Shown: positions 1-64,000 of the stretch, piece after piece
Position numbering within the stretch: the first letter of the stretch is position 1
Layout: each line of letters opens with the position of its first letter
Source: Parvularcula sp. LCG005
Lineage (GTDB): Bacteria > Pseudomonadota > Alphaproteobacteria > Caulobacterales > Parvularculaceae
Reading direction: 5' to 3'
NCBI RefSeq assembly: GCF_032930845.1
Contig: NZ_CP136758.1
Location: forward strand, 1,100,501 to 1,164,500
DNA length: 64,000 bases
The notes under the pieces: model-generated
What the model was told of the DNA's origin: nothing
What the model saw: the letters and a program-made list of their open reading frames with translations, nothing else
Database searches by the model: none
Program-made: the position numbers and the translations under genes

Positions 1-815
1 CCTATGGCGTGAAGGAAGGCCCGGCGGTCGATATCTGGCAGCACCCGGACGTTCGTCGAAACCTTTACACCATGAAGGCATTGACCGATGCGTCCCGCGC
101 CATCTGCTACGCCAATATGGTGGCCTATGATGTGTCCCGCCGTTCCCCTGATGAGGCGACGCGAAAGGCAGCGCGGGAGCGGGAGGAATTGCTGACCCCG
201 CTGTCCAAGGCGTTCGCCTCCGACCGCGCGCTCGAGACAACGAATATCGGCATTCAGGTCCATGGCGGCATGGGCTTTGTCGAAGAGACCGGCGCGGCGC
301 AGTTCTATCGCGATGTCCGCGTCTGCGCGATCTATGAGGGGACGAACGGTATCCAGGCCCTCGACCTCGCCGGCCGCAAGCTTGGCATGCAGGACGGCAA
401 GCTGGCCCATGACTTCCTCGGCGAGGCGAAGGATCTGGCGGGGGAACTGTCGGGCAGCGACAATGAAGACCTGAAGGTCATCGGCCAGCGGCTGACGGCA
501 GAAATCACGACCCTTCGCGAAACCACCGACTTTATGATCGGCGCCATGCAGGGCGACGCCCAGGACGGCCTTGCCGGGGCAACGCCTTATCTCGACCAGT
601 TCGGCTATGTAGCGGGCGGCTTCTATCTCGCGCGCTCGGCGCAGGCCGCGGCGTCCATGCTGGGTGCGCCCGATGCCAGCTATTACGCCTCACGCATCGC
701 TATCGCCCGGTTCTACGCCGACAATCTCCTGCCGCGCGCCTCAGGCCTTGCGGCAGCCGTGATGGCCGGGGGCGGGACCGTGGCCCCTATCGACCCACAG
801 CTTCTCCTCGCGTAG
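1..815 (+). CDS. Acyl-CoA dehydrogenase, C-terminal part (5' end outside window)
   Basis: This is the C-terminal half of an acyl-CoA dehydrogenase, a flavoenzyme that oxidises acyl-CoA to trans-2-enoyl-CoA in fatty-acid or related acyl-CoA breakdown. The reading frame is open to the left edge, so the start lies upstream; the GTG at position 9 is internal. Counting from that codon, the family signature QVHGGMGF lies near residues 83-90, and IYEGTNGIQ near 108-116 carries the Glu that serves as catalytic base in many members (E110 of the visible part). About 150 residues follow this signature, as in members carrying the extra C-terminal acyl-CoA dehydrogenase domain (PF12806-like). Substrate length cannot be told from this fragment. 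The next gene downstream is unrelated. Confidence 0.93.
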   Translation, partial: YGVKEGPAVDIWQHPDVRRNLYTMKALTDASRAICYANMVAYDVSRRSPDEATRKAAREREELLTPLSKAFASDRALETTNIGIQVHGGMGFVEETGAAQFYRDVRVCAIYEGTNGIQALDLAGRKLGMQDGKLAHDFLGEAKDLAGELSGSDNEDLKVIGQRLTAEITTLRETTDFMIGAMQGDAQDGLAGATPYLDQFGYVAGGFYLARSAQAAASMLGAPDASYYASRIAIARFYADNLLPRASGLAAAVMAGGGTVAPIDPQLLLA

Positions 816-880
816 AGCGCCGTCATCCTGATGGACGGGGACGCAAATTGTTATAGGTCCTCGTCTATCATGGTGGTCTG

Positions 881-1945
881 GTGGTTTGCGGGGCGAGTGT
901 GCTTGAACTGGTAATGATGATCCCCGGCGTGGTCGGGCCGCGAAAGGGGTTTTCCCTGATCGCCGACAACCCCTATGGCAGTGTCATGATCTGGTGGCTC
1001 AGTTTTCTTATCATTCCTGTCGTGCTGGGCCTCCTCTGGACCCTCTGGAAAAAGCCGCGTTGGCGTATCCTCGCGGGGCTCCTGATGGTCCCTGCGCTGT
1101 TTGGATTTTACGCCCGCTTTATCGAGCCGCACCGGCTGGTGATTGCCGAACACACGGTCCGCATTTGCGGCGAAGGGCTGCCCGGTACGCTGACCGCAGC
1201 GGTCGTCTCCGACATGCATTCGGGCCTCTACAGTAACTCCCCGTCGATCAGCCGCATTGTCCGGACCCTGAACAATCAGGCGCCGGATTTCGTCCTGATG
1301 CCGGGAGACTTCACCAATTTTCTGGCCGAGAAACACATGGATCGCGCCATGGCGCCGTTCATGGATCTCGATATGCCGGCCTATGCGGTTCTGGGGAACC
1401 ATGATTTCGGCCTGCCGGGCCATGATGTCGAGGAACGCCTGCAGACGGCACTCGAAAAGTCAGGAGTGACGGTTCTCAATCCGGGCAGTGCCACCTTCGG
1501 GGCGCACGGCAAATATGTCCGCATCGTCGGCATGCAGGATTTCTACGAGCTGAAAGAAAACAGGCCGGACTTCAGCCCCGATCATGGTGTCAGTCCGCTG
1601 CCCACCATTCTGCTCGAACATAACCCCGATCTGATCAAGACCGGACGGACAGGGCCCTTTGACCTGTTTGTGGCGGGTCACACGCATGGGGGGCAAATTT
1701 TACTGCCCTTCATCACCTGCACCATGACGTTCGCCTGCGACACGCTGCGTTATGGGTATGAGGAGACCCCGGCGGGCAAACTGTTCGTGACATCGGGGAC
1801 CGGCATGTCCGGCGTGCCCCTGCGCTTTGGCGTGCCGCCCAAGATCGACATGGTCACGATGGAGATTGATCGCTGCCGCGTCGACGCCATCCGCAACCCG
1901 ATGCTGGCGCCCAATCTGCCGCTCAACTCACCGTCAATGGATTAG
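881..1945 (+). CDS. Membrane-anchored metallophosphoesterase
   Basis: A calcineurin-like phosphoesterase with an N-terminal membrane anchor. Two hydrophobic segments lie near residues 36-55 and 63-82. The metal-binding motifs follow in order: DMHSG, GDFTN, GNHD and GHTHGGQ. The YkuE-like subgroup, to which this looks closest, contains enzymes acting on phosphoesters at the membrane, but the substrate here is unknown. The second motif reads GDF where GDL/GDT is more usual. Start choice is uncertain: GTG at 881 gives the longest frame, but in-frame ATGs at 914 and 986 are equally plausible, and the one at 986 would start directly at the first membrane segment. None has a clear Shine-Dalgarno. 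It stands alone between convergent and co-directional unrelated genes. Confidence 0.88.
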   Translation: MVCGASVLELVMMIPGVVGPRKGFSLIADNPYGSVMIWWLSFLIIPVVLGLLWTLWKKPRWRILAGLLMVPALFGFYARFIEPHRLVIAEHTVRICGEGLPGTLTAAVVSDMHSGLYSNSPSISRIVRTLNNQAPDFVLMPGDFTNFLAEKHMDRAMAPFMDLDMPAYAVLGNHDFGLPGHDVEERLQTALEKSGVTVLNPGSATFGAHGKYVRIVGMQDFYELKENRPDFSPDHGVSPLPTILLEHNPDLIKTGRTGPFDLFVAGHTHGGQILLPFITCTMTFACDTLRYGYEETPAGKLFVTSGTGMSGVPLRFGVPPKIDMVTMEIDRCRVDAIRNPMLAPNLPLNSPSMD

Positions 1946-1952
1946 GCTTTAC

Positions 1953-3410
1953 TCAGCGTTCTGCCGCATACGCATCAAAGAAGGCTTTGGTGTGTGCGCC
2001 ATAGCGTTCGTGGATGCCAATGGATCCGCGATTGAGCCCTTGCCGGGACTGGAAGACGGACGCGGTGTTGACCGTGGCCGTGGCGCCGCTCGGATCGGCC
2101 ATTTCAGGCACATAGGCTTCGCCGATATGATCCGCGACGCGGGTCAGAACTGACTCAGGGGCGCTCACCAGCTCCTCATAGGAAATGGTCAGGATACGGT
2201 TGGGCAGGACTGCCTTCCAATGGGCCATCAGCTTTTCTTCCGTGCGGAAATGGTGGCCAATATCGCCCAGCGCCGCCGTCCATGGCAGGCCCTGCGCAAA
2301 ATATGTGCGGAAGCATGACATCGCATTGTCGCCGGCATCGCGCTGGATGTGAATGAACCGCGCCCGGGGCAGGGCCTGGGCGAGCGGTCCCAGCAGACGG
2401 GACAGGGAGAGGGACTTGTCCACGGACCGCAGCGGCGCGCCAAGCCGGTCGGCCGCCAGGCGCCTATAGGTGTCCCCAACGCGGGTCCAGCCCTCAGAAC
2501 CCTGATCAGTATCGAAAGCAGTCATCGCCTGGGCGTCAAATCCCTTCACGGGCATGAGCGCGGCCTGCGCAAAGTTGACTTCGCCTAATGCGCCGAGCCG
2601 TGGATGACGGGACAGCATCTGGGTGAGGAGGGTCGTCCCGCTGCGCGGCAGCCCGAGGATGAAAATGGGATCAGCGGTGGACGCGCTCAGGGCGAGATCG
2701 TCCATCAGCTCTGCGGTCGTGTCGCGCATCAGAACGTCGGCCCCTGCAGCGTCAACACGGCGATCATGGGCGCGATAGATCTGCAGGATACCGCCGGCTT
2801 TGCGGTAGGCATTGAACGCCCCCTCATAATCACCGGCATCGTCACGGGCTTTGCCAAGTGCATAATAGAGGCTGGCGGCGGGTTCGTCCTCGGCCATGGG
2901 CTTCTGGACTTCCCGCTCAAGACGCTCGCGCAGCGCCTCGCTCACCGGGCCCAGACTGGCGAGCGCGAACCAGGCCGATCGCGCACCCGGCCGGCTCTCC
3001 AACGTCGCTTCGAGATGGCGGCGGGCCGCGTCGAATTCGCCACGTTCTGCCGCGATCACGCCAAGCAGGTTCTGCACCGGCGCTGTGTTCTTCGCGTCGT
3101 CACCGAGCTTGTTCAGCACCGCCTGGGCTCGCTCATGCTGGCCCATCTGCGCCAGCGTCCCGGCATATTCGACGGCCAGGCCCGCATCGCCCGGGTTGTC
3201 GCGATAGATCCGCTCGGCAGCCACCAGCGCCAGCGACGTCTCCCCCAGCGGCATGGCCAGCTTCACGACATTGCGCCAGGCCGGTCCCAAAGAGCTGTCC
3301 GCGTCAAGCAGCGCCGCCATGTCGGCCGCTGCGCCATCACGGTCCCGGGCCTTGAATTTGGTCAGGAGGGAATTGGCGAGCTGTTTGGTGCGGGAGGCTT
3401 GGTCTGTCAT
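1953..3410 (-). CDS. TPR-repeat sulfotransferase
   Basis: A two-part protein of 485 residues. The N-terminal half is alpha-helical with TPR-like repeats, including AALNAYRKAG-like helices and a DAGDYEGAFNAYRKAG segment. The C-terminal half is a sulfotransferase domain. FILGLPRSGTTLLTQML is the 5'-phosphosulfate loop that grips PAPS, and RDAGDNAMSCFRTYF fits the 3'-phosphate-binding segment. Proteins of this architecture are common in alphaproteobacteria and are thought to sulfate an unknown acceptor, with the TPR part binding a partner. It is convergent with the metallophosphoesterase, whose stop lies 7 bases away, and divergent from the Lol genes. Confidence 0.9.
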   Translation of the reverse strand: MTDQASRTKQLANSLLTKFKARDRDGAAADMAALLDADSSLGPAWRNVVKLAMPLGETSLALVAAERIYRDNPGDAGLAVEYAGTLAQMGQHERAQAVLNKLGDDAKNTAPVQNLLGVIAAERGEFDAARRHLEATLESRPGARSAWFALASLGPVSEALRERLEREVQKPMAEDEPAASLYYALGKARDDAGDYEGAFNAYRKAGGILQIYRAHDRRVDAAGADVLMRDTTAELMDDLALSASTADPIFILGLPRSGTTLLTQMLSRHPRLGALGEVNFAQAALMPVKGFDAQAMTAFDTDQGSEGWTRVGDTYRRLAADRLGAPLRSVDKSLSLSRLLGPLAQALPRARFIHIQRDAGDNAMSCFRTYFAQGLPWTAALGDIGHHFRTEEKLMAHWKAVLPNRILTISYEELVSAPESVLTRVADHIGEAYVPEMADPSGATATVNTASVFQSRQGLNRGSIGIHERYGAHTKAFFDAYAAER

Positions 3411-3530
3411 CGGGCCTCCTTATCGGCATCTGCGCCAGCTTGTCAGCCGCTTTGTGTGCACGGGCCGTGAGACGAGCGTGCGTGCGGGTTCCTGCTGGTA
3501 AATTGGCGCGATAAATGGCAGTCATCAAAT

Positions 3531-4818
3531 ATGTCAGAAAATACCGTGTCGACCGGAGGCGCCCGTCCCTTCGGTGCTTTTGAATGGATGGTGGCCCGGC
3601 GTTATCTGGGGGCCACGCGCAAGGGCGGCGGCGTCAGCCTGATCACATCGATCGCGCTGACCGGTATCGCCCTCTCCGTCATGGTCCTCATCGTCGTCAT
3701 GTCGGTGTTCCAGGGATTTCGGGTCCAGATTCTCGATCAACTGTTGAGCGTCAACGGTCACGTCTTTGTCGAATCGGGCATGGGCCCCATGACCGAGTAC
3801 GAAGAAGAGGCGGTGGCGCTGGCGAAGGTGCCGGGGGTTGAACGGGTGACGCCCGTCCTGCGGCTTGAGGCCTACATGGTCGGCCCCTCTGGCCAGAAGG
3901 CGTCCCTGATCTGGGGGATTGCACCAAATGATCTGAACCAGATTGAAGAGGTCACTGGCGACAGCCATCTGCGCGGCGGACGGTTCGACGGGTTTGGTGA
4001 AGGCAAGAATGGCGGCAATGAAATCGCCCTTGGATGGGGCCTTGCCAATGCGCTGGGCGTGCGCTCGGGCGATGTGGTGACACTGATCACTGCTGGCGGC
4101 GCAGAGACGGCGTTCGGCCGCTCACCGACGACGCAGAAAGATTATCGCGTTGGCGCGGTCTTCCAGATCGGCAATTCCTTCTACGATCAGTACTACGCCT
4201 ATATGCCGCTGGAACAGGCGCAGATCTTCGGCCGCAAGAAAGGGCAGGTCAGCGAGATTGAAGTGCGCGTTGCCGAGCCGCTTGAGATTGACCGTTATCT
4301 TCCCTCCATTCGTTCGGCCGCCCCCAACTACGCGCTGTCGGACTGGCGCGACCGGAACAGCGATATTTTCGGTGCCTTGCAGCTTGAGCGCGGCATGATG
4401 CGGATCATTCTTCTGATGATCGTCATGGTCGCGACGATGCTGATCATTTCCGGTCTCGTCATGCTCGTGAAGGACAAGCGCAGCGACATCGCCATTATGC
4501 GCACCATGGGTATGACGAAAAGCGGGGTGATGCGCGTCTTTCTGCTCGTCGGCGCGACGATCGGCATCACCGGCACGGTGATCGGCACCATTCTGGGGGC
4601 GTTGGTCTCGACCAATATCCAGACGATTGAGCGGGCCATCTCCAAGCTGTTCGGTGTCGGCTGGAACCCCGAGATCTACTTCCTAGCGCAGATCCCGTCC
4701 GTGTTCGAATGGCAGGAAGTCAGCGTCGTGGTGCTCTTCACCCTTGTCATGTCCTTCCTGTTTTCCGCCTACCCCGCCTGGCAGGCGTCCAAACTCGATC
4801 CGGTAGAGGCGCTGCGTT

Positions 4819-4826
<8 letters not shown>
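3531..4826 (+). CDS. Lipoprotein-releasing ABC transporter permease (LolC/LolE family)
   Basis: Inner-membrane permease of the Lol system, which extracts outer-membrane lipoproteins from the inner membrane and passes them to LolA. The 431-residue length, one membrane segment near residues 37-57, a periplasmic MacB-like domain of about 220 residues and three C-terminal membrane segments (about 288-310, 340-365, 397-420) are the LolC/E layout. The last residues overlap the start of lolD by 8 bases, so the two are translationally coupled. Only one permease gene is present, as is usual in alphaproteobacteria, so LolC and LolE cannot be told apart and the permease probably works as a homodimer. 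Confidence 0.93.
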
Positions 4827-5507
<681 letters not shown>

Positions 5508-5511
<4 letters not shown>

Positions 5512-6908
5512 CGCGCCTCGATCTTCAGGGGCACGCCGCCACGTGGGCGCATCGTCACGGCCAGATAGGGCTCTGGAGGCTGCGCGCCCGGCATGGAAAA
5601 CCGTAAAGACGGGGTGAGGGTGGCGAGGATCGCCACCGCTTCCATCATCGCAAAGCGCAGGCCGATGCAGACCCTTGGACCCCCGCCAAAAGGCAGCCAC
5701 TGATATTTGTGATAATCGCTGGCGCGCTCCGGCAGGAACCGGTCCGGATCAAACGCCCACGGATCAACCCACAGGGCCTGATGCCGGTGCATCGGATAGA
5801 CGCCGACACTGACATGGTCGCCGGGGCCAAAATGATGGCCACCCAGTTCGACCGGCGCCGTTATCCCTCGCGGAATGATCGCCACCGGCGGATAAAGCCG
5901 CATCGCTTCCCGTACCACCCGGTCGTGCAGTGCAAGGCGGGGCAGGTCTTCGGCGGTGGGCGCTCGGTCGCCCAGCACTGATGTCGCTTCCTCGGCCAGC
6001 GCGTCCTGCCAGTGCGGGCTCTGGGCCAGTATCGACAGCGTCCACGCCAGGGCGACGGCGGTCGTCTCATGGCCCGCCCCGACAAACGTCAGGGCATTGT
6101 CCACCAATTCTTCCGCATTCAGACCAGCACCTGTCTCGGGATCACGCGCCGCAATCAACAGGCCCATCAGGTCGTCCTGTTCTGCGCCCTCAGCGAGAGG
6201 CACAGCCATCCGCCGCTCCACAATGTCGGTGGCCATGGCGCGCAGTTCGGCCACCGCCGCCATGCCCTTCTTGTAGCCGGGTGAAAACAGCCGTCGTGGC
6301 AGAAACGAATCAAAAACCGGAAACAGGTCGTAAAGCGTGAACCGGCCAATAGAGTGCGCGAAGATGGCGATGTTCTCGGCCACGTCCTCCTGTCGGAAGC
6401 CTTCGCCCGGCTGGGCGAGGAGCACATCGCTGATCACATCGAAGGTGGCGCGAGTTGTTTCTAGCGCGATGTTGACCGTCTCACCGCGCTGGGCCAACAG
6501 GCGGTCACGACTGGCAAGACCCGCCCGTGAAAATGTCGGCACGAGCGATGCGAGCGCACGCGCCCGAAACGCGGGACTGGCCGCCTTTCGCTGGGTTTTC
6601 CATGTCTGTCCTTCGGCCGTCAGCAGGCCATCGCGCAGGGCGGGTTTCAGGACTTTCTGCGCCAGCGGTGACCGGCCACAGAACGTGCCTTCTCCCTGCA
6701 GCAGTTTCTGGACAAGGTCCGGATCCATCACCTGGGCGAACCACCGGCCACCCATCCGTGCCTTGATGATAGGGTCGCGGAAATAGTCCTCCGTGTACAT
6801 GGACACCGGATTTTTCAGCGAGGCGCGCAGGCGCCTGATCGGTCCTGTGCCAGAGGGCATGGGCGGCACGGTCCGCGGTTTCAGGGGGACGCTGGCGCTG
6901 GCGGTCAT
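5508..6908 (-). CDS. Cytochrome P450 (first of a tandem pair)
   Basis: Haem-thiolate mono-oxygenase of about 466 residues from the ATG at 6908, which has a GGAG upstream; the longer frame to 6974 adds an unlikely Met-rich leader. Diagnostic parts are the I-helix oxygen-binding motif AGHETTA, the K-helix ExxR in REAMRLYPP, and the haem loop FGGGPRVCIG with the axial Cys near residue 414. There is no fused reductase, so electrons must come from a separate ferredoxin/reductase, and none is encoded nearby. It lies 69 bases downstream of a clearly paralogous P450 on the same strand, presumably one transcript. Substrate unknown; fatty-acid, terpene or hydrocarbon oxidation would all fit. Confidence 0.94.
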
Positions 6909-6977
6909 GGCATTGTCTCCGTCGTTTCCCATCATCTGGGGCGGGCGGTGGGAGACCGCCAGTCCACAGCGCATGTC

Positions 6978-8363
6978 TTACCGCGTCGTCACCCGCAGCC
7001 TCAGCGGCGTCCTGGGGCGCAGGGTCAAGGAAAGATGCGGCTCCGGGGCCCGCTCGTCGACCATCTCAAAGCGCATGACCGGGGTCAGGTGCGACAACAC
7101 GCTCATCATCGACATCATGGCAAAGCGTTGGCCGACGCAGACACGGGGGCCACCGCCAAAGGGCAACCATTGATATTTGTGATAGGTCGACATCCGCTCG
7201 GGCAGGAACCGGTCCGGGTCAAAGCGATGCGGATCCTCCCACAGATTTTCATGACGCTGCATCGGATAGACGCCGACGGTCACGTGATCGCCGGGGCGGA
7301 AAATGGTGCCGCCAAGCTCGACCTCACCAGTAATGGCACGGGCGATCATCGGCACCGGTGGATAGAGCCTCAGCGCTTCACGGATAACACGGTCATGCAG
7401 GGGCAGGGCCGCCAGATCATTATGGGTCGGCGCGCGCCCGCCTAGGGCCTGCGTGGCTTCGTCGGCCAGTGCGTCCTGAATGTGCGGGCTCTGGGCCAAC
7501 AGGGACAGCGTCCAGCTGAGCGCATTGGCCGTCGTCTCATGACCTGCACCAACAAAGGTCAGGGCGTTGTCGACCAGCTCCTGCGGACTGAGCGGATCAC
7601 CGGTTTCTGGGTCCCGCGCGTTGATCATCAGGCCCATCAGGTCATTGTCTTCCGCGCCTTCGGCTTTTCGGCTCTCCACGATCTGGGCGGCCAGAACGCG
7701 CAGGCGATGCACCGCTTCAAGGCCTTTATGATAACCAGGGGCCAGCCACTGGCGCGGGATCAGCCGGTCAAAAACCGGGAACAGATCACTTAAGGTGAAA
7801 CGACCGATGGAGGTTACGAAGGTCTGGATGTCATCGACGATGGCATCAGACGAGTAATCCGCCCCCGGACGAACCCAGAGAACATCGGCGATGATATCGA
7901 ACGAGGCGCGCGTCATCTCCGCCTGAATGTCGACCACGTCGTTGGCCTGCGCCGTCAATCGTTGCTGTGAGGACTGGGCCGCCCTGTTGAATGTCCCCAT
8001 CAGCGCGGCAAGGCACTTGGCCCGAAAGGCCGGGCTCGCGGCCCGGCGCTGCGCCTTCCACATCTCTCCTTCAGCGGTCAGGAGGCCATCGCGCAGGGCG
8101 GGCTGCATCACTCGCTGCGCGATATAGGAGCGGCCGGTAATGCGACCCTCGCCCTGCAGCAGGGTCTGCACCATGGCCGGATCCATCACCTGCGCGAAGA
8201 GGCGCTTGCCCATCTTCACCGGCACCACGGCCTCGGTAAAGTGATCCTCCGTGTAAAGGGCGATGGGGTTGGCCAGCGCCGCAGTGGCGCGCCGAAACAT
8301 CGACGCTGTCGGGGGGAGAGGCGAATAAGTCTGCGGGCGTATCGTGGTAGCGGTATCGGACAT
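6978..8363 (-). CDS. Cytochrome P450 (second of a tandem pair)
   Basis: A second soluble P450, about 461 residues from the ATG at 8363; a longer frame to 8423 adds 20 atypical residues. It carries AGHETTA in the I helix, REALRLYPP (ExxR) and the haem loop FGGGPRVCVG with Cys near residue 409. Many blocks match its downstream neighbour almost word for word (for example the DGLLTAEG and KYQWLPFGGGPRVC segments), so the pair arose by tandem duplication and then diverged. Both probably act in the same or successive oxidations. The region upstream is shared with the divergent DUF2799-like lipoprotein gene. Confidence 0.94.
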   Translation of the reverse strand: MSDTATTIRPQTYSPLPPTASMFRRATAALANPIALYTEDHFTEAVVPVKMGKRLFAQVMDPAMVQTLLQGEGRITGRSYIAQRVMQPALRDGLLTAEGEMWKAQRRAASPAFRAKCLAALMGTFNRAAQSSQQRLTAQANDVVDIQAEMTRASFDIIADVLWVRPGADYSSDAIVDDIQTFVTSIGRFTLSDLFPVFDRLIPRQWLAPGYHKGLEAVHRLRVLAAQIVESRKAEGAEDNDLMGLMINARDPETGDPLSPQELVDNALTFVGAGHETTANALSWTLSLLAQSPHIQDALADEATQALGGRAPTHNDLAALPLHDRVIREALRLYPPVPMIARAITGEVELGGTIFRPGDHVTVGVYPMQRHENLWEDPHRFDPDRFLPERMSTYHKYQWLPFGGGPRVCVGQRFAMMSMMSVLSHLTPVMRFEMVDERAPEPHLSLTLRPRTPLRLRVTTR

Positions 8364-8478
8364 GCGCCGAAGGTAGACCTGTTGAAGCGCGTTTGACGAG
8401 CCCGCATGCCTTTCGCTTGCCACGGCGATTGCCAGATGCGACGGTTGGGAACGGTCAGGTGTTCAGGGGAGCGATGTT

Positions 8479-9342
8479 ATGCGACGGGCTTTGATGATTT
8501 CGCTGGTAGGGGTCTCTTTGACGGCCTGCGCCAGCCGGTTAAGCCAGGAAGACTGCGAGATCGGGGACTGGTCCACCATCGGCTATCAGGATGGGGTCGA
8601 TGGCCTGCCTGCCGGTAAGGTCCAGGACCGGGTCAAGGAATGCAGCCGCTTCGATATCGCCCTCGACCAGCGCACCTATGAGGCTGGCCGCCAGTCGGGG
8701 CTGGAAGTGTTCTGTAGCCCCGAAGGCGCGCTGGATGCCGGGTATCGCCGGGTCGGTGAAATCAATCTGTGCCCCGCTGAGGCCGGACTTGCCCGTCTCG
8801 CTTACGGGGTTGGCCGCGATTATGCCGATGCTCGCGCCAATCTGAACAGGATTGAGGACAGCTACCGCTATGAGCGGCAGGCGATCTCGGGTTTGCGGTC
8901 ACAGATCCGCCGCTTGCGCTATCGGTTGCGGGATGCCCGCAGCAAGGAAGAGCGCAGTGAGATATTTGCCGACCTGCGCTATGCGCGGAACCGCCTCGAT
9001 CGAGCGATCGACAGCTTCTATTATTACCGCTCGCTGCTGCCCCGGGCCCGGTTCGATTATGACCGCGCCGAGGATGCCTACTACACTCTGCGTAGCGACC
9101 TGACTGGCATGGCCCAGGACCAGCTGCGGCAGGATATGCTGAGCAGCCGGTATGACGATGATGCCTCGACGCCGCCGCCCGTTGGTGGGGATGATGAGGA
9201 ATGGTCATCGGACTGGGATGATGACAGCTGGAACGAGGAACAGATGCGTCGCGAGCTGCGGGAAGAATTGAATGATGAGCCTGGCGAGGCTGAACCGGAA
9301 ACGGACTTCCCCGACATCATGCAGCCTGATTCGGCGCAATGA
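8479..9342 (+). CDS. DUF2799-like lipoprotein
   Basis: A predicted lipoprotein of 287 residues. The N-terminus has a short hydrophobic signal ending in the lipobox LTAC, so the mature protein should start at Cys17. The mature N-terminal part, with GDWSTIGYQDG, FDIALDQRTYEAGRQSGLEVFC and AGYRRVGEINLCPAE, matches the DUF2799 pattern as I remember it. A long Arg/Tyr-rich helical or coiled-coil segment follows, and the tail is acidic. Function unknown; an envelope structural role is a guess. The ATG is preceded by AGGGGAGCG, a good ribosome-binding site. It is convergent with another small lipoprotein and shares its terminator. Confidence 0.85.
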   Translation: MRRALMISLVGVSLTACASRLSQEDCEIGDWSTIGYQDGVDGLPAGKVQDRVKECSRFDIALDQRTYEAGRQSGLEVFCSPEGALDAGYRRVGEINLCPAEAGLARLAYGVGRDYADARANLNRIEDSYRYERQAISGLRSQIRRLRYRLRDARSKEERSEIFADLRYARNRLDRAIDSFYYYRSLLPRARFDYDRAEDAYYTLRSDLTGMAQDQLRQDMLSSRYDDDASTPPPVGGDDEEWSSDWDDDSWNEEQMRRELREELNDEPGEAEPETDFPDIMQPDSAQ

Positions 9343-9364
9343 GCCGGTAATAACCGGGCAATAA

Positions 9365-9390
9365 AAAACCCCGCCGAAAGGCGGGGTTTT
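9365..9390. terminator. Bidirectional intrinsic terminator
   Basis: A perfect 11-bp inverted repeat (9365-9375 with 9380-9390) around a GAAA loop, with A's on the left arm and T's on the right arm. It should end transcription from both the lipoprotein gene on the left and the acidic lipoprotein gene on the right. Confidence 0.93.
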
Positions 9391-9416
9391 CTTTCAAGCT
9401 GGCGCTTGAGAAATGG

Positions 9417-9680
9417 TTATTCCATTTCCTCTTCGGCGTCATCAGCCATGTCTTCCATGTCGTCAGCCATTTCTTCGGCTTCGTCGCCCATGTCTTCCAT
9501 TGCGTCTTCGGTCGATTCCATCATGTCGTCGCCGGCATCTTCCAGAGCATCGCCAGCGTCTTCCATGTCATCGCCCATGTCCTCGACGGCTTCTTCAACC
9601 GTTTCTGGCTCGTCATCACCGCAAGCGGCGAGTGGCAGGGCGAGTGCTGCGGCGAGAGCCGCGATCAGCAGTTTATTCAT
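9417..9680 (-). CDS. Very acidic small lipoprotein
   Basis: A short lipoprotein of 87 residues from the ATG at 9680 (90 from an ATG three codons upstream). The signal peptide ends in LPLAAC. After the Cys the mature chain is almost only Asp, Glu, Met, Ala and Gly, arranged in short irregular repeats around EDMGDDMEDAGD, and it contains no Lys, Arg or His. This suggests a long negatively charged amphipathic helix tethered to a membrane. I do not recognise a named family; comparable small acidic lipoproteins occur in related bacteria. It is a single-gene unit ending at the shared terminator with the DUF2799-like gene. Confidence 0.75.
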   Translation of the reverse strand: MNKLLIAALAAALALPLAACGDDEPETVEEAVEDMGDDMEDAGDALEDAGDDMMESTEDAMEDMGDEAEEMADDMEDMADDAEEEME

Positions 9681-9790
9681 TGGTGTCATCCCTCAGTGGT
9701 TTGTGAACCGAAATTAAGAATAGGTGCTCTTCTTGTGCGATGCAACAGTGGCAAGATCGGGGCAAATCAAATATTTTTTGCCACTTTTCG

Positions 9791-11689
9791 TTAAGTATCG
9801 ATATTTTCTGCTGCGAATGCCTCTTCATAGGCTTCACTGGCCTCAAGCCAGGCATTCTCCGCCGCCTCATGCTCCTCGGCGCAGCGCGCCCGCCGCTGGG
9901 AAAGCTTTGTCGCCTTGGGCAGGTCGTTTTCGAAAAGCCCTGGCTGGGCAAGGGCTTCGTCGATCTGGCTGAGCTCCTTTTCCAGCTTTGCCATCTGGTC
10001 CTCGGCCTTCTTGATCTCGTTTTTGAGCGGCTGCAGCGCCTTGCGGCGGTCGGCAGCGGCGCGGCGGAGATCAGCCTGATTGGCCTTCGGCTTTGTTTCA
10101 GGTTTGTCCTCGGCGCTCTGTCCCTTCGCGGCGGCAAGGATGCGCGCGCGATAGTCGCCGAGGTCTTCGGTCAGGGTGGTCACGGTGCCGTTATTGACCT
10201 CCCAGAGCCGGTCCGCTGTGGCCTCGGCGATGTGCGCATCGTGGGTGATCAGGATCACCGCGCCCGCATATTCGTTCAGGGCGTGGATCAGCGCGTCGCG
10301 GCTGTCGATATCAAGGTGGTTCGTTGGCTCGTCGAGGATCATCAGGTGGGGGCCGTGAAAAGCGATCAGTCCAAAGAGCAGTCGCGCCTTCTCCCCGCCC
10401 GACAGTTTGTTGACCTCAATATCGGCTTTCTCCGGTCCAAAGCCGAGCGCCGCGGTCTTGGACCGCACCTGCGCCTCGGTCGCGTCTTCCATCAGGGCGC
10501 GCACATGGGTGAGGGGCGTGCCCTTGGGGTTCAGTTCATCCAGCTGGTGCTGCGCGAAATAGGCGATCTTCAGCTTCTTGTGCTTGTAGACATTACCCGA
10601 TAGCGGCGCGAGCCGACCGGCAATGGCCTTGACGAGTGTTGACTTGCCCTGACCATTGGCGCCCAGAATGGCAATGCGGTCATCCTCATCGATCCGCAGG
10701 CTGATATTGCGCAGAACGACATCGTCTCCATACCCCAGTGTCGCGTCGGCGAGGCGAACGATAGGCGGTGCCATGGCGGGACGGGGGTCCGGGAAGACAA
10801 ACGGCGTGGTCCGCTCTGCAATGGGCAGATCGACAGACCCGAGCTTCTCCAACGCCTTCAGGCGGCTCTGGGCCTGGCGCGCCTTGGACGCCTTGGCGCG
10901 GAACCGATCAACGAAGGCCTGCATATGGGCGCGCTGGGTTTCGATCTTTGTCGCCTGCGCCTCAGCCAGACGGGCGCGCTCAGCCCGTCGCACCGCATAC
11001 TGATCATAGGTGCCGGCCTCGATCGTCAGCTTGCCGTGCTCCAGCGCAAGGATATGGGTGACGGAGCGATTGAGCAGCTCGCGGTCGTGGCTGATGATGA
11101 TCGCGCTATAGGGATATTTCTTCAGATAGCTTTCCAGCCACACCGCGCCTTCAAGGTCGAGATAGTTGGTCGGCTCGTCGAGCAGCAGCAGGTCCGGTTC
11201 GGAGAACAAAACGCCGGCCAGCGCCACACGCATCCTCCAGCCCCCGGAAAAATCCGCGCAAGGGCGCGCCTGCGCCCTCTGGTCAAAGCCAAGACCCGCC
11301 AAGACCGACGCCGCCCGCGCTTCGGCGGAGTGCGCCTCGATATCCGCCAGTCGTGTATGAATGCGCGCGATCTCATGGGCGTCCTGCTCGGTCTCGGCCC
11401 GCGCCATGAGCGCCTCACGCTCGGTATCGAATTTCAGGACGGTGTCGAGCAGGCTCTCATTCGTTCCCGGTGCCTCCTGCGCGACCCAGCCAATGCGGCG
11501 ACCTTGGCGCAGCGAAATCGATCCGTCATCGGGGGAAATCTCATCCCGCAGCAGGCGGAACAGGGTGGATTTGCCCGTCCCGTTCTTGCCCGTGAACCCG
11601 ACCTTCCAGCCATCGGAAATCATGGCGGTGGCCTGGTCAAAGAGCATTCGCCCTTCAATGCGATAGGTGAGGTCGTTGATATGCAGCAT
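9791..11689 (-). CDS. ABC-F family ATPase (YheS/Uup-like)
   Basis: A soluble protein of 632 residues with two ABC ATPase domains and no membrane segments. The first domain has GKNGTGKSTL and an FSGGWRMRV signature followed by LLLLDEPTNYLD. The second has GANGQGKSTLV, LSGGEKARL and LMILDEPTNHLD. A basic linker joins the domains and a charged coiled-coil tail ends the protein. ABC-F proteins bind the ribosomal E site and help stalled or slow ribosomes. The tail and overall length fit the housekeeping YheS/Uup branches rather than antibiotic-resistance types. It is a stand-alone gene on the minus strand, downstream of a small membrane-protein gene with its own terminator. Confidence 0.92.
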   Translation of the reverse strand: MLHINDLTYRIEGRMLFDQATAMISDGWKVGFTGKNGTGKSTLFRLLRDEISPDDGSISLRQGRRIGWVAQEAPGTNESLLDTVLKFDTEREALMARAETEQDAHEIARIHTRLADIEAHSAEARAASVLAGLGFDQRAQARPCADFSGGWRMRVALAGVLFSEPDLLLLDEPTNYLDLEGAVWLESYLKKYPYSAIIISHDRELLNRSVTHILALEHGKLTIEAGTYDQYAVRRAERARLAEAQATKIETQRAHMQAFVDRFRAKASKARQAQSRLKALEKLGSVDLPIAERTTPFVFPDPRPAMAPPIVRLADATLGYGDDVVLRNISLRIDEDDRIAILGANGQGKSTLVKAIAGRLAPLSGNVYKHKKLKIAYFAQHQLDELNPKGTPLTHVRALMEDATEAQVRSKTAALGFGPEKADIEVNKLSGGEKARLLFGLIAFHGPHLMILDEPTNHLDIDSRDALIHALNEYAGAVILITHDAHIAEATADRLWEVNNGTVTTLTEDLGDYRARILAAAKGQSAEDKPETKPKANQADLRRAAADRRKALQPLKNEIKKAEDQMAKLEKELSQIDEALAQPGLFENDLPKATKLSQRRARCAEEHEAAENAWLEASEAYEEAFAAENIDT

Positions 11690-11751
11690 AGCGCTGGCGC
11701 CTAGCAGCAGGGCGAATGACGGACAATCATCTCATCGTGGCGCGTTGATAC

Positions 11752-11784
11752 AAAAAAACCCGGCATGGCGAGGGCCAGCCGGGG
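11752..11784 (-). terminator. Intrinsic terminator on minus strand
   Basis: CCCGGC at 11759-11764 pairs with GCCGGG at 11778-11783, and an inner TGGC/GCCA extends the stem with one bulge and a GAGG loop. On the minus strand the stem is followed by seven U's. It ends the small membrane-protein gene at 11806. Confidence 0.85.
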
Positions 11785-11805
11785 TAAATTCAACAAAATG
11801 TGGGG

Positions 11806-12204
11806 TCAGATCCGCCAGCCCCAGTTGCCTCGATAATCCTCGTCAAGACGGGCGGACTGGATGCCCTTCAGGCATCGGAACAGCATCCAGATCCACAGAT
11901 AGACCCATGCGATGCCGGCTACAGCCATGAGCGGAATGCCGATCAGGATGAACGACAGCGGCATAGCGATGGCAAACAATATGCCCAGCACGATGTTGCC
12001 CAGCAAGAACCGCCAGAACAGGCTGATCTGGTGTTCATAATGACTGCGGGCCCAGGCCGGTGCGCGGCTCTTGAACACGTAAGCGAGGATGACCCCGAGG
12101 AAGAACGGTACCGCAGTCACCAGCGCGACGAGATACAGAACATAAATGAGGATCGGTTTTTCGTCGTCAACGACGACTTCTGGGGAGTGTGTTGGTCGTT
12201 CCAT
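11806..12204 (-). CDS. Small DUF4870-like membrane protein
   Basis: A membrane protein of about 132 residues with three or four hydrophobic segments: ILIYVLYLVALVTAVPFF, FLLGNIVLGILFAIAMPL and LIGIPLMAVAGIAWVYLW. The motif HYEHQISLFWR between the first two and the tail WMLFRCLKGIQSA fit DUF4870/YP-type small membrane proteins annotated in many proteobacteria; function unknown. The start at 12204 places an acidic leader before the first membrane segment. The longer frame to 12267 is possible but reads poorly. Its own terminator lies directly downstream. Confidence 0.75.
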   Translation of the reverse strand: MERPTHSPEVVVDDEKPILIYVLYLVALVTAVPFFLGVILAYVFKSRAPAWARSHYEHQISLFWRFLLGNIVLGILFAIAMPLSFILIGIPLMAVAGIAWVYLWIWMLFRCLKGIQSARLDEDYRGNWGWRI

Positions 12205-12445
12205 ATCGATGAGGTATGTATCGTTTATCGGCAAATCAAGGGTGATCCGCGCCTTTTGGCCTGCCAAACGGCTGCTCTTGCATCCGCCCCGGCAAATCCT
12301 CCGGTAAATAATCTTTTAAGACCTGACCGGATTTCCGCTTGGCTCCCGCAGAGTCTTCATAGGGGAAGAATGACTGGGAGAGGGTCCCGGGCGCCCCGCA
12401 GGCCCCGCATCAGCTTTTGAGAGGGGCCAGTAACGGAGAAGCGAG

Positions 12446-13222
12446 ATGAAACACCTGAAACGCGCGGCCCTCTTGGCCAGCACCATGATACTGGGGACGG
12501 CAGGGCTGAGCAGCGCTCAGGCTGGCGTCATGACATTTTTCAACGACAGCGCGGGATTTGAGGCGGCATCGGTCGGTGAAGATCTGGACAATATCAACTT
12601 CGACGACATCACATCCGGCACGAATATCGCTGGCCTGGTCCTGAAAGGCGTCACACTGACCAGCCCCGATGGGAATACGCTTGATGTTGTCGATGCCGAT
12701 GACACATTCACCCCTGGGGATACGGCAGGGATCAACAGCCTGCTGGCGACGAGCGGATCGATGATTCTGTCTCCGGGTGGCATTGAACTCGTGCCGGGCA
12801 GCGCGCTGGCCGAACGGGACAGTCTTGAGATCACGTTTGCAGAGGCGGTCTCAGCTTTTGCCATCGATATCCTGTTCCAGTCCTATGACCTTGCGCCATT
12901 CGTTTCCATTCGCGCATTCAATGCCGAGGGCACACGGATTTATTTCGAGAATGTCCCAGGCAGCGGGCTCGGCGGCGGTGCGCCGGCGGACAATGTCTTC
13001 TTCGGCATTGTCTCAGACGATATGAGCACGAACATTGCTCGGATCGTCATTACAGAGAGTGACGGGAATGCCAGCTTCCCCGACTCGAATATCGGGTTCG
13101 ACTCGATTCAGTTCTCCAGTCTTTCAGGCGATGCGGTTCCCGTTCCCGCAGCGTTGTGGCTGTTCATTGCGCCACTTGCGGGTGCCCTTGGACTCCGCCG
13201 CGCAAAACGGAAAATCGCCTGA
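12446..13222 (+). CDS. Exported protein with VPxPA-CTERM sorting signal
   Basis: A secreted protein of 258 residues. It has an N-terminal signal peptide (basic start, hydrophobic core, cleavage near SAQA-G), a beta-rich extracellular middle part, and a C-terminal tripartite tail: VPVPAALWL, a hydrophobic stretch, then the basic RRAKRK. That tail is the alphaproteobacterial variant of the PEP-CTERM signal, which is recognised by an exosortase and directs surface attachment or secretion. No exosortase is in this window. The GGAGAAGCGAG upstream is a good ribosome-binding site. Likely roles are surface or matrix protein; function unknown. Confidence 0.85.
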   Translation: MKHLKRAALLASTMILGTAGLSSAQAGVMTFFNDSAGFEAASVGEDLDNINFDDITSGTNIAGLVLKGVTLTSPDGNTLDVVDADDTFTPGDTAGINSLLATSGSMILSPGGIELVPGSALAERDSLEITFAEAVSAFAIDILFQSYDLAPFVSIRAFNAEGTRIYFENVPGSGLGGGAPADNVFFGIVSDDMSTNIARIVITESDGNASFPDSNIGFDSIQFSSLSGDAVPVPAALWLFIAPLAGALGLRRAKRKIA

Positions 13223-13228
13223 CAAGAC

Positions 13229-13262
13229 GGTGAGCGGTCATCGGGGGAGAGGGCCGCTCACC
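13229..13262 (+). terminator. Terminator-like hairpin
   Basis: A perfect 9-bp stem (13229-13237 with 13254-13262) seven bases after the stop of the VPxPA-CTERM gene, followed by a weak CCCCTTT tract. Probably its transcription terminator. Confidence 0.6.
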
Positions 13263-13486
13263 ACCCCTTTCTGCTAGTCTTCGGACGTAAACCAATAGCT
13301 GACGGTCGGTGCCTAGGCATACCGCGAAGAGTAAGACATCAGTCCGTCGATCATAGCGGATACAAGCGGGCGAACTGATTTTTTCGTCAACCAAAACAAG
13401 TGATCGGACATACCAAGCTCCACTCAGGAGCCATGAGACATCGGTTGCGCTGTTTCCCAAGCGCCGATATTGGCCCAAAGGAGACC

Positions 13487-14023
13487 CTAGGCGCACTCAT
13501 ATGAAAGCTCGACGTCTTCGCCGCCGTTAACCGGTGTTCCTTTGATTGTAATACAGTCAAAGAGGTTTGAGATACTGACATTCGCCTCCGCAGCAAGCTC
13601 TGAGAGTTCGTCAAATTCAACATTGAAGAAAACTGCCACGGTCACCTTGAACTGCCCCGCAATTGGCTCTTCCCCGTCTGTTCCGCTTTCGTACGAAGCA
13701 CCGCCGTTTAGAACGCCATCATACCCATCCTTTCTAACATCGAAGAGAGCGGCCTCAGCGCCGCAGGACGAGCACCTGAGCTTATGCGGCGGCCGGAAAA
13801 AAGTCTGGCCAGGCTCAACTGCGTAATATGGCGACGGATCGGGCGCCACAATCGGAAAGCCAAAAATTAGGAATGCGAAGGCGTTGCAGGACCGACATGT
13901 GAGTGCAAAATCAACTGCCAGGTCGAGGCCGTTTCCTGCCAATGGAAGCGCCGTACAATCGAATCCCGAAAGGCACGACGGTGGAATTTTGACGGCTGCA
14001 GCTGCCGATGGCGTTCGTTGCAT
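13487..14023 (-). CDS. Hypothetical protein with two CxxC pairs (zinc-ribbon-like)
   Basis: An unrecognised soluble protein of 178 residues. C43-x2-C46 (CRSC) and C84-x2-C87 (CSSCG) form two CxxC pairs about 40 residues apart, which would suit a zinc ribbon. The C-terminal half is acidic, with a FNVEFDELSELAAEANV helix and a final ECA. There is no signal peptide. Base composition is a little lower in GC than its neighbours and it has no partner gene, so it may be a recent arrival. A nucleic-acid or protein-binding role is only a guess. Confidence 0.65.
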   Translation of the reverse strand: MQRTPSAAAAVKIPPSCLSGFDCTALPLAGNGLDLAVDFALTCRSCNAFAFLIFGFPIVAPDPSPYYAVEPGQTFFRPPHKLRCSSCGAEAALFDVRKDGYDGVLNGGASYESGTDGEEPIAGQFKVTVAVFFNVEFDELSELAAEANVSISNLFDCITIKGTPVNGGEDVELSYECA

Positions 14024-14143
14024 CTTCGGTATCCTTCAGCCCAGTAAATTTAGCACGCCAAGTTAGCCGCGCGGAATTTCGCGATTCGGCGAGAAATTGC
14101 CGCTCTGCTCTCGGTTTACTCAATAGTGTTATGGGGCCGGATC

Positions 14144-15514
14144 CTAAAACCGTCCCGCAGCGCCCGGAAACACCACCGGCGTCTCGCTGCCATCCTTGGC
14201 GACGGCGGACACGCCGAAGAAATAATTGTCGATCACCAGATTGGTGAACTCATATTCCGTGACATTGCCGACAAAGCGCGAATGGGTCCATTGAGGGGCG
14301 GTCGTTTCGCGCCAGTATACTCTGTACCCGGCCAGATTACGGCGCGCCTTGGCGTCCCCGCCATGCTCCCATTTCAGCGTGGCTGACGCCTCTACCGCGC
14401 CTGAGGCTTCGACATTGTCCGGGAAGGGCGGTGCCCCCGCCATCCCCGCCATGGTGACGGCGTTCAGCGCGGTCAGCTTGGCGGCATAGGGCGCGTTCAC
14501 CCCGTCCAGCGTATCGCCATAGACGACCCCGTCTTCGGTACGAAGGTCCTGGTGCTGACGGTCATAATGCTCATGGGTTTCCATGATCCGCACGCCGGGG
14601 ATGCCCACTGCGTTGAACGGGCGGTGGTGGCCGCCCCGGGCAAACCGGTCGAGGCGATAGACCATCATCACATCAAGGTTGGTCAGATACTGATCCGCCA
14701 TCCGGTCGATATAGCGGGCCAGATTACGCGATGGGCTGTCAACCTCACCGCCGGTAAAACGCCGCGCGCGGGCCTCCTGCTCGGTCTCATTGGCGCGGGT
14801 GCCTTCTGAGAAAACACGCGCGACCGAATTGTCTACGACCCCGTCGATCCCTTCAATATTGGAGATCATGTCATTGTTCAGCACACCCTTGATCTGCCAA
14901 CCGTTCTCCAGTGCATAGTCGGCCACGATCTTGCCGCCGAACAGGCCCTGTTCTTCACCGGACAGGCCCGCATAGACGATGGTGCCATCAAACTTGTACT
15001 GGCTGAGGACGCGTGCTGCCTCCAGCACCCCTGCCATGCCGGACGCATTATCATTCGCCCCCGGACTGTCGGACGTGCCGTCGAGGGCGTCACTGACCCG
15101 GCTGTCGATGTCGCCAGACATCATGACCATGCGATTGGGGTCGAGCGTCCCGCGCTGAATGGCAATCACAGACACAACTTCCGTTGGCTCAGGAATGCGC
15201 GTCTCACCGGAAATGGTGTCCGAGACGAGGATCACCTCAAGGCACCCGCCGCAATCGGCCGAGATCTCTTTGAACTCCGCCTCGATCCAGCGCCGCGCCG
15301 CGCCAATGCCGCGTGTGTCGCTTTCTGTCTCAGACAGGGTGTGCCGCGTACCGAACCCCACCAGGGTTTCAATGTCCGCCATGATCCGCTCGGCGCTTGG
15401 GGCATCCCCAATGTCATAGAGCGTCATCACTTCACCGGGCGGGGCCACTTGAGCCGTTGCGGAAACCATAAGGGCGGGCAGGATGGCGGCGGCGGACATC
15501 AGAAGTGTTTTCAT
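14144..15514 (-). CDS. Secreted M28-family zinc peptidase with C-terminal FN3-like domain
   Basis: A secreted aminopeptidase-type enzyme. The ATG at 15514 opens a clean signal peptide (MKTLLMSAAAILPALMVSA); the frame extends 12 codons upstream without one. Metal ligands of the M28 fold are visible: SPGANDNASG (bridging Asp), SGEEQGLFGG (catalytic Glu pair) and late HEHYDRQH. After the catalytic domain, residues from about 370 on (LKWEHGGDAKARRNLAGYRVYWR) look like a fibronectin type III module that may hold the substrate. It probably removes N-terminal residues from peptides outside the cytoplasm. It is divergently arranged with the secreted GH9 gene, so the two may share control. Confidence 0.88.
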   Translation of the reverse strand: MKTLLMSAAAILPALMVSATAQVAPPGEVMTLYDIGDAPSAERIMADIETLVGFGTRHTLSETESDTRGIGAARRWIEAEFKEISADCGGCLEVILVSDTISGETRIPEPTEVVSVIAIQRGTLDPNRMVMMSGDIDSRVSDALDGTSDSPGANDNASGMAGVLEAARVLSQYKFDGTIVYAGLSGEEQGLFGGKIVADYALENGWQIKGVLNNDMISNIEGIDGVVDNSVARVFSEGTRANETEQEARARRFTGGEVDSPSRNLARYIDRMADQYLTNLDVMMVYRLDRFARGGHHRPFNAVGIPGVRIMETHEHYDRQHQDLRTEDGVVYGDTLDGVNAPYAAKLTALNAVTMAGMAGAPPFPDNVEASGAVEASATLKWEHGGDAKARRNLAGYRVYWRETTAPQWTHSRFVGNVTEYEFTNLVIDNYFFGVSAVAKDGSETPVVFPGAAGRF

Positions 15515-15605
15515 GGAGGGCAGAATGTCGAAGCTTTGTCCCTCCGGCAATGGCCAAGAGCGCCGCAGGCAGCTACAGAATCACAAAAATCTCCGGGAGA
15601 ACGAC

Positions 15606-18074
15606 ATGAAACGCCAATTCAGCCTTACCGCAGCGATCATTGCCCTGACGGGCGGAGCGCACGCTCAATTGAGCCTCGATGACAAGGAGATGTTCACGGC
15701 GCCCGGGCTGAACGTGACGGTTTTTGCCGATTATTATCCCGACGGTCACCAGACCGGCGTGACGGTGATCCAGCACGGCCGGCGCGTGGCGGCCAATGGC
15801 GACTTGCGGCTCGAAGTGTCGCCGGGCCAGTGGTCACCCGTCCCGAAAGCGGTTTCGCGAGTGGTGGACACCGAGACCCAGACCATCACCCAGCGCATGG
15901 CCTACCCGGATGAGAGCAAGAACCGCACGGGCTTCAACCCGATCGAGTACCCGGATCTGAACCTCACTTATGACGTGCGCGTCACGCCGGGGCAGGGGAA
16001 CAGCGTCATTGTCTCCATCGACCTTGATGAGCCGCTGCCCGCTGAATGGGTCGGCCGCGCCGGTTTCAATTTCGAGCTGTTCCCCGGTGAGCTGTTCGGC
16101 CTCAGCTACAATATGGACGGACAGGTGGGACAGTTCGCGGTGCAGCCCAATGGCCCGTTGAAGGAGGCCTATGGCGGTCCGCTGGCCGAACCCATGGCGG
16201 TGGGCAAGACCCTGACCATTGCGCCGGAGGAGGATCTTCGCCGTATGACCCTGTCGGCCAATGGCGCGGATCTTGAGCTGTGGGATGGCCGCCTTAATCA
16301 CAATAATGGCTGGTATATCGTCCGCACACCGATCCCGGCGGGCGCGACAAGAAACGCCGTGACCATCACCATCACGCCGAATGTGGAGAAGGACTGGCGG
16401 TATGAGCCCGTGGTCCAGGTCTCCCAGCTGGGCTACAGCACCCATCAGGAAAAGCGCGCCATTATCGAAACCGATCCCCGTGACACGCGGCGGGAGCGGG
16501 TGACGCTCTACCGTGTGGGGACGAACGGGCCCGAGATGGTGCGCCGCGGCAAGCCCGAGGAGTGGGGCGATTTCCTGCGCTACACCTACCTGACCTATGA
16601 CTTCTCTGACGTGACCCAGCCGGGAATGTACCAGATCGCCTATGGCGACCGGATGACCCACGCGTTTGAGATCAGCGATGACGTCTACGCCCGCGGCGCG
16701 TGGCAGCCGACGCTGGAATACTACCTCCCCGCCCAGATGTGTCACATGCGCGTGAACGAGAAATATCGCGTCTGGCACGGCCATGACCACCGGGACGATG
16801 CGCGCATGGCGCCGATCGACCTCAACCATTTCGACGGCTATGTGCAGGGGCCGGAGACCTTGACTAAGTACAAGCCCGGCGAGAACGTCCCCGGACTGAA
16901 TGCCGGCGGCTGGCACGATGCAGGTGATTATGACCTGCGCGTGGAAAGCCAGATCGGCACCACCTGGCTGCTGGCGAAAATGGTGGAGGAGTTCGGCCTC
17001 GACCACGACGCCACGCTGATCGACCAGACCAAACAACTGGTCGAGATCCATGAGGCCGACGGCAAGAATGACGCCCTGCAGCAGGTGGAGCACGGCCTCC
17101 TCACCGTCATGGGCGGCTACCGCTCCCTTGGTCGTCTCTATCGCGGTATCATCGTGCCGACCCTTCGTCAGTACACGCTGCTGGGGGAGGCATCCGTTCA
17201 GACTGACGGGCTCAATTATGACGCTTCGCTGAAAGAGGGTGAGCGCGATGGCTGGCGCTCCGGCGTTCCTGATGACCGCTGGGTCTTCACCGAGGTCAAC
17301 CCGGTGCGGGAGCTGAACACGGCCGCTGGCCTTGCCGCCGCCGCCCGTGTTATGCGCGGTTATAATGACGAACTGGCCGCTGAAACCCTCGCCGCAGCGC
17401 GGGACATTTTCGACAAGGCCTATGGCGAGACCGATAATCTCGGCGCCCGCGTCTTTGCGCTGGCGGAGCTGATCAACTCGACCGAGGATGCGGAGCTGAT
17501 GGCCCGTCTTATCGGTCTGCAGGATGAGATCACGGCCAATTTCGATCAGGTCGACTGGCAGCTGGCACTGGTCTGGGACAGGATCGAAGACGAAGCCTTC
17601 CGTACCGCGATTATCGAAGCAGTAAAGGATCACCAGGGTACCCTGGCCGAGCGGGCACAGGAAACCCCCTATGGCGTGCCCTATCGCCCGAACATCTGGG
17701 GCGCGGGCTGGGACATCCAGCGCTTCGGGGTTGAGCACTATTTCATGACCAAGGCGTGGCCGGAAATGGTGGACGAGAAATTCTATCTCGACGCGCTCAA
17801 CTTCATCCTCGGTGTTCATCCGGGGGAGAACACCATGTCGTTTGCGTCCGGCGTTGGCTCGGAATCGGCGCTGGTGGCCTATGGCACCAACCGCGCGGAC
17901 TGGTCCTTCATCCCTGGCGGGGTGATTTCGGGCACGGCACTTATCCGGCCCGACCTGCCTGAACTGAAGGAATGGCCGTTCTTCTGGCAGCAGACGGAAT
18001 ATGTCATGGGCGGCGGGGCCACGCATTACATGTTCCTGGCGCTGGCGGCGGACGCGCTGGCGGCGAAGAAATAG
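15606..18074 (+). CDS. Secreted glycoside hydrolase family 9 (cellulase-like)
   Basis: A secreted beta-glucanase-type enzyme of 822 residues. The ATG at 15606 follows CCGGGAGAACGAC and opens a signal peptide ending near GGAHA; the longer upstream frame is rejected. A beta-rich N-terminal region of about 270 residues precedes an Ig-like CelD_N-type segment (VVQVSQLGYSTHQEKRAII) and then the (alpha/alpha)6 catalytic domain. GGWHDAGDYD holds the GH9 base pair D438 and D441, and the late Glu in WQQTEYVMGGGA (E798) sits where the family has its catalytic acid. GH9 enzymes cut beta-1,4-glucans; substrate here is untested. No cellulosomal or carbohydrate-binding modules or other sugar-degradation genes are adjacent. 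Confidence 0.9.
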   Translation: MKRQFSLTAAIIALTGGAHAQLSLDDKEMFTAPGLNVTVFADYYPDGHQTGVTVIQHGRRVAANGDLRLEVSPGQWSPVPKAVSRVVDTETQTITQRMAYPDESKNRTGFNPIEYPDLNLTYDVRVTPGQGNSVIVSIDLDEPLPAEWVGRAGFNFELFPGELFGLSYNMDGQVGQFAVQPNGPLKEAYGGPLAEPMAVGKTLTIAPEEDLRRMTLSANGADLELWDGRLNHNNGWYIVRTPIPAGATRNAVTITITPNVEKDWRYEPVVQVSQLGYSTHQEKRAIIETDPRDTRRERVTLYRVGTNGPEMVRRGKPEEWGDFLRYTYLTYDFSDVTQPGMYQIAYGDRMTHAFEISDDVYARGAWQPTLEYYLPAQMCHMRVNEKYRVWHGHDHRDDARMAPIDLNHFDGYVQGPETLTKYKPGENVPGLNAGGWHDAGDYDLRVESQIGTTWLLAKMVEEFGLDHDATLIDQTKQLVEIHEADGKNDALQQVEHGLLTVMGGYRSLGRLYRGIIVPTLRQYTLLGEASVQTDGLNYDASLKEGERDGWRSGVPDDRWVFTEVNPVRELNTAAGLAAAARVMRGYNDELAAETLAAARDIFDKAYGETDNLGARVFALAELINSTEDAELMARLIGLQDEITANFDQVDWQLALVWDRIEDEAFRTAIIEAVKDHQGTLAERAQETPYGVPYRPNIWGAGWDIQRFGVEHYFMTKAWPEMVDEKFYLDALNFILGVHPGENTMSFASGVGSESALVAYGTNRADWSFIPGGVISGTALIRPDLPELKEWPFFWQQTEYVMGGGATHYMFLALAADALAAKK

Positions 18075-18092
18075 GCGGAAGCGGGAGAGAGG

Positions 18093-19103
18093 ATGATGGG
18101 GTCTGTACTGACAATAGGACTGGCGGCGGTCATGCTCATGACCCCGCCGGTCTACCATGTACCTGTTACGCTGGACACGGCAGTAGCGGAACCCCTTCAT
18201 ACGCTCTCCATGCAGCGGGTTGGCCTGCCCGACGCGGTGAACAGCCTCGCCGTCATCCCCGGCACGGCAAAGGCCGCGGTGGCGCTGAACCGTGAAGTCC
18301 TCATCGTCGACACCGACAGACTGGCCCTCATCAACCGGGTCGAGGCTTGCGACTTCTGTACCATGACGAACATCCACGTCAGCGATGATGGTCAGACTAT
18401 CGACCTGACCGGTAACAAGAAGAAAGAGGGAAGGCGCTACGCCTTGGGCAGTCTCGAGCCGGTCTCCACCCTGCCGCCAACCGACCCACGGGCGGTGATC
18501 AGCCCGGACGGGCGTTACCGCCTCCACAATGTGGATCGGCAGGCCCAGCTGACATCAGGCGACGGCACGGTCCTGTGGGACTCCGGCCTGCCGGACCCCA
18601 AGGGCATGGCGTTCTCCTCGGGCAGTACACTGATGGTCATCGCCTATGACGATGATGCGGCAGGAAAGAAAGCCGGGGCAGCCCGCCTGCTGACAGTTGA
18701 GGGGCGGGAGACCCTGGCCGAGATCAAGTTCGAGCGCGCCACCTTCACCTTCGCGGCGTTCGCCCCCGATGGCGATACGCTGGCGCTAGGCGCCTATACC
18801 GGGCGCATCATCCTGTGGGATGTACCGGGGCAAAGGCTGATCGCGCATTTTCAGGCAGGCGACGGCCTCCGCTCGATGGTGATCAGCCCGGACGGGCAGT
18901 ATATTGCCGTCGGTGGCGGTCGTAAGGGCGATGGCTATGCCGGTCTGTGGCGGCTTTCGGACGGCCAGCCGATCGCGCGCCAGCATTTCGGCGACCGTGT
19001 GGCGGGCCTCGACTTTGACGGGCGGGGCGCGAAGCTGATAGCGGGCAGCTGGGCCAATGAACTGGCGGTGATCGACCTGTCGCCGCTCTATGAAGGGAAC
19101 TGA
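18093..19103 (+). CDS. Exported beta-propeller (WD40-like) protein
   Basis: A protein of 336 residues with an N-terminal hydrophobic segment (GSVLTIGLAAVMLMTPPVY) that looks like a signal peptide or anchor. The rest shows repeated blade-like motifs such as ISPDGRYRLHN, FAPDGDTLALGAYTGRIILWD, ISPDGQYIAVGGG and YAGLWRLSDGQ, typical of WD40-type propellers that bind other proteins. It begins 18 bases after the GH9 stop and is followed directly by the DUF6265-like gene, so the three probably form one transcript. Function unknown. Confidence 0.8.
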   Translation: MMGSVLTIGLAAVMLMTPPVYHVPVTLDTAVAEPLHTLSMQRVGLPDAVNSLAVIPGTAKAAVALNREVLIVDTDRLALINRVEACDFCTMTNIHVSDDGQTIDLTGNKKKEGRRYALGSLEPVSTLPPTDPRAVISPDGRYRLHNVDRQAQLTSGDGTVLWDSGLPDPKGMAFSSGSTLMVIAYDDDAAGKKAGAARLLTVEGRETLAEIKFERATFTFAAFAPDGDTLALGAYTGRIILWDVPGQRLIAHFQAGDGLRSMVISPDGQYIAVGGGRKGDGYAGLWRLSDGQPIARQHFGDRVAGLDFDGRGAKLIAGSWANELAVIDLSPLYEGN

Positions 19104-19107
19104 GAAG

Positions 19108-19641
19108 ATGGGGCGCACACTGAGGCTTTTGCTGGCGGGGGCAATGCTCGCGATGCCATTGCCGGTCATGGCACAGCCTGCGACTACCGGCCCGGCAAAG
19201 GTGCGCTTCGCGCCCGACGTTTTTTTCTCCCCGCCCGCCAGCCTTGATGACGTGGCCTTTTTGGAAGGGGAATGGCGGGGGGAGGTGTTCGACATGGTGG
19301 TCGAACATCACATCCTGTCCCCGGCGCGGGGGCAGATGCCGGGCTTTGTCCGTATCATGACCGATGAGGCGGTGCAGGTCTATGAGATGGCAAGCTTCAT
19401 CATGGCCGACGGCTCACTCACCTATCGCGCGCGCCAGTTCACGACGGATATGATCGCCCTGCAGGATCGGGAGCGGTTCGTGGACCGCCCCCTCGTGGCG
19501 AAGGAGGGCGGCACCCTCTATTTTGACGGCATGACCTTCGCCCCCGACGGACCGGACGCGATGGTCGTGACCTTCATCGCCAAGAACCAGATGGGCGAAG
19601 AGTACGAACAGTCCGTGCGGTATGTGCGGGTGGGGGAGTAG
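19108..19641 (+). CDS. Exported DUF6265-like protein
   Basis: A secreted protein of 177 residues starting at the ATG at 19108, which has GAAGGGA upstream inside the previous gene; an earlier in-frame ATG at 19090 overlaps that gene. The signal peptide ends near VMAQ. The mature part, with FLEGEWRG, ILSPARGQMPGF, YEMASFIM and DGMTFAPDGPDAMVVTF, matches DUF6265 proteins as I remember them, which form a small lipocalin-like barrel. Function unknown. It is the last gene of the GH9 run. Confidence 0.8.
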   Translation: MGRTLRLLLAGAMLAMPLPVMAQPATTGPAKVRFAPDVFFSPPASLDDVAFLEGEWRGEVFDMVVEHHILSPARGQMPGFVRIMTDEAVQVYEMASFIMADGSLTYRARQFTTDMIALQDRERFVDRPLVAKEGGTLYFDGMTFAPDGPDAMVVTFIAKNQMGEEYEQSVRYVRVGE

Positions 19642-19678
19642 ATTCTCTACTGCGCTTGTTGAATGCGATGTCTGACGC

Positions 19679-20242
19679 TTAGAATGTTCTTGTTGGTCTC
19701 GCAGCCAAGCAATTGAGTGGTGATCGATCTGGATGACCTACATAGCTTATTATTGAGTTTAGGTACCTCTTATGAGATTGGATGTCCAATACGGTACTAT
19801 CGAGATCTTCGATTTTCAAACACTCGAGACCACCCAAGTCAGCTTTAAAGTCCGAAAAAGATTGAGGCTTAAAAACTCTTACTCGTGTATCCATGGCCTC
19901 AGGAGTTTCATCGTCCATACCTGAGAAGTAATTGTTGTGCACATACCTGTTTCTCCGTGGTCGGAGTACATTATCAATGTAATTTAACGTGGAGATATAT
20001 GGATCGACTAGTTCCTTATGGTCAAAGTTTGTTGTCGCTGCCACGCGCAACGCTTGGAGCTGATCTCGAAAATTGAAGCACCTTACAATGAGATACGACG
20101 TCTGCTGTTGAGGCATCTTTGATAGATCGCAAAGATGTAGACAGATTTCCTCCTCTAGCTCACCCCAAACTTTGCACAAAATTCCGATCCCACGGACAAA
20201 CGGTTCGAGTGAGGGTGAAGCGTGAAGACCCCATTTCGCCAT
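19679..20242 (-). CDS. AT-rich hypothetical protein with HEPN-like Rx4H motif
   Basis: An unrecognised protein of 187 residues, mostly helical. RPRRNRYVH (residues 94-102) contains R97-N98-x3-H102, the Rx4-6H pattern with a polar residue after Arg that marks the catalytic loop of HEPN RNases. The flanking helices fit such a fold, but the overall match is weak. Codon use and base composition are clearly more AT-rich than its neighbours, pointing to transfer. No nucleotidyltransferase (MNT) partner or other toxin/antitoxin partner is adjacent. Either a defence or toxin-type RNase or an unrelated helical protein. Confidence 0.6.
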   Translation of the reverse strand: MAKWGLHASPSLEPFVRGIGILCKVWGELEEEICLHLCDLSKMPQQQTSYLIVRCFNFRDQLQALRVAATTNFDHKELVDPYISTLNYIDNVLRPRRNRYVHNNYFSGMDDETPEAMDTRVRVFKPQSFSDFKADLGGLECLKIEDLDSTVLDIQSHKRYLNSIISYVGHPDRSPLNCLAARPTRTF

Positions 20243-20370
20243 TATCTTAACCCAGCAACTTTCTAATCAACCAAATATAATTTGAAAATGTTCTGTCGTC
20301 GATGCGACCTTTCGATAAAACACTGCTGTATTTTTTTTAAAGCCACCCAACTTATCCCCGCGCCCCCGCA

Positions 20371-20680
20371 CCCGCCCTATAGTGCGGCCAACTGCGGGAA
20401 GGGGTCCGACAGGTACCGTCGCCCATCGGCTCGCTGTCCTGTGACCGGTTGCCGGTGGTCGGGCTGCAACATGTCCGGCGCCGGTGGTTCGGGCCCTGAT
20501 GGGCTGGGACGGACGGTGCTCTCCCCGTGAGCTTTATAGGCCGGGGATGCGAGGTGACAGGCCCGCGTGCCTGCGGACCGGGTGGGACCGGCTCGTGTGA
20601 CGCTCCAAAACAATAAACCCTTTCGCGTCGCAACGCGGCACGCGGGACCCCTATTTCCTTGTAATGCACTCTGGGGCGGG
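20371..20680 (+). ncRNA. Candidate structured RNA of about 310 nt
   Basis: This part of a 565-bp gene-free gap pairs end to end. CCCGCCCTA at 20371-20379 and AGTGC at 20381-20385 pair with GCACT at 20666-20670 and TGGGGCGGG at 20672-20680, leaving a single mismatch. Inside, GGAA-GGGGTCC (20397-20407) pairs with GGACCCC (20645-20651) and TTCC (20655-20658). A third helix joins 20564-20571 with 20637-20644. Local hairpins occur at 20408-20438, 20444-20456, 20473-20514, 20522-20547 and 20624-20637. The G.U pair at 20378/20673 favours the plus strand. I find no signature of RNase P, tmRNA, SRP or 6S RNA. No convincing ORF explains it. The rest of the gap (20243-20370 and 20681-20807) shows nothing I can name. 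Confidence 0.5.
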
Positions 20681-20807
20681 CCTTTTGCGTGCGCCGCTCC
20701 TGCTCATTTATGTTTCACTCATACTTGTCGGCTTGAAAATTCCGTGCGATGCTTCGCGATGATTCACAGCTAAAGAGGCGCGGCACGGCCGCGTAGGGGG
20801 ACTACCA

Positions 20808-21347
20808 ATGAAACTGAAATCACTTCTCACGGCCATGGCCGGACTGATCGCTTGTGCCACGCCGGCTTTTGCTGCGCCTGTCACCTGGAACCTGTCAGCG
20901 ACCTATAATACAGGTACCACGGCCTCCGGCACTTACGTTTTTGATGCTGACCTGAGGTCTTTTACGAACATCAATATTCAGATCAGCGACGGCACGGCTT
21001 TTACGGACATCAATAGGTTCCTACTGGGCAATGCGTCGCGCCTCATTTTTCTGACCGGTGGCCCGGTCGTCGAGGGTGAGACGCGAGAGGCCATCTTCAG
21101 CCTGGAGGAGATGATGACCAATGCTGGCGGCACGATCTCCATGGTCGCTTACCCGGCCGGCTTCTCGCTTCTCGGTCGCTGCTCTGAGGTATGCAACGGT
21201 ATCAACGGCCCGTATGAATTCGTGACTGAGGGGTTCGTGTCGACCAGCCCGATCGTCACTGATCCCGTGCCGGTCCCTGCCGCAGCATTGCTGTTTGTGC
21301 CCGCGCTGGGCGGTCTCGTCGCGGCCCGTCGCAAGCTGAAGTCGTAA
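20808..21347 (+). CDS. Second exported protein with VPxPA-CTERM sorting signal
   Basis: A secreted protein of 179 residues: signal peptide ending near ATPAFA, a beta-rich mature part beginning with VTWNLSATYNTGTTASGTYVFD, one Cys pair (CSEVC), and a C-terminal tail VPVPAAALLF followed by a hydrophobic stretch and ARRKLKS. As in the protein at 12446, this tail is an exosortase-type sorting signal. The mature sequences of the two proteins are otherwise unlike. GGGGA lies upstream of the ATG. Function unknown; likely surface-exposed or matrix protein. Confidence 0.82.
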   Translation: MKLKSLLTAMAGLIACATPAFAAPVTWNLSATYNTGTTASGTYVFDADLRSFTNINIQISDGTAFTDINRFLLGNASRLIFLTGGPVVEGETREAIFSLEEMMTNAGGTISMVAYPAGFSLLGRCSEVCNGINGPYEFVTEGFVSTSPIVTDPVPVPAAALLFVPALGGLVAARRKLKS

Positions 21348-21376
21348 GGCGACCCGCCAACTCTGGCATTCTTGAT

Positions 21377-21410
21377 GTGCGTCCGCGAAGGCTTGCCCTT
21401 GCGGGCGCAC
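21377..21410 (+). terminator. Terminator-like hairpin without T tract
   Basis: A 10-bp stem (21377-21386 with 21401-21410, one G.U pair) lies between the VPxPA-CTERM gene and ndk. No U-run follows, so it is either a weak terminator or an RNA-stabilising hairpin. Confidence 0.45.
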
Positions 21411-21459
21411 ATTGGTATTGGCCGCCACCGAATTTTTCCGACAATGAAAGGCCAGTCCC

Positions 21460-21882
21460 ATGGCACTCGAACGCACGTTCTCCATCATCAAACCTGACGC
21501 GACGCGTCGCAACATCACCGGCAAGGTGATCTCCAAGCTCGAAGACGGTGGCCTGCGCGTCGTCGCCTCCAAGCGTATCCACATGAGCCGTGAGCAGGCG
21601 GAGGGCTTCTACGCCGTCCATAAAGAGCGCCCGTTCTTCGGCGAACTGGTCGACTTCATGATGTCCGGCCCTGTGGTCGTTCAGGTTCTCGAAGGTGAGA
21701 ATGCCGTGGCCCGCAACCGTGAGATCATGGGCGCGACCAACCCGGCCGAGGCCGCTGCCGGTACCATCCGCGCGGACTATGCTGAATCAATCGGTGAAAA
21801 CTCCGTGCACGGTTCAGATGCGCCAGAGACGGCTGCCGAAGAAATCAAGTTCTTCTTCTCCGACGACGAAATCGTTGGCTAA
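21460..21882 (+). CDS. ndk: Nucleoside diphosphate kinase
   Basis: Housekeeping enzyme that moves the gamma-phosphate of ATP onto nucleoside diphosphates through a phospho-histidine. The 140-residue length is standard. The opening [11 protein letters not shown] and the active-site segment [12 protein letters not shown] with H117 as the phosphorylated residue are diagnostic. It is a single-gene unit with its own terminator just downstream. Confidence 0.98.
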
Positions 21883-21911
21883 GTCACGCTTCCGTGATTT
21901 GAGGATTGAAG

Positions 21912-21940
21912 GCCCGTCGCACCTCGCGGCGGGCTTTTTT
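21912..21940 (+). terminator. Intrinsic terminator of ndk
   Basis: GCCCGTCGC pairs with GCGGCGGGC around a short loop and is followed by six T's, 30 bases after the ndk stop. Confidence 0.9.
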
Positions 21941-21941
21941 A

Positions 21942-22346
21942 TCAGTCTTCAGTGACTGAAGCGTCGGTTCCGAATTTCATTTCAACAGCGGACGTAAACA
22001 GATCTGTTGCGCGCCCACATTCATCGAAAGAAAAATGGTTCGAGCCGCAGTAATAAAACTTGTCCTTCAAGTCGAAGGTCGGGCTTACATAAGAAATCTG
22101 TTTAAAATCATTGGAACCGCTATCTGAAATATGTAGAGTTCCATCTCTTTTTACATGAAATCTAAATCTGCGAAATTCGCCCGGATCAATAGTCTTTTCT
22201 TTGATCTGTTGGGTATCGATTGACGCATATATGGTCGCCGGATCATCTGTGATGTTGTAAACGGATAGAGTATAGAGGCCGCGTTTGTAGTTTAGGAAAG
22301 AATACGCTGCCACGAGTATCAGGAAAATATAGAGAATAATTTTCAT
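21942..22346 (-). CDS. AT-rich single-pass membrane or exported protein
   Basis: A protein of 134 residues from the ATG at 22346, which is preceded by AGAGAGTG; an earlier in-frame ATG at 22373 is less likely. The N-terminus (MKIILYIFLILVAAYSFL) is an uncleaved anchor or signal. The rest is polar and beta-rich with two Cys (YYCGSNHFSFDECG). Codon use is much more AT-rich than the core genes, so it was probably acquired recently. No family recognised and no partner gene adjacent. Confidence 0.6.
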   Translation of the reverse strand: MKIILYIFLILVAAYSFLNYKRGLYTLSVYNITDDPATIYASIDTQQIKEKTIDPGEFRRFRFHVKRDGTLHISDSGSNDFKQISYVSPTFDLKDKFYYCGSNHFSFDECGRATDLFTSAVEMKFGTDASVTED

Positions 22347-22456
22347 TTTTTCACTCTCTTTCTGCGATAACAAAAGTCGAAAATAGATACCGATGACGTT
22401 GTCGTCCGGAGACTTGTTCTCGCACGGCGAATCTTCGCTGGCAGCCCTTGAGTGGT

Positions 22457-23209
22457 TTACCCGGCGGCCGGGTGCGCAATTCCGTAAAGGGCGATGCCCG
22501 CGGCTGTGGCGACGTTCAGGCTTTCGACGCCCGCCGCCATGGGGATGCGCAGATGGCTCTCGCAGGTCTCTGACACCAGCTGGCGCAGGCCCGCGCCTTC
22601 CGCTCCCATGACCAATGCCACCGGCCGGTCAGTGCGAAAATCGGGCAGGTCGGTGGCTGCTTCCCCGGCCATGCCGACCGTGTGAAATCCCATCTCTTTC
22701 AGTGCATCAATGCTGCGAGCGATGTTCACCACACGGATAAAGGGCAGGGTCTCCACCGTCCCCACCGCCGCCTTGGCGAGTGCCCCGGACAGGGGCGGGG
22801 TCCGCCGGTCCATGGCGATGATGGCCTGCGCGCCAAACGCGGCCCCAATGCGGAACAGGGCGCCGATATTCTGCGGGTCCGTGATCTGGTCAAGGATCAG
22901 CACCGGCCCGGGTTTTGCCGCATCACAGATATCCTCAAGCCGCAGATCGGGGAGAGGATTGACCTTGATGGCAATGCCCTGATGCACTGCGCCGGGGTGC
23001 AGTTCCCGGTCGATGACATCCGGCTTGGTTGGCTCGATAGGGATCTCCCGGCCGTTTTCCGCCAGCCAGTCGAGGGCATTCTTGGTCGCCATCAGCTTGT
23101 GCTGGTGGCGTTTTGGATTGTTCAGCGCGGCCAGAACGGCATGTCTGCCGTAAAGCCAGTGGGGCGCGTTCGGGTCGGGTTTGCGGTCGTTCTTGAAGGG
23201 AGGAGCCAT
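22457..23209 (-). CDS. rlmB: 23S rRNA (guanosine-2'-O-)-methyltransferase RlmB-type
   Basis: A SpoU/TrmH-superfamily methyltransferase of 250 residues that probably methylates the ribose of G2251 in 23S rRNA. The N-terminal substrate-binding domain opens with HWLYGRHAVLAAL. The C-terminal trefoil-knot domain has all three SpoU motifs: DPQNIGALFRIGAAFG, ALVMGAEGAGL and IPMAAGVESLNVATA. The trailing knot motif is complete, so the enzyme should be active. TrmH group members with other targets remain an alternative. Confidence 0.92.
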   Translation of the reverse strand: MAPPFKNDRKPDPNAPHWLYGRHAVLAALNNPKRHQHKLMATKNALDWLAENGREIPIEPTKPDVIDRELHPGAVHQGIAIKVNPLPDLRLEDICDAAKPGPVLILDQITDPQNIGALFRIGAAFGAQAIIAMDRRTPPLSGALAKAAVGTVETLPFIRVVNIARSIDALKEMGFHTVGMAGEAATDLPDFRTDRPVALVMGAEGAGLRQLVSETCESHLRIPMAAGVESLNVATAAGIALYGIAHPAAG

Positions 23210-23280
23210 GGCGGCTCTCTAGTCGCAAAACAGGCGCTGTCAAAGCGCCTCGAAACACGGCACGATCATATCTTCATCGC

Positions 23281-23952
23281 ATGGGCCAGCAGGAAATCGG
23301 GGCGACGGACATGACGGACGATCACTATCGGGTGCAGTGCGATTGCGGGTTGGTGACCGCGGTGGTCGGCGATTTGCGGCCCGCGACCTGCAACCACGTC
23401 AAATGTTATTGCAAGGACTGCCAGGCCTTCGCCCATTTCCTTGGCCGCAACACCGATGTGCTGGACGAGCAGGGCGGCACCGACATTGCCCAGATCTCGG
23501 CGGGCCGGCTGACCTTTCGCGCCGGGACGGACAAAGTTGCTGGCATGCGCATGTCAGAGAGCGGCCTGATGCGTTGGTATGCCAGCTGTTGCCGCACGCC
23601 CATTGCGAATACCGCCGCATCGGCCAAGCTCCCCTTCATCGGGCTCATCGCGCCGTTCATGACCAATGGGGAGGATGAGGGGCGGGTCGACGCGGCGCTT
23701 GGCCCGTTCCGCGGCTACGGCTTCGTCCATGGGGCCAAGGGGGACAGGGCTGTTCCCGGACGCAAGCATGAAGGGTTCCTGGCCATCGCCCTGCAGCTGG
23801 CGCGAATCATGATCCCGGCCTTGTTGACGGGCGCGGCGCGAAAGCACCCGTTCTTTGACGCCGACTCGGGCGCGCCCATCAGCGAACCGACGGTTTTGAG
23901 CGAGGCCGAGCGGGTCGCCCTGCGGGAAAAGGTCGACGCTGACCGGCTCTAG
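23281..23952 (+). CDS. DUF6151-like, GFA-type zinc protein
   Basis: A protein of 223 residues (213 if the ATG at 23311 is used) with a Cys-rich N-terminus: QCDCG, TCNHVKCYCKDCQAF and a later YASCCRTP. This is the zinc-binding pattern of the GFA/CENP-V fold and matches DUF6151 proteins as I remember them. The order and spacing of the Cys residues are complete. The substrate is unknown; the GFA name comes from a disputed formaldehyde-glutathione activity. It is divergent from rlmB. Confidence 0.8.
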   Translation: MGQQEIGATDMTDDHYRVQCDCGLVTAVVGDLRPATCNHVKCYCKDCQAFAHFLGRNTDVLDEQGGTDIAQISAGRLTFRAGTDKVAGMRMSESGLMRWYASCCRTPIANTAASAKLPFIGLIAPFMTNGEDEGRVDAALGPFRGYGFVHGAKGDRAVPGRKHEGFLAIALQLARIMIPALLTGAARKHPFFDADSGAPISEPTVLSEAERVALREKVDADRL

Positions 23953-24068
23953 CCGATCCTGCCAGGGTACGTTCACGATGAGGGGTAATTTTGCGCGAAA
24001 AAATGGCTGAGGGCGGTTGCAGTCCGCCAAGGGCCCGCCTATACGGCTCGCTCGCCTCAACGGCATGT

Positions 24069-24152
24069 GGAGGGGTGGGTGAGTGGTTAATACCACCAGA
24101 CTGTAAATCTGGCGCCTCGGCTACGCTGGTTCGAATCCAGCCCCCTCCACCA
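24069..24152 (+). tRNA. tRNA-Tyr (GTA)
   Basis: An 84-base class II tRNA. The acceptor stem GGAGGGG (24069-24075) pairs with CCCCTCC (24142-24148), followed by discriminator A and an encoded CCA (24150-24152). The anticodon arm CCAGA-CTGTAAA-TCTGG gives anticodon GTA at 24103-24105. A long variable arm precedes the T arm GCTGG-TTCGAAT-CCAGC. Confidence 0.97.
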
Positions 24153-24300
24153 TTCTCTGTATCATCTGCTTCCACGTCTGACGGGGTTTCTTTCGCCGAC
24201 AGAATGAAATTACGCGCTCGTTCCGGCAATATTGTGCTCACAGTTCATAAACGCTGCGCATATAGTCATTTCTGGGTAAAGTTGGTACGAGTTCGGCATT

Positions 24301-25431
24301 ATGAAAGCTAGACATCACCCTCGGCAGGCGGATCGGCTAGCCACATTGCATAGCTACGGCATTCTCGACACCCCGAGAGAGTCGGATTTCGATGACATTG
24401 TGGCGCTGGCCTCCGAGATATGCGGCACACCCATTTCTGTTATCAACTTTATCGATGCCGAGCGCCAATGGTTCAAGGCTGAGGTTGGCCTGAACGCACG
24501 CGAAACGCCTCTTGAAACGTCAATCTGTTCGCATGTCATCCTGGAACAGGATTTCACGATGATTGAAGACACACAGATGGACCCGCGTACGCTGGACAAT
24601 AATCTGTGTACGCCTGTCAACGGTCTTCGATTTTATGCGGGGGCGCTCCTGACCGCTGACAATGGGTTGCCGATCGGCACCTTATGTGTGCTTGATACCG
24701 TTCCGAAGCGCCTCACCGACTCTCAGATCAAATCCCTCAAGGTTCTGGCAAGACGGGTGATGAGGGAGCTCGATTTCAGGCGTGTTCTCGCAGCGCAGCA
24801 GGTCCTGAGAGATGAAATTGACCATCGCGTGAAGAACAGTCTTGCCTCGGTGTCCAGTGCTATCAGCCTGTACAAGCGCGAGGCGCTCGCGACGGGCGAT
24901 CCTGCCACCGCGTTCGATAACGTCAAACGTCATCTCGATGCAATATCGTCTGTGCACAAAGCGTTGTATTCGACGGGTGAGGGAAAGACGCTCGATTTGC
25001 GAGCCTATTTCACTGATCTTGTGACAAAGTTACAGGCAACATTGCCCAGCAACGTGTCCATAGAGGCGCACGCGGACTCCTGCTCGATCCCGGCCGATCT
25101 TGCCAATACCATTGGGTTGATTGCGAACGAATTCGCGGCCAACACGGTCAAGCATGGAATGGGAAACGCGCTTGAGGCCAAGCTGTCCTACAACATCACA
25201 ATTGACGGCAGCACGCTCAACCTGGCCTTCAGCAACAACGTACCGGAAGCGCAGCATTCGGACAGCACGCCGGCGGGTATTGGCTATCGTTTGATGACGG
25301 CCTCGGTGTGGAAGTTGGGCGGCACGGTCTCGCAGGCGCCATTCGGTGACGGTTTTCGTCTGCAGGCCAGTCTGCCGGTTATTGCGGTGGCACCGCCTGT
25401 CGACGTGACAGAATATTCAGCGCACACCTAA
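24301..25431 (+). CDS. GAF-domain sensor histidine kinase (HisKA_2/HWE type)
   Basis: A soluble sensor kinase of 376 residues. Residues about 10-160 form a GAF domain beginning with RLATLHSYGILDTPRESDFDDI, which senses a small molecule or light. The phospho-acceptor box DEIDHRVKNSL has His175. The ATPase domain shows NEFAANTVKHG and a G-box around GIGYRLM. This His box is the HisKA_2/HWE class common in alphaproteobacteria, often tied to the general stress response or light control. There are no membrane segments and no response regulator nearby, so it is an orphan. Its 3' end overlaps the convergent efflux gene by 15 bases. Confidence 0.9.
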   Translation: MKARHHPRQADRLATLHSYGILDTPRESDFDDIVALASEICGTPISVINFIDAERQWFKAEVGLNARETPLETSICSHVILEQDFTMIEDTQMDPRTLDNNLCTPVNGLRFYAGALLTADNGLPIGTLCVLDTVPKRLTDSQIKSLKVLARRVMRELDFRRVLAAQQVLRDEIDHRVKNSLASVSSAISLYKREALATGDPATAFDNVKRHLDAISSVHKALYSTGEGKTLDLRAYFTDLVTKLQATLPSNVSIEAHADSCSIPADLANTIGLIANEFAANTVKHGMGNALEAKLSYNITIDGSTLNLAFSNNVPEAQHSDSTPAGIGYRLMTASVWKLGGTVSQAPFGDGFRLQASLPVIAVAPPVDVTEYSAHT

Positions 25432-26763
25432 CGCGGCGCGCAACGCGATGATGGCGTTGGCTAAAGCGGCTTCGTTCTCAACGACCGACTCCCGTGTTGA
25501 AATCAGTGTCCGCTGGGCGTCCAGCACGTCGATGAAGCTGGCCAGCCCCTCGCGGTAAAGCGCGTCCAATTGTTCGTATGCGGACTGGCTTCTTTGCTCG
25601 GCAACCATGAGACGCTCGCGCCGGTCGTGCAGGGCGTTGATCTGGACGAGGGCGCTTTCCACGTCCTGCAGCGCAAAGAGAAGCGCGGCCTCATAATTCG
25701 CAAGCGCCCCAGCGGCCACCGCGCGCTGTTCGTCGACATTGGCCCGGCGACGACCGCCGGAAAACAGCGGGATATCGAGGAGGGCGGCAAGGCTCTCCAC
25801 CGTCTCTTCTGCAGCGCGTCCAATATCCGCCAGGCCCACCGCGCCGGACAGTGAAAGTTGCGGCCAGAGTTCCGCTTCGGCCACACCGATCTGTGCCAAT
25901 TCCCGCACCAAACTCAACTCTGCGGCGCGAACATCGGGGCGCTGACGCAACAGGTCTGCCGGTGCCCCTACATCAAGTTCGCCGCTATAGGCGGGAATGA
26001 TATCATCCGTAGGCGTGCCATAATCCTCGCCGCCGGGAGCCTCGCCAGTCAGAACGGACAGGGTGATGGCCGCGTTCTGCCGATTGGCGTCCAGAAGCCC
26101 GCGCTGGGCCTGTCCCCGGGCAAGGTCCGCTGCCGCCCGATCCACGTCCAGCGCCGCGGACAGCCCGCTGTCAAACCGCGCCTGAACGATTTCCAGCGTG
26201 CGGCGCTGCAGTGACAGTGAGTTGTCGAGCAGGGCCAGCCGGGCACCGGCACGACGAAGTTCGATATACTGGCTGGCCACCGCGGCGGCCACCAGGCGGC
26301 GCTCGTCCGCTTCCAGGGCGCGGCGTGTATCAAGATCCGCCGACGCGGCAGTCAGGGCGCGGCGCAAGCCGCCGAAAAGATCGATCTCATAGGAAAGGTT
26401 CAGCGCCGCATCGATGGATGACTCTCCATCACCCTCGCTGGCGGTTGACCGACCATCAATCAGGGGCAGGAACCGCCCCCGGGCTGCACGCTGTCTCGCG
26501 GCGGCGGCGTCAACGGCCGCTTGCGCAGCGACGATATCGAGATTGCGCTCAAGGGCTGCCTCGACCAGTGCGGTGAGCTTTTCATCCTGAAACCCGGTCC
26601 ACCAAACGTCTGCCGCGACGCCGTTATCCTGATCGAGCGTCAGGTCAGTATGGTAGCGATCAGGCGCGGCAAGGTCCGGCGCCTTTGGCGTTGGTCCTAC
26701 CGCGCAGGCGGACAAAGCGACCAGTGCCACGGCGATGCCGGATGATGTACGTGCCGTCATCAT
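25417..26763 (-). CDS. RND efflux outer-membrane lipoprotein (NodT/OprM family)
   Basis: Outer-membrane channel of a tripartite efflux pump, 448 residues. The N-terminus has a lipobox (ALVALSACAVG). The two outer-membrane efflux protein repeats follow, with TALVEAALERNLDIVAAQAAV and a long periplasmic coiled coil including AQRTLISTRESV near the end. It is the last gene of a three-gene run on the minus strand: its start overlaps the stop of the pump gene by 4 bases (ATGA). It should form the trimeric exit duct for the RND pump. Confidence 0.94.
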   Translation of the reverse strand: MMTARTSSGIAVALVALSACAVGPTPKAPDLAAPDRYHTDLTLDQDNGVAADVWWTGFQDEKLTALVEAALERNLDIVAAQAAVDAAAARQRAARGRFLPLIDGRSTASEGDGESSIDAALNLSYEIDLFGGLRRALTAASADLDTRRALEADERRLVAAAVASQYIELRRAGARLALLDNSLSLQRRTLEIVQARFDSGLSAALDVDRAAADLARGQAQRGLLDANRQNAAITLSVLTGEAPGGEDYGTPTDDIIPAYSGELDVGAPADLLRQRPDVRAAELSLVRELAQIGVAEAELWPQLSLSGAVGLADIGRAAEETVESLAALLDIPLFSGGRRRANVDEQRAVAAGALANYEAALLFALQDVESALVQINALHDRRERLMVAEQRSQSAYEQLDALYREGLASFIDVLDAQRTLISTRESVVENEAALANAIIALRAALGVR

Positions 26764-29700
26764 TCCGCCGGCTGCTCCTGGGCGCCGCGCAACTCGTCGT
26801 CCAGCGCGTCAGCGTCACTGCTGCGCACGCCGCCGAACCGGGCAATGGCCAGATAGATGATGGGGGTCAGAAACAGGGTGAAGAGGGCAGCGAGCGACAG
26901 GCCGCCAAAGACCACCCAGCCGATAGAGGCGCGGGCTTCTGCACCAGCACCGCTCGAAATGATAAGCGGGATGGCACCGAAGGCAGTGGAGATGACTGTC
27001 ATCAGAATAGGGCGAGCGCGGATGGTTGCTGCTTCCAGAACGGCATCGCGGACGCTCCGGCCATCGCTGCGCAACTGGTCGGCAAACTCGACGAGGAGGA
27101 TCCCGTTCTTGGCCATCAGACCGATGAGCAGGATCATCCCGATCTGCGAGAAGATGTTCAAGGATACGCCCGTCAGCGCCAGGGCATAGACAGCGGCCGC
27201 CAGACCAAAGGGTACGCTCAGCATGATGACGACCGGACTGGTCAGGCTTTCAAACTGGGCCACGAGGACGAGGAAGACGATGACGAGAGCGAAGCCATAG
27301 GTGATCAGAAGGTCGCGGGAGCTTTCTTCAAGCGTGGCGGCTTCACCGCGAAGGAGCATTGAAATGCCGTCGGGCAGGGTTTCTTCCGCCAGGCGATTGA
27401 TCTCTTCGACCCCCTCGGACAGGGGGGTGCCGGGGGCGAGGTCCATGTTGACCTCAATGGCGCGCCGTTGCGCCACGCGGTCCAGTTCCGCTGCGACGCC
27501 TTCCTCCACAATGGTTGTGAGGCTCGAGACGGGAACAAGCGAGCCGCCCCGTGAGCGGACATAGAGGTTCTGAAGGTCTGAGGGGCTTTCAATCGCGCTT
27601 GTTTCTGATTCCAGAATGATCGGAATCGACTGGTCGCGGACGTTCAGGTCGACGAGATCTTCTCCGCCCACCATGGTGCGCAAAGTCAGTGCGAGTTCGT
27701 CCAGTGAGACATCGAGGTCGGTCGCCCGACGTCTGTCGATCTGGATCGATAATTGGGGTTGGGTCGGCTGGTAGGAAATCTCAGCGTTCGACAGAATGTC
27801 CGATCGCGTATCGATGGCCTCGCTAAGGGCGAGACTGGCCTCGTAGATAGCGGTATAGTCCGCGCCAGTCAGGGCCACTTCAAGGCCGCTACGGCCACCG
27901 CCACCGCTCAGGCTGCCGCGTCCGAACACCGAAATGCGGGACCCGGGGATCGTGTTCATCTGCGGCTGCAGCTCGCTGATGATGTCCTGCTGACTGCGGT
28001 CGCGCTCACCCCATGGCGCAAGGTTTGCGGTGATGCCGATCCGGTTGGGGTCATATCGTCCGACGACGGTATAAACGGAGACGATCTCACCACTGTCCCG
28101 GTAGGGCTGAAGAATAGCTTCGATCTGATCAGCCTGCCGTTCCATATAGGACAGGCCGACGCCGTCGGGACCCGTTGCGAAGACTTCAATCCGCGCTCTG
28201 TCTTCCGACGGCACCAGCTCCTTGGCGACAACGAAGTAGAGGGCGAGTGCGCCTAATGCCGCGGCGATGCAGATGCCGGCAGCCACCAGGCCGTGGTTGA
28301 GGCAGCTTTTCAGCGTGTTGGTGTAGAGCGTGCTCAGCCTGTTGCCCACCCGTTCCAGACGCGTGGACGCTGCACTGGTTTTCTCGCGCGAGACAAACGT
28401 GAAGCGGGCCGCCAGCGCAGGACCGAGCGACAGCGCCACAAACGAGGAGATGATGACTGAGAAGGCGAGAACGAAACCGAATTCCCGGAACAGCCGTCCC
28501 GTGGTGGATGGCAGGAATGAGATCGGTACAAAGACCGCTACAAGGACGGCAGTCGTCGCGACAACAGCGAAGAAGACCTGCTGCGCGCCGAGCGCCGCGG
28601 CAGCCCGTGCACCCAGACCCTGGCTCTGGCGCCGCTGGATGTTTTCGACCACAACAATGGCATCATCGACGACAAGACCCGTCGCCAGCACCAGCCCAAG
28701 GAGCGTGATGAGGTTGAGGGAAAATCCCAGTATCCAGATGCCGGCGGCGGTCCCGATCAGCGCCACCGGGATGGCCACGGCCGGGATAAGCGTCGCGCGG
28801 ACCGATCCCAGAAAAACCCAGATCGTCAGGACGACAATGCCGACGGTGAACAGGAGACTGGTCAGCACTTCCTGTACAGAGGTTCGGATGAAAACGGCGT
28901 CGTCCGATTGCACCTGGATATCGACGTCCGCGAGGCGACGATCAAGCTGTTCGACCTTGCGGGCCACGGCGTTCGATATCTGGATGGTGTTGGACTGCGC
29001 CTGCCGCACGATGCCGAGGCCGATGACCGGCTCGCCATTGAGGCGAAGAAGGTTTGTGGCATCGGCGGGGCCCATAACCGCCTCGGCGATATCCCCGATC
29101 TTGGTCGTGCCGTTGATATTGACGTTCTTGATGAGTTCGGGCGTCGCGGCTGTGGCTTCAGCCCGAACGATCAACTCCTGATCATCGGAGCGAAAGGACC
29201 CAACGGGGACATCAAATGGCGCCTCGCGAAGGGCATCCGCCACATCGGAAATTGTCAGTCCAAAGCGCGACAGGCGCAGGGGATCGATCACCACACGCAT
29301 CTGACGTTGCCGGGTGCCAAATTCCTGAACGGCCGCAACGCCATTGATGGAGAGTATCTCGGGCGCGATATCCGTGTCGATGACCCGGGTAAGTTCTTCG
29401 AGTGACAGGCTGTCAGAGACGATGGCCAGCGTCACGACCGGGTTGGCATCATCATCCGCCTTGGTGACGGAGATGTCCTCGACACGGTCGGGTAGCTGCC
29501 GGCTGACCCGGCTGACCGCCTCGCGAACATCGGACGATGCACTGTTGAGATCCGTACCCGGCTCAAATTCGATACGGATCCGGCCGGAATTTTCTTCGCT
29601 GGATGACTGGATTTCGCGGACACCTGACACTCTGGCGACCGCCCCTTCCAGCACGCTGGTCACCTCGGCGTCGATTGTCTCCGGCGCACCGCCGGGCAGG

Positions 29701-29888
29701 GAAGCGCGTACCGATACGATCGGGCGATCAACGTCGGGGAGCTCGCGGATCTCAATGCCGAACAGCGCGGCCAGCCCTGCGATCACGATGAGAAGGTTGA
29801 GGACACCAATAAGAAGAGGGCGTTTGACCGCCAGGGCGGGCAGGCCACTCGGCGCGTCCGGCGGTGGCTGCTTCTCCGCCGACGTCAT
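26760..29888 (-). CDS. RND efflux pump permease (HAE1 family)
   Basis: Inner-membrane proton-driven exporter of 1042 residues, the usual length for AcrB/MexB-type pumps. It has the expected twelve-helix layout with two large periplasmic loops. The second half begins after ARFTFVSREK near residue 500. Helix 4 carries the conserved acidic pair in TGLVVDDAIVVVENI. Many related pumps export hydrophobic drugs, detergents or bile-like compounds; the substrate here is unknown. The gene overlaps both neighbours by 4 bases, so the pump, adaptor and channel are one tightly coupled operon. Confidence 0.95.
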   Translation of the reverse strand: MTSAEKQPPPDAPSGLPALAVKRPLLIGVLNLLIVIAGLAALFGIEIRELPDVDRPIVSVRASLPGGAPETIDAEVTSVLEGAVARVSGVREIQSSSEENSGRIRIEFEPGTDLNSASSDVREAVSRVSRQLPDRVEDISVTKADDDANPVVTLAIVSDSLSLEELTRVIDTDIAPEILSINGVAAVQEFGTRQRQMRVVIDPLRLSRFGLTISDVADALREAPFDVPVGSFRSDDQELIVRAEATAATPELIKNVNINGTTKIGDIAEAVMGPADATNLLRLNGEPVIGLGIVRQAQSNTIQISNAVARKVEQLDRRLADVDIQVQSDDAVFIRTSVQEVLTSLLFTVGIVVLTIWVFLGSVRATLIPAVAIPVALIGTAAGIWILGFSLNLITLLGLVLATGLVVDDAIVVVENIQRRQSQGLGARAAAALGAQQVFFAVVATTAVLVAVFVPISFLPSTTGRLFREFGFVLAFSVIISSFVALSLGPALAARFTFVSREKTSAASTRLERVGNRLSTLYTNTLKSCLNHGLVAAGICIAAALGALALYFVVAKELVPSEDRARIEVFATGPDGVGLSYMERQADQIEAILQPYRDSGEIVSVYTVVGRYDPNRIGITANLAPWGERDRSQQDIISELQPQMNTIPGSRISVFGRGSLSGGGGRSGLEVALTGADYTAIYEASLALSEAIDTRSDILSNAEISYQPTQPQLSIQIDRRRATDLDVSLDELALTLRTMVGGEDLVDLNVRDQSIPIILESETSAIESPSDLQNLYVRSRGGSLVPVSSLTTIVEEGVAAELDRVAQRRAIEVNMDLAPGTPLSEGVEEINRLAEETLPDGISMLLRGEAATLEESSRDLLITYGFALVIVFLVLVAQFESLTSPVVIMLSVPFGLAAAVYALALTGVSLNIFSQIGMILLIGLMAKNGILLVEFADQLRSDGRSVRDAVLEAATIRARPILMTVISTAFGAIPLIISSGAGAEARASIGWVVFGGLSLAALFTLFLTPIIYLAIARFGGVRSSDADALDDELRGAQEQPAE

Positions 29889-31006
29889 TGACCGCCCGCG
29901 CCGATGCTCGCCGGCCCTGCGCCGACCGTGTTCTCGCCGCGAGGGGCAGGCCCATTGCGGCGAGCATCAACGGCCGATCCTTCACGGACCTTCTGCACGC
30001 CCTCGGCAACGATCAGGTCGCCCTGCTGCAGGTCGGCCCGTACCAGCACCTCGCCCTTGACGCGGGACACGATCGTCACCGGCGTACGCACCGCCGTGCC
30101 GTCCCTGACGGCCCAGAGATAGGCGCCATCGCCGCCCCACACGATCGCAGCTTCGGGCACAACGGGGTAACGCTCGCCGGGGAGGTTGATGGCCACGCTG
30201 AAGCTCATGCCGGGACGAAGGCGGTCTTCGCCATTGTCGATCTGCGCTCTGACCGTGAAGCCGCGTGTTTCTGCAACGATGCTGGGGTCAATCCCGACGA
30301 TTTCCGCCTGATAGCTCTGGGTGGGCGCAGAGAAGGGCGACATGGCAAGGGTATCGCCCGGGTTGATCTTGCCGAAGGCTTCTTCCGGAACGGAGAAGTC
30401 GACGTAAAGAACAGACCGGTCGTTCAATTCTGTGATAAGGGTGTCCGGTGAAACCCGCGCGCCAGGGTCAAGTGTGGTGAGGCCCACATACCCGCCAAAA
30501 GGCGCCGCGACCTGGCGTTCGGCCAGCACCACGCGCGCAAGGTCGAGGTCAATCCTCGCCCCGTCCAGCGCTGTGCGTGCCTCGTCAATCTGGCTGTCTG
30601 AAATGGCGCCTTCCACGTCGATCCGCTGATACCGGTCGAGCAGCTGTTGGGCATCGCGTACGGCAATTTCCGCGCGTCGAACGGCCAGCTCCTCCTGATC
30701 CTTCTCGAGCTCGATCAGCACATCGCCCTCATCGACCCAGTCTCCGGTCTTGAAGTTGACGGCGTCGACAATCCCACCATCTTCGGGGAAGATGCGGGCA
30801 TAATGCATGGCACGAGCTGTCCCGACCGCCTCGATGCGCTGATTATCAGCTTTCAGGGTGACCGGCATCGCAATGACAGGGGTTGCAGGCGCCTCCGCTG
30901 GCTCGCCGCCGGACGATGTCTCGCTCCCGCAAGCCACAAGGCTGAGCAGCGCTGCGCAGGACAGCGCGCACCGGACGCGGAGGAGGAGGCGGGCGGAGTG
31001 CTTCAT
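29885..31006 (-). CDS. RND efflux periplasmic adaptor lipoprotein
   Basis: Membrane-fusion protein of the pump, first gene of the operon. The ATG at 31006 is chosen because it opens a lipoprotein signal ending in LLSLVAC; the frame runs 40 codons further upstream without one. The domain order is the usual one: beta-barrel and lipoyl parts (AMHYARIFPEDGGIVDAVNFKTGDWVDEGDVLIEL split across them), helical hairpin, then the C-terminal membrane-proximal domain. It docks the RND pump onto the outer-membrane channel. No TetR-type regulator lies beside the operon. Confidence 0.93.
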   Translation of the reverse strand: MKHSARLLLRVRCALSCAALLSLVACGSETSSGGEPAEAPATPVIAMPVTLKADNQRIEAVGTARAMHYARIFPEDGGIVDAVNFKTGDWVDEGDVLIELEKDQEELAVRRAEIAVRDAQQLLDRYQRIDVEGAISDSQIDEARTALDGARIDLDLARVVLAERQVAAPFGGYVGLTTLDPGARVSPDTLITELNDRSVLYVDFSVPEEAFGKINPGDTLAMSPFSAPTQSYQAEIVGIDPSIVAETRGFTVRAQIDNGEDRLRPGMSFSVAINLPGERYPVVPEAAIVWGGDGAYLWAVRDGTAVRTPVTIVSRVKGEVLVRADLQQGDLIVAEGVQKVREGSAVDARRNGPAPRGENTVGAGPASIGAGGQ

Positions 31007-31182
31007 GATCTGGTGATTTAGCGCCACAACGTTGAAACGGTATGAGCGCAGGCGCGAGAATTCGTCGCAGGGCATTTCTTCTATCGGCGCATCGCCATCG
31101 CCGTGTAGACCGCGGCTTGACGTCATTTTGCGCCCATTTGGCCTTTCAACCCGCCGGGGTTGCTGCTATCAGCGCCCCTCAA

Positions 31183-31256
31183 GCGGGTATAGCACAATGG
31201 TAGTGCAGCAGCCTTCCAAGCTGAATACGCGGGTTCGATTCCCGCTACCCGCTCCA
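31183..31256 (+). tRNA. tRNA-Gly (TCC), island integration site
   Basis: A 74-base tRNA. Acceptor GCGGGTA (31183-31189) pairs with TACCCGC (31246-31252), then discriminator T and an encoded CCA (31254-31256). The anticodon loop CTTCCAA gives TCC at 31215-31217. The last 18 bases plus one more (31239-31257) recur exactly at 40367-40385, so the tRNA 3' end is the attachment site of the island that follows, and integration rebuilt an intact tRNA. Confidence 0.97.
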
Positions 31257-31257
31257 G
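31239..31257 (+). repeat. attL: tRNA-Gly 3' end (19-bp direct repeat)
   Basis: The sequence TTCCCGCTACCCGCTCCAG is identical to 40367-40385 and partly to 42517-42529. It sits 200 bases upstream of the integrase start, as expected for attL of a tRNA-targeting island. Confidence 0.88.
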
Positions 31258-31370
31258 CCCTCCCTTCCCAAACAGCCCCAGAAAGTCTATAAAACCCTTG
31301 GAAATCCGAGGGATTTGTGCCCTCGATCGTCCGAGAATGTCCCTATTCTTCCCGCTGCATCCGGGGCCCT

Positions 31371-31434
31371 TGGGGGCCACATCGCGGGGCCAGGGCATTT
31401 CGGGCAATTGGACTGGCCCCCACGTGGGGGCCAC
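31371..31434 (+). promoter_or_regulatory. Repeats upstream of integrase: 20-bp palindrome plus direct repeat
   Basis: TGGCCCCCACGTGGGGGCCA at 31414-31433 is a perfect palindrome ending 24 bases before the integrase ATG. TGGGGGCCAC occurs at 31371-31380 and again at 31425-31434. A third TGGGGGCCA lies at 40299-40307, about 60 bases inside the right att copy. Such repeats could be integrase or excisionase arm sites, or an operator controlling the integrase gene. Confidence 0.55.
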
Positions 31435-31457
31435 GAGCTGGGAAAGGACCGAGGGCC

Positions 31458-32687
31458 ATGCCGCTGACAGATGTTGCAATCCGGAATGCCAAACCGCGCG
31501 AAAAGCCTTATAAGGTAGGCGACACTCTGGGCCTGTTCCTGCTGGTGCAGCCCTCGGGCGGAAAGCTGTGGCGGGTCAAATACCGCATCGACGGCAAGGA
31601 GAAGAAGCTGGCGATCGGCATCTACCCTCAGGTCGGTCTCGCGGAGGCGCGGCGCAGGCGTGATGCCGCCCGCGAGTTGGTAGCCGCTGGCAAGGATCCC
31701 GGCCGCGAGAAGCAGCGCGAGAAGGTGCGTTCGCGCATTCAGGCCGAGACAACTTTTGACGCTATTGCCGCTGAGTTCTGCCAGAAGCGGCGGCGCGATG
31801 GCCAGAAGGCCTGGGCTGTCAGCACGGCCACACGCAGCGAATACCTGCTGTCGCTGCTCAAGGGATCGATCGGCAAGCTTCCCATCACCGATATAGAACC
31901 TGCCGACGTGTTGATTGCCGTCCGCAAGATCGAGCGCAAAGGCCAGCTGGAAAGCGCCCGCCGCACCCTGCAGCTTGCCGGCGCGGTGTTCCGCTATGCG
32001 GTCGCTACCGCCCGCCTCGCTTCGGACCCCACGCGCGACCTGCGCGGCGCGCTGACCGCGCCCACCGTCACCCACTACGGCGCGATTATTGACCCCGCGC
32101 GTGTGGGCGCGCTGCTGCGCGCCATCGACGGCTATGAAGGCCAGCCGATCACCAAGCTGGCGATGCAATTGGCCCCGCATGTTTTCGTCCGCCCCGGCGA
32201 GCTGCGCCATGCCGAATGGAGCGAATTCGATTTCGAAGGGGCGCTGTGGACCATAGCGGCGGGCAAGACCAAGATGCGCAAGGATCACCTCGTCCCGCTC
32301 TCACGCCAGTCGATTGCGATCCTGGAAGACCTCCATGCCCTGACCGGTCCCGACGGCTATGTTTTCCCTTCGATCCGCTCCCGCAAGCGCCCGATGAGCG
32401 ACAACACGATCAACGCAGGCCTGCGCCGCCTCGGCTACTCAACAGATGAAATGACCGCCCATGGCTTTAGGGCCATGGCCTCTACCCTGTTGAACGAAAG
32501 CGGCAAGTGGCACCCCGACGCGATCGAGCGCGCCCTGGCCCATGGCGACAGCGACAGAATCCGCGCCGCCTATCATCGCGGAGCCCACTGGAAGGAGCGC
32601 GTAGCCATGGCGCAATGGTGGAGTGACCACCTCGACCAGCTTCGCAAGGGCGCGGAGGTTGTGCCGATCAAGGCGGGGAAGCGGTGA
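31458..32687 (+). CDS. Tyrosine-recombinase integrase (P4-like, DUF4102)
   Basis: Site-specific recombinase of 409 residues that inserts and excises the island at tRNA-Gly. The ATG at 31458, after GGACCGAGGGCC, opens the family-typical start MPLTDVAIRNAKPREKPYK. The N-terminal DUF4102 arm-binding domain (YRIDGKEKKLAIGIYPQVGLAEARRRRD) is followed by the catalytic domain with Arg in RPGELRHAEW, the HGFR box and the nucleophile Tyr in RAAYHR. All core residues are present, so the enzyme looks active. The longer frame to 31317 is not coding. A GTG overlapping its stop opens only a 20-codon frame, which I do not call. Confidence 0.95.
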   Translation: MPLTDVAIRNAKPREKPYKVGDTLGLFLLVQPSGGKLWRVKYRIDGKEKKLAIGIYPQVGLAEARRRRDAARELVAAGKDPGREKQREKVRSRIQAETTFDAIAAEFCQKRRRDGQKAWAVSTATRSEYLLSLLKGSIGKLPITDIEPADVLIAVRKIERKGQLESARRTLQLAGAVFRYAVATARLASDPTRDLRGALTAPTVTHYGAIIDPARVGALLRAIDGYEGQPITKLAMQLAPHVFVRPGELRHAEWSEFDFEGALWTIAAGKTKMRKDHLVPLSRQSIAILEDLHALTGPDGYVFPSIRSRKRPMSDNTINAGLRRLGYSTDEMTAHGFRAMASTLLNESGKWHPDAIERALAHGDSDRIRAAYHRGAHWKERVAMAQWWSDHLDQLRKGAEVVPIKAGKR

Positions 32688-33084
32688 TCGGTCTGAAGAA
32701 ACCGCAACTCGTCTATGATCCGCAAACGATCGAAGAATTGTGGTGATATCTGATAACTTTATCGCGGAGTGACTTGTCCACAACTCGCCGCAAGCCCGCA
32801 CAACTCGTCGGCGGGTCATTTGTGCACAAACCGTGTTTCCTTCCATACATCAATTAGATGCGACCCGAATTCGCGGGGTAGGGTGTGCTCACTGTTCCCC
32901 AACTGCGAGTTCGGATTCGATGCCTCTGACGCTTTCAGCTTGGAGCTCAAGGACATTTGCCCAGAGCGGAGCCTCCGGCAGGCTGGGCTTCAAAAACCTG
33001 GATCGGGTTTTGGCGGATTAACGGCAAACATTATGTCAGCCGGCCCTTCATTCATATGCGGCGCATCTGATAGTAAAGACTACC
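32688..33084. other. 397-bp gene-free gap with TTGTnCACAA repeats
   Basis: No convincing gene lies between the integrase and the giant STAND gene. TTGTCCACAA at 32774-32783 and TTGTGCACAA at 32820-32829 are two near-identical palindromic words, and a close relative, TTGTGTACAA, lies just after the STAND gene at 39704-39713. They may be operators or DnaA-box variants. The rest shows nothing I can name, though the promoter of the STAND gene should be here. Confidence 0.5.
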
Positions 33085-36000
33085 ATGGGCGATGAAATTG
33101 CAGCAGATTCCAGTTTTGCCATCGATAAGGTGCGAGCATCGAAGGCTGGGCACGCGTATCACGAGGCTTGGGCCGCGCGAACGGCGCTCGAACTTCTGCC
33201 GCCCTCAACGGACCTCAATGCAATCACGCTGGAAGGTTTCGATGAGCAGGACGAGCAGGAACTGGGGATCGGCGCCGTCGAAATCGCTGACCTCGTGCGG
33301 TATCATGGTGGCACCGACGTCGCCCGGTCGCAGCGAGTAACCGTAGTCCAGTTCAAATACTCGATCGCCAGCGCCGACAAAGCAGTTCGAGCGGCGGATC
33401 TTGCATCGACACTCGTCAAATTCGCTATCACCGATACCGAGCTTCGCGCCGCTTACGGCGACGAACATGTAGAAAGGGTCGTCCGGTATGAGTATGCCAC
33501 GAACCGGCCGATCAATTTCAATCTAGGGCTGGCGATCAACGCAGTCATCGCTGGATCCGATGTCGATGGTGACGTGAGCCGGCAAGCAGGGCAAATCGCC
33601 AACGCCCTGAAAGACTATCCTCACGAAGCCGCTGGCCTGCTGCGGCGATTGAACCTCGTCGGCAGCCAGGGGAGTCTGGTCGATGCAGAGCGGTTGGTTT
33701 CCGCGACACTCGCCGCTTGGAGCGAGCCTGGCGATCCCGACGCAGAAAAGCGGCTGCTAAAACTGCGAAACCTCATCAGGCTTAAGGCCGGTCCCGGCAG
33801 CGAGACCGACAAGCGGGTAGATCGCGTCGCGGTCTTGGCTGAGCTGGAAGTCGACAGCGAAGACCGTCTCTATCCGACACCCGACGCCTTCCCTGAGGTA
33901 CGGGATGTCGTTCAAAGAGATGTGCTCGCCGAAATCGTATCGCGGGCACGGGAAACTGGTGCGCCGCTCATCGTGCATGCTGCCGGCGGCATGGGCAAGA
34001 CCGTGCTGATGCAGGGGATCGCCGATGAGCTGCGCTCGGACGGCCCCGTAGTCCTGTTCGATGGGTTCGGCGCGGGCAGATGGCGCGATCCGGCCGACGG
34101 TCGGCATTTGCCCGAGCGAACATTGGTGCATCTTGCAAACCTGTTCGCCGGAGAAGGTCTGTGCGACATCCTACTTCCGATCGCTGACGTCACAAGCCTG
34201 CTAAAGGCCTTTCGCCGACGTCTGGCCCAGTCCGTGGCCACGGCCCGAAACACACATCCCGATGCTCACCTGTCGCTGGTCTTGGATGCCGTCGACCATG
34301 CCGGACTGGCCGCACAAGAAACTGGGACGTTATCCTTCGCGCATCTTCTTTTGCGTAGCATCAGCGTCAATCCGATCGATGGCGTTCGGGTGATCGGATC
34401 GTGCCGGACCGAGAGGCTGGAGATCGCTGTCGGCAACACCAGTTACCGTGAATTCCCCGTGCCTTTGTTCTCGGATGCCGAGGCGCGGACGCTCATCGCA
34501 CGGCGCGTACCGGATGCGTCCGGAGACGAAATTGCCGCGTTGCTCACGCGGTCCGGCCGAAATCCCCGGTGTCTTGACAGCCTGCTTACGAACGGGCGCC
34601 CGTTTGATCCGTTGCAATTCCCGGATGCCCGCGGTGAACCGCATGACGTCCTCGATGCCTTGCTCCTGAAGCGGCTCGAAGATGCTCGAAACACGGCGCT
34701 GTCGCGCGGAGCAAAGGATGCGGATATCGACCTTTTGCTGGCCGGCATTGCCTTGCTCGCACCCCCTGTTCCGATCGAAGAGCTTGCCGCGGCGCACGGA
34801 CTTATCGGGGAAGAGGTCGAGAGCTTCGCCGCAGACTTAGCGCCGCTGCTTGAAAGGACGCCGCACGGCCTGGTGTTTCGCGACGAGCCGACAGAAACCC
34901 TCATCCGCTCGAGATACGGAACTGACCAGGCGAGCCGAGACCGGGTCATCTCCGCGCTGCAGGCACGGCAGCTTACATCAAACTACGCTGCTAGGGCGCT
35001 GCCCGCATTGCTGACATCTATTCGCGATGCAGATCAGCTTATCCGCCTTGCCTATGATCTCCGTGTTCCGGCCGGCGCGTCGCAGGTTAGCACGAGGGAT
35101 ATCCGCCTAGCCCGGATCACGGCTGCAATCGCCCTCGCTAGCGAGCTTGGCAAACGCGACGAACTGCTGAAGCTCTTGCTAGAAGCGTCGCTCGTTGCCG
35201 CTGGTCATGAGCGGTCGGATCGATTCCTCTATGAGCATCCCGACCTCGCAGCCGTCTCTGCCGATCCCGAGGCGCTGAGACGGCTCGCTGTCACTAATGT
35301 CGGGTGGCCGGGAGGAAAGCACTCCGCAATGGCGCTGGCGAGCGCTTTCGCGGGCGATCATGATGAGGCTCGGCGCCACGCGCGCAGGGCCATCGATTGG
35401 TACAATTGGTCAGCGCAAACGAGGCGAAACACTTGGTTCAACAAAGCGAGCGCATCACGAAGCTGGGATGATGTCGGCTTTGCCTATGTCGAAATGCTCG
35501 CAGGCAATGACGTCCGCGTAGCCGAGTTCATTGCTCGCAAGGGCGAAGGCGAGGCCTTCGTAAAATTCCGCGAACTGTTTGACCTGCTTGAGCGGCACCA
35601 AGCGACAATCCATGCCCCACCGGAACGTGTCGTTTCGAGGTTGCCAGGATGCCGGCTTGGGTCGCGAGCTCTGTTCGCGGCCGCGCTCCAATTCACCGAA
35701 CGCGAGAATACCCGAGAACAGCGCGTGCTTAAGGCAATGGCCGCCGCGCCGCCGGTCTCTGACCACAGCGCGAGCCTGGCGATGGCGAGTGTGCTCGCCG
35801 GAGCGAGAGCTACCGACCTCGGAATGATCACGGAGGGCATCGCGCTGATTGAAGGCGCAGGGCTGAAGGCCCAAACGATTTACGACTTTTCGAGCTATCA
35901 CCCGATCGATCGCACTGTCCACGTGAGCTTGGCCGCAGCTGGTGTGAAAGCCGCTTTGCGTGGGAAACCGCCTACATTAATGGACATCGCCCCGTCCGAG

Positions 36001-39000
36001 CTTATCAACCTCGTCCCGAAAAGTGCCCGCAATCGCGGCCCGGCGGCATTCTCGCGCGCTCTTTCGCAGAAACTGGCAGAACCGAAATACAATGGTGCCA
36101 AGCCACGGCTGAAGCGCCGGAGCTATGTCGATGGCAAAGTCCGCACAGAATATTCTCGTGCTCTGAGTGGGCGGATCAATCCGCTTCTTCGTTATGCGCA
36201 AGACATCGCGAGCATTGTGCGCCCACCTGCTGGAGAGACGCGGGCCGGGATACTGAATGTAGCCTTCGATCGCTTGGTAAGCGATGTCGAACAGGCCTCT
36301 AACTACCCCTATCGCGACGGGAAGGCCTATCTCACGCAAACGGGATTCCTAGCGATTTTCTATGTGGCCGATGCACTGGGGGCGATAGATCCCGGGCTTG
36401 CCAAAAAGATGGTGGATTGGCTGGCAACCGCTCCTGGTTTGTACGCTCCCGACCTGACGGACGTAGTGGCTCGACTATCGCGGAACAGTGAATGCCATGA
36501 TGCCGCACTTACCCTCGCTAGTTTTGTCGAGCGCAAAATACAGCTTGATACGGATGTGGGGTCGCGGGTCACCGCCTATGGGAGTCTCGCGCGAGCGGTG
36601 TGGCGGGTCAGCACCCACGAGGCTGCCGCGTATTGCAGGCGAGCGCTTGATCTGGCGGAAGCCATCGGATCGGACGATTTCGATCGTACCAACCATCTGC
36701 TCGAACTAACGGGTCACTACAAAGGCGCGGAGTTATCGGCAAAGGCTGCTCACACCCTCGCTCGGATATTGGAGCTCAATCAGGGCGAAGACGGACGATT
36801 TCCATGGATCGAATATGCCCAAGCTTTGGTGCCGATCGCTGGCCGGAGCACGCTGGCTATGTTGGCGCGATTGGACGACCGCGATGTCGCGGGGCTGAGT
36901 TACTCGCTTGGCCCCACTCTGACGGTCCTCACACGTCAGTCGAAACTGCCCGCGGCGACAGCGGCCGCGCTGTTTGGCCTGGCACCGCCTGGGGAGGCTT
37001 GGACTTGGCACACTTCGGATTTCGCATCCGAGGCGCTCCCTCTCATCTCCCAAGTTCACCACGAATGGTTCTTCAATCTGCTGCTCGTTGAAATCGATCG
37101 TGATGATCAACTCACGCCGAGCCGTGAAACCATCGAAGGCCTTCATCGTCTCGCTGAAAAGACTCTTCCCGCCACATCGGCGTCACGAATCCGGATCGAA
37201 GGACTGCTTCGCCGCCGCAGATCGCAAGCCGAAACGCCAACGCCGGCAGCTCCGCCGTTGGCGCCTCCTGAAGTGCCCCATGCCTATCCCGTCGACTTGA
37301 CTGATCCGGACGAGATCGATCGGCAGATTCTGAGCGAGGAGTTGGATCATTCCGGACGGCGTTGGCCAGTTCGAAAATTGCTCCAACTTGCGCGGCGAGC
37401 CTCTACCCCGGCCGAGCGCTTGGGTTTCGTGCAGGCCGTCGTCGAGGCCGGCAATGCGACTCTCGCGGACAAGGTCAGCGCTCTGGACGACCATCTCGAG
37501 GACTGGTGCAGGACTTCTGCGGCAATGCGTGACGCGCTGCCCGAGCTAGGCCTTCGCCTCGCGGCAAAACATGCCGGGGAATTGGCAAACTCCAGTTCGG
37601 ACGCTTGGACCGCTTGGCGCGGATTGGAGATGTGTTTCCGCGCCGATCGGACTGCTCTAGTCGAACACGCGATAGCCGGACTTCGTGGCGTGGCCGACGA
37701 GCTGGGAGGGGACGCGTGGCTTGCCCTAGCGGCTCGCCTAGCTGCCAGGGCAAGCGATCAAGCGATTGCGGAAGGTTTGGAACGCTTTCTTGCCATCAGC
37801 GCCGAAACGCTCCCGCCTGAAGTCGGCGACGGCCCTTGGAGCGACCATCTGTCCATGCCAGCAGATGAAGCGGACGTCGTAGCTGGATTGGTATGGGCTC
37901 GATTGGGTCACCCCGTGGCGGCTATGCGCTGGCGGGCAGCGCATGCTGTGAGACGCCTCGCGGAAATCGACCGCTTCGATGTACTCGACAAGCTCATTGC
38001 CCGCTTTGATTCAGGCTCAGGGCTGCCCTTCAGTGATGCAAAGCTTCCGTTCTACCAGATGCATGCACAGCTTTGGTTGTTGATTGCGCTGGCGCGGGTG
38101 AGCAAATGCAATCCCGGAGGACTAGCCTCACATCGGCAATTTTTCGAATTGGTCGCACTGTCATCCGAGTTTCCTCACGTTGTGATGCGCGCGTTTGCGG
38201 TCGATGCGTTGCGAGAGATCTCGCGGTTGCTCGATCCCACGGAGAAGCAGGTGCTGCTAGGCGCAATATCCGCGGTCAATGTATCACCGTACGATCACAA
38301 TCCGAAGACCAGCTATGACGAGTTTCGGTACATCGAGAGGCCGATTTCGTCGCCTCAATCCGACAATGCGTTTCACCTCGACTATGATTTCGAAAAGTAT
38401 CAGCTGGAGTGGCTGTGCAGGGTGTTCGCCCAGCCCGGATGGACGGTAAAGGACCAGATCAGCACATGGGTGCGCCGCTGGGACGAGTCCGTGAGCGGTA
38501 TGTACGAGTGCCCTCGCACCTCGAAGTACAATGAAGAGTGGTCATCCCGCTATGTTCCGAACCGTGACCCCTATGGCGGCTATCTTGGCTGGCATGCGCT
38601 GATGCTGGTCGCGGGTGAACTTCTCGGTTCGATGCCGGTGGTCGGCGACGACTGGCGCGGAGACGCCTGGTCGGCCTTCTTGAACGATTACCGGCTGTCG
38701 CGTGATGATGGACTGTGGCTTTCCGATCTGACCGATCTTTTCCCGCTCGACTTGGAGAAAGAAACCGACATCAAGATGCCGGAACGCGGCGACAAGCGAA
38801 GCACCACGCGGGACGACGGACGGGCGCTGGCCCCGTTGCTGGGCATTAGCGATGGGAAGCTGGCTGCTGAATGGATGCCCGTGTCCGCACGTTGGTCAAT
38901 CGGGAAACATACAACTCTAACCATCCGAAGCGTCCTAGCCGATAAGAATGATGCTCGCTCAGCAGTTATGGCTTTGCTGTCCGAAGAGCAGTTCTTTCGC

Positions 39001-39684
39001 TGGCTGCCAGACGACGAAGATGAAATCAGCCGCCATTTCGGCAATGAGGGTCACAGCGTTCAACCTTGGGTGGCCGTGATGCCCCATACCGAGCGCCAAC
39101 TCGATAGGCATGACCCATATGGCGCGAGCGCGGCCCTTGACCGGCCTTTCCCAACGGAATTCACCCGACAAGTTCTGGGCGTTGATCCAGCCGACGCGGT
39201 TATTCGCCAGTGGACGGATGCCACTGGGCCGCAATTCTTTGCGGAAGCCTGGGGGGTAGAAGGAGGGCAAGGTGAACACGCATGGAGCATGACGGGATCG
39301 CGGCTATTCGTGAGGGCTACGTCATTGAAAGCGTTGCTGAGCGCCGTTGACCGAAACCTCGTCGTTTTCATCAAGCTGCAGAAGTACCATAAAGGGAAAT
39401 CAAACGACTTCGCCGGCGACACAAGCCCTTTCACGCATCGCTCACTCATCGTGACTGTTAGCAAGAACGGAACCGTCTGGCTGCCTCAGCGCTTGTCGGC
39501 CAAGGCGAAGGGCGCACTAGATGCGCTTGATGTCGATCGACGCCGGGATTTCTATGCACGGTTTCGATCCATCGCTAACCTCCCGGATGAGTGGCTAGCT
39601 CGCCGACAACGGGCTACGCAGATTGACGCTGAAAGTTTGCGGGTATTCATCGAAGGCCTGACACCGGATGACGCAGAGCTGTGA
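33085..39684 (+). CDS. Giant nuclease-STAND NTPase, Avs-like antiphage candidate (2199 aa)
   Basis: By far the largest gene in the window and the main cargo of the tRNA-Gly island. Residues about 20-230 resemble a Cap4/DUF4297-type PD-(D/E)xK nuclease: the helix AGHAYHEAWAARTALELL, then E66/D69 in VEIADLV and the Q89-F-K91 strand end in VVQFKYS. A STAND ATPase core follows, with Walker A GGMGKT (301-306), Walker B LVLDAVD (398-404) and the arginine-finger-like GSCRTERL. After about residue 650 the protein is a very long helical-repeat solenoid up to a distinct C-terminal part. This is the layout of Avs proteins, which sense phage proteins with the tail and cleave DNA with the nuclease. No known Avs partner gene is adjacent, so it probably acts alone. 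A different STAND function remains possible. Confidence 0.82.
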   Translation: MGDEIAADSSFAIDKVRASKAGHAYHEAWAARTALELLPPSTDLNAITLEGFDEQDEQELGIGAVEIADLVRYHGGTDVARSQRVTVVQFKYSIASADKAVRAADLASTLVKFAITDTELRAAYGDEHVERVVRYEYATNRPINFNLGLAINAVIAGSDVDGDVSRQAGQIANALKDYPHEAAGLLRRLNLVGSQGSLVDAERLVSATLAAWSEPGDPDAEKRLLKLRNLIRLKAGPGSETDKRVDRVAVLAELEVDSEDRLYPTPDAFPEVRDVVQRDVLAEIVSRARETGAPLIVHAAGGMGKTVLMQGIADELRSDGPVVLFDGFGAGRWRDPADGRHLPERTLVHLANLFAGEGLCDILLPIADVTSLLKAFRRRLAQSVATARNTHPDAHLSLVLDAVDHAGLAAQETGTLSFAHLLLRSISVNPIDGVRVIGSCRTERLEIAVGNTSYREFPVPLFSDAEARTLIARRVPDASGDEIAALLTRSGRNPRCLDSLLTNGRPFDPLQFPDARGEPHDVLDALLLKRLEDARNTALSRGAKDADIDLLLAGIALLAPPVPIEELAAAHGLIGEEVESFAADLAPLLERTPHGLVFRDEPTETLIRSRYGTDQASRDRVISALQARQLTSNYAARALPALLTSIRDADQLIRLAYDLRVPAGASQVSTRDIRLARITAAIALASELGKRDELLKLLLEASLVAAGHERSDRFLYEHPDLAAVSADPEALRRLAVTNVGWPGGKHSAMALASAFAGDHDEARRHARRAIDWYNWSAQTRRNTWFNKASASRSWDDVGFAYVEMLAGNDVRVAEFIARKGEGEAFVKFRELFDLLERHQATIHAPPERVVSRLPGCRLGSRALFAAALQFTERENTREQRVLKAMAAAPPVSDHSASLAMASVLAGARATDLGMITEGIALIEGAGLKAQTIYDFSSYHPIDRTVHVSLAAAGVKAALRGKPPTLMDIAPSELINLVPKSARNRGPAAFSRALSQKLAEPKYNGAKPRLKRRSYVDGKVRTEYSRALSGRINPLLRYAQDIASIVRPPAGETRAGILNVAFDRLVSDVEQASNYPYRDGKAYLTQTGFLAIFYVADALGAIDPGLAKKMVDWLATAPGLYAPDLTDVVARLSRNSECHDAALTLASFVERKIQLDTDVGSRVTAYGSLARAVWRVSTHEAAAYCRRALDLAEAIGSDDFDRTNHLLELTGHYKGAELSAKAAHTLARILELNQGEDGRFPWIEYAQALVPIAGRSTLAMLARLDDRDVAGLSYSLGPTLTVLTRQSKLPAATAAALFGLAPPGEAWTWHTSDFASEALPLISQVHHEWFFNLLLVEIDRDDQLTPSRETIEGLHRLAEKTLPATSASRIRIEGLLRRRRSQAETPTPAAPPLAPPEVPHAYPVDLTDPDEIDRQILSEELDHSGRRWPVRKLLQLARRASTPAERLGFVQAVVEAGNATLADKVSALDDHLEDWCRTSAAMRDALPELGLRLAAKHAGELANSSSDAWTAWRGLEMCFRADRTALVEHAIAGLRGVADELGGDAWLALAARLAARASDQAIAEGLERFLAISAETLPPEVGDGPWSDHLSMPADEADVVAGLVWARLGHPVAAMRWRAAHAVRRLAEIDRFDVLDKLIARFDSGSGLPFSDAKLPFYQMHAQLWLLIALARVSKCNPGGLASHRQFFELVALSSEFPHVVMRAFAVDALREISRLLDPTEKQVLLGAISAVNVSPYDHNPKTSYDEFRYIERPISSPQSDNAFHLDYDFEKYQLEWLCRVFAQPGWTVKDQISTWVRRWDESVSGMYECPRTSKYNEEWSSRYVPNRDPYGGYLGWHALMLVAGELLGSMPVVGDDWRGDAWSAFLNDYRLSRDDGLWLSDLTDLFPLDLEKETDIKMPERGDKRSTTRDDGRALAPLLGISDGKLAAEWMPVSARWSIGKHTTLTIRSVLADKNDARSAVMALLSEEQFFRWLPDDEDEISRHFGNEGHSVQPWVAVMPHTERQLDRHDPYGASAALDRPFPTEFTRQVLGVDPADAVIRQWTDATGPQFFAEAWGVEGGQGEHAWSMTGSRLFVRATSLKALLSAVDRNLVVFIKLQKYHKGKSNDFAGDTSPFTHRSLIVTVSKNGTVWLPQRLSAKAKGALDALDVDRRRDFYARFRSIANLPDEWLARRQRATQIDAESLRVFIEGLTPDDAEL

Positions 39685-40366
39685 TGAGCAGAAAGCGAAC
39701 CGCTTGTGTACAAATCCGATTGTGGCCTTGGCAGGTCGCTTCGACCTTGGCGCTTAGCTCATGTGACCCAACGTCTGCTTTCCTGATTTTCAGCTCCAGT
39801 CCGGACCGTCTAGAACGTCCGCAATCTCGGTAATAGCGGGGAGCCGACCCTGCGCCTTACGAACGGCGGGTCCCGGCGTAACGTGCCGATGCCAAGCGGG
39901 TTGTCAGACGACAGTTTTGTCCCAGAACCGGCAATTGAGACCTGTTGGTCCCCTGCGCGCGGCGATCCAGGGGTCCACGTTTCGATACTTCGCTTTCCTC
40001 GTCGAGGTGGGGGCTGGGCTCTAGCCGAAAAGTCCGAAACATAGGCACACCCTACGCGACAGGTCGCAATTTTATCACTCTGACTTAAAACCCAAAAACG
40101 GCAAAAATGGGTGTGGCAGCTTCTCAATCAAATCCGACTTGCCAATCGGATCCGAGAAACTGGACGATATATCGCTGAAAAAACGTCACAACTCTATCAC
40201 GGTTGGCTACCCGAACCTGATTGACGATTCCCAACTTCGAATCCGAACCGGACTGTCTCAAGTTTTCCACATGCATCCCGCAAGTTTAGGGCGCCGGTTG
40301 GGGGCCAAGAAAATTCGACGTGCATAAATTTCTCCTCGATTTTAGATAGATATGCCAACGTTTGGC
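39685..40366. other. Gene-free right end of the island
   Basis: About 680 bases with no reliable gene; ORFs here lack start sites and coding character. It contains TTGTGTACAA (39704-39713) close to the STAND stop and TGGGGGCCA (40299-40307) close to the right att copy. A 6-bp hairpin near 39940-39985 is weak. The sequence is consistent with an island end region holding recombination sites. Confidence 0.55.
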
Positions 40367-40385
40367 TTCCCGCTACCCGCTCCAG
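40367..40385 (+). repeat. attR: 19-bp copy of the tRNA-Gly 3' end
   Basis: TTCCCGCTACCCGCTCCAG matches 31239-31257 base for base and is followed by sequence unrelated to that after the tRNA. It closes a 9.1-kb segment holding integrase plus STAND gene, so that segment is the integrated element. Confidence 0.88.
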
Positions 40386-40640
40386 ACTTTTCCTTCGACC
40401 GGACCGCATGCTCGACCAACCTCAAGATTACCGGCGCCGTTTGAGCTATTTTCAATCGCGACGGCGCGTCACCATCGTCTTGGACCGGCCTTTGACGTTA
40501 TCCTCGGCCCTTAAAGATATGTTGCAAGCCGATTAATCCTCAATCTGCCGAGCGATGAGATGGATGAAATGACGTCCGGACGGCTGGATATCGACCTATC
40601 CGCATCATAACCATTTTGGGCAGTGCAATTGCCGAAGCCA
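40367..40640 (+). repeat. Long imperfect direct repeat, copy 1
   Basis: From the att copy to about 40640 this segment aligns with 42510-42785 at roughly three-quarters identity (estimated by eye). A 38-base stretch at 40561-40598 is identical to 42703-42740 and contains the palindrome CGTCCGGACG. A second near-identical stretch surrounds TTTTGGGCAGTGCAATTGCC. Both copies run into the same reading frame (ITILGSAIAE) of a toxin-like fragment, after which they diverge. Confidence 0.75.
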
Positions 40641-41095
40641 ATGCAACGGGGGCAGATGATATATGGTATCAGCCTTATATCCCATTTATGGAAAGCATAC
40701 GCCTTGGGGCGGCTGCAAGTCGAGCTGCCATGCGGCAAGCTGGCAGAGCCGCGGCCGAGAGGCTAGCTCTCGGTACCGTCGCGAGAATGATCGGCAATGA
40801 CGGTCGTGGAAGATATAGGACACCCGGCGGAAGAGAGATCGCCCACGGCAAAAATTCAGAAGGCTATGTCAAGGATAAGGGATGGACGCCCGAGCAAATT
40901 GATGAGGTGTTAGACAATTCGGCGGAGGCCTATGAGAGCCAGAAGACCAATCATTGGACAGGGAAATGACAGACAACGCAGACTGACAAGAACGGCAATT
41001 GGATTGTGACCGATGAATCGGGCCGAGTCACGCAATTGGGCGAGCGCGGCAACGTTCGGAAACCAATGCCAGAGCCAAAACGTGAAAGCGACTAG
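40568..41095 (+). pseudogene. Broken polymorphic toxin tip with colicin-E5-like RNase domain
   Basis: An open frame without a start (ITILGSAIAEANATGADD...) leads into GRYRTPGGREIAHGKNSEGY, then VKDKGWTPEQIDEVLDN, the typical opening of the colicin E5 RNase domain. The frame is cut by TGA at 40967-40969 and continues unchanged with QTDKNGNWIVTDESGRVTQL to a TAG at 41093-41095, which matches the domain's last strands. Colicin E5 RNases cut the anticodon of tRNAs with queuosine. The lost 5' end and the in-frame stop show it is dead, unless the TGA is read through. The next gene overlaps its final stop and is the likely immunity gene. Confidence 0.65.
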
Positions 41096-41100
41096 TGGAG

Positions 41101-41457
41101 ATGAAATTGGATAGCGTTGAGGTAGCATCGTTGTTGGAGCGAGCAAGACGCGGAAAGGGAGGGGCCAAAATGATCACAGCCCATGAATTATTGGACCTTT
41201 ATGAGCTCGCAGCAAGCAACGACCTGATTGTGGATGGTATTGAGCCTTTCAGAGTCGAAGAAGACTTCGATGTTCCCCACGTCGAATTGACGATCACCGC
41301 GAATGAAATCCACGAATCGAACGATATGTTGAGTTGGGAGCAACGTATCGATGCGATGCGAAATAATATAGGCGATATTCTTCGACAGACGCAGAAAATC
41401 GGAGGAGAGTTTCGCTTCAACGTTTGGGTGTCGGAGAAAACTGACTGGATAGCGTGA
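41101..41457 (+). CDS. Probable immunity protein to the E5-like toxin
   Basis: A small acidic protein of 118 residues that starts within a few bases of the toxin's final stop. The GTG at 41095 overlaps that stop; the ATG at 41101 and the ATG at 41170 (with a strong GGGAGG upstream) are alternatives. VDGIEPFRVEEDFDVPHVELTI is rich in acidic residues, as expected for a protein that blocks a basic RNase. I do not recognise a family; the immunity role is inferred from position and charge. The coding frame is intact though the toxin is broken, as is common for orphan immunity genes. Confidence 0.6.
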   Translation: MKLDSVEVASLLERARRGKGGAKMITAHELLDLYELAASNDLIVDGIEPFRVEEDFDVPHVELTITANEIHESNDMLSWEQRIDAMRNNIGDILRQTQKIGGEFRFNVWVSEKTDWIA

Positions 41458-41629
41458 ATTATCGCATTGGACTGTCTCGATTTTGGCAGGTGCAATTATA
41501 AAGTCGATATATTGGCCGCGGCAGACTTTCTTTGGGGGCGTATCATCCAACCAAGCTGCAGCCCCTGATGTCCCCAAATTGCGCTTGTGTAGCGTTACAT
41601 GATGAACAGAAATCAACGCGGAAAGCCAA

Positions 41630-41995
41630 GTGACTGACCGAGATAGTGCCGACTACGAAACGCAATGTGTCCTTTTCATATCGAGCGATGATCTGGCCCC
41701 TGACGATGTTACTCGAAGGCTTCAGGTCACTCCGACGAGAACCTCCAACGATCCCATAAAGCGAGGCGCGAAACGGCTCAAGAATTTTTGTTTCTGGCGA
41801 TATAAAAATCCGAGCTCAGTTCGTCTTGAGAAGCGACCGGTTCAGACTGCCGTTGAAGCCATTATCGACAACCCTAAAATTGACCTGCAAAAAATTGCAG
41901 CTCTGCCGGGCAAATGGCGAAAGGAAATCGTCGTCACAATATTTAGTGATGACAGACCTGTTATCTGCTTAAGCCAAGGGCCGGAATTTGGGTGA
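41630..41995 (+). CDS. DUF4279-like small protein (immunity-like)
   Basis: A soluble protein of 121 residues. VLFISSDDLAPDDVTRRLQVTPTR followed by a conserved Trp-rich FCFWRYKN segment is the pattern of DUF4279, a family often found among immunity genes of polymorphic toxins. The start at 41630 is GTG-type with weak ribosome-binding sequence. AT-richer than the core genome. The partner toxin is not visible; the stretch just downstream (42037-42093) is a fragment from a different cassette. Immunity function is inferred from neighbourhood. Confidence 0.55.
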   Translation: MTDRDSADYETQCVLFISSDDLAPDDVTRRLQVTPTRTSNDPIKRGAKRLKNFCFWRYKNPSSVRLEKRPVQTAVEAIIDNPKIDLQKIAALPGKWRKEIVVTIFSDDRPVICLSQGPEFG

Positions 41996-42036
41996 GAAAC
42001 AAGCTCCGCCGATGCTACTCCGCATGTAATGCGTAG

Positions 42037-42093
42037 TTTGACGCCTTTCCTGATGTTGATGGTCAGCAGACATTTAAAAAGGACGTTGATTGA
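42037..42093 (+). pseudogene. Toxin C-terminal remnant
   Basis: A short frame after a TAG reads FDAFPDVDGQQTFKKDVD and stops with a TGA that shares bases with the ATG at 42093. The peptide looks like the last residues of a secreted toxin, and the overlap with the next gene is the usual toxin/immunity arrangement. Too short to assign a family. Confidence 0.35.
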
Positions 42094-42371
42094 TGAGAAC
42101 GATGTTTGGCTGCCTTATATGCGTTGGCGCAATCTTTGTATTCGCCTTGGGTCTTGCTGCGCCACTGACGCCAAGTGTGGGATATCCCTCGATTGATGCT
42201 TTAGCGATTTTTGTTAAATTACCCATGGCGATGCTCTCGGGTGCATTCGTGATGCTGAAGGGACTCTGGAGGCTTTTTCCGTCCGTGGTCTGCGTGCTCC
42301 TGCTTTTGTCGCTGGCGCGGATTTCTTATTCCTATTCTGACGAGCATAGCCGCACGTTTAGCCCGCGATGA
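42093..42371 (+). CDS. Small membrane protein, possible immunity protein
   Basis: A protein of 92 residues from the ATG at 42093 with two or three hydrophobic segments (FGCLICVGAIFVFALGLAA, PMAMLSGAFVMLKGLW, SVVCVLLLLSLARI) and a short polar tail. Its ATG overlaps the stop of the toxin-like remnant upstream. Small membrane proteins in this position usually protect against pore-forming or membrane-acting toxins; that is inference only. No family recognised. Confidence 0.55.
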   Translation: MRTMFGCLICVGAIFVFALGLAAPLTPSVGYPSIDALAIFVKLPMAMLSGAFVMLKGLWRLFPSVVCVLLLLSLARISYSYSDEHSRTFSPR

Positions 42372-42509
42372 GATCGCAGCCGGGTCGTAAGTCTGCGTTT
42401 GTGCTCAACGAAGCTTGACCCGCTGTACCCTAGAGGTCCAAAGGTTCTGGGTACAGAAAAGATGCACTAAGGTGCTTATACTACAAAGAAATTGATCTAT
42501 CGGAGTGGA

Positions 42510-42785
42510 TTCCCCTCTACCCGCTCCAGTTTTCCTGCGACCGGTCCGAATGCTCGACCCACCGTAAGGCTGCTTGCGCCGCTTCAGCTATTTTCAGTCG
42601 CGACGGCACGTCGCCATCTTCTTCGACGGGCCCTGGATGGTATTCTGTGCTCTCCAAGATGCGTTCCACGTCGAGTAACCCTCAGTATGCCAAGCCATGA
42701 TATGGATGAAATGACGTCCGGACGGCTGGATATCGACCTACCGGCGTCACAACCATTTTGGGCAGTGCAATTGCCGAAACCAATG
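42510..42785 (+). repeat. Long imperfect direct repeat, copy 2, with degenerate att
   Basis: Begins with TTCCCCTCTACCCGCTCCAG, a changed copy of the tRNA-Gly end in which CTACCCGCTCCAG (42517-42529) is exact. The following 250 bases align with copy 1 at 40386-40640. The second copy therefore arose by duplicating an att-plus-flank unit of about 2.1 kb, or by two related insertions. Confidence 0.75.
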
Positions 42786-43006
42786 CGGCGGAGACGGGCA
42801 TGATCTGGGACGAACCCTGCACCCCGTTTGGGGAGATGATCTGCAATCGCTCGGCTGCGAATAACCCAACCAAGAACCTGGACGATGTGGGGTATAAAGA
42901 GCATGTCATGGAACCCAACGTCCGAGGTTCACATCGACGTAGACCAGGCGTCGCCGCGTCTGATATAAATCCGCATCTACCTATTCGCTCAAAAACGACG
43001 GACTGA
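42758..43006 (+). pseudogene. Second toxin-tip remnant
   Basis: Open frame without a normal start, beginning with the same GSAIAE block as the broken toxin at 40568 and then running into an unrelated tip. Near 42920-42970 both the reading frame and the next frame look coding (EVHIDVDQASPR in one, INPHLPIRS in the other), so a frameshift is likely. It ends two bases before the next remnant, as toxin and immunity genes do. Family not assignable. Confidence 0.45.
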
Positions 43007-43008
43007 AA

Positions 43009-43236
43009 ATGCCAAAATTCACTTACGACGATATTGTAAAAGTGAAGGATGATGCGCCGGCAGAATTTCGTCCTGGCCGTATTGCATGGGTGATTGGTGT
43101 TATGACGGAAAAGCAGGTGCCTTCCTATCGCCTCTTTAAAGATTAAACGGTCTACCTCATTGAATACGGAGATGGCGATGCAATTGACGTGGAGGAGTGT
43201 TATTTGTGCCGGAACAGAGAGTTGGACAAATTGTAA
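43009..43236 (+). pseudogene. Immunity-like gene with in-frame TAA
   Basis: ATG at 43009 opens MPKFTYDDIVKVKDDAP, which after 45 codons meets a TAA at 43144-43146. The same frame then continues with TVYLIEYGDGDAIDVEECYL to a TAA at 43234-43236. The two parts read as one small protein of about 75 residues with the beta-hairpin YLIEYGDGDAIDV seen in several small immunity-type proteins. It follows the toxin remnant by two bases. A single base change killed it. Confidence 0.55.
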
Positions 43237-43380
43237 AACCCAGCCTGACGGAAACAGGCTATTGAACGTCTAGGGCGATGATTGTTGGTTGGCCGAAAGA
43301 GCGGAATATTTCGGGCAAACGAAAATTGAGAAATAGCTGTGCGCAAGCCGCACTTGATCAAAGGCTGAGGGGGCGGCGAA

Positions 43381-43680
43381 GTGACCCAAGACATATCATT
43401 TGCAGGTTACACATATGCTGCCAACAAGGCATGTTTGATATGCGAGCACCTGTTCTTGCACCACGCAGAGCCTAACATCATTGTCCACGACTTTGACGGC
43501 TGGCTCCAATGCCTGTGTGGCGAGGTAGATCATATTTCCGACCAGGCGAAAGTCGTTGCTTTGTCCCAAATCATTGACCGGCTTCCGGGGATTTCAGAGC
43601 TTCCGGTTCTGATGCCGGGGCAACTTGCCGAGCGGACCCGCGATGGAACTTGGATCGTCGAAAAAATTGAAGACGCGTGA
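43381..43680 (+). CDS. Small hypothetical protein (immunity-like)
   Basis: A protein of 99 residues starting at GTG 43381 after GAGGGGGCGGC. It has a CLIC motif and a later CLCG, and a C-terminal WIVEKIEDA strand. Unlike the neighbours its frame is complete and its codon use is coding. No family recognised. Its place in the string of toxin/immunity remnants suggests an orphan immunity gene. Confidence 0.5.
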   Translation: MTQDISFAGYTYAANKACLICEHLFLHHAEPNIIVHDFDGWLQCLCGEVDHISDQAKVVALSQIIDRLPGISELPVLMPGQLAERTRDGTWIVEKIEDA

Positions 43681-43773
43681 CTTTGCGATCTGATCTGTGG
43701 GGCGCAATCGTAATGCCCGAAAGCAGGTTACTTTTGGGATGCTATGATAATAGAGGCTGACCAATGAGTATGA

Positions 43774-43875
43774 GGGGCCGACCTTCACAAGAAGTGGGAG
43801 TGCGCCAGGATCGATCTTGCGCTACCGATTTATGCGGATGAAAATGGATATAGAGATCTGACGGACATGCCTTGA
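43774..43875 (+). pseudogene. Small-protein remnant
   Basis: A frame preceded by TGA and without a start reads DLHKKWECARIDLALP then IYADENGYRDLTDMP and stops at 43873-43875. The composition is clearly protein-like. An upstream piece in another frame (NEYEGP) suggests a frameshift. Probably another decayed immunity-type gene. Confidence 0.35.
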
Positions 43876-43908
43876 GTGACTCAGGTCTGACTGACGGGTG
43901 GAAACAAA

Positions 43909-44400
43909 TTGATTCGAGAAAGTGCAGTATTGTTTCCATTAAGGGACGTCATTCGCATCTGCCATTCATTCGGCAGCATCCAGAGCGAACCTACCGACGA
44001 TGCTAAGTACAATAGTATGGCTGAACAAAATAGGAATATCCAAAACTTGTTGCAATCTCGTGGCGAGCGATTGAAGGAATATCCAATTTCGCACGCGCTG
44101 ACAGCTTTCGTGATGGCCCATCATCTCGACGTTATTTCGGATTTGGAAAGACTAAATAAGTCTTTGAGGGCAATCTACGCGGATGTTTCGGCGAGCGTCC
44201 AGCTCGCTCCCGACCTTAGGGCAGCGCAAGAATCGCTAGAGCTTCTGGCGAGGTCAAATTTTGGTCAGTACGAATACTTTTTGTCCGACCTCAAATATTT
44301 TCCAGATCGTGTCACCCCCATGCGTCGCGATAAAATTCTCCCCGCGATATATGCCGTGCACTTTGGAGCAGGGCGTTACGACGGGCATCTGTTGAAGTGA
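43909..44400 (+). CDS. Hypothetical helical protein
   Basis: A soluble, mostly helical protein of 163 residues starting at TTG 43909; an internal ATG at 44017 is an alternative. The core ISHALTAFVMAHHLDVISDLERLNKSLRAIY and SVQLAPDLRAAQESLELLARSNFG look like amphipathic helices. AT-richer than the core. No recognised family. It is the last gene of the accessory stretch; core genes resume after it. Confidence 0.5.
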   Translation: MIRESAVLFPLRDVIRICHSFGSIQSEPTDDAKYNSMAEQNRNIQNLLQSRGERLKEYPISHALTAFVMAHHLDVISDLERLNKSLRAIYADVSASVQLAPDLRAAQESLELLARSNFGQYEYFLSDLKYFPDRVTPMRRDKILPAIYAVHFGAGRYDGHLLK

Positions 44401-44451
44401 GTTGTTCTGACCATCCGGTTGTCCTAAAAATTACTGTCGCCGACATGCGCC

Positions 44452-44838
44452 CTAAAGAATGCTCGATATCAACAGTAAGATGCCAATGATCGAGGTCGCC
44501 CATGCGACGGTCCGCAGCACTGGTATGCCTGCCAGATAGATGATGGCAAAAGCCGTCCGTCCACCGATGATCAGCCATGCAGCAAGTTCGGTCAATCCGT
44601 TTGTCACGCCGAGATACTGCACCAGTCCGAGTAGCGGGACGGCGATGGCCATGCATTCGATATGGTTTGCGACCGTTCGGCGAAGGCGCGCCTGGATCGC
44701 GATGTCTGGCACCTCTGTGTCACGGGACCCAAGACCCCACCGTAGACCCTGCGAAAAGGGGACCGCAAATCCCTGCAGAAAGGTGAGGAGGAGTAGAAGG
44801 CACGACAGGAAGGCGATAGTCGCAAGTTCGATAGGCAT
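44452..44838 (-). CDS. MAPEG-family membrane protein
   Basis: A protein of 128 residues with four membrane segments, belonging to the MAPEG group of glutathione-linked membrane enzymes. The ATG at 44838 has AGGAGAT upstream, so the longer frame to 44916 is rejected. RLRRTVANHIECMAIAVPLLGLVQYLG is the family core with the conserved Asn and Glu. The gene is divergent from an HxlR regulator, which probably controls it. Small alphaproteobacterial members are of unknown substrate. Confidence 0.88.
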   Translation of the reverse strand: MPIELATIAFLSCLLLLLTFLQGFAVPFSQGLRWGLGSRDTEVPDIAIQARLRRTVANHIECMAIAVPLLGLVQYLGVTNGLTELAAWLIIGGRTAFAIIYLAGIPVLRTVAWATSIIGILLLISSIL

Positions 44839-45161
44839 GATGATCTCCTGAGAACGTGTGTGATGATTGCAGGCTCTATAATTAGCGAAAGTACCGTGTG
44901 CGATTTTATTTAGCACGACGTGACAGCATGTCTTGGGGGCTTGCGCGTGTGAAGCCTGCGGTCGTCAGGCCAAGGCAATGATCCCTAGATATATTTGTCC
45001 AACGCAATGTGGATGGCCGCAGATGCCGTCTGCGACTTTCTTATTTATTGCGCGAGTGTCGACATGCCTGCAGATCCTCCCCCAAACCTAATTAGATTGC
45101 ATTATGCAATCTATCATCATTTTGGTTGTTGAATGCAAGTGAAATCGGATAATGTCGATGC
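44839..45161. other. Divergent control region between MAPEG and HxlR genes
   Basis: A 323-bp gap without a gene. It holds the divergent promoters and a clear palindrome at 45093-45113. The MAPEG ribosome-binding site lies at its left end. Nothing else can be named. Confidence 0.6.
45093..45113. promoter_or_regulatory. 21-bp palindrome, probable HxlR operator
   Basis: Arms TAGATTGCAT and ATGCAATCTA flank a single central T and match perfectly. The site ends 48 bases before the HxlR start codon, where an autoregulatory operator of a dimeric winged-helix repressor would lie. Confidence 0.7.
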
Positions 45162-45581
45162 ATGTCGAAGAAAAATCCCGCAGACAGGCGCTCAGAATGT
45201 CCAGTGAATGTCGCGTTGGAATTGCTCGGGGATCGTTGGTCGCTGCTGATCGTGCGGGACATGATGTTGGCGGGAAAGCGGCATTTCTCGCAGTTTCTTC
45301 AGAGTGATGAGGGAATTGCGTCGAACATATTGGCGGACCGACTGGCACGGCTTGAGATGAACGGGCTGGTCCGCCGAGAACAGTCCGATGAGGACGGTCG
45401 ACGATACGCGTATTGTCTGACGCCCAAGGGTCTCGCGCTTGCGCCGACATTGTATGAATTGGTGATATGGGCCGCTGATCATGAGCAGACGGCTGCCTCG
45501 AAAAGTGAGATAAAGCGTATGAAGACTAATCGTGCCGGCTATCTCAAAAAACTGATGAGAAGATCTGACGTGGAACGATAG
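45162..45581 (+). CDS. HxlR-family transcriptional regulator
   Basis: A winged-helix regulator of 139 residues. The N-terminal CPVNVALELLGDRWSLLIVRDMM and the wing LVRREQSDEDGRRYAYCLTPKG are textbook HxlR. The first Cys (CPV) is the redox or electrophile-sensing residue in several members. It is divergent from the MAPEG gene, so it probably controls that gene and itself through the palindrome at 45093-45113. Confidence 0.93.
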   Translation: MSKKNPADRRSECPVNVALELLGDRWSLLIVRDMMLAGKRHFSQFLQSDEGIASNILADRLARLEMNGLVRREQSDEDGRRYAYCLTPKGLALAPTLYELVIWAADHEQTAASKSEIKRMKTNRAGYLKKLMRRSDVER

Positions 45582-45660
45582 GCCGTCAGTTGAAGGGGCG
45601 AAGCTCGATTTGCCAACGCCGATATGCGGATAATTCTGATCCGGATTTGAGGAGCTTTCT

Positions 45661-45771
45661 ATGCGCCTTATGGTGAATGGGAAGAGGGCGCTCGAGAATG
45701 CAATCCTATTCGACCGTGCCCCGCCGTACGGACCGCCGCGCCTACTGCCACCCGAATGCTGTCGCTGCTAG
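45661..45771 (+). pseudogene. 36-codon remnant with good start site
   Basis: GAGGAG precedes an ATG that opens MRLMVNGKRALENAILFD and then a Pro-rich tail ending in CCRC and TAG. The beginning looks like the N-terminus of a longer protein (MxLxVNG is common in oxidoreductases), and the frame is soon lost. It lies directly after the HxlR gene, whose target it may once have been, and its stop overlaps the end of the convergent kinase gene. Probably a truncated gene; a real small peptide cannot be excluded. Confidence 0.3.
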
Positions 45772-48140
45772 AGGTTTTCGGCCCGACAATTAGCAAGGTC
45801 TTCTGCATTCTGTGCTCGGAACGTGTCGTCTTCAGCCATGAGGGGGCCTTCCGCCGCCAGGCCCGCCATGATCGTCTCGACCTGCTGGTAGTAGTGGCAG
45901 GATTCGTCCGTCATCTTGAGCCGCCTGTGAACGGAGCCCATGAAACTGTTCACATAAGCGAAGTCCATGATGGCACCTCGTTCATCCGGTGCTGCATCGT
46001 GTGCGGATTTAAAATATAAATAGGCATCGTTTGCCGCTGAAAGCGCCGCTTCGCGATTGCCGGCCTCCGCATCAAGTTCCGCGGCGGTCTCAGACAGGAT
46101 GGCGAGTTCGCGCCGGCCGTTCCGGTTATCAGGGTCAACGGCGAGGGACGCCTTCACGATGTCGAGCCCCTTGCCGATCTGCACGCGGGCCTCATCATAC
46201 TGTTCAAGCTCCTTGTTCAGGAGCGCCAGCTGCCAGTGGATGATCATGCGGCCGTGGCGGCCGTTGCGGTTGTCCGGCTGGTTCGCCAGAAAGCGATCGC
46301 TGGCCTCCAGGGCACGTTCGAACGCTATGCGGGCTTCGTCATACTGGCCCTGATCGAAAAGATTCGTGCCCAGATCACGATACATACCGGTGAGGCTGTA
46401 CACGACCCGGTCATCGTCATGGGTTTCGAGCCATTGCCGGGTAATTTCCAGCTGTTCCTTGGTCAGCGCCTCGGCGGCATCATGCTGCCCGCTATATTGC
46501 AGCACGTCCGACTTGATCTTCATGACCGCCAGCCGCGTGCGGAAAAAATCGGCGTTGTCAGGTTCCAGCGCCAGGGCTCGGTCACTGGCCGCTTCAGCCA
46601 TGGCAATGGTTTTGGCTGCCCTGTCCGTGTTCCGTTCCCGGAACACCTCCTGATTGGCGGCATCGTGAAGGAAGTCGGCGTAGGCGTTCTGGCCTTTGGC
46701 GTAGTTGGGATATTGCTCGATCAGCGCCTCATAGAGGCGTCGCGACGTCGCACGGTTTTCTTTTGAGGCCTCAATCTGTCCAAGGCTCGCCCCAGTGAAA
46801 TCACCCTGAACGTCAGCAAGGCGATAGAAACCGTCCGCCATCTCCAACTGAAGATCGCGTGATGGGGATTTCATGCCCTCGACCTGGTGCAGATAGTCAC
46901 TGACGGTTTCGAGAATGAGTTCGCGTGCCTTGAACGCCCCCGAGACATCTTCGACGGCGTCGTAAATGTCGAACATGAGGGTGTTGGCGAGGCTGCGCAC
47001 ATCCTCGAACCGGCGGTCGCTTTCGCGCCGTGCTTCTTCGGCCTGCGTATAAAGAACGGAAACCGCAGTCAGTGCACCGAGCACCATGACCAGCCCGACG
47101 GTGCCTGCCGCCACCGACAGGCGACGCCGGCCGATGAACTTGGCCATGGCGTAGCCGCCGCCTCCATTACGCGCATTGACAGTGTGCCCCGTGCGATACC
47201 GTTCCAGGTCGGTCATCAGGGCCCCCACGGAGGTGTACCGCCGCTCCGGATCCTCATTTGACGCTTTGGCTACAATCGCTGTCAGATCCTCGTCTGCGCC
47301 CGGCTGCGCGGATCTGAGGATATCCTTGAGGATCAGGCCAAGCGAATAAATATCCCCAAGGGTCGTAGCGGCGTGCCCTGATATCCGCTCCGGCGCAGCG
47401 TAGCCGCGCGTCATGGTAAGGCGCCCGGAATGGTCCGTATCGGTATCATCGCCGAAAGTATGGGAGATGCCAAAGTCGATCAACTTGGGATCCCCGTCGT
47501 CGGAAAGGAGGATATTGCTGGGGGACAGGTCGCGATGGACGATCAGCTTCTGGTGCGCATACTGGACGGCGGAACATACATTCAGGAAGAGGGTGATACC
47601 GTCATCTCGAGACACCCGGTGCTGACTGAGATATTCCCCAAGCGAGGTGCCCGGAACATACTCCATGACGAAGTATGGCGTACCATCGTCCAGCTCCCCG
47701 CCATCATAGAGCCGGGCGATATAGGGATGCAACAATTGCGCCAGGGTTTGGCGTTCCGCCCGCAGGCGCTCTGACAACTTCGGGCTGCGCTTGATCCCGC
47801 TGACCAGTTTGATGGCCACTTCGTGATCGAAGTCGCCAGCGTCCCGCTCACCCAGATAGACAGCCCCCATGCCGCCCCTTCCGATCAGACGGACGATGCG
47901 ATACTGACCAATGCGCTCCGGTGTCGCGGCGTCATCTTCAAGATGCGCAATGGCACCGCCCGTGTGGATGGACACGGCATCCTCAGTATCGAGATCATGA
48001 AAGGCCAGCGCACGGTTCAGAAGCGCGGTGTCATCTCCGGCCTGCTTGATAATCCAAGCGCGACGGTGGTCCGATGGTTGATCGAGGGCCTCTTCAAAAA
48101 GGGTCAGCGCACGTTTTTCAAGATCATTGCTGCTGGTCAT
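45768..48140 (-). CDS. Serine/threonine protein kinase with TPR-type C-terminus
   Basis: A membrane kinase of 790 residues. The kinase domain (about 80-315) has the glycine loop IGRGGMGAVYLG, Lys111 in VAIKLV, the catalytic loop HRDLSPSNIL with Asp204, and DFG Asp222. Position 206 is Ser where Lys is nearly always found, which is unusual. One membrane segment (about 341-364) separates it from a periplasmic tail rich in TPR-like repeats (YDEARIAFERALEASDRFL and similar). It overlaps the end of the upstream ECF sigma gene by 17 bases. Such pairs usually work together: kinase signal in, sigma factor out. Confidence 0.9.
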   Translation of the reverse strand: MTSSNDLEKRALTLFEEALDQPSDHRRAWIIKQAGDDTALLNRALAFHDLDTEDAVSIHTGGAIAHLEDDAATPERIGQYRIVRLIGRGGMGAVYLGERDAGDFDHEVAIKLVSGIKRSPKLSERLRAERQTLAQLLHPYIARLYDGGELDDGTPYFVMEYVPGTSLGEYLSQHRVSRDDGITLFLNVCSAVQYAHQKLIVHRDLSPSNILLSDDGDPKLIDFGISHTFGDDTDTDHSGRLTMTRGYAAPERISGHAATTLGDIYSLGLILKDILRSAQPGADEDLTAIVAKASNEDPERRYTSVGALMTDLERYRTGHTVNARNGGGGYAMAKFIGRRRLSVAAGTVGLVMVLGALTAVSVLYTQAEEARRESDRRFEDVRSLANTLMFDIYDAVEDVSGAFKARELILETVSDYLHQVEGMKSPSRDLQLEMADGFYRLADVQGDFTGASLGQIEASKENRATSRRLYEALIEQYPNYAKGQNAYADFLHDAANQEVFRERNTDRAAKTIAMAEAASDRALALEPDNADFFRTRLAVMKIKSDVLQYSGQHDAAEALTKEQLEITRQWLETHDDDRVVYSLTGMYRDLGTNLFDQGQYDEARIAFERALEASDRFLANQPDNRNGRHGRMIIHWQLALLNKELEQYDEARVQIGKGLDIVKASLAVDPDNRNGRRELAILSETAAELDAEAGNREAALSAANDAYLYFKSAHDAAPDERGAIMDFAYVNSFMGSVHRRLKMTDESCHYYQQVETIMAGLAAEGPLMAEDDTFRAQNAEDLANCRAENL

Positions 48141-48693
48141 CTTCGATGGCTCCCTTCAACCATGCCCGTGTCGCGCGCCAGGAGCGGCGGATTGTTGATT
48201 CCGAAACGCCCATGGCTGAGGCAATCTCATCCGTACTCAACCCGCCATAGTAGCGCATGATGACAATGTCCGCCCGCTCCGGATCGATGACCCGCAAGCG
48301 CAGAAGGGCGGTTTCCAGCGCCTGCAGTTCGACGGCGTTGTCCTGTGCCACTTCAGCGCTGGCGGAATAGGTGACGGTAATTTTGCGTCGCTTTTCGGCC
48401 CCGCGGCGGCGAGCCGCATCCACCAAGACCTGACGCATCACCCGCGCCGCAATGGAGAGAAAGTGGGCCTTGTCATCGGCGCTGGACACCGGGGACTGTA
48501 GCAGCCGAAGCACCGCTTCATTCACGAGGTCGCCGGTCAGCATGGAAATCCGGCCATATTCCCGGCGCAGAAGGTAGGCCGCAATCGCCGACAGTTCGCG
48601 ATGGATCATATCATAGATGACGGCCTGAGCCTCGGCGTCACCGGCTCGGCTCGCGCGAAGGCGATCCAGAAAGTCTGGCTCGGTCGCGGTCAT
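48124..48693 (-). CDS. ECF-type RNA polymerase sigma factor (TIGR02999-like)
   Basis: A sigma factor of 189 residues with regions 2 and 4. Region 2 is around GDLVNEAVLRLLQ and HFLSIAARVMRQVLVDAARRR; the helix-turn-helix of region 4 is STDEIASAMGVSESTIRRSWRATRAWLK. The pattern resembles the ECF subgroup found beside TPR-containing serine/threonine kinases, where the kinase likely phosphorylates or regulates the factor instead of an anti-sigma. No anti-sigma gene is adjacent. The kinase gene starts inside its last codons. Confidence 0.92.
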   Translation of the reverse strand: MTATEPDFLDRLRASRAGDAEAQAVIYDMIHRELSAIAAYLLRREYGRISMLTGDLVNEAVLRLLQSPVSSADDKAHFLSIAARVMRQVLVDAARRRGAEKRRKITVTYSASAEVAQDNAVELQALETALLRLRVIDPERADIVIMRYYGGLSTDEIASAMGVSESTIRRSWRATRAWLKGAIEDDQQQ

Positions 48694-48828
48694 CGCGGGC
48701 AGTTCTCCCCTTGTCCCATCGTCTGCAATGACAACACGGGCCCGGCTGTGAGCAAAGGGAAAAATTATCCGTCAGCTGCAAATTTGTTTGACCGGATTTC
48801 GCCTCAAAATACGCAAGAAGACCTTCGG

Positions 48829-49674
48829 CTATTCGACCAACTTGCCGTACAGCTCCGGCCGGCGATCCCGGAAAAAGCCCCAGGCGGCCCTTTCGCGATC
48901 GATATCGTCGAGATCGAACTGCGCGGCGATGATGCCCGTTTCCGTGCGGTCGAGCTCGTTCACGATATCGCCGCGCTCATTGGCGATGAAGCTGGTGCCG
49001 TAGAAGACCTGCCCGCCTTCGTCGCCGACACGGTTCGCTGCAATCACGGGGATCGTATTCGATACCGCGTGGCCAACCATGGCCCGGCGCCAGCGGGCGG
49101 CGGTGTCGAGGCTGGGGTCTTGCGGCTCTGCGCCGATAGCTGTCGGATAGAAGAGCGCATCGGCGCCCATCAGAGCCATGGCCCGGGCCGTCTCCGGGAA
49201 CCATTGGTCCCAACAGATACCAACCCCAATGCGCCCCTTCTTTGTGGACCAGATTTTGAAGCCGGTATTGCCTGGGCGAAAATAGTATTTTTCCTGATAG
49301 CCCGGGCCATCGGGAATGTGGCTTTTGCGATAGATGCCGAGCGGTTCACCATCGGCATCGACCATCACCATGGTATTGTAATAGTGCGGGCCGTCCTTCT
49401 CGTAGATGGACAGCGGCAGCACGACACCGAGCTCCTTTGCCACCGGCGCAAGCGCGGTCACGGCCGGGTGCTCTGCCCACGGCGCAGCCAGCGCGAAATA
49501 AGGCTCTTCCTGGGATTTGCAGAAATAGGGGCCTTGAAACAGTTCTGGCAGCAGGATGATTTCCGCGCCCTTCGCTGCGGCTTCACGCACATGGGTGATG
49601 GCGTCGCCAATAGGGTCCGCGCCATCAATGCCCGGGGCATACTGGATCGCCGCTACATTCAGTGTTCGTGTCAT
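48829..49674 (-). CDS. aguB: N-carbamoylputrescine amidase
   Basis: Nitrilase-superfamily enzyme of 281 residues that turns N-carbamoylputrescine into putrescine, CO2 and ammonia. The catalytic triad is complete: E44 (LLPELF), K117 (YRKSHIP) and C154 (GICWDQWF). It is 7 bases downstream of the agmatine deiminase gene and so acts on that enzyme's product. Together they form the agmatine route to putrescine. The arginine decarboxylase that would make agmatine is not in the window. Confidence 0.93.
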   Translation of the reverse strand: MTRTLNVAAIQYAPGIDGADPIGDAITHVREAAAKGAEIILLPELFQGPYFCKSQEEPYFALAAPWAEHPAVTALAPVAKELGVVLPLSIYEKDGPHYYNTMVMVDADGEPLGIYRKSHIPDGPGYQEKYYFRPGNTGFKIWSTKKGRIGVGICWDQWFPETARAMALMGADALFYPTAIGAEPQDPSLDTAARWRRAMVGHAVSNTIPVIAANRVGDEGGQVFYGTSFIANERGDIVNELDRTETGIIAAQFDLDDIDRERAAWGFFRDRRPELYGKLVE

Positions 49675-49681
49675 TTTTATT

Positions 49682-50683
49682 CTACGCCCTTGCTTGGGGA
49701 ACGTCCTTGGTCATGCAGTGAAAACCGCCGCCGCCGCCGGCAAGAATGGCGCGAGCGGAGAGCGGTATGACGCGGCGCTGGGGGAAAAGCTCAGCCAGCG
49801 TCGCACACGCCGCGACGCAGTGCTCTTTTTCATAGGTCGGAACGATCACGGCCCCATTGGTGATAAGGAAGTTCATGTGGCTCGCCGGAATGATCTCGCC
49901 ATTCTGATCCTGCACCTCGCCGGGCGAGGGGATCGTCGTGACAGTCAGATTGTTTGAGCGCAGCGTGTCCTCAATGGCCAGCAGGCGATCTCGGTGCGGA
50001 TCATCGAGCCCCGCTGGAGCCTGACAGACCGCGTGGCCGGGTGCGACGAAGCGCGCGGCATTGTCGATATGGCCATCCGTATGATCATTGAGCAGACCTT
50101 CATCGATCCAGATGACTTTTCTCGCGCCCAGGATCGACTGCATCCACCGTTCCACCGATGCGGCGGTGGTCGTACCGTTACGGTTCGGGTTGAGAAGGCA
50201 TTCGCGCGTGGTCAGCAAAAGGCCCTGACCATCACTGTCGATCGCGCCGCCCTCAAGGACGATCGAATGGCTTTCCATCATGCCGGTCTCAAGCGTCGCA
50301 ATCGCCTCGGCTGTCGCCTCATCGCCTGGCATCGCATATTTGTCGCCCCAGCCGTTGAACCGGAAATTGTGGGCAAAGAGGCCGTTATTCTTGGACAGGG
50401 TGAAGATAGGTCCGGTGTCCCGTAGCCAGATATCGCCTGTGGGCACGCGATCTAGGCGCGCCACGCTTTCCAGGGACAGAGCGCGGGCCGCCTTGTCGGC
50501 GTCGTCACTGCCAATCGCAAGGCGCACCGGGACAAACTCGGCTGCGGCCCGGACAAAGACGGCAATTTCCCGTCGGGCAGGTTCAATCAGTCCCTGCCAC
50601 TCTTCGGGCAGACGCGGCCAGCCAACCCAGAGACAGCGTTGAGATGCCCATTCGGCGGGCAGGGGGAGGGGCAAATCAGTCAT
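49682..50683 (-). CDS. aguA: Agmatine deiminase
   Basis: Guanidino-group hydrolase of 333 residues that makes N-carbamoylputrescine from agmatine. ATG at 50683 chosen; the frame begins 6 codons earlier with TTG. Markers are WLRDTGPIF near the N-terminus, DNHTDGH-type LLNDHTDGHIDN, and the C-terminal GGGGFHCMT with the active-site Cys near 323. First gene of the aguA-aguB pair, on the minus strand, separated by 7 bases. Confidence 0.93.
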   Translation of the reverse strand: MTDLPLPLPAEWASQRCLWVGWPRLPEEWQGLIEPARREIAVFVRAAAEFVPVRLAIGSDDADKAARALSLESVARLDRVPTGDIWLRDTGPIFTLSKNNGLFAHNFRFNGWGDKYAMPGDEATAEAIATLETGMMESHSIVLEGGAIDSDGQGLLLTTRECLLNPNRNGTTTAASVERWMQSILGARKVIWIDEGLLNDHTDGHIDNAARFVAPGHAVCQAPAGLDDPHRDRLLAIEDTLRSNNLTVTTIPSPGEVQDQNGEIIPASHMNFLITNGAVIVPTYEKEHCVAACATLAELFPQRRVIPLSARAILAGGGGGFHCMTKDVPQARA

Positions 50684-50831
50684 GACCGATCCATGCCACA
50701 AGGCCGGGTCACGCGCAAAGCGACTTTACCAACGTCCCGCTGCGGCGCATCTAGCATTTGCGCCTGCTGTTTCGGCGCGATTTTACCCTCTCCCACTGCT
50801 TATTTTCAGGGGAAAGGACCAAGGATAGACA

Positions 50832-51473
50832 ATGGCTAAAGACAATATTCTCGATCAGTTTCTGACGACCATGCCGATCATCGCCATTCTTCGCGGCTTG
50901 ACGCCGGACATGGCGGGCATTGTGGGACGCGCCCTGATGGCCGGTGGGATCACCGCGATGGAAGTGCCGTTGAACGAGGCGGACGCTACGGCCTGTATCG
51001 GGAAACTACGCGAAGTCGCGGGCGGTAATGCATTGATCGGGGCCGGCACCGTCACCCGGGCAAAAACGGTCCACGTGGCAGCATCGGCGGGTGCAGCCTT
51101 CGCCGTCGCGCCCAATACGGACCGGGACATGATCACCGCCTGCCTGACTGACAATATCGTGCCGGTTGCCGGCGTGTTCACGCCAAGCGATGCATTCACG
51201 GCGATTAAGGCCGGTGCCACCTATTTGAAGGTCTTCCCCGCCTTTGCCGTGACTCCCGCGGGCATGAACGCGATGAAAGTGGTCATGCCATCCAGCGTCC
51301 GGCTTCTGGCCGTGGGAGGGGTTGATCGGGGTAACATTGAGGACTGGCACAACGCCGGTGCCTTTGGCTTCGGAATTGGCTCTGCGCTTTATGAGCCGGG
51401 CGATGATGCCGAGCGGGTCGAGGCGAAAGCCCGGCTGATCACAGAAGCCGTGCGAGAGCTGAAAAAGACCTGA
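50832..51473 (+). CDS. KDPG/KDPGal-type aldolase (class I)
   Basis: Aldolase of 213 residues of the KHG/KDPG family, which cleaves 2-keto-3-deoxy-6-phospho-sugar acids. The Schiff-base Lys is K133 in YLKVFPA and the catalytic Glu is E44 in EVPLNEA. The EVPLN segment and shorter loop fit the 2-dehydro-3-deoxy-6-phosphogalactonate (DgoA) branch more than Eda. No partner kinase or dehydratase is adjacent, so the pathway context is open. Confidence 0.88.
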   Translation: MAKDNILDQFLTTMPIIAILRGLTPDMAGIVGRALMAGGITAMEVPLNEADATACIGKLREVAGGNALIGAGTVTRAKTVHVAASAGAAFAVAPNTDRDMITACLTDNIVPVAGVFTPSDAFTAIKAGATYLKVFPAFAVTPAGMNAMKVVMPSSVRLLAVGGVDRGNIEDWHNAGAFGFGIGSALYEPGDDAERVEAKARLITEAVRELKKT

Positions 51474-51635
51474 CCCGGACATCTGTCACCATCGGGCTTG
51501 CCATTTCATCCGGATATTCCGATCTATAGGCCGTGACTGATCTGGCAAGCTGCGCTGCTCTACATGCGTCGTCCTGATTGGTATGTTGCGGGAATATGCG
51601 GCCACCAGGTGGACCGCCATCGAGAGGGAACCATC

Positions 51636-52829
51636 GTGGCCACACAGACAAGTCCAACCGCTCTTCAATATCTCGACAAGGCGATGACCAGCCTCAGACA
51701 GCTCGGTCTCGTTCCTGACGCGGATGGGAGCGGTCAGGCGGCGCCCATCGTTGCCTTGCTGGAGCAGATCACGGATCTTGATCCTGACCGAGTTGCGGCA
51801 ATTGCCCGGACGCTCGATCAGGCCAGCCTGTTCAACGATGTCGTGCGGGAACAGATCGCAGGCATGACGGTGGGTGAGCGCTATGAAGGCATCACCAAGG
51901 CGTTCAACTCCATCCGCGACGATTCAAAGGATCTGGTCGACCAGTACGCCGACGGGAAAATTTCGACCTTCGAACGCGTCTCCAATGTCTGGATGAAGAT
52001 GACACGCGGCGACATCGCCGACCGCTTCGACAAGATCAAGGAACTCTATCTGGAGGTGCAGGCCGAATCCGCCAACCAGATCGACCGTGAGCGGAATATC
52101 CTGGAAGCCTATCTCGACTTCCGCGGCGCGATGAAGCAGTCCGAGGTCATGGCGCTTGAAGTGCTGAAGGCTGGTGAGATAAAACTCGACGAAGCCCGCA
52201 CGGCCGTAAACGCCGCCATGGCTGATGTCGAAGCCTATACGGGTGATGACGCCGCAGAACGCGCGACGCTGGAACTGGCCCGCGATGAAAAACTCCGGGC
52301 CCTGCAATGGGAAGAGAAGCGTTATCAGGTCGCCAAGGATCTGGCTGATAACATCACTGTCTCCTACAACACGTCCGAGGTCATCATGGCCCGGCTTGTC
52401 CAGACCACCACGGCAAAGGAACGCGTCTATGCGCAGTCCGTCAGCTTCTTCTCCACGAACGAGGTTGTGCTGACGGCCCTGACGGCGAGCTTCACGGGGA
52501 TGCATGGCCTCCACGAGAGCACCCAGACCCTTGAGGCAATGAAAAAGGGCGTGAACGAATCAATCGAGGTGCTGTCCGAGATTGGCGCCAAGGTGCAGGA
52601 AGCCGCGACCCGTGCTGGCTATGGCCCGACCATTTCGGCCGCGTCTGTCAAAATGCTCGTCGACAGTGTCGTGAACTATCAGGAGCGCACACAGACCATC
52701 ATTGCTGAGATGCGCGAGCTGGCGACGAAGAACTCCGAAGAAATCCGCGAGTCCGTTGAGGACGGTAAGCGCCGCCTGACCCGGCTCGTTGAGCAGGGCG
52801 CTGGTCTGACGCTGATTCCGCGCGCCTAG
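51636..52829 (+). CDS. Helical 'cell surface'-type protein, first gene of a three-gene operon
   Basis: A soluble protein of 397 residues, almost entirely helical. GTG at 51636 is chosen because GAGAGGG lies just upstream; the frame extends 24 codons earlier. The architecture, with long helices such as FDKIKELYLEVQAESANQIDRERNILEAYL and KDLADNITVSYNTSEVIMARLVQTT, recalls TelA/KlaA toxic-anion-resistance proteins. Similar genes appear in databases as 'cell surface protein', from memory. There is no signal peptide. Followed by the membrane protein at 52831 after one base and by a coiled-coil protein. Function unknown. Confidence 0.7.
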   Translation: MATQTSPTALQYLDKAMTSLRQLGLVPDADGSGQAAPIVALLEQITDLDPDRVAAIARTLDQASLFNDVVREQIAGMTVGERYEGITKAFNSIRDDSKDLVDQYADGKISTFERVSNVWMKMTRGDIADRFDKIKELYLEVQAESANQIDRERNILEAYLDFRGAMKQSEVMALEVLKAGEIKLDEARTAVNAAMADVEAYTGDDAAERATLELARDEKLRALQWEEKRYQVAKDLADNITVSYNTSEVIMARLVQTTTAKERVYAQSVSFFSTNEVVLTALTASFTGMHGLHESTQTLEAMKKGVNESIEVLSEIGAKVQEAATRAGYGPTISAASVKMLVDSVVNYQERTQTIIAEMRELATKNSEEIRESVEDGKRRLTRLVEQGAGLTLIPRA

Positions 52830-52830
52830 A

Positions 52831-53784
52831 ATGTCGCAGACTGCCGCGGCTGTATCGACCCCTCAAAAGGGGCAACGTCTTGACGATGTCATGCTTGCCA
52901 TGGACGTGGTCGATACGCTGCGTCATCGCTCGGCCATGGTTGCGCGCGAACTGGATGCGGAAGGGCGCGAGGAAGACCTGATTGCGCGTCTGCGTGAAAT
53001 CTATACTGCGCAGGGCATTGAGGTGCCCGACCATATCCTGCGCGAGGGAGTAAAGGCGCTGGAAGAACAGCGCTTCACATACTCGCCGCCCAAGGGTGGG
53101 CTGTCTGTCGCCTTGGCGAAACTATACGTTCGACGCGACAGGTGGCTCAAGCCGGTCCTGACCAGCGTGGCCGTCCTGCTCGCGGCAATTCTCGTCTATC
53201 AGTTCGCCATCGCGGGCCCGGCCGAACGCCGCGCTGAGGCCGTGCGGGTAGAGCTGACCGAAACGCTGCCCGCAGCGCTCGCGGACTTGCGGGACCAGGC
53301 TCAGGCGCTGTCCACGGAAGAACGGGGCGATGTTCTCGCCCAGACGTATTATCAGGACGGCACCGCCGCTGCCGCGCGTGGCGATCAAAAGGCTGCCCAG
53401 GCCGTGCGAGACCAGCTGCAGACTCTGATTGATGATCTGGGTGCGGCCTATCAGGTGCGCATCGTATCCCGGCCCGGCGAAATGTCGGGGGTATTCCGCA
53501 TTCCTGACGACGTGCCGGGCGCGCGGAATTATTATCTGATTGTGGAGGCCATCGATCCCGCCGGTCGTCCGGTGCCCGTGACCCTGACTTCCGAAGAGGA
53601 CCAGAAGACGCGGCGGGTGTCCAAATGGGGCCAGCGGGTGACAGAGCAGACGTTCAATCGGGTCGCTGCCGACAAGAAGGACGATCAGATCATCCAGAAT
53701 GCGCTGATTGGGACGAAATCTGCAGGACAGCTCGAACCGGCATATGAAGTTGAAACGCCTGGAGGCGTGATCCTCGAATGGTAA
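52831..53784 (+). CDS. DUF6384-like single-pass membrane protein
   Basis: A protein of 317 residues. Residues about 1-100 are soluble and helical (DVMLAMDVVDTLRHRSAMVARELDAEGREEDLIARL split across two helices), followed by one membrane segment VLTSVAVLLAAILVYQF near 105-122. A helical segment and a C-terminal beta-rich domain follow. This resembles the family I remember as DUF6384. It starts one base after the previous stop and overlaps the next start by 7 bases, so all three are translated together and probably form a complex at the membrane. Confidence 0.7.
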   Translation: MSQTAAAVSTPQKGQRLDDVMLAMDVVDTLRHRSAMVARELDAEGREEDLIARLREIYTAQGIEVPDHILREGVKALEEQRFTYSPPKGGLSVALAKLYVRRDRWLKPVLTSVAVLLAAILVYQFAIAGPAERRAEAVRVELTETLPAALADLRDQAQALSTEERGDVLAQTYYQDGTAAAARGDQKAAQAVRDQLQTLIDDLGAAYQVRIVSRPGEMSGVFRIPDDVPGARNYYLIVEAIDPAGRPVPVTLTSEEDQKTRRVSKWGQRVTEQTFNRVAADKKDDQIIQNALIGTKSAGQLEPAYEVETPGGVILEW

Positions 53785-55310
53785 CTGTCACTGGTCGGCT
53801 GAACGGCGCGGATGCCGTGGTGAAAATGGACAGGACCTTGTCCGACCTGCGTGAGCAGATGCGAGGTGCCGTACAGGCCGCAGACGCAGCCGACGCGCGC
53901 CTCGCGCATATTCGGGAAACCCAGCTGAATGTGTATCGCGACCTGGCGACAATCCGGATGGACCTCATCCAGACGGGCGGCAGCCAGACAGAACTCGATC
54001 AGGCCCATGCCCGCGCTCGGGACCTGCTGGCTGAACACGACCGCTTCATCGCGCGGGAGGCGCGCAAGCTCGAAACGGCGGCCGCCACGATTGGCGCGCT
54101 TGAGGAGCAGCGGGAAAGCCTGAACAGCGCCCACTACACGGCACTGACCCGCTATGAGAAAAAGGTCGCCGAGGTCGAGGCATCGCTGCAGACCGACGCG
54201 ACCTATCGCGATTTAAGCGAGGCCTTCGACAAGGCTGATGCGGTTGCTGAACGGGCACGTCAGAAATTGCTCATTGCCCAGACGGATCGGGAAGAAAAGG
54301 GCAAACCCTATGACGAGGATCCGCTCTTTTCGTATCTGTGGAAGCGCCGGTTCCGGACGGCGGATTACAAGGCCAGCCCGATCACGCGCATGCTGGACAA
54401 TTGGGTGGCGCGCATCTGCCAGTACGACAAAGCCTATCTGAACTATAACCGGCTCGTCGAATTGCCGCTGCGTCTCGCGGAGCATGTGGAAATGGTCGAA
54501 GCCGCCGCCGACGCGGCTCAGGATCGTCTGGAGGACGCCGAGCAGGCCGCGCTTGAAAAAGCGGGGGCCGAGCGCCTGCGTCAGGGGGCGGACAGTATCG
54601 CAAAGGATATCGTTGCTCTCGACCAAAAAATCGAGAGTGCCGAGGAAGAGCATCGGGCCCTGACGACACAGCATGACCGGGCGGTGCGCGCCGAGGCCGG
54701 TCCGGCGGTCGAGGCGAAGTCCCTGCTGACCGAAAGCCTGCGGCTGGCAAGCGTGCGTGATCTGCGCAGTCTGGCGGCAGAAACCGTCAGCCTTGCCGAT
54801 GATCGGATGGTGGATGAACTCATCCGCCTGCGCAGTGAATATGACCGCAGCGCGGCGATGGCGGAAGATGCCACGGCGCTGCCGGGCCGCCTCCGCGATG
54901 ATCTGGCCCGGATGGAAGACCTGCGGCGCCGCTTCAAGAAATCGCGCTATGACAGCCATTTTACCGTCTTCGACGCCACAATGTTCGAGGACATTCTTGC
55001 CAGTGTCGTGCGCGACCGTCTCAATGCGGACGGCGCCATGAAGCGGCTCAAACGCGCCGCCCGGCAGATGCAGCCCCAGACCGATGCCGGGTTTGGCGGC
55101 CGCCGCCGCCGCTCGAGCCTTGGCCTGCCGGAAATTCTGGGTGAGGTCGCATGGGAAATCGCGCGCGAGGCTAGCCGCACAGGCTCCATGCCTGGGCCGT
55201 TCGGTGGTCCGATGGGCGGATCGTCCGGTCGGCGATCACGGCCGCGTATCTCAACGCCACGTCCATCGCGTCGCGGTGGCGGCGGGTTCAAGACCGGCGG
55301 TGGATTCTAA
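53778..55310 (+). CDS. Coiled-coil protein with Arg/Gly-rich tail, third gene of the operon
   Basis: A soluble protein of 510 residues, nearly all coiled coil (RTLSDLREQMRGAVQAADAA; DRLEDAEQAALEKAGAERLR), ending in an Arg/Ser/Gly-rich tail with PRISTPRPSRRGGGGFK. No enzymatic motif and no membrane segment. The tail could bind nucleic acid, membrane or another protein. Its ATG lies 7 bases inside the DUF6384-like gene. I recognise no family. Together the three genes look like a conserved helical scaffold of unknown role, perhaps in envelope stress. Confidence 0.65.
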   Translation: MVTVTGRLNGADAVVKMDRTLSDLREQMRGAVQAADAADARLAHIRETQLNVYRDLATIRMDLIQTGGSQTELDQAHARARDLLAEHDRFIAREARKLETAAATIGALEEQRESLNSAHYTALTRYEKKVAEVEASLQTDATYRDLSEAFDKADAVAERARQKLLIAQTDREEKGKPYDEDPLFSYLWKRRFRTADYKASPITRMLDNWVARICQYDKAYLNYNRLVELPLRLAEHVEMVEAAADAAQDRLEDAEQAALEKAGAERLRQGADSIAKDIVALDQKIESAEEEHRALTTQHDRAVRAEAGPAVEAKSLLTESLRLASVRDLRSLAAETVSLADDRMVDELIRLRSEYDRSAAMAEDATALPGRLRDDLARMEDLRRRFKKSRYDSHFTVFDATMFEDILASVVRDRLNADGAMKRLKRAARQMQPQTDAGFGGRRRRSSLGLPEILGEVAWEIAREASRTGSMPGPFGGPMGGSSGRRSRPRISTPRPSRRGGGGFKTGGGF

Positions 55311-55377
55311 CGCCCCTTGGCACTGACGGCCGCATCCCCCTATCCTCAGGGAAAAAATATCGGGGAGGGGGCGCTGG

Positions 55378-56928
55378 ATGAGCCAGACGGAGACAGAGGC
55401 GGCGGGATCGGGCCTGCGTCAGACGATTGGCCTGTGGCTTGGCCTCGGACTGGCCATCATCATTCTGCTGATCGGTCCACCCGACAGCTTCAATTCAGCC
55501 GAACTGTCGGGCAACACCCCATGGCATGCGTGGACGGTCTGTGCGCTGGCCGTGCTGATGGCCGTGTGGTGGGGCAGCGAAGCGATTCCCATTCCGGTCA
55601 CGGCGCTTCTGCCGCTGACCGTCCTGCCGATCGCCGGGGTCATGCCCATGGGACAGGTTTCGGCCCCTTACATGCACCCCGTCGTCGTTCTCCTGCTCGG
55701 CGGCTTCATCATCGCCAGGGCCATTGAGCGGTGGAATCTGCACACGCGCATCGCGCTGAATATCGTCAGCCGCGCAGGCAGTCGCCCTTCCATGCTGGTG
55801 GCCGGGTTCATGGCCGCTGCCGCCATTCTGTCCATGTGGATATCCAATACGGCCACATCGCTGATGATGATGCCCATTGCCCTGTCGGTGTCGGGCGCTG
55901 TTCTGGGGAAGGACCGGTTGAATTCGCCCTTCACCTACGCGCTGCTCCTCGGCATTGCATGGGCGTGCTCCATCGGCGGACTGGGGACGCCCGTTGGTAC
56001 ACCGACGAATCTCATCGTCATCCGCTATCTGAATGAGACCACAGGCCTGTCGATCGGCTTCACGCGCTGGATGCTTCTGGGCACACCGACCGTGTGCCTG
56101 CTGGTGCCCGCGGCATGGTTCGTGCTGACCCGCTGGGCGTTCCCGCTCGGCCATATTGACGGCGTCCATGGGCAGGCGGTGGTACGGCAGGAGCTTGCGG
56201 CCCTGGGCCCCATGACAACGCCGGAACGGCGGACGCTGATAGTCTTTGCCTTCATCGCCGCGCTCTGGATATTTCGGCGACCGCTGAGTGAATGGGATAT
56301 CGGCGCGATGGTGGGGCAGGATAGCTGGCTGCCTCTGGCCTATCTCAATGACTACAATATTGCCGTGCTCGGCGTGATCCTGTGCTTTCTCATACCGGCG
56401 GGCGCGAAGATGGGAGAGGGCCCTGTGCGCGGCGCGCTGCTCGACTGGCCCTTTGCCGAGCGGATCCCCTGGGGCGTTGTCCTGCTGTTCGGCGGCGGCA
56501 TGGCGCTGGCCAACGCGATGACAGCGACCGGGCTTGGGACGTGGTTGGGGATTGAGCTGTCGCCATTTGGCCGCCTGCCGCCAATCCTGTTGATCCTTCT
56601 GCTGACGACGGTCGTGATATTTGTGACCGAGGTGACAAGCAATATCGCGACAGCCGCCGCGCTGATGCCCGTACTGGGGGCTGTGGCCATCGCTGCTGAC
56701 ATTGACGTTGCCCTGGTCGCCGCGCCGCTTGCCATGGCCGCCAGTTGTGCCTTCATGCTGCCCATGGCCACAGGGCCGAATGCCGTCGTCTTTGCGACTG
56801 GTCACGTCAGCCTGCCCACCATGGCGCGGGCCGGCATCCGCCTGAACCTGATTGCCATTTTCGTCATTACAGCGACCGTCTACGCCCTCGCCCCGATGGT
56901 CTTCAGAACAGGTTCAATATCACCGTGA
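55378..56928 (+). CDS. SLC13/DASS-family anion symporter
   Basis: A polytopic transporter of 516 residues of the divalent-anion:sodium symporter group, which moves dicarboxylates, citrate or sulfate. The substrate and sodium motif lies around WISNTATSLMMMPIAL, and the second copy around TEVTSNIATAAALMPVLGAV. LGLGTPVGTPTNLIV is also typical. The 3' end overlaps the nitroreductase start by 4 bases (GTGA), indicating translational coupling. The exact substrate cannot be read from sequence. Confidence 0.9.
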   Translation: MSQTETEAAGSGLRQTIGLWLGLGLAIIILLIGPPDSFNSAELSGNTPWHAWTVCALAVLMAVWWGSEAIPIPVTALLPLTVLPIAGVMPMGQVSAPYMHPVVVLLLGGFIIARAIERWNLHTRIALNIVSRAGSRPSMLVAGFMAAAAILSMWISNTATSLMMMPIALSVSGAVLGKDRLNSPFTYALLLGIAWACSIGGLGTPVGTPTNLIVIRYLNETTGLSIGFTRWMLLGTPTVCLLVPAAWFVLTRWAFPLGHIDGVHGQAVVRQELAALGPMTTPERRTLIVFAFIAALWIFRRPLSEWDIGAMVGQDSWLPLAYLNDYNIAVLGVILCFLIPAGAKMGEGPVRGALLDWPFAERIPWGVVLLFGGGMALANAMTATGLGTWLGIELSPFGRLPPILLILLLTTVVIFVTEVTSNIATAAALMPVLGAVAIAADIDVALVAAPLAMAASCAFMLPMATGPNAVVFATGHVSLPTMARAGIRLNLIAIFVITATVYALAPMVFRTGSISP

Positions 56929-57596
56929 CACAGCCCCATGTTCCGCTGCCGGATTATCAGGAATATACAGCTGAGCAGATGGCGGATCGCGCTGAGCAGT
57001 TCCTGATGCAGATGCGGCGGCGCCATTCAGTGCGGTCCTTTTCTGACCGGCCGGTTTCTGCGGCCTTGATCAAAACCTGCATTGCAGCTGCAGCTACGGC
57101 GCCATCGGGTGCCAACCACCAGCCCTGGCATTTCTGCGCGATCGGCTCGCCGGACATCAAGCGGCAGGTGCGGCTGGCCGCGGAGGAAGAAGAACGCGCT
57201 TTTTACGCCGGGCGGGCGGGGGCCGAGTGGCTGGATGCCCTCGCGCCGCTGGGGACCGATGCGAACAAGCCGTTTCTGGAGATTGCACCGTGGCTGATTG
57301 TTGTGTTTGCGCAGCGTCGCGGGGGTGTTGAGCCCGGTGATCAGAAGAAGAATTACTACATCAACGAAAGCGTCGGCATTGCCTGCGGCATGCTGATCAC
57401 CGCGCTTCATCAGGCGGGGTTGGCCAGCCTGACCCACACCCCGAACCCGATGTCGTTTCTGAACGAAATCTGCAACCGTCCGGAGACAGAGAAACCCTTT
57501 CTGCTGATCCCCGTCGGCTACCCGGCGGCCGACGCCACCGTGCCAGTCCACGCCCTGTCTAAGAAACCGCTGGATGACATTCTGACGGTTCTCTGA
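56925..57596 (+). CDS. Nitroreductase-family flavoprotein
   Basis: A flavin enzyme of 223 residues from the GTG at 56925, overlapping the transporter stop; the longer frame to 56745 is out of the gene. MRRRHSVRSFSDRPV begins the FMN-binding segment, SGANHQPWHFCAIG holds the conserved FMN contact, and SVGIACGMLITALHQAGLAS follows. Likely NAD(P)H-dependent reduction of nitro or quinone-type compounds; some relatives are iodotyrosine-deiodinase-like. Substrate unknown. Confidence 0.9.
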   Translation: MTQPHVPLPDYQEYTAEQMADRAEQFLMQMRRRHSVRSFSDRPVSAALIKTCIAAAATAPSGANHQPWHFCAIGSPDIKRQVRLAAEEEERAFYAGRAGAEWLDALAPLGTDANKPFLEIAPWLIVVFAQRRGGVEPGDQKKNYYINESVGIACGMLITALHQAGLASLTHTPNPMSFLNEICNRPETEKPFLLIPVGYPAADATVPVHALSKKPLDDILTVL

Positions 57597-57611
57597 CCCA
57601 CCATGTCGCCC

Positions 57612-59510
57612 TTATTTTTTCGCCTGTTCCGCCCGGGCTTTTTCGGCGTCTTCGATCAGCACGTCGACCACACCGGGGTCGGCGAGGGTCGAGGTGTCAC
57701 CCAGATTAGATACGTCGCCCTCGGCAATCTTGCGCAGGATGCGGCGCATGATCTTGCCGGAACGCGTCTTGGGCAGGCCGGGCGCGATCTGGATGATGTC
57801 CGGTGTGGCAATCGGACCGATCTCGCTGCGAACGTGTTTTTTCAGCTCACTGACGAGGTCTGATTTGACCATCTGATTGGCCTTCAGCACGACAAAGCAG
57901 TGAATGCCCTGGCCCTTGATCTCGTGCGGCATGCCGACCACGGCCGCCTCGGCCACAGCCGGATGCGAGACGAGGGCGCTTTCGATCTCAGCCGTCCCCA
58001 TCCGGTGACCGGAGACATTCAACACATCGTCGACCCGGCCGGTGATCCAGTAGTCCCCATCCGTATCGCGGCGGGCACCGTCGCCCGTGAAATAGAAGCC
58101 GGGATAGGTTGAGAAGTAGGTTTCGATAAACCGTTCGTGGTCACCGTAAACCGTCCGCATCTGACCCGGCCAAGACTGGGTGATGATCAGATTGCCTTCC
58201 GCGGGCCCATCAAGGCGCGCACCGTCATTGTCGACCAGCGCAGGATAGATGCCGGGCATCGGCTTCGTCGCGGCACCCGGCTTGGTCATGTCGTCGCCCG
58301 GCACCGCGGTGATCAGAATGCCGCCGGTCTCTGTCTGCCACCATGTATCGACAATGGGGCAGCGTCCGTCACCCACCACTTCATGGTACCAGCGCCAGGC
58401 TTCGGGGTTGATCGGCTCGCCGACCGACCCAAGGATTCGGAGCGTTGACCGGTCGTGCTTTTTCACAAATTCGTCGCCTTCGCGCATCAGGGCACGAATG
58501 GCGGTGGGGGCCGTATAGAAGATACTGACCTTGTGCTTGTCGACCACATCCCAGCAGCGTCCGGCGTCGGGCCATGTCGGCACGCCTTCAAACATCAGGG
58601 TCGTGGCACCATTAGCCAGCGGGCCATAGACGATATAACTGTGGCCAGTAATCCAGCCCACATCAGCCGTACACCAATATACTTCGCCGGGCTGGTAATC
58701 GAACACGGTCTGGTGTGTATAGGCGGCATAGGTCATATAGCCACCGGTCGTGTGCAGCACGCCTTTCGGCTTTCCCGTGGATCCAGACGTGTACAGAATG
58801 AAAAGCGGATCTTCGGCTTTCATGACCTCCGGCGGGCAGTCCGGGGCCATTTGCTCTTCCCATTCGTGCCACCACAGGTCGCGCCCGTTTTCGAAATGGA
58901 CTTTGTTGCCTGTGACGGAGACCATGAGGACAAGGCGCACACCGCCGACTTTCTCCAGTGCCTTGTCGACATTGGCTTTCAGGGGAACGGTCTTGCCCCC
59001 GCGCCGCCCTTCGTCAGCGGTGATGATAGCGGTGGCACCACAATCCTCTATCCGGCTGGCCAGTGCATCCGGGCTGAAGCCGCCAAAGACCACGGAATGA
59101 ACGGCGCCGATGCGGGCGCAGGCCAGCATCGCATAGGCCGCCTCCAGCACCATCGGCATGTACAGAATGACGCGGTCGCCCTTTTTGACGCCGCGCGCCT
59201 TCAGGATGTTCGCCATGTGACAGACATGGGCGTACAGCTCGCCATAGGTGATGGACGAGCTCACGCTGGGGTCGTCGCCTTCCCAGATGATGGCGGTCTG
59301 GTGCTCTTTTTCGGGGAGGTGACGGTCAACGCAGTTCACGCACGCGTTCAGCGTACCGTCTTCAAACCATTTGATTCGAAAATCAGTGCGGTCAAAGTTC
59401 CAGTCGCCGGCCTTGGTTGGCGCTTTTACCCAGTCCAGCCGCTTGGCGGCATCGAGCCAGAAGGCATTGAGATCTTCATCGGCGCGGGCGGAATCCGTAA
59501 TGCGGGTCAT
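57612..59510 (-). CDS. acs: Acetyl-CoA synthetase
   Basis: AMP-forming ligase of 632 residues that activates acetate to acetyl-CoA. Adenylate-forming motifs are complete: [24 protein letters not shown], and the C-terminal [13 protein letters not shown] with the Lys that is acetylated to regulate the enzyme. Length and motif set match Acs rather than propionyl-CoA or longer-chain ligases. Convergent with the nitroreductase, divergent from the GNAT gene. Confidence 0.96.
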
Positions 59511-59714
59511 AGGCGACTCCCTACTTTTATCGTGGTCAATTATTGCGCAGGACTATAGCTGCGCCGCGTGTTTCGTCCATACGAACGCGCCCCGGAACGC
59601 ATGTCTTCCACGTTATTTTCGTCCAACCGGCGGCGGCCAGTGTCGCCGGAATCGACAGGCGGGGCAAAATCGATTTTAGCTGAGGTTTTCCCGCTCATAT
59701 TGTCGGATAAACAC

Positions 59715-60257
59715 ATGGCCCATCTTCGTCTGGCAGACCGCCAGGACATTCCCGCCTTGAGTCAGCTGATTGACCGCTCCGCCCGGGCGCTCTGCATCAA
59801 TGACTATGATCCTGAAGTCGTCGCAGGTGCTCTGAAGGGGCATTTCGGTGTCGACACCACGCTGATCGATGACGGCACCTATGTCGTGATCGAGGAGGAA
59901 GGCGCGCTCGTGGCCTGCGGCGGGTGGAGCCGGCGCGCGACAATGTTTGGCGGCGATGCCTATGCCAAACGTGATCCTGTCCTTCTTGTCCCGCCTCATG
60001 ACCCGGCGCGAATCCGGGCCTTTTTCGTCGCGCCGGAGTTCGCACGCCGAGGGTTCGGGCGGCAAATCCTGGAATATTGCGAGGGTGCAGCGCAGGCGGA
60101 GGGGTTCGTGAAGTGTACTCTGATGGCAACACTCACCGGCATTCCGTTCTATGAAAAATGCGGATTTGTCGCACTCGGCGCCGAATTCTTTCCGCTCGCT
60201 GACGGCGGCGAAATTGAATTCAGGCCAATGATCAAAGAGTTATCACTTTCAAGCTGA
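59715..60257 (+). CDS. GNAT-family N-acetyltransferase
   Basis: An acetyltransferase of 180 residues starting at the ATG at 59715; the frame runs 49 codons further upstream without coding character. The acetyl-CoA loop is FFVAPEFARRGFGRQILEYC, with the Q/RxxGxG/A signature as RRGFGR. The late YEKCGFVALGAE is the typical last strand. It lies next to acs and could act on that enzyme's regulatory Lys, but that is a guess from position only. Confidence 0.85.
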   Translation: MAHLRLADRQDIPALSQLIDRSARALCINDYDPEVVAGALKGHFGVDTTLIDDGTYVVIEEEGALVACGGWSRRATMFGGDAYAKRDPVLLVPPHDPARIRAFFVAPEFARRGFGRQILEYCEGAAQAEGFVKCTLMATLTGIPFYEKCGFVALGAEFFPLADGGEIEFRPMIKELSLSS

Positions 60258-60470
60258 AATACTGCGTTGCAACATCAGCCGATATAATATCGCTAAAAAG
60301 ACAGTTCATCTGCATGAATGGGCTTGTTGCACCGCCAAACTCAGTGCAACAATTCAATTGCGCATGTGGTGCGTCACGAGCCGGAGAGCTCGGGATGGCA
60401 AGTTCTGTCATCAAATACGGGGAGTTTTGGCAATTGTTGGCGAGGCGGGAGCCTTGGAGCGAGGATATTT

Positions 60471-63176
60471 ATGACACTATCGGGCATGCAGAAACTGTTG
60501 TTGTCGGGCGCATCCGCGATGATGTTCGTGGGGATGGGCCAAGGGGCGGCTCTGGCACAGGAGACCGCAGCGGACGAGCCGGCGGGCGATACGATCATGG
60601 TGGTTGGTTCGCGTCGGCAGGACGCCAAGTCAGCCACGGACTCTCTCGCCCCGATCGACGTTGTCAGCGGCGCTGAACTGACCAACCAGGCATCCAACGA
60701 TGTTCTTGATATTTTGCGCTCAACTGTACCGAGCTATAACGTCAATACACAGCCTATTTCCGATGCGGCGACCATCATCCGGCCCGCGAACCTTCGCTCT
60801 CTTTCACCAGACAACACACTGGTTCTCCTGAACGGCAAGCGGCGCCATCGTGGCTCCGTCATCTCGTTCCTCGGCGGCGGTATTTCCGACGGGGCGCAGG
60901 GCGTTGACCTTGCCGTGTTCCCGGCACTGGCCCTGAAACAGGTGCAGGTCCTGCGTGACGGCGCGTCGTCACAATACGGCTCCGACGCCATTGCTGGTGT
61001 GATCAACTTTGAACTCAAAGACGCGTCAAGCGGCGGCACGGTCGAGGCAACCTATGGCTCGACCTATGCGGGCGATGGCGACAATTACCGCATCGCAGGC
61101 AATATCGGTCTGCCGCTCTATGATAGTGGCTTCATCAACATCACCGGTGAATACAGCGAAACCGATGGGACATCCCGTTCCATCGTGCGGGGCGATGTCG
61201 CGGCGCTGATCGAAGCCGGCAACGTTGACGCGGCTGACTTCCTGACGATCAACTCGTACACGGATGAAGTGCCGCAATATTGGGGCCAGCCCGATGTCGA
61301 GGACAATTTCAAGATCTTCGTCAACACCGGATATGAGTTCAACGAGAACCTCGAAGGCTACGCCTTCGGCAACTATGCCGAACGGACCGCCACCGGTGGT
61401 TTCTTCTATCGGAACCCGACCAATCGTGGCGGCGTCTATGCCGGGCCGACTGTTGATCCAACGACCGGGGCGCTCGACCCGTCTGGGGTCGCATCTGTTC
61501 TCGTCGGTGACCTTGACGGCGTCGGCGTTGGGGAGGCCTGCCCAGCCGGTATCCCGCTTGACGGCCTGATCCCAGATCCCACAGTCCTCGCTGCTGTGAC
61601 CGCCAGCGCCAACTGTTTCTCATTCGTTGAGACAATCCCAGGGGGCTTTGTTCCGCGGTTCGGTGGGAATAACACGGACTATTCGATGGCCGCCGGTGTG
61701 CGCGGTATGTGGGATCTCGGCGAAGGCTTGAGCTTCGACTTCAGCGTCGTGCACGGTGTGAGCGACACGGACTTCTTCATCAACAACACGATCAACGCGT
61801 CATTGGGCCCGAACACGCCGCGTGACTTCGTTCCGGGTGCGTACAAACAGTCCGAAACGATTTACAACGCTGACTTTGTCTATCCGATGCCAGTGTCGTT
61901 CTTCGCATCTGACCTGAACATAGCTTTTGGTACCGAATTCCGTACGGAAACGTTCGAGATTACGAAGGGTGACGATGCGTCCTTCGCCCTCGGTCCGCTG
62001 TCCGATCAGGGCTTCTCTTCAAGCTCGAACGGTTTTGGTGGCTTCACGGCCTCCTCCGAAAACGAACAGTCAAGCTACGCGATCTATACCGATCTGGAAG
62101 CGGATGTGACGGAACGCTTGACCCTGCAGGGTGCGGTCCGCTTCGAGGATTATGAAGATTTCGGCACCACGACCAACTTCAAGGTCGCTGGTATGTACCA
62201 CCTGACCGACACGTTCCGGGTGCGCTCGACCTTCTCTACGGGCTTCCACGCCCCAACGGCGGGTCAGGCGAATGTGACAAACGTGACGACCCAGAACGTC
62301 AATGGCGTGCTGGTCGATCAGGGCACGATCCCGCTGGCATCGCGTCCGGGGCAGCTGGCAGCTGACTTTATCGAGGCCCGCGATGGCGGTCGTCCTGTGC
62401 TGGGTACGGAAGAGGCAGAGAACTTCTCGGTTGGTGTCGTCTTTGGTCTTGGTCCGATGGACTGGACAATCGACTACTTCCACATCGATGTGGATGACCG
62501 GATTGCCCTGTCTGCGAATGTCGACTTCCTCGATGCTCTCAATTTCGTTGCTGATGCCAACGGCCTCTCCGACTATTCTAGTGTGAGTTCGGCCATCACT
62601 GGTCTTGCGGATGAGGGTGTCATCGTGCGCTCTGACTTCGCTGGCTTTGAGGATCTGAGTGAGTTCCGCTACTTTACCAACAGCTTCGACACGGTGACGG
62701 AAGGCGTGGAAATCGTCGGCACCATGCCGCTGACGATCACGGAGACGGGCACGTCGAACGCCACGGTCGCTGTAGCCTATATCGACACGGAAGTGGACGA
62801 TCCAGGTGCGATCAACCCGATCTCTGCTGGCCGGATCGCGGCTCTTGAAGAGCTTCTGCCGGAAGTGAAGGGAACGGCCACCTTCACGCACCAGGAAGAT
62901 CGCTGGCGGGCCATGGTGCGCGGCATCTATTATGGTGAGTGGGAAGATACAGGCAACGGCACCGGCGAACAGGCGGCTGAATTTGTCGTCGACGCTGAGC
63001 TTGGTTTGAGCCTTTATGATGATCTTGAACTGATCGTCGGCGCTGCGAACCTGTTCGATGAGTATCCGGAGGAAAACCCCGATGCGTTGAGCCTTGGTCA
63101 GCTGTACCCGGAATCTGCTCCGATGGGCTTTGCGGGTGGCATGTACTACGTCAAGCTGCGCTACGTCTTCGATTGA
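60471..63176 (+). CDS. TonB-dependent outer-membrane receptor
   Basis: An outer-membrane receptor of 901 residues. The ATG at 60471 has GAGG upstream and opens a signal peptide (MTLSGMQKLLLSGASAMMFV, cut near ALAQ); the longer frame to 60318 is rejected. The plug domain shows SLAPIDVVSGAELTNQASNDVLDIL split in two motifs, LRSLSPDNTLVLLNGKRRHR and VLRDGASSQYGSDAIAGVINF. The barrel ends in LRYVFD, with the C-terminal aromatic strand signal. Substrate unknown; related receptors take up oligosaccharides, peptides or siderophores. Confidence 0.95.
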   Translation: MTLSGMQKLLLSGASAMMFVGMGQGAALAQETAADEPAGDTIMVVGSRRQDAKSATDSLAPIDVVSGAELTNQASNDVLDILRSTVPSYNVNTQPISDAATIIRPANLRSLSPDNTLVLLNGKRRHRGSVISFLGGGISDGAQGVDLAVFPALALKQVQVLRDGASSQYGSDAIAGVINFELKDASSGGTVEATYGSTYAGDGDNYRIAGNIGLPLYDSGFINITGEYSETDGTSRSIVRGDVAALIEAGNVDAADFLTINSYTDEVPQYWGQPDVEDNFKIFVNTGYEFNENLEGYAFGNYAERTATGGFFYRNPTNRGGVYAGPTVDPTTGALDPSGVASVLVGDLDGVGVGEACPAGIPLDGLIPDPTVLAAVTASANCFSFVETIPGGFVPRFGGNNTDYSMAAGVRGMWDLGEGLSFDFSVVHGVSDTDFFINNTINASLGPNTPRDFVPGAYKQSETIYNADFVYPMPVSFFASDLNIAFGTEFRTETFEITKGDDASFALGPLSDQGFSSSSNGFGGFTASSENEQSSYAIYTDLEADVTERLTLQGAVRFEDYEDFGTTTNFKVAGMYHLTDTFRVRSTFSTGFHAPTAGQANVTNVTTQNVNGVLVDQGTIPLASRPGQLAADFIEARDGGRPVLGTEEAENFSVGVVFGLGPMDWTIDYFHIDVDDRIALSANVDFLDALNFVADANGLSDYSSVSSAITGLADEGVIVRSDFAGFEDLSEFRYFTNSFDTVTEGVEIVGTMPLTITETGTSNATVAVAYIDTEVDDPGAINPISAGRIAALEELLPEVKGTATFTHQEDRWRAMVRGIYYGEWEDTGNGTGEQAAEFVVDAELGLSLYDDLELIVGAANLFDEYPEENPDALSLGQLYPESAPMGFAGGMYYVKLRYVFD

Positions 63177-63198
63177 TCCTTAGCCGATCATCCAAACT

Positions 63199-63232
63199 GG
63201 CCGCCCCGCTGAAAGGCAGGGCGGCCTTTTTT
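63199..63232 (+). terminator. Intrinsic terminator of the TonB receptor gene
   Basis: GGCCGCCC (63199-63206) pairs with GGGCGGCC (63219-63226), followed by six T's. Confidence 0.92.
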
Positions 63233-63340
63233 ATGGCGCATGGTCAATATCGCTTAACCACGTATATTGCAGAAAATTTTAAGTGTTGAGCGCACCGTCA
63301 GTGTACCGATGCAACAAGCCATCGGTGAAAGGAGACGGTC

Positions 63341-63820
63341 ATGATCTATCAGAAGATCTATTCAAGTCGTCGATATCCTGGAACGAGCCAGCTCTGCCTC
63401 GATCAGATCCTGCGCTCATCCACCGTGAACAACCACACCCTCGATATAACCGGGTTGCTTCTGGTGGAAGGCGGACGGTTCTTCCAGATCATTGAAGGGC
63501 CGCGCGATAATGTAGAGCTTCTCTACGCCATCATCGGGCGGGATCTGCGCCATGGCGAGTTGCACCCGATTGCCAATCGGCGGCGGGAGGAACGGTCATT
63601 CCCGCACTGGTCGATGGCGTTTCGCGAAGCCGACACGATCGAGCATGGGTCAAACTGCTTTGAACTGTCCCACGACACGGTGATGTGGGGGCCGCTTGCC
63701 CGGTGTGATACGCTGCTGCGGGGGCTGGTCGAAGATTTTCTGCAGCAGGCCAAACCTGATTGTCGCGGATGCGTCGAATTTTTCGGCGATCTGGCACCAT
63801 CCGAAACGCGTGCCCACTGA
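63341..63820 (+). CDS. BLUF-domain photoreceptor
   Basis: A single BLUF domain of 159 residues that senses blue light through FAD. The key residues are present: Y7 (IYSS), N30, Q49 in FFQIIEG and W90 in FPHWSM, the set that rewires hydrogen bonds around flavin on illumination. A short C-terminal extension with three Cys has no recognised output domain, so it probably acts by binding a partner. It has AAGGAGAC upstream of the ATG. Stand-alone gene. Confidence 0.93.
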   Translation: MIYQKIYSSRRYPGTSQLCLDQILRSSTVNNHTLDITGLLLVEGGRFFQIIEGPRDNVELLYAIIGRDLRHGELHPIANRRREERSFPHWSMAFREADTIEHGSNCFELSHDTVMWGPLARCDTLLRGLVEDFLQQAKPDCRGCVEFFGDLAPSETRAH

Positions 63821-63858
63821 TCATACCGCGCCGCAGGCTCAGTAGTCGCACCGGCCAC

Positions 63859-64000
63859 TCAAACCGGCAGGTGCGGCAGAATGAAAGCAAGGATGGCGCC
63901 GGTGACGGCGCCGCCCAGATGCGCCTCATGGGAGATGCGGCCCGGACCGTTCATCGCAAAGGTCGTGTACGCCAGATAGAGCGCCGCAAAAACGAAGGCG
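63859..64000 (-). CDS. Rhomboid-family intramembrane protease, C-terminal end (partial)
   Basis: The minus-strand frame that enters from the right edge reads ALYLAYTTFAMNGPG, ISHEAHLGGAVTGAILAF, then ILPHLPV and a stop at 63859-63861. The AHLGG motif carries the catalytic His of rhomboid serine proteases, in the last membrane helix. Only the last 46 residues lie in the window, so the Ser motif and the start are outside. Confidence 0.82.
   Translation of the reverse strand, partial: AFVFAALYLAYTTFAMNGPGRISHEAHLGGAVTGAILAFILPHLPV

Follow-up and report, generated by a model that had tools for sequence, protein, structure and literature searches.

An Avs3-branch nuclease-STAND-sensor protein with no adjacent avs3b gene in a tRNA-Gly element of Parvularcula sp. 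LCG005

Closest described systems

AVAST type III, in the strict sense, is a system of two genes, avs3a and avs3b. In the canonical pairs, such as those of Klebsiella variicola pKPN692_2 and J. lividum EIF2 p356839, avs3b overlaps the end of avs3a; a published role for Avs3b was not found in the literature searched. SeAvs3 (AVAST type III; PDB 8dgc, 2092 aa) is described in PMC11291478 as binding a viral protein, with consequent tetramerisation and nuclease activation, and the title of 8dgc reads 'Avs3 bound to phage PhiV-1 terminase'. Two further STAND immune sensors are relevant here: EcAvs4 (8dgf), solved with portal according to its title, and EfAvs5 (9jap), whose Avs5 systems carry a Sir2 effector (9jap title, PMC12931631) and, as PMC12931631 suggests, may have several ligands.

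Here we analyse a 2199-aa protein encoded in a 64-kb window, the whole stretch of 64,000 nucleotides examined from Parvularcula sp. LCG005. It resembles SeAvs3 in the order of its parts, its nuclease and STAND motifs, its C-terminal sensor and its similar length, and differs in its low identity, its longer tail and the missing avs3b partner at the locus. With the canonical pairs it shares Avs3a homology along most of its length, but it falls in a separate clade and nothing corresponding to their overlapping avs3b lies downstream.

The gene and its element

The gene is an open frame with an ATG start and no internal stop; its G+C content at codon positions 1, 2 and 3 is 0.68, 0.48 and 0.64, and its protein finds a single match in the 3.08-Mb host genome. 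A sequence-only reading of this DNA had described a 2199-residue nuclease-STAND gene with an Avs-type nuclease-STAND-sensor plan. Both descriptions stand: the frame is intact, with long C-terminal parts, and the parts are homologous to SeAvs3. Its placement of the protein at the large end of Avs does not, full-length relatives being 2042–2212 aa long.

Features of the locus are collected in Table 1. The tRNA, the integrase and the 3'-end repeat bear out a 9.1-kb tRNA-Gly element with its own integrase. This enzyme matches the Pfam integrase family at E 4.8e-18 and the arm domain at E 1.4e-25, and also the NCBIfam PRK09692 domain, below that model's cut-off. The att repeats had been called perfect, which is only partly right because the full 24-bp copy carries 2 mismatches, exactness extending over 19 bp. 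That 19-mer is the longest exact tRNA-Gly match elsewhere in the window (longest on the other strand, 11), and a weaker copy of the 3' end (75%) lies at 42506. The gene was also correctly read as the single cargo of the island, being its only convincing one. Two other ORFs of the element were scanned for families: that at 32769-33095, just upstream of the gene, has no Pfam or NCBIfam family, and that at 39810-40127 (minus strand) no Pfam family. An empty-site comparison with eight stretches from seven same-genus genomes gave DNA matches confined to the tRNA-Gly and ∼20 bases beside it, and the only protein matches in the same-genus stretches were an efflux pair (genome G054) and a distant Avs3 (genome G056).

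Table 1. Features of the tRNA-Gly element and of the encoded Avs3-branch protein (window positions)
Feature	Position	Strand	Basis
tRNA-Gly (anticodon TCC), integration site	31183..31256	+	ARAGORN
attL, 3' end of tRNA-Gly	31234..31257	+	repeat search
Tyrosine integrase with arm DNA-binding domain; likelier start 31458	31317..32687	+	Pfam PF13356, PF22022, PF00589
Avs3-branch nuclease-STAND-sensor protein, 2199 aa	33085..39684	+	PADLOC, NCBIfam Avs3a, PDB 8dgc matches
Cap4/DUF4297-like PD-(D/E)xK nuclease, residues 1-260 (E50, D69, Q89xK91)	33085..33864	+	phmmer, Foldseek, conserved columns
STAND NTPase and region after, residues 261-780	33865..35424	+	Pfam NACHT, SeAvs3 alignment 16-777, conserved columns
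Fast-evolving spacer, presumably helical, residues 781-1540	35425..37704	+	SeAvs3 alignment, conservation
Sensor region, residues 1541-2110, homologous to SeAvs3 ~1500-2050	37705..39414	+	phmmer, conserved columns
C-terminal tail, residues 2111-2199	39415..39681	+	alignment of relatives
attR, copy of tRNA-Gly 3' end; 19 bp exact (40367-40385), 24 bp with 2 mismatches	40362..40385	+	repeat search

Nuclease and STAND parts

A missing nuclease fold at residues 20–230, or homology confined to non-defence STAND regulators, would have told against the sequence-only reading; neither was seen, and fold and sequence searches both place SeAvs3 first. Residues 1–260 match SeAvs3 7–248 (phmmer, E 5.7e-15), and Foldseek with a model of residues 1–480 gives 8dgc at E 7.2e-26, followed by weaker matches to EcAvs4 (E 1.8e-6) and EfAvs5 (E 9.9e-5) for the N-terminal half. 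The model is mediocre (pLDDT 58.9) and does not predict how the domains are arranged, so that the Foldseek rmsd values carry no meaning. The nuclease positions D69, Q89 and K91 picked out from the sequence are confirmed; of the acidic pair E66/D69 both residues are present, but E66 varies in the family and E50 is better conserved. In an 8-row alignment E50, D69, Q89 and K91 are invariant, and across 23 Avs3-family proteins D69 and K91 are kept in at least 95% of filled rows, as are G302, G304, K305 and D401 of the STAND part. The Walker motifs lie where they had been proposed, GGMGKT at 301–306 and LVLDAVD at 398–404, and Pfam NACHT matches at E 2.9e-4, below its gathering score. We conclude from this homology that the N-terminal nuclease is genuine; its activity is predicted.

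Placement within Avs3

Searched against the PDB, the whole protein has one sequence match at E≤1, SeAvs3 (E 2.3e-134), with phmmer aligning three stretches, 16–777, 1156–1298 and 1542–2105. Neither EcAvs4 nor EfAvs5 was matched at E≤1 in PDB sequence searches with the whole protein and the sensor. The PADLOC run that the sequence-only reading had proposed likewise points to Avs3a (E 3.1e-204), the only model at E≤1. The NCBIfam Avs3a model (NF041816) matches at E 4.3e-234, its 780 bits falling far short of the equivalog cut-off of 2800; in three genome draws, with single stretches scored, no match reached that cut-off (0/385, 0/398 and 0/369 genomes; best single stretch 2748 bits). Identity to K. 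variicola Avs3a, taken as a proxy for SeAvs3, is 22.4% over 2009 aligned positions. With its homology to SeAvs3, nuclease, STAND module and SeAvs3-type sensor, the protein counts as Avs3a in the broad sense, and the locus is not AVAST type III in the strict sense, avs3b being missing next to the gene.

The protein and its relatives form a well-supported clade in trees of four segments (nuclease 99/98; STAND, middle and sensor each 100/100), and the clade also stands apart from other Avs3 proteins in a 29-row tree (100/100). Paracoccus and Halomonas were omitted from the latter and placed by the middle and sensor trees. The closest relatives are 66–78% identical and come from distant hosts. Those of J. 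lividum HAMBI_1919 and A. fabrum 1D132 are on plasmids, both annotated 'hypothetical protein', and that of Paracoccus hibiscisoli is on a 5.2-kb contig with the C-terminal part only; all three share the long tail and have no Avs3b found, and differ from the present gene, which lies in a tRNA-Gly island, in their plasmid or short-contig setting. A search of 50,697 phage records gave no match, and one clade member was found on a 17-kb IMG/VR contig. The suggestion of a new Avs-like branch survives in part: the clade is well supported and no Avs3b was found, but homology to SeAvs3 means that this is not an unplaced Avs. By homology and tree position the gene is a member of a deep side branch of Avs3. 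The Avs3 family itself is already known, and what remains of the 'new branch' is a set-apart clade without Avs3b.

Our preferred reading, to which we give a probability of roughly two in three, is that the protein acts alone as an Avs3b-independent Avs3 that would bind a phage large terminase, oligomerise and cut DNA. The low identity to canonical Avs3a, the NCBIfam score far below the equivalog cut-off and the missing Avs3b partner weigh against it. The cytosolic protein would stay idle until a tailed phage produces its large terminase; the C-terminal sensor (∼1541–2110) would bind the folded terminase, the STAND module would bind ATP and then oligomerise, and the N-terminal Cap4-like nuclease domains would pair for non-specific DNA cutting, so that the infected cell would be killed prior to phage release. 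We infer the terminase ligand, tetramerisation, DNA cleavage and abortive infection from SeAvs3, and action free of Avs3b from the distribution of avs3b.

The sensor and its probable ligand

Sensor and tail alone (1541–2199) match SeAvs3 over 1549–2105 (phmmer, E 5.4e-44); the sole other match in the PDB search with the sensor segment is an unrelated enzyme (E 0.54), and the portal-bound EcAvs4 is again without a match at E≤1. An AlphaFold2 model of 1541–2199 from a four-row alignment is poor (mean pLDDT 44.9), and a shared sensor fold is therefore predicted from sequence. An unknown phage protein had been proposed as the ligand, which these results do not support: terminase-bound SeAvs3 has a homologous sensor, and this makes large terminase the default ligand.

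We consider it unlikely that the same machine has shifted in this branch to a different phage ligand, as the sequence-only reading would have it; such a ligand might be the portal, a terminase of an unusual class or some unrelated protein. Identity to canonical Avs3a of only ∼22% would allow such a change, which the missing Avs3b and the longer tail of the closest relatives could accompany (the tail is 89 aa here, 84–104 aa in the six closest relatives and 26–41 aa in 17 proteins outside the clade); the indication in PMC12931631 of several ligands for Avs5 systems also speaks for it. Against it stand the sensor match to SeAvs3, with none to EcAvs4, and the pattern of conservation. Among 23 Avs3-family proteins 17 of 556 sensor columns are at least 95% conserved, compared with 0/262 in spacer segment 781–1100 and 0/196 in 1321–1540, the pattern that a common target would produce. 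Only 1156–1298 of the spacer (781–1540) aligns to SeAvs3.

Absence of Avs3b

The gene had been read as lacking an accessory gene, and indeed no Avs3b-like frame occurs within the window. Across the loci compared, avs3b was found in 0/14 of the clade, in 14/17 other Avs3 loci and in 12/12 of the canonical clade, and its absence is one clear difference of the clade from other Avs3. More than 1 kb follows the gene in 12 of the 14 clade loci, the exceptions being Paracoccus (301 nt) and G765 (292 nt). Dropped from the Avs3b and tree counts as fragmentary, broken or weak were G658, G600, G1315, G1226 and G834; G658 is a 558-aa frame at a contig edge, whose stretch (L018) was searched and showed no Avs3b. 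Also left out of the counts were the plasmid matches H5 and H6, in which the match lies over IS genes, and H12, H14, H17 and H19. H12 shares strain and score with H13, H18 (L064) is apparently the same record as G321 (L050) and was counted once, and L080 and L081 repeat L078 and L079.

A search of the host genome with NF041817 found no Avs3b, a weak negative because the model was silent in the control genomes too. Fusion of Avs3b into the clade proteins was considered and rejected, HMM matches being at E 0.2 or worse among 23 Avs3 proteins and hhalign giving a probability of at most 0.24% for three segments.

It is also rather improbable that the protein alone is inert and that an unlinked host or element gene replaces Avs3b. 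The presence of Avs3b in most other Avs3 loci implies that its function is presumably important there, and 21 nt upstream of one clade member, that of J. lividum HAMBI_1919, lies a candidate-defence gene by PADLOC (PDC-M06B, E 4.7e-75). Set against this, a scan of five neighbouring genes at three loci of the clade (those of J. lividum HAMBI_1919, A. fabrum and A. tumefaciens) yielded no shared family, and no other gene of the Parvularcula element is convincing. It is highly improbable that the protein is a STAND protein with an inactive nuclease, whether decayed or regulatory, given the open 2199-codon frame, the close relatives in distant hosts and the retained catalytic residues.

Implications

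The host of this protein, which by the preferred reading would bind terminase and act without Avs3b, also encodes an RcGTA-like gene-transfer-agent cluster that includes a full-length large terminase at C1:652417-653736. A more far-reaching and less probable version would be a deep lineage of NLR-like immunity that senses terminase independently of Avs3b; its large protein, perhaps through the longer tail, might do by itself the work of avs3a and avs3b and might tolerate or police the terminase of the host gene transfer agent. A branch that seemingly dispenses with Avs3b offers a clean natural comparison for the role of that protein. The host terminase in turn makes the self-tolerance of a terminase sensor directly testable, and raises the question of how such a sensor spares cells that make gene transfer agents.

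Assignment to the Avs3a family

The 2199-residue protein is matched by the PADLOC model for Avs3a (E 3.1e-204), with no other PADLOC model at E ≤ 1, and by the NCBIfam model for Avs3a (E 4.3e-234), its 780 bits being below the cut-off of 2800. Among PDB sequences the sole match is SeAvs3 (8dgc; E 2.3e-134), to which residues 16–777, 1156–1298 and 1542–2105 align; residues 1–260 and 1541–2199, searched separately, match it with E 5.7e-15 and 5.4e-44 respectively. EcAvs4 and EfAvs5 are absent from these sequence matches, though both structures are in the fold library. A Foldseek search with a mediocre model of residues 1–480 ranked 8dgc first (E 7.2e-26), with Avs4 third (1.8e-6) and Avs5 17th (9.9e-5). 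We conclude that the protein is a member of the broad Avs3a family.

Features of the element and of the host genome (window coordinates unless a contig is named)
Feature	Position	Detail	Role
tRNA-Gly(TCC)	31183-31256		one border of element
Avs3 ORF	33085-39684 (+)	unbroken, 2199 codons, ATG start	
tRNA 3'-end copy (attR)	40362-40385	final 19 bases exact	other border of element
RcGTA-like cluster	G000:C1:652417-665464 (own genome; loci L049, L065)	full-length large terminase; 10/10 scanned ORFs with Pfam family	

The ORF has a single match across the 3,084,878-base genome. Downstream of the tRNA-Gly lies the gene of an integrase that carries an arm DNA-binding domain, the likelier gene start being at 31458, reading MPLTDVAIRNAKP; the two other ORFs of the element that were scanned have no family match. 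The G+C content of the element (0.598) is that of the window (0.597), and an AT-rich stretch (G+C 0.515, ∼40–46 kb) starts beyond attR. This stretch contains a 276-column repeat (40369–40644 and 42513–42786, 82% identity), both copies of which start with the tRNA-Gly end (CTACCCGCTCCAG) and are read as traces of older or tandem integrations. Another genome of the genus carries a distant Avs3a-Avs3b pair (locus L039, G056:C24, 3–6060) on a contig where the tRNA-Gly 3' end recurs at 12626–12672 (47 bp, 94%), which suggests that tRNA-Gly islands acquired Avs3 twice, independently.

A separate clade without Avs3b

Avs3 relatives were taken from plasmids (19 records matched), one genome contig and genome draws at the level of family (2/62 with a match), class (4/385) and phylum (8/398), each including the host's own genome. 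In trees of four segments (nuclease, STAND, middle and sensor) from an alignment of 23 proteins, the Parvularcula protein falls in a clade of eight, or of seven in the nuclease and STAND trees, which omit Paracoccus as its sequence there is absent or too short. Support is 99/98 for the nuclease and 100/100 for the other three segments. The nuclease, STAND and sensor trees agree on the split, so the sequences give no sign of a sensor swap. Identity to the other clade members is 66.5–77.8% (four) or 26.4–31.3% (three), and to K. variicola Avs3a 22.4%. Two IMG/VR contigs and a second phylum-scale draw, in which 10 of 398 genomes matched, gave eight further usable loci, six of them in the same clade, which retains 100/100 support in a 29-row tree; an additional draw of 369 genomes gained no usable locus.

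A profile of Avs3b, built on four genes lying downstream, either annotated or overlapping, detected this partner at none of the eight clade loci and at 12 of the 15 others. It is likewise missing from L078, a clade member, and present in the canonical L079; six later loci comprise five clade members without it and one locus (G1242) with it. The totals are thus 0/14 in the clade, with more than 1 kb of downstream sequence at 12 of the 14 loci, against 14/17 elsewhere: 12/12 in the canonical clade and 2/5 in the third (present in G704 and Rhizobium BT03, not detected in Tistrella, G094 and G492). At L078, L079 and the initial 23 loci, a 12-row profile agreed with this result. These counts are not independent events, and a single loss or a single gain could account for the split, the trees being unrooted. 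Avs3b was not found inside the clade proteins, and at E ≤ 0.1 no solved structure matches it in sequence. As the search for the partner gene was negative, we place the Parvularcula protein outside AVAST type III as strictly defined by two genes. Beyond the last aligned block, it and its six closest relatives have a tail of 84–104 residues, compared with 74 in G236, 59 in G1523, 30–37 in the remaining five clade members and 26–41 in the 17 proteins outside the clade; a long tail confined to part of the clade cannot alone account for the absence of Avs3b. In a literature search that covered few subscription papers, a solo Avs3 branch was not described and the word 'Avs3b' did not occur, which has little bearing on print overall.

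On Tistrella mobilis plasmid pTM1 (L064, 5974–13881), where Avs3b was not detected, the next gene, annotated as an ATP-binding protein, overlaps the stop of the Avs3 relative by 4 nt and is a possible replacement partner. At 7455–7979 of L023, 21 nt upstream of the clade member of J. lividum HAMBI_1919, a gene matches the PADLOC candidate-defence family PDC-M06B over its full length (E 4.7e-75). In L078 (1537–15385, an IMG/VR contig) the neighbours of the clade member are an integrase gene, one for a phage replication initiation protein (phrog_2969, E 1.3e-176) and small genes that look inovirus-like by eye. Filamentous phages need no terminase, and for this reason the clade member would presumably be a harmless passenger of such a phage.

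Predicted mechanism and ligand

According to PMC11291478, a viral protein brings SeAvs3 into a tetramer whose paired N-terminal nucleases cleave DNA; PMC12931631 describes Avs1–4 nucleases as causing cell death on recognition of terminase, portal or another phage protein. Positions conserved at 95% or more include Asp69 and Lys91 in the nuclease and Gly302, Gly304, Lys305 and Asp401 in the STAND part. Columns conserved to this level number 17 of 556 in the sensor, against 0 of 262 and 0 of 196 in the spacers (781–1100 and 1321–1540). This pattern fits a SeAvs3-like working of the protein, so a large terminase would be its most likely ligand. Two Avs3 relatives (L055 in G750, and L063 on a Shewanella baltica plasmid) retain STAND, sensor and Avs3b with an N-terminus that has no nuclease motif, a possible effector swap.

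Terminase of the host

Terminase_6N has one match in the host genome, a large terminase of 440 residues with both Pfam domains. In the RcGTA-like cluster, genes for portal, protease, capsid, connector and tail proteins come after it, together with one for a 1266-residue protein matching GTA_TIM (E 2.4e-145). The GTA terminase is matched in all nine further genomes of the genus that were searched, the match being limited to about residues 10–162 in G051 and G056. There (L077, G051:C1; L076, G056:C8) the first ∼160 residues are fused in frame to what appears by eye to be the C-terminal portion of the GTA tail protein, as though a deletion had removed most of the intervening cluster; G056 also has an Avs3a-Avs3b pair. 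The Parvularcula genome, which holds both the Avs3 protein and the GTA terminase, thus has a predicted terminase sensor coexisting with a terminase of the host itself.
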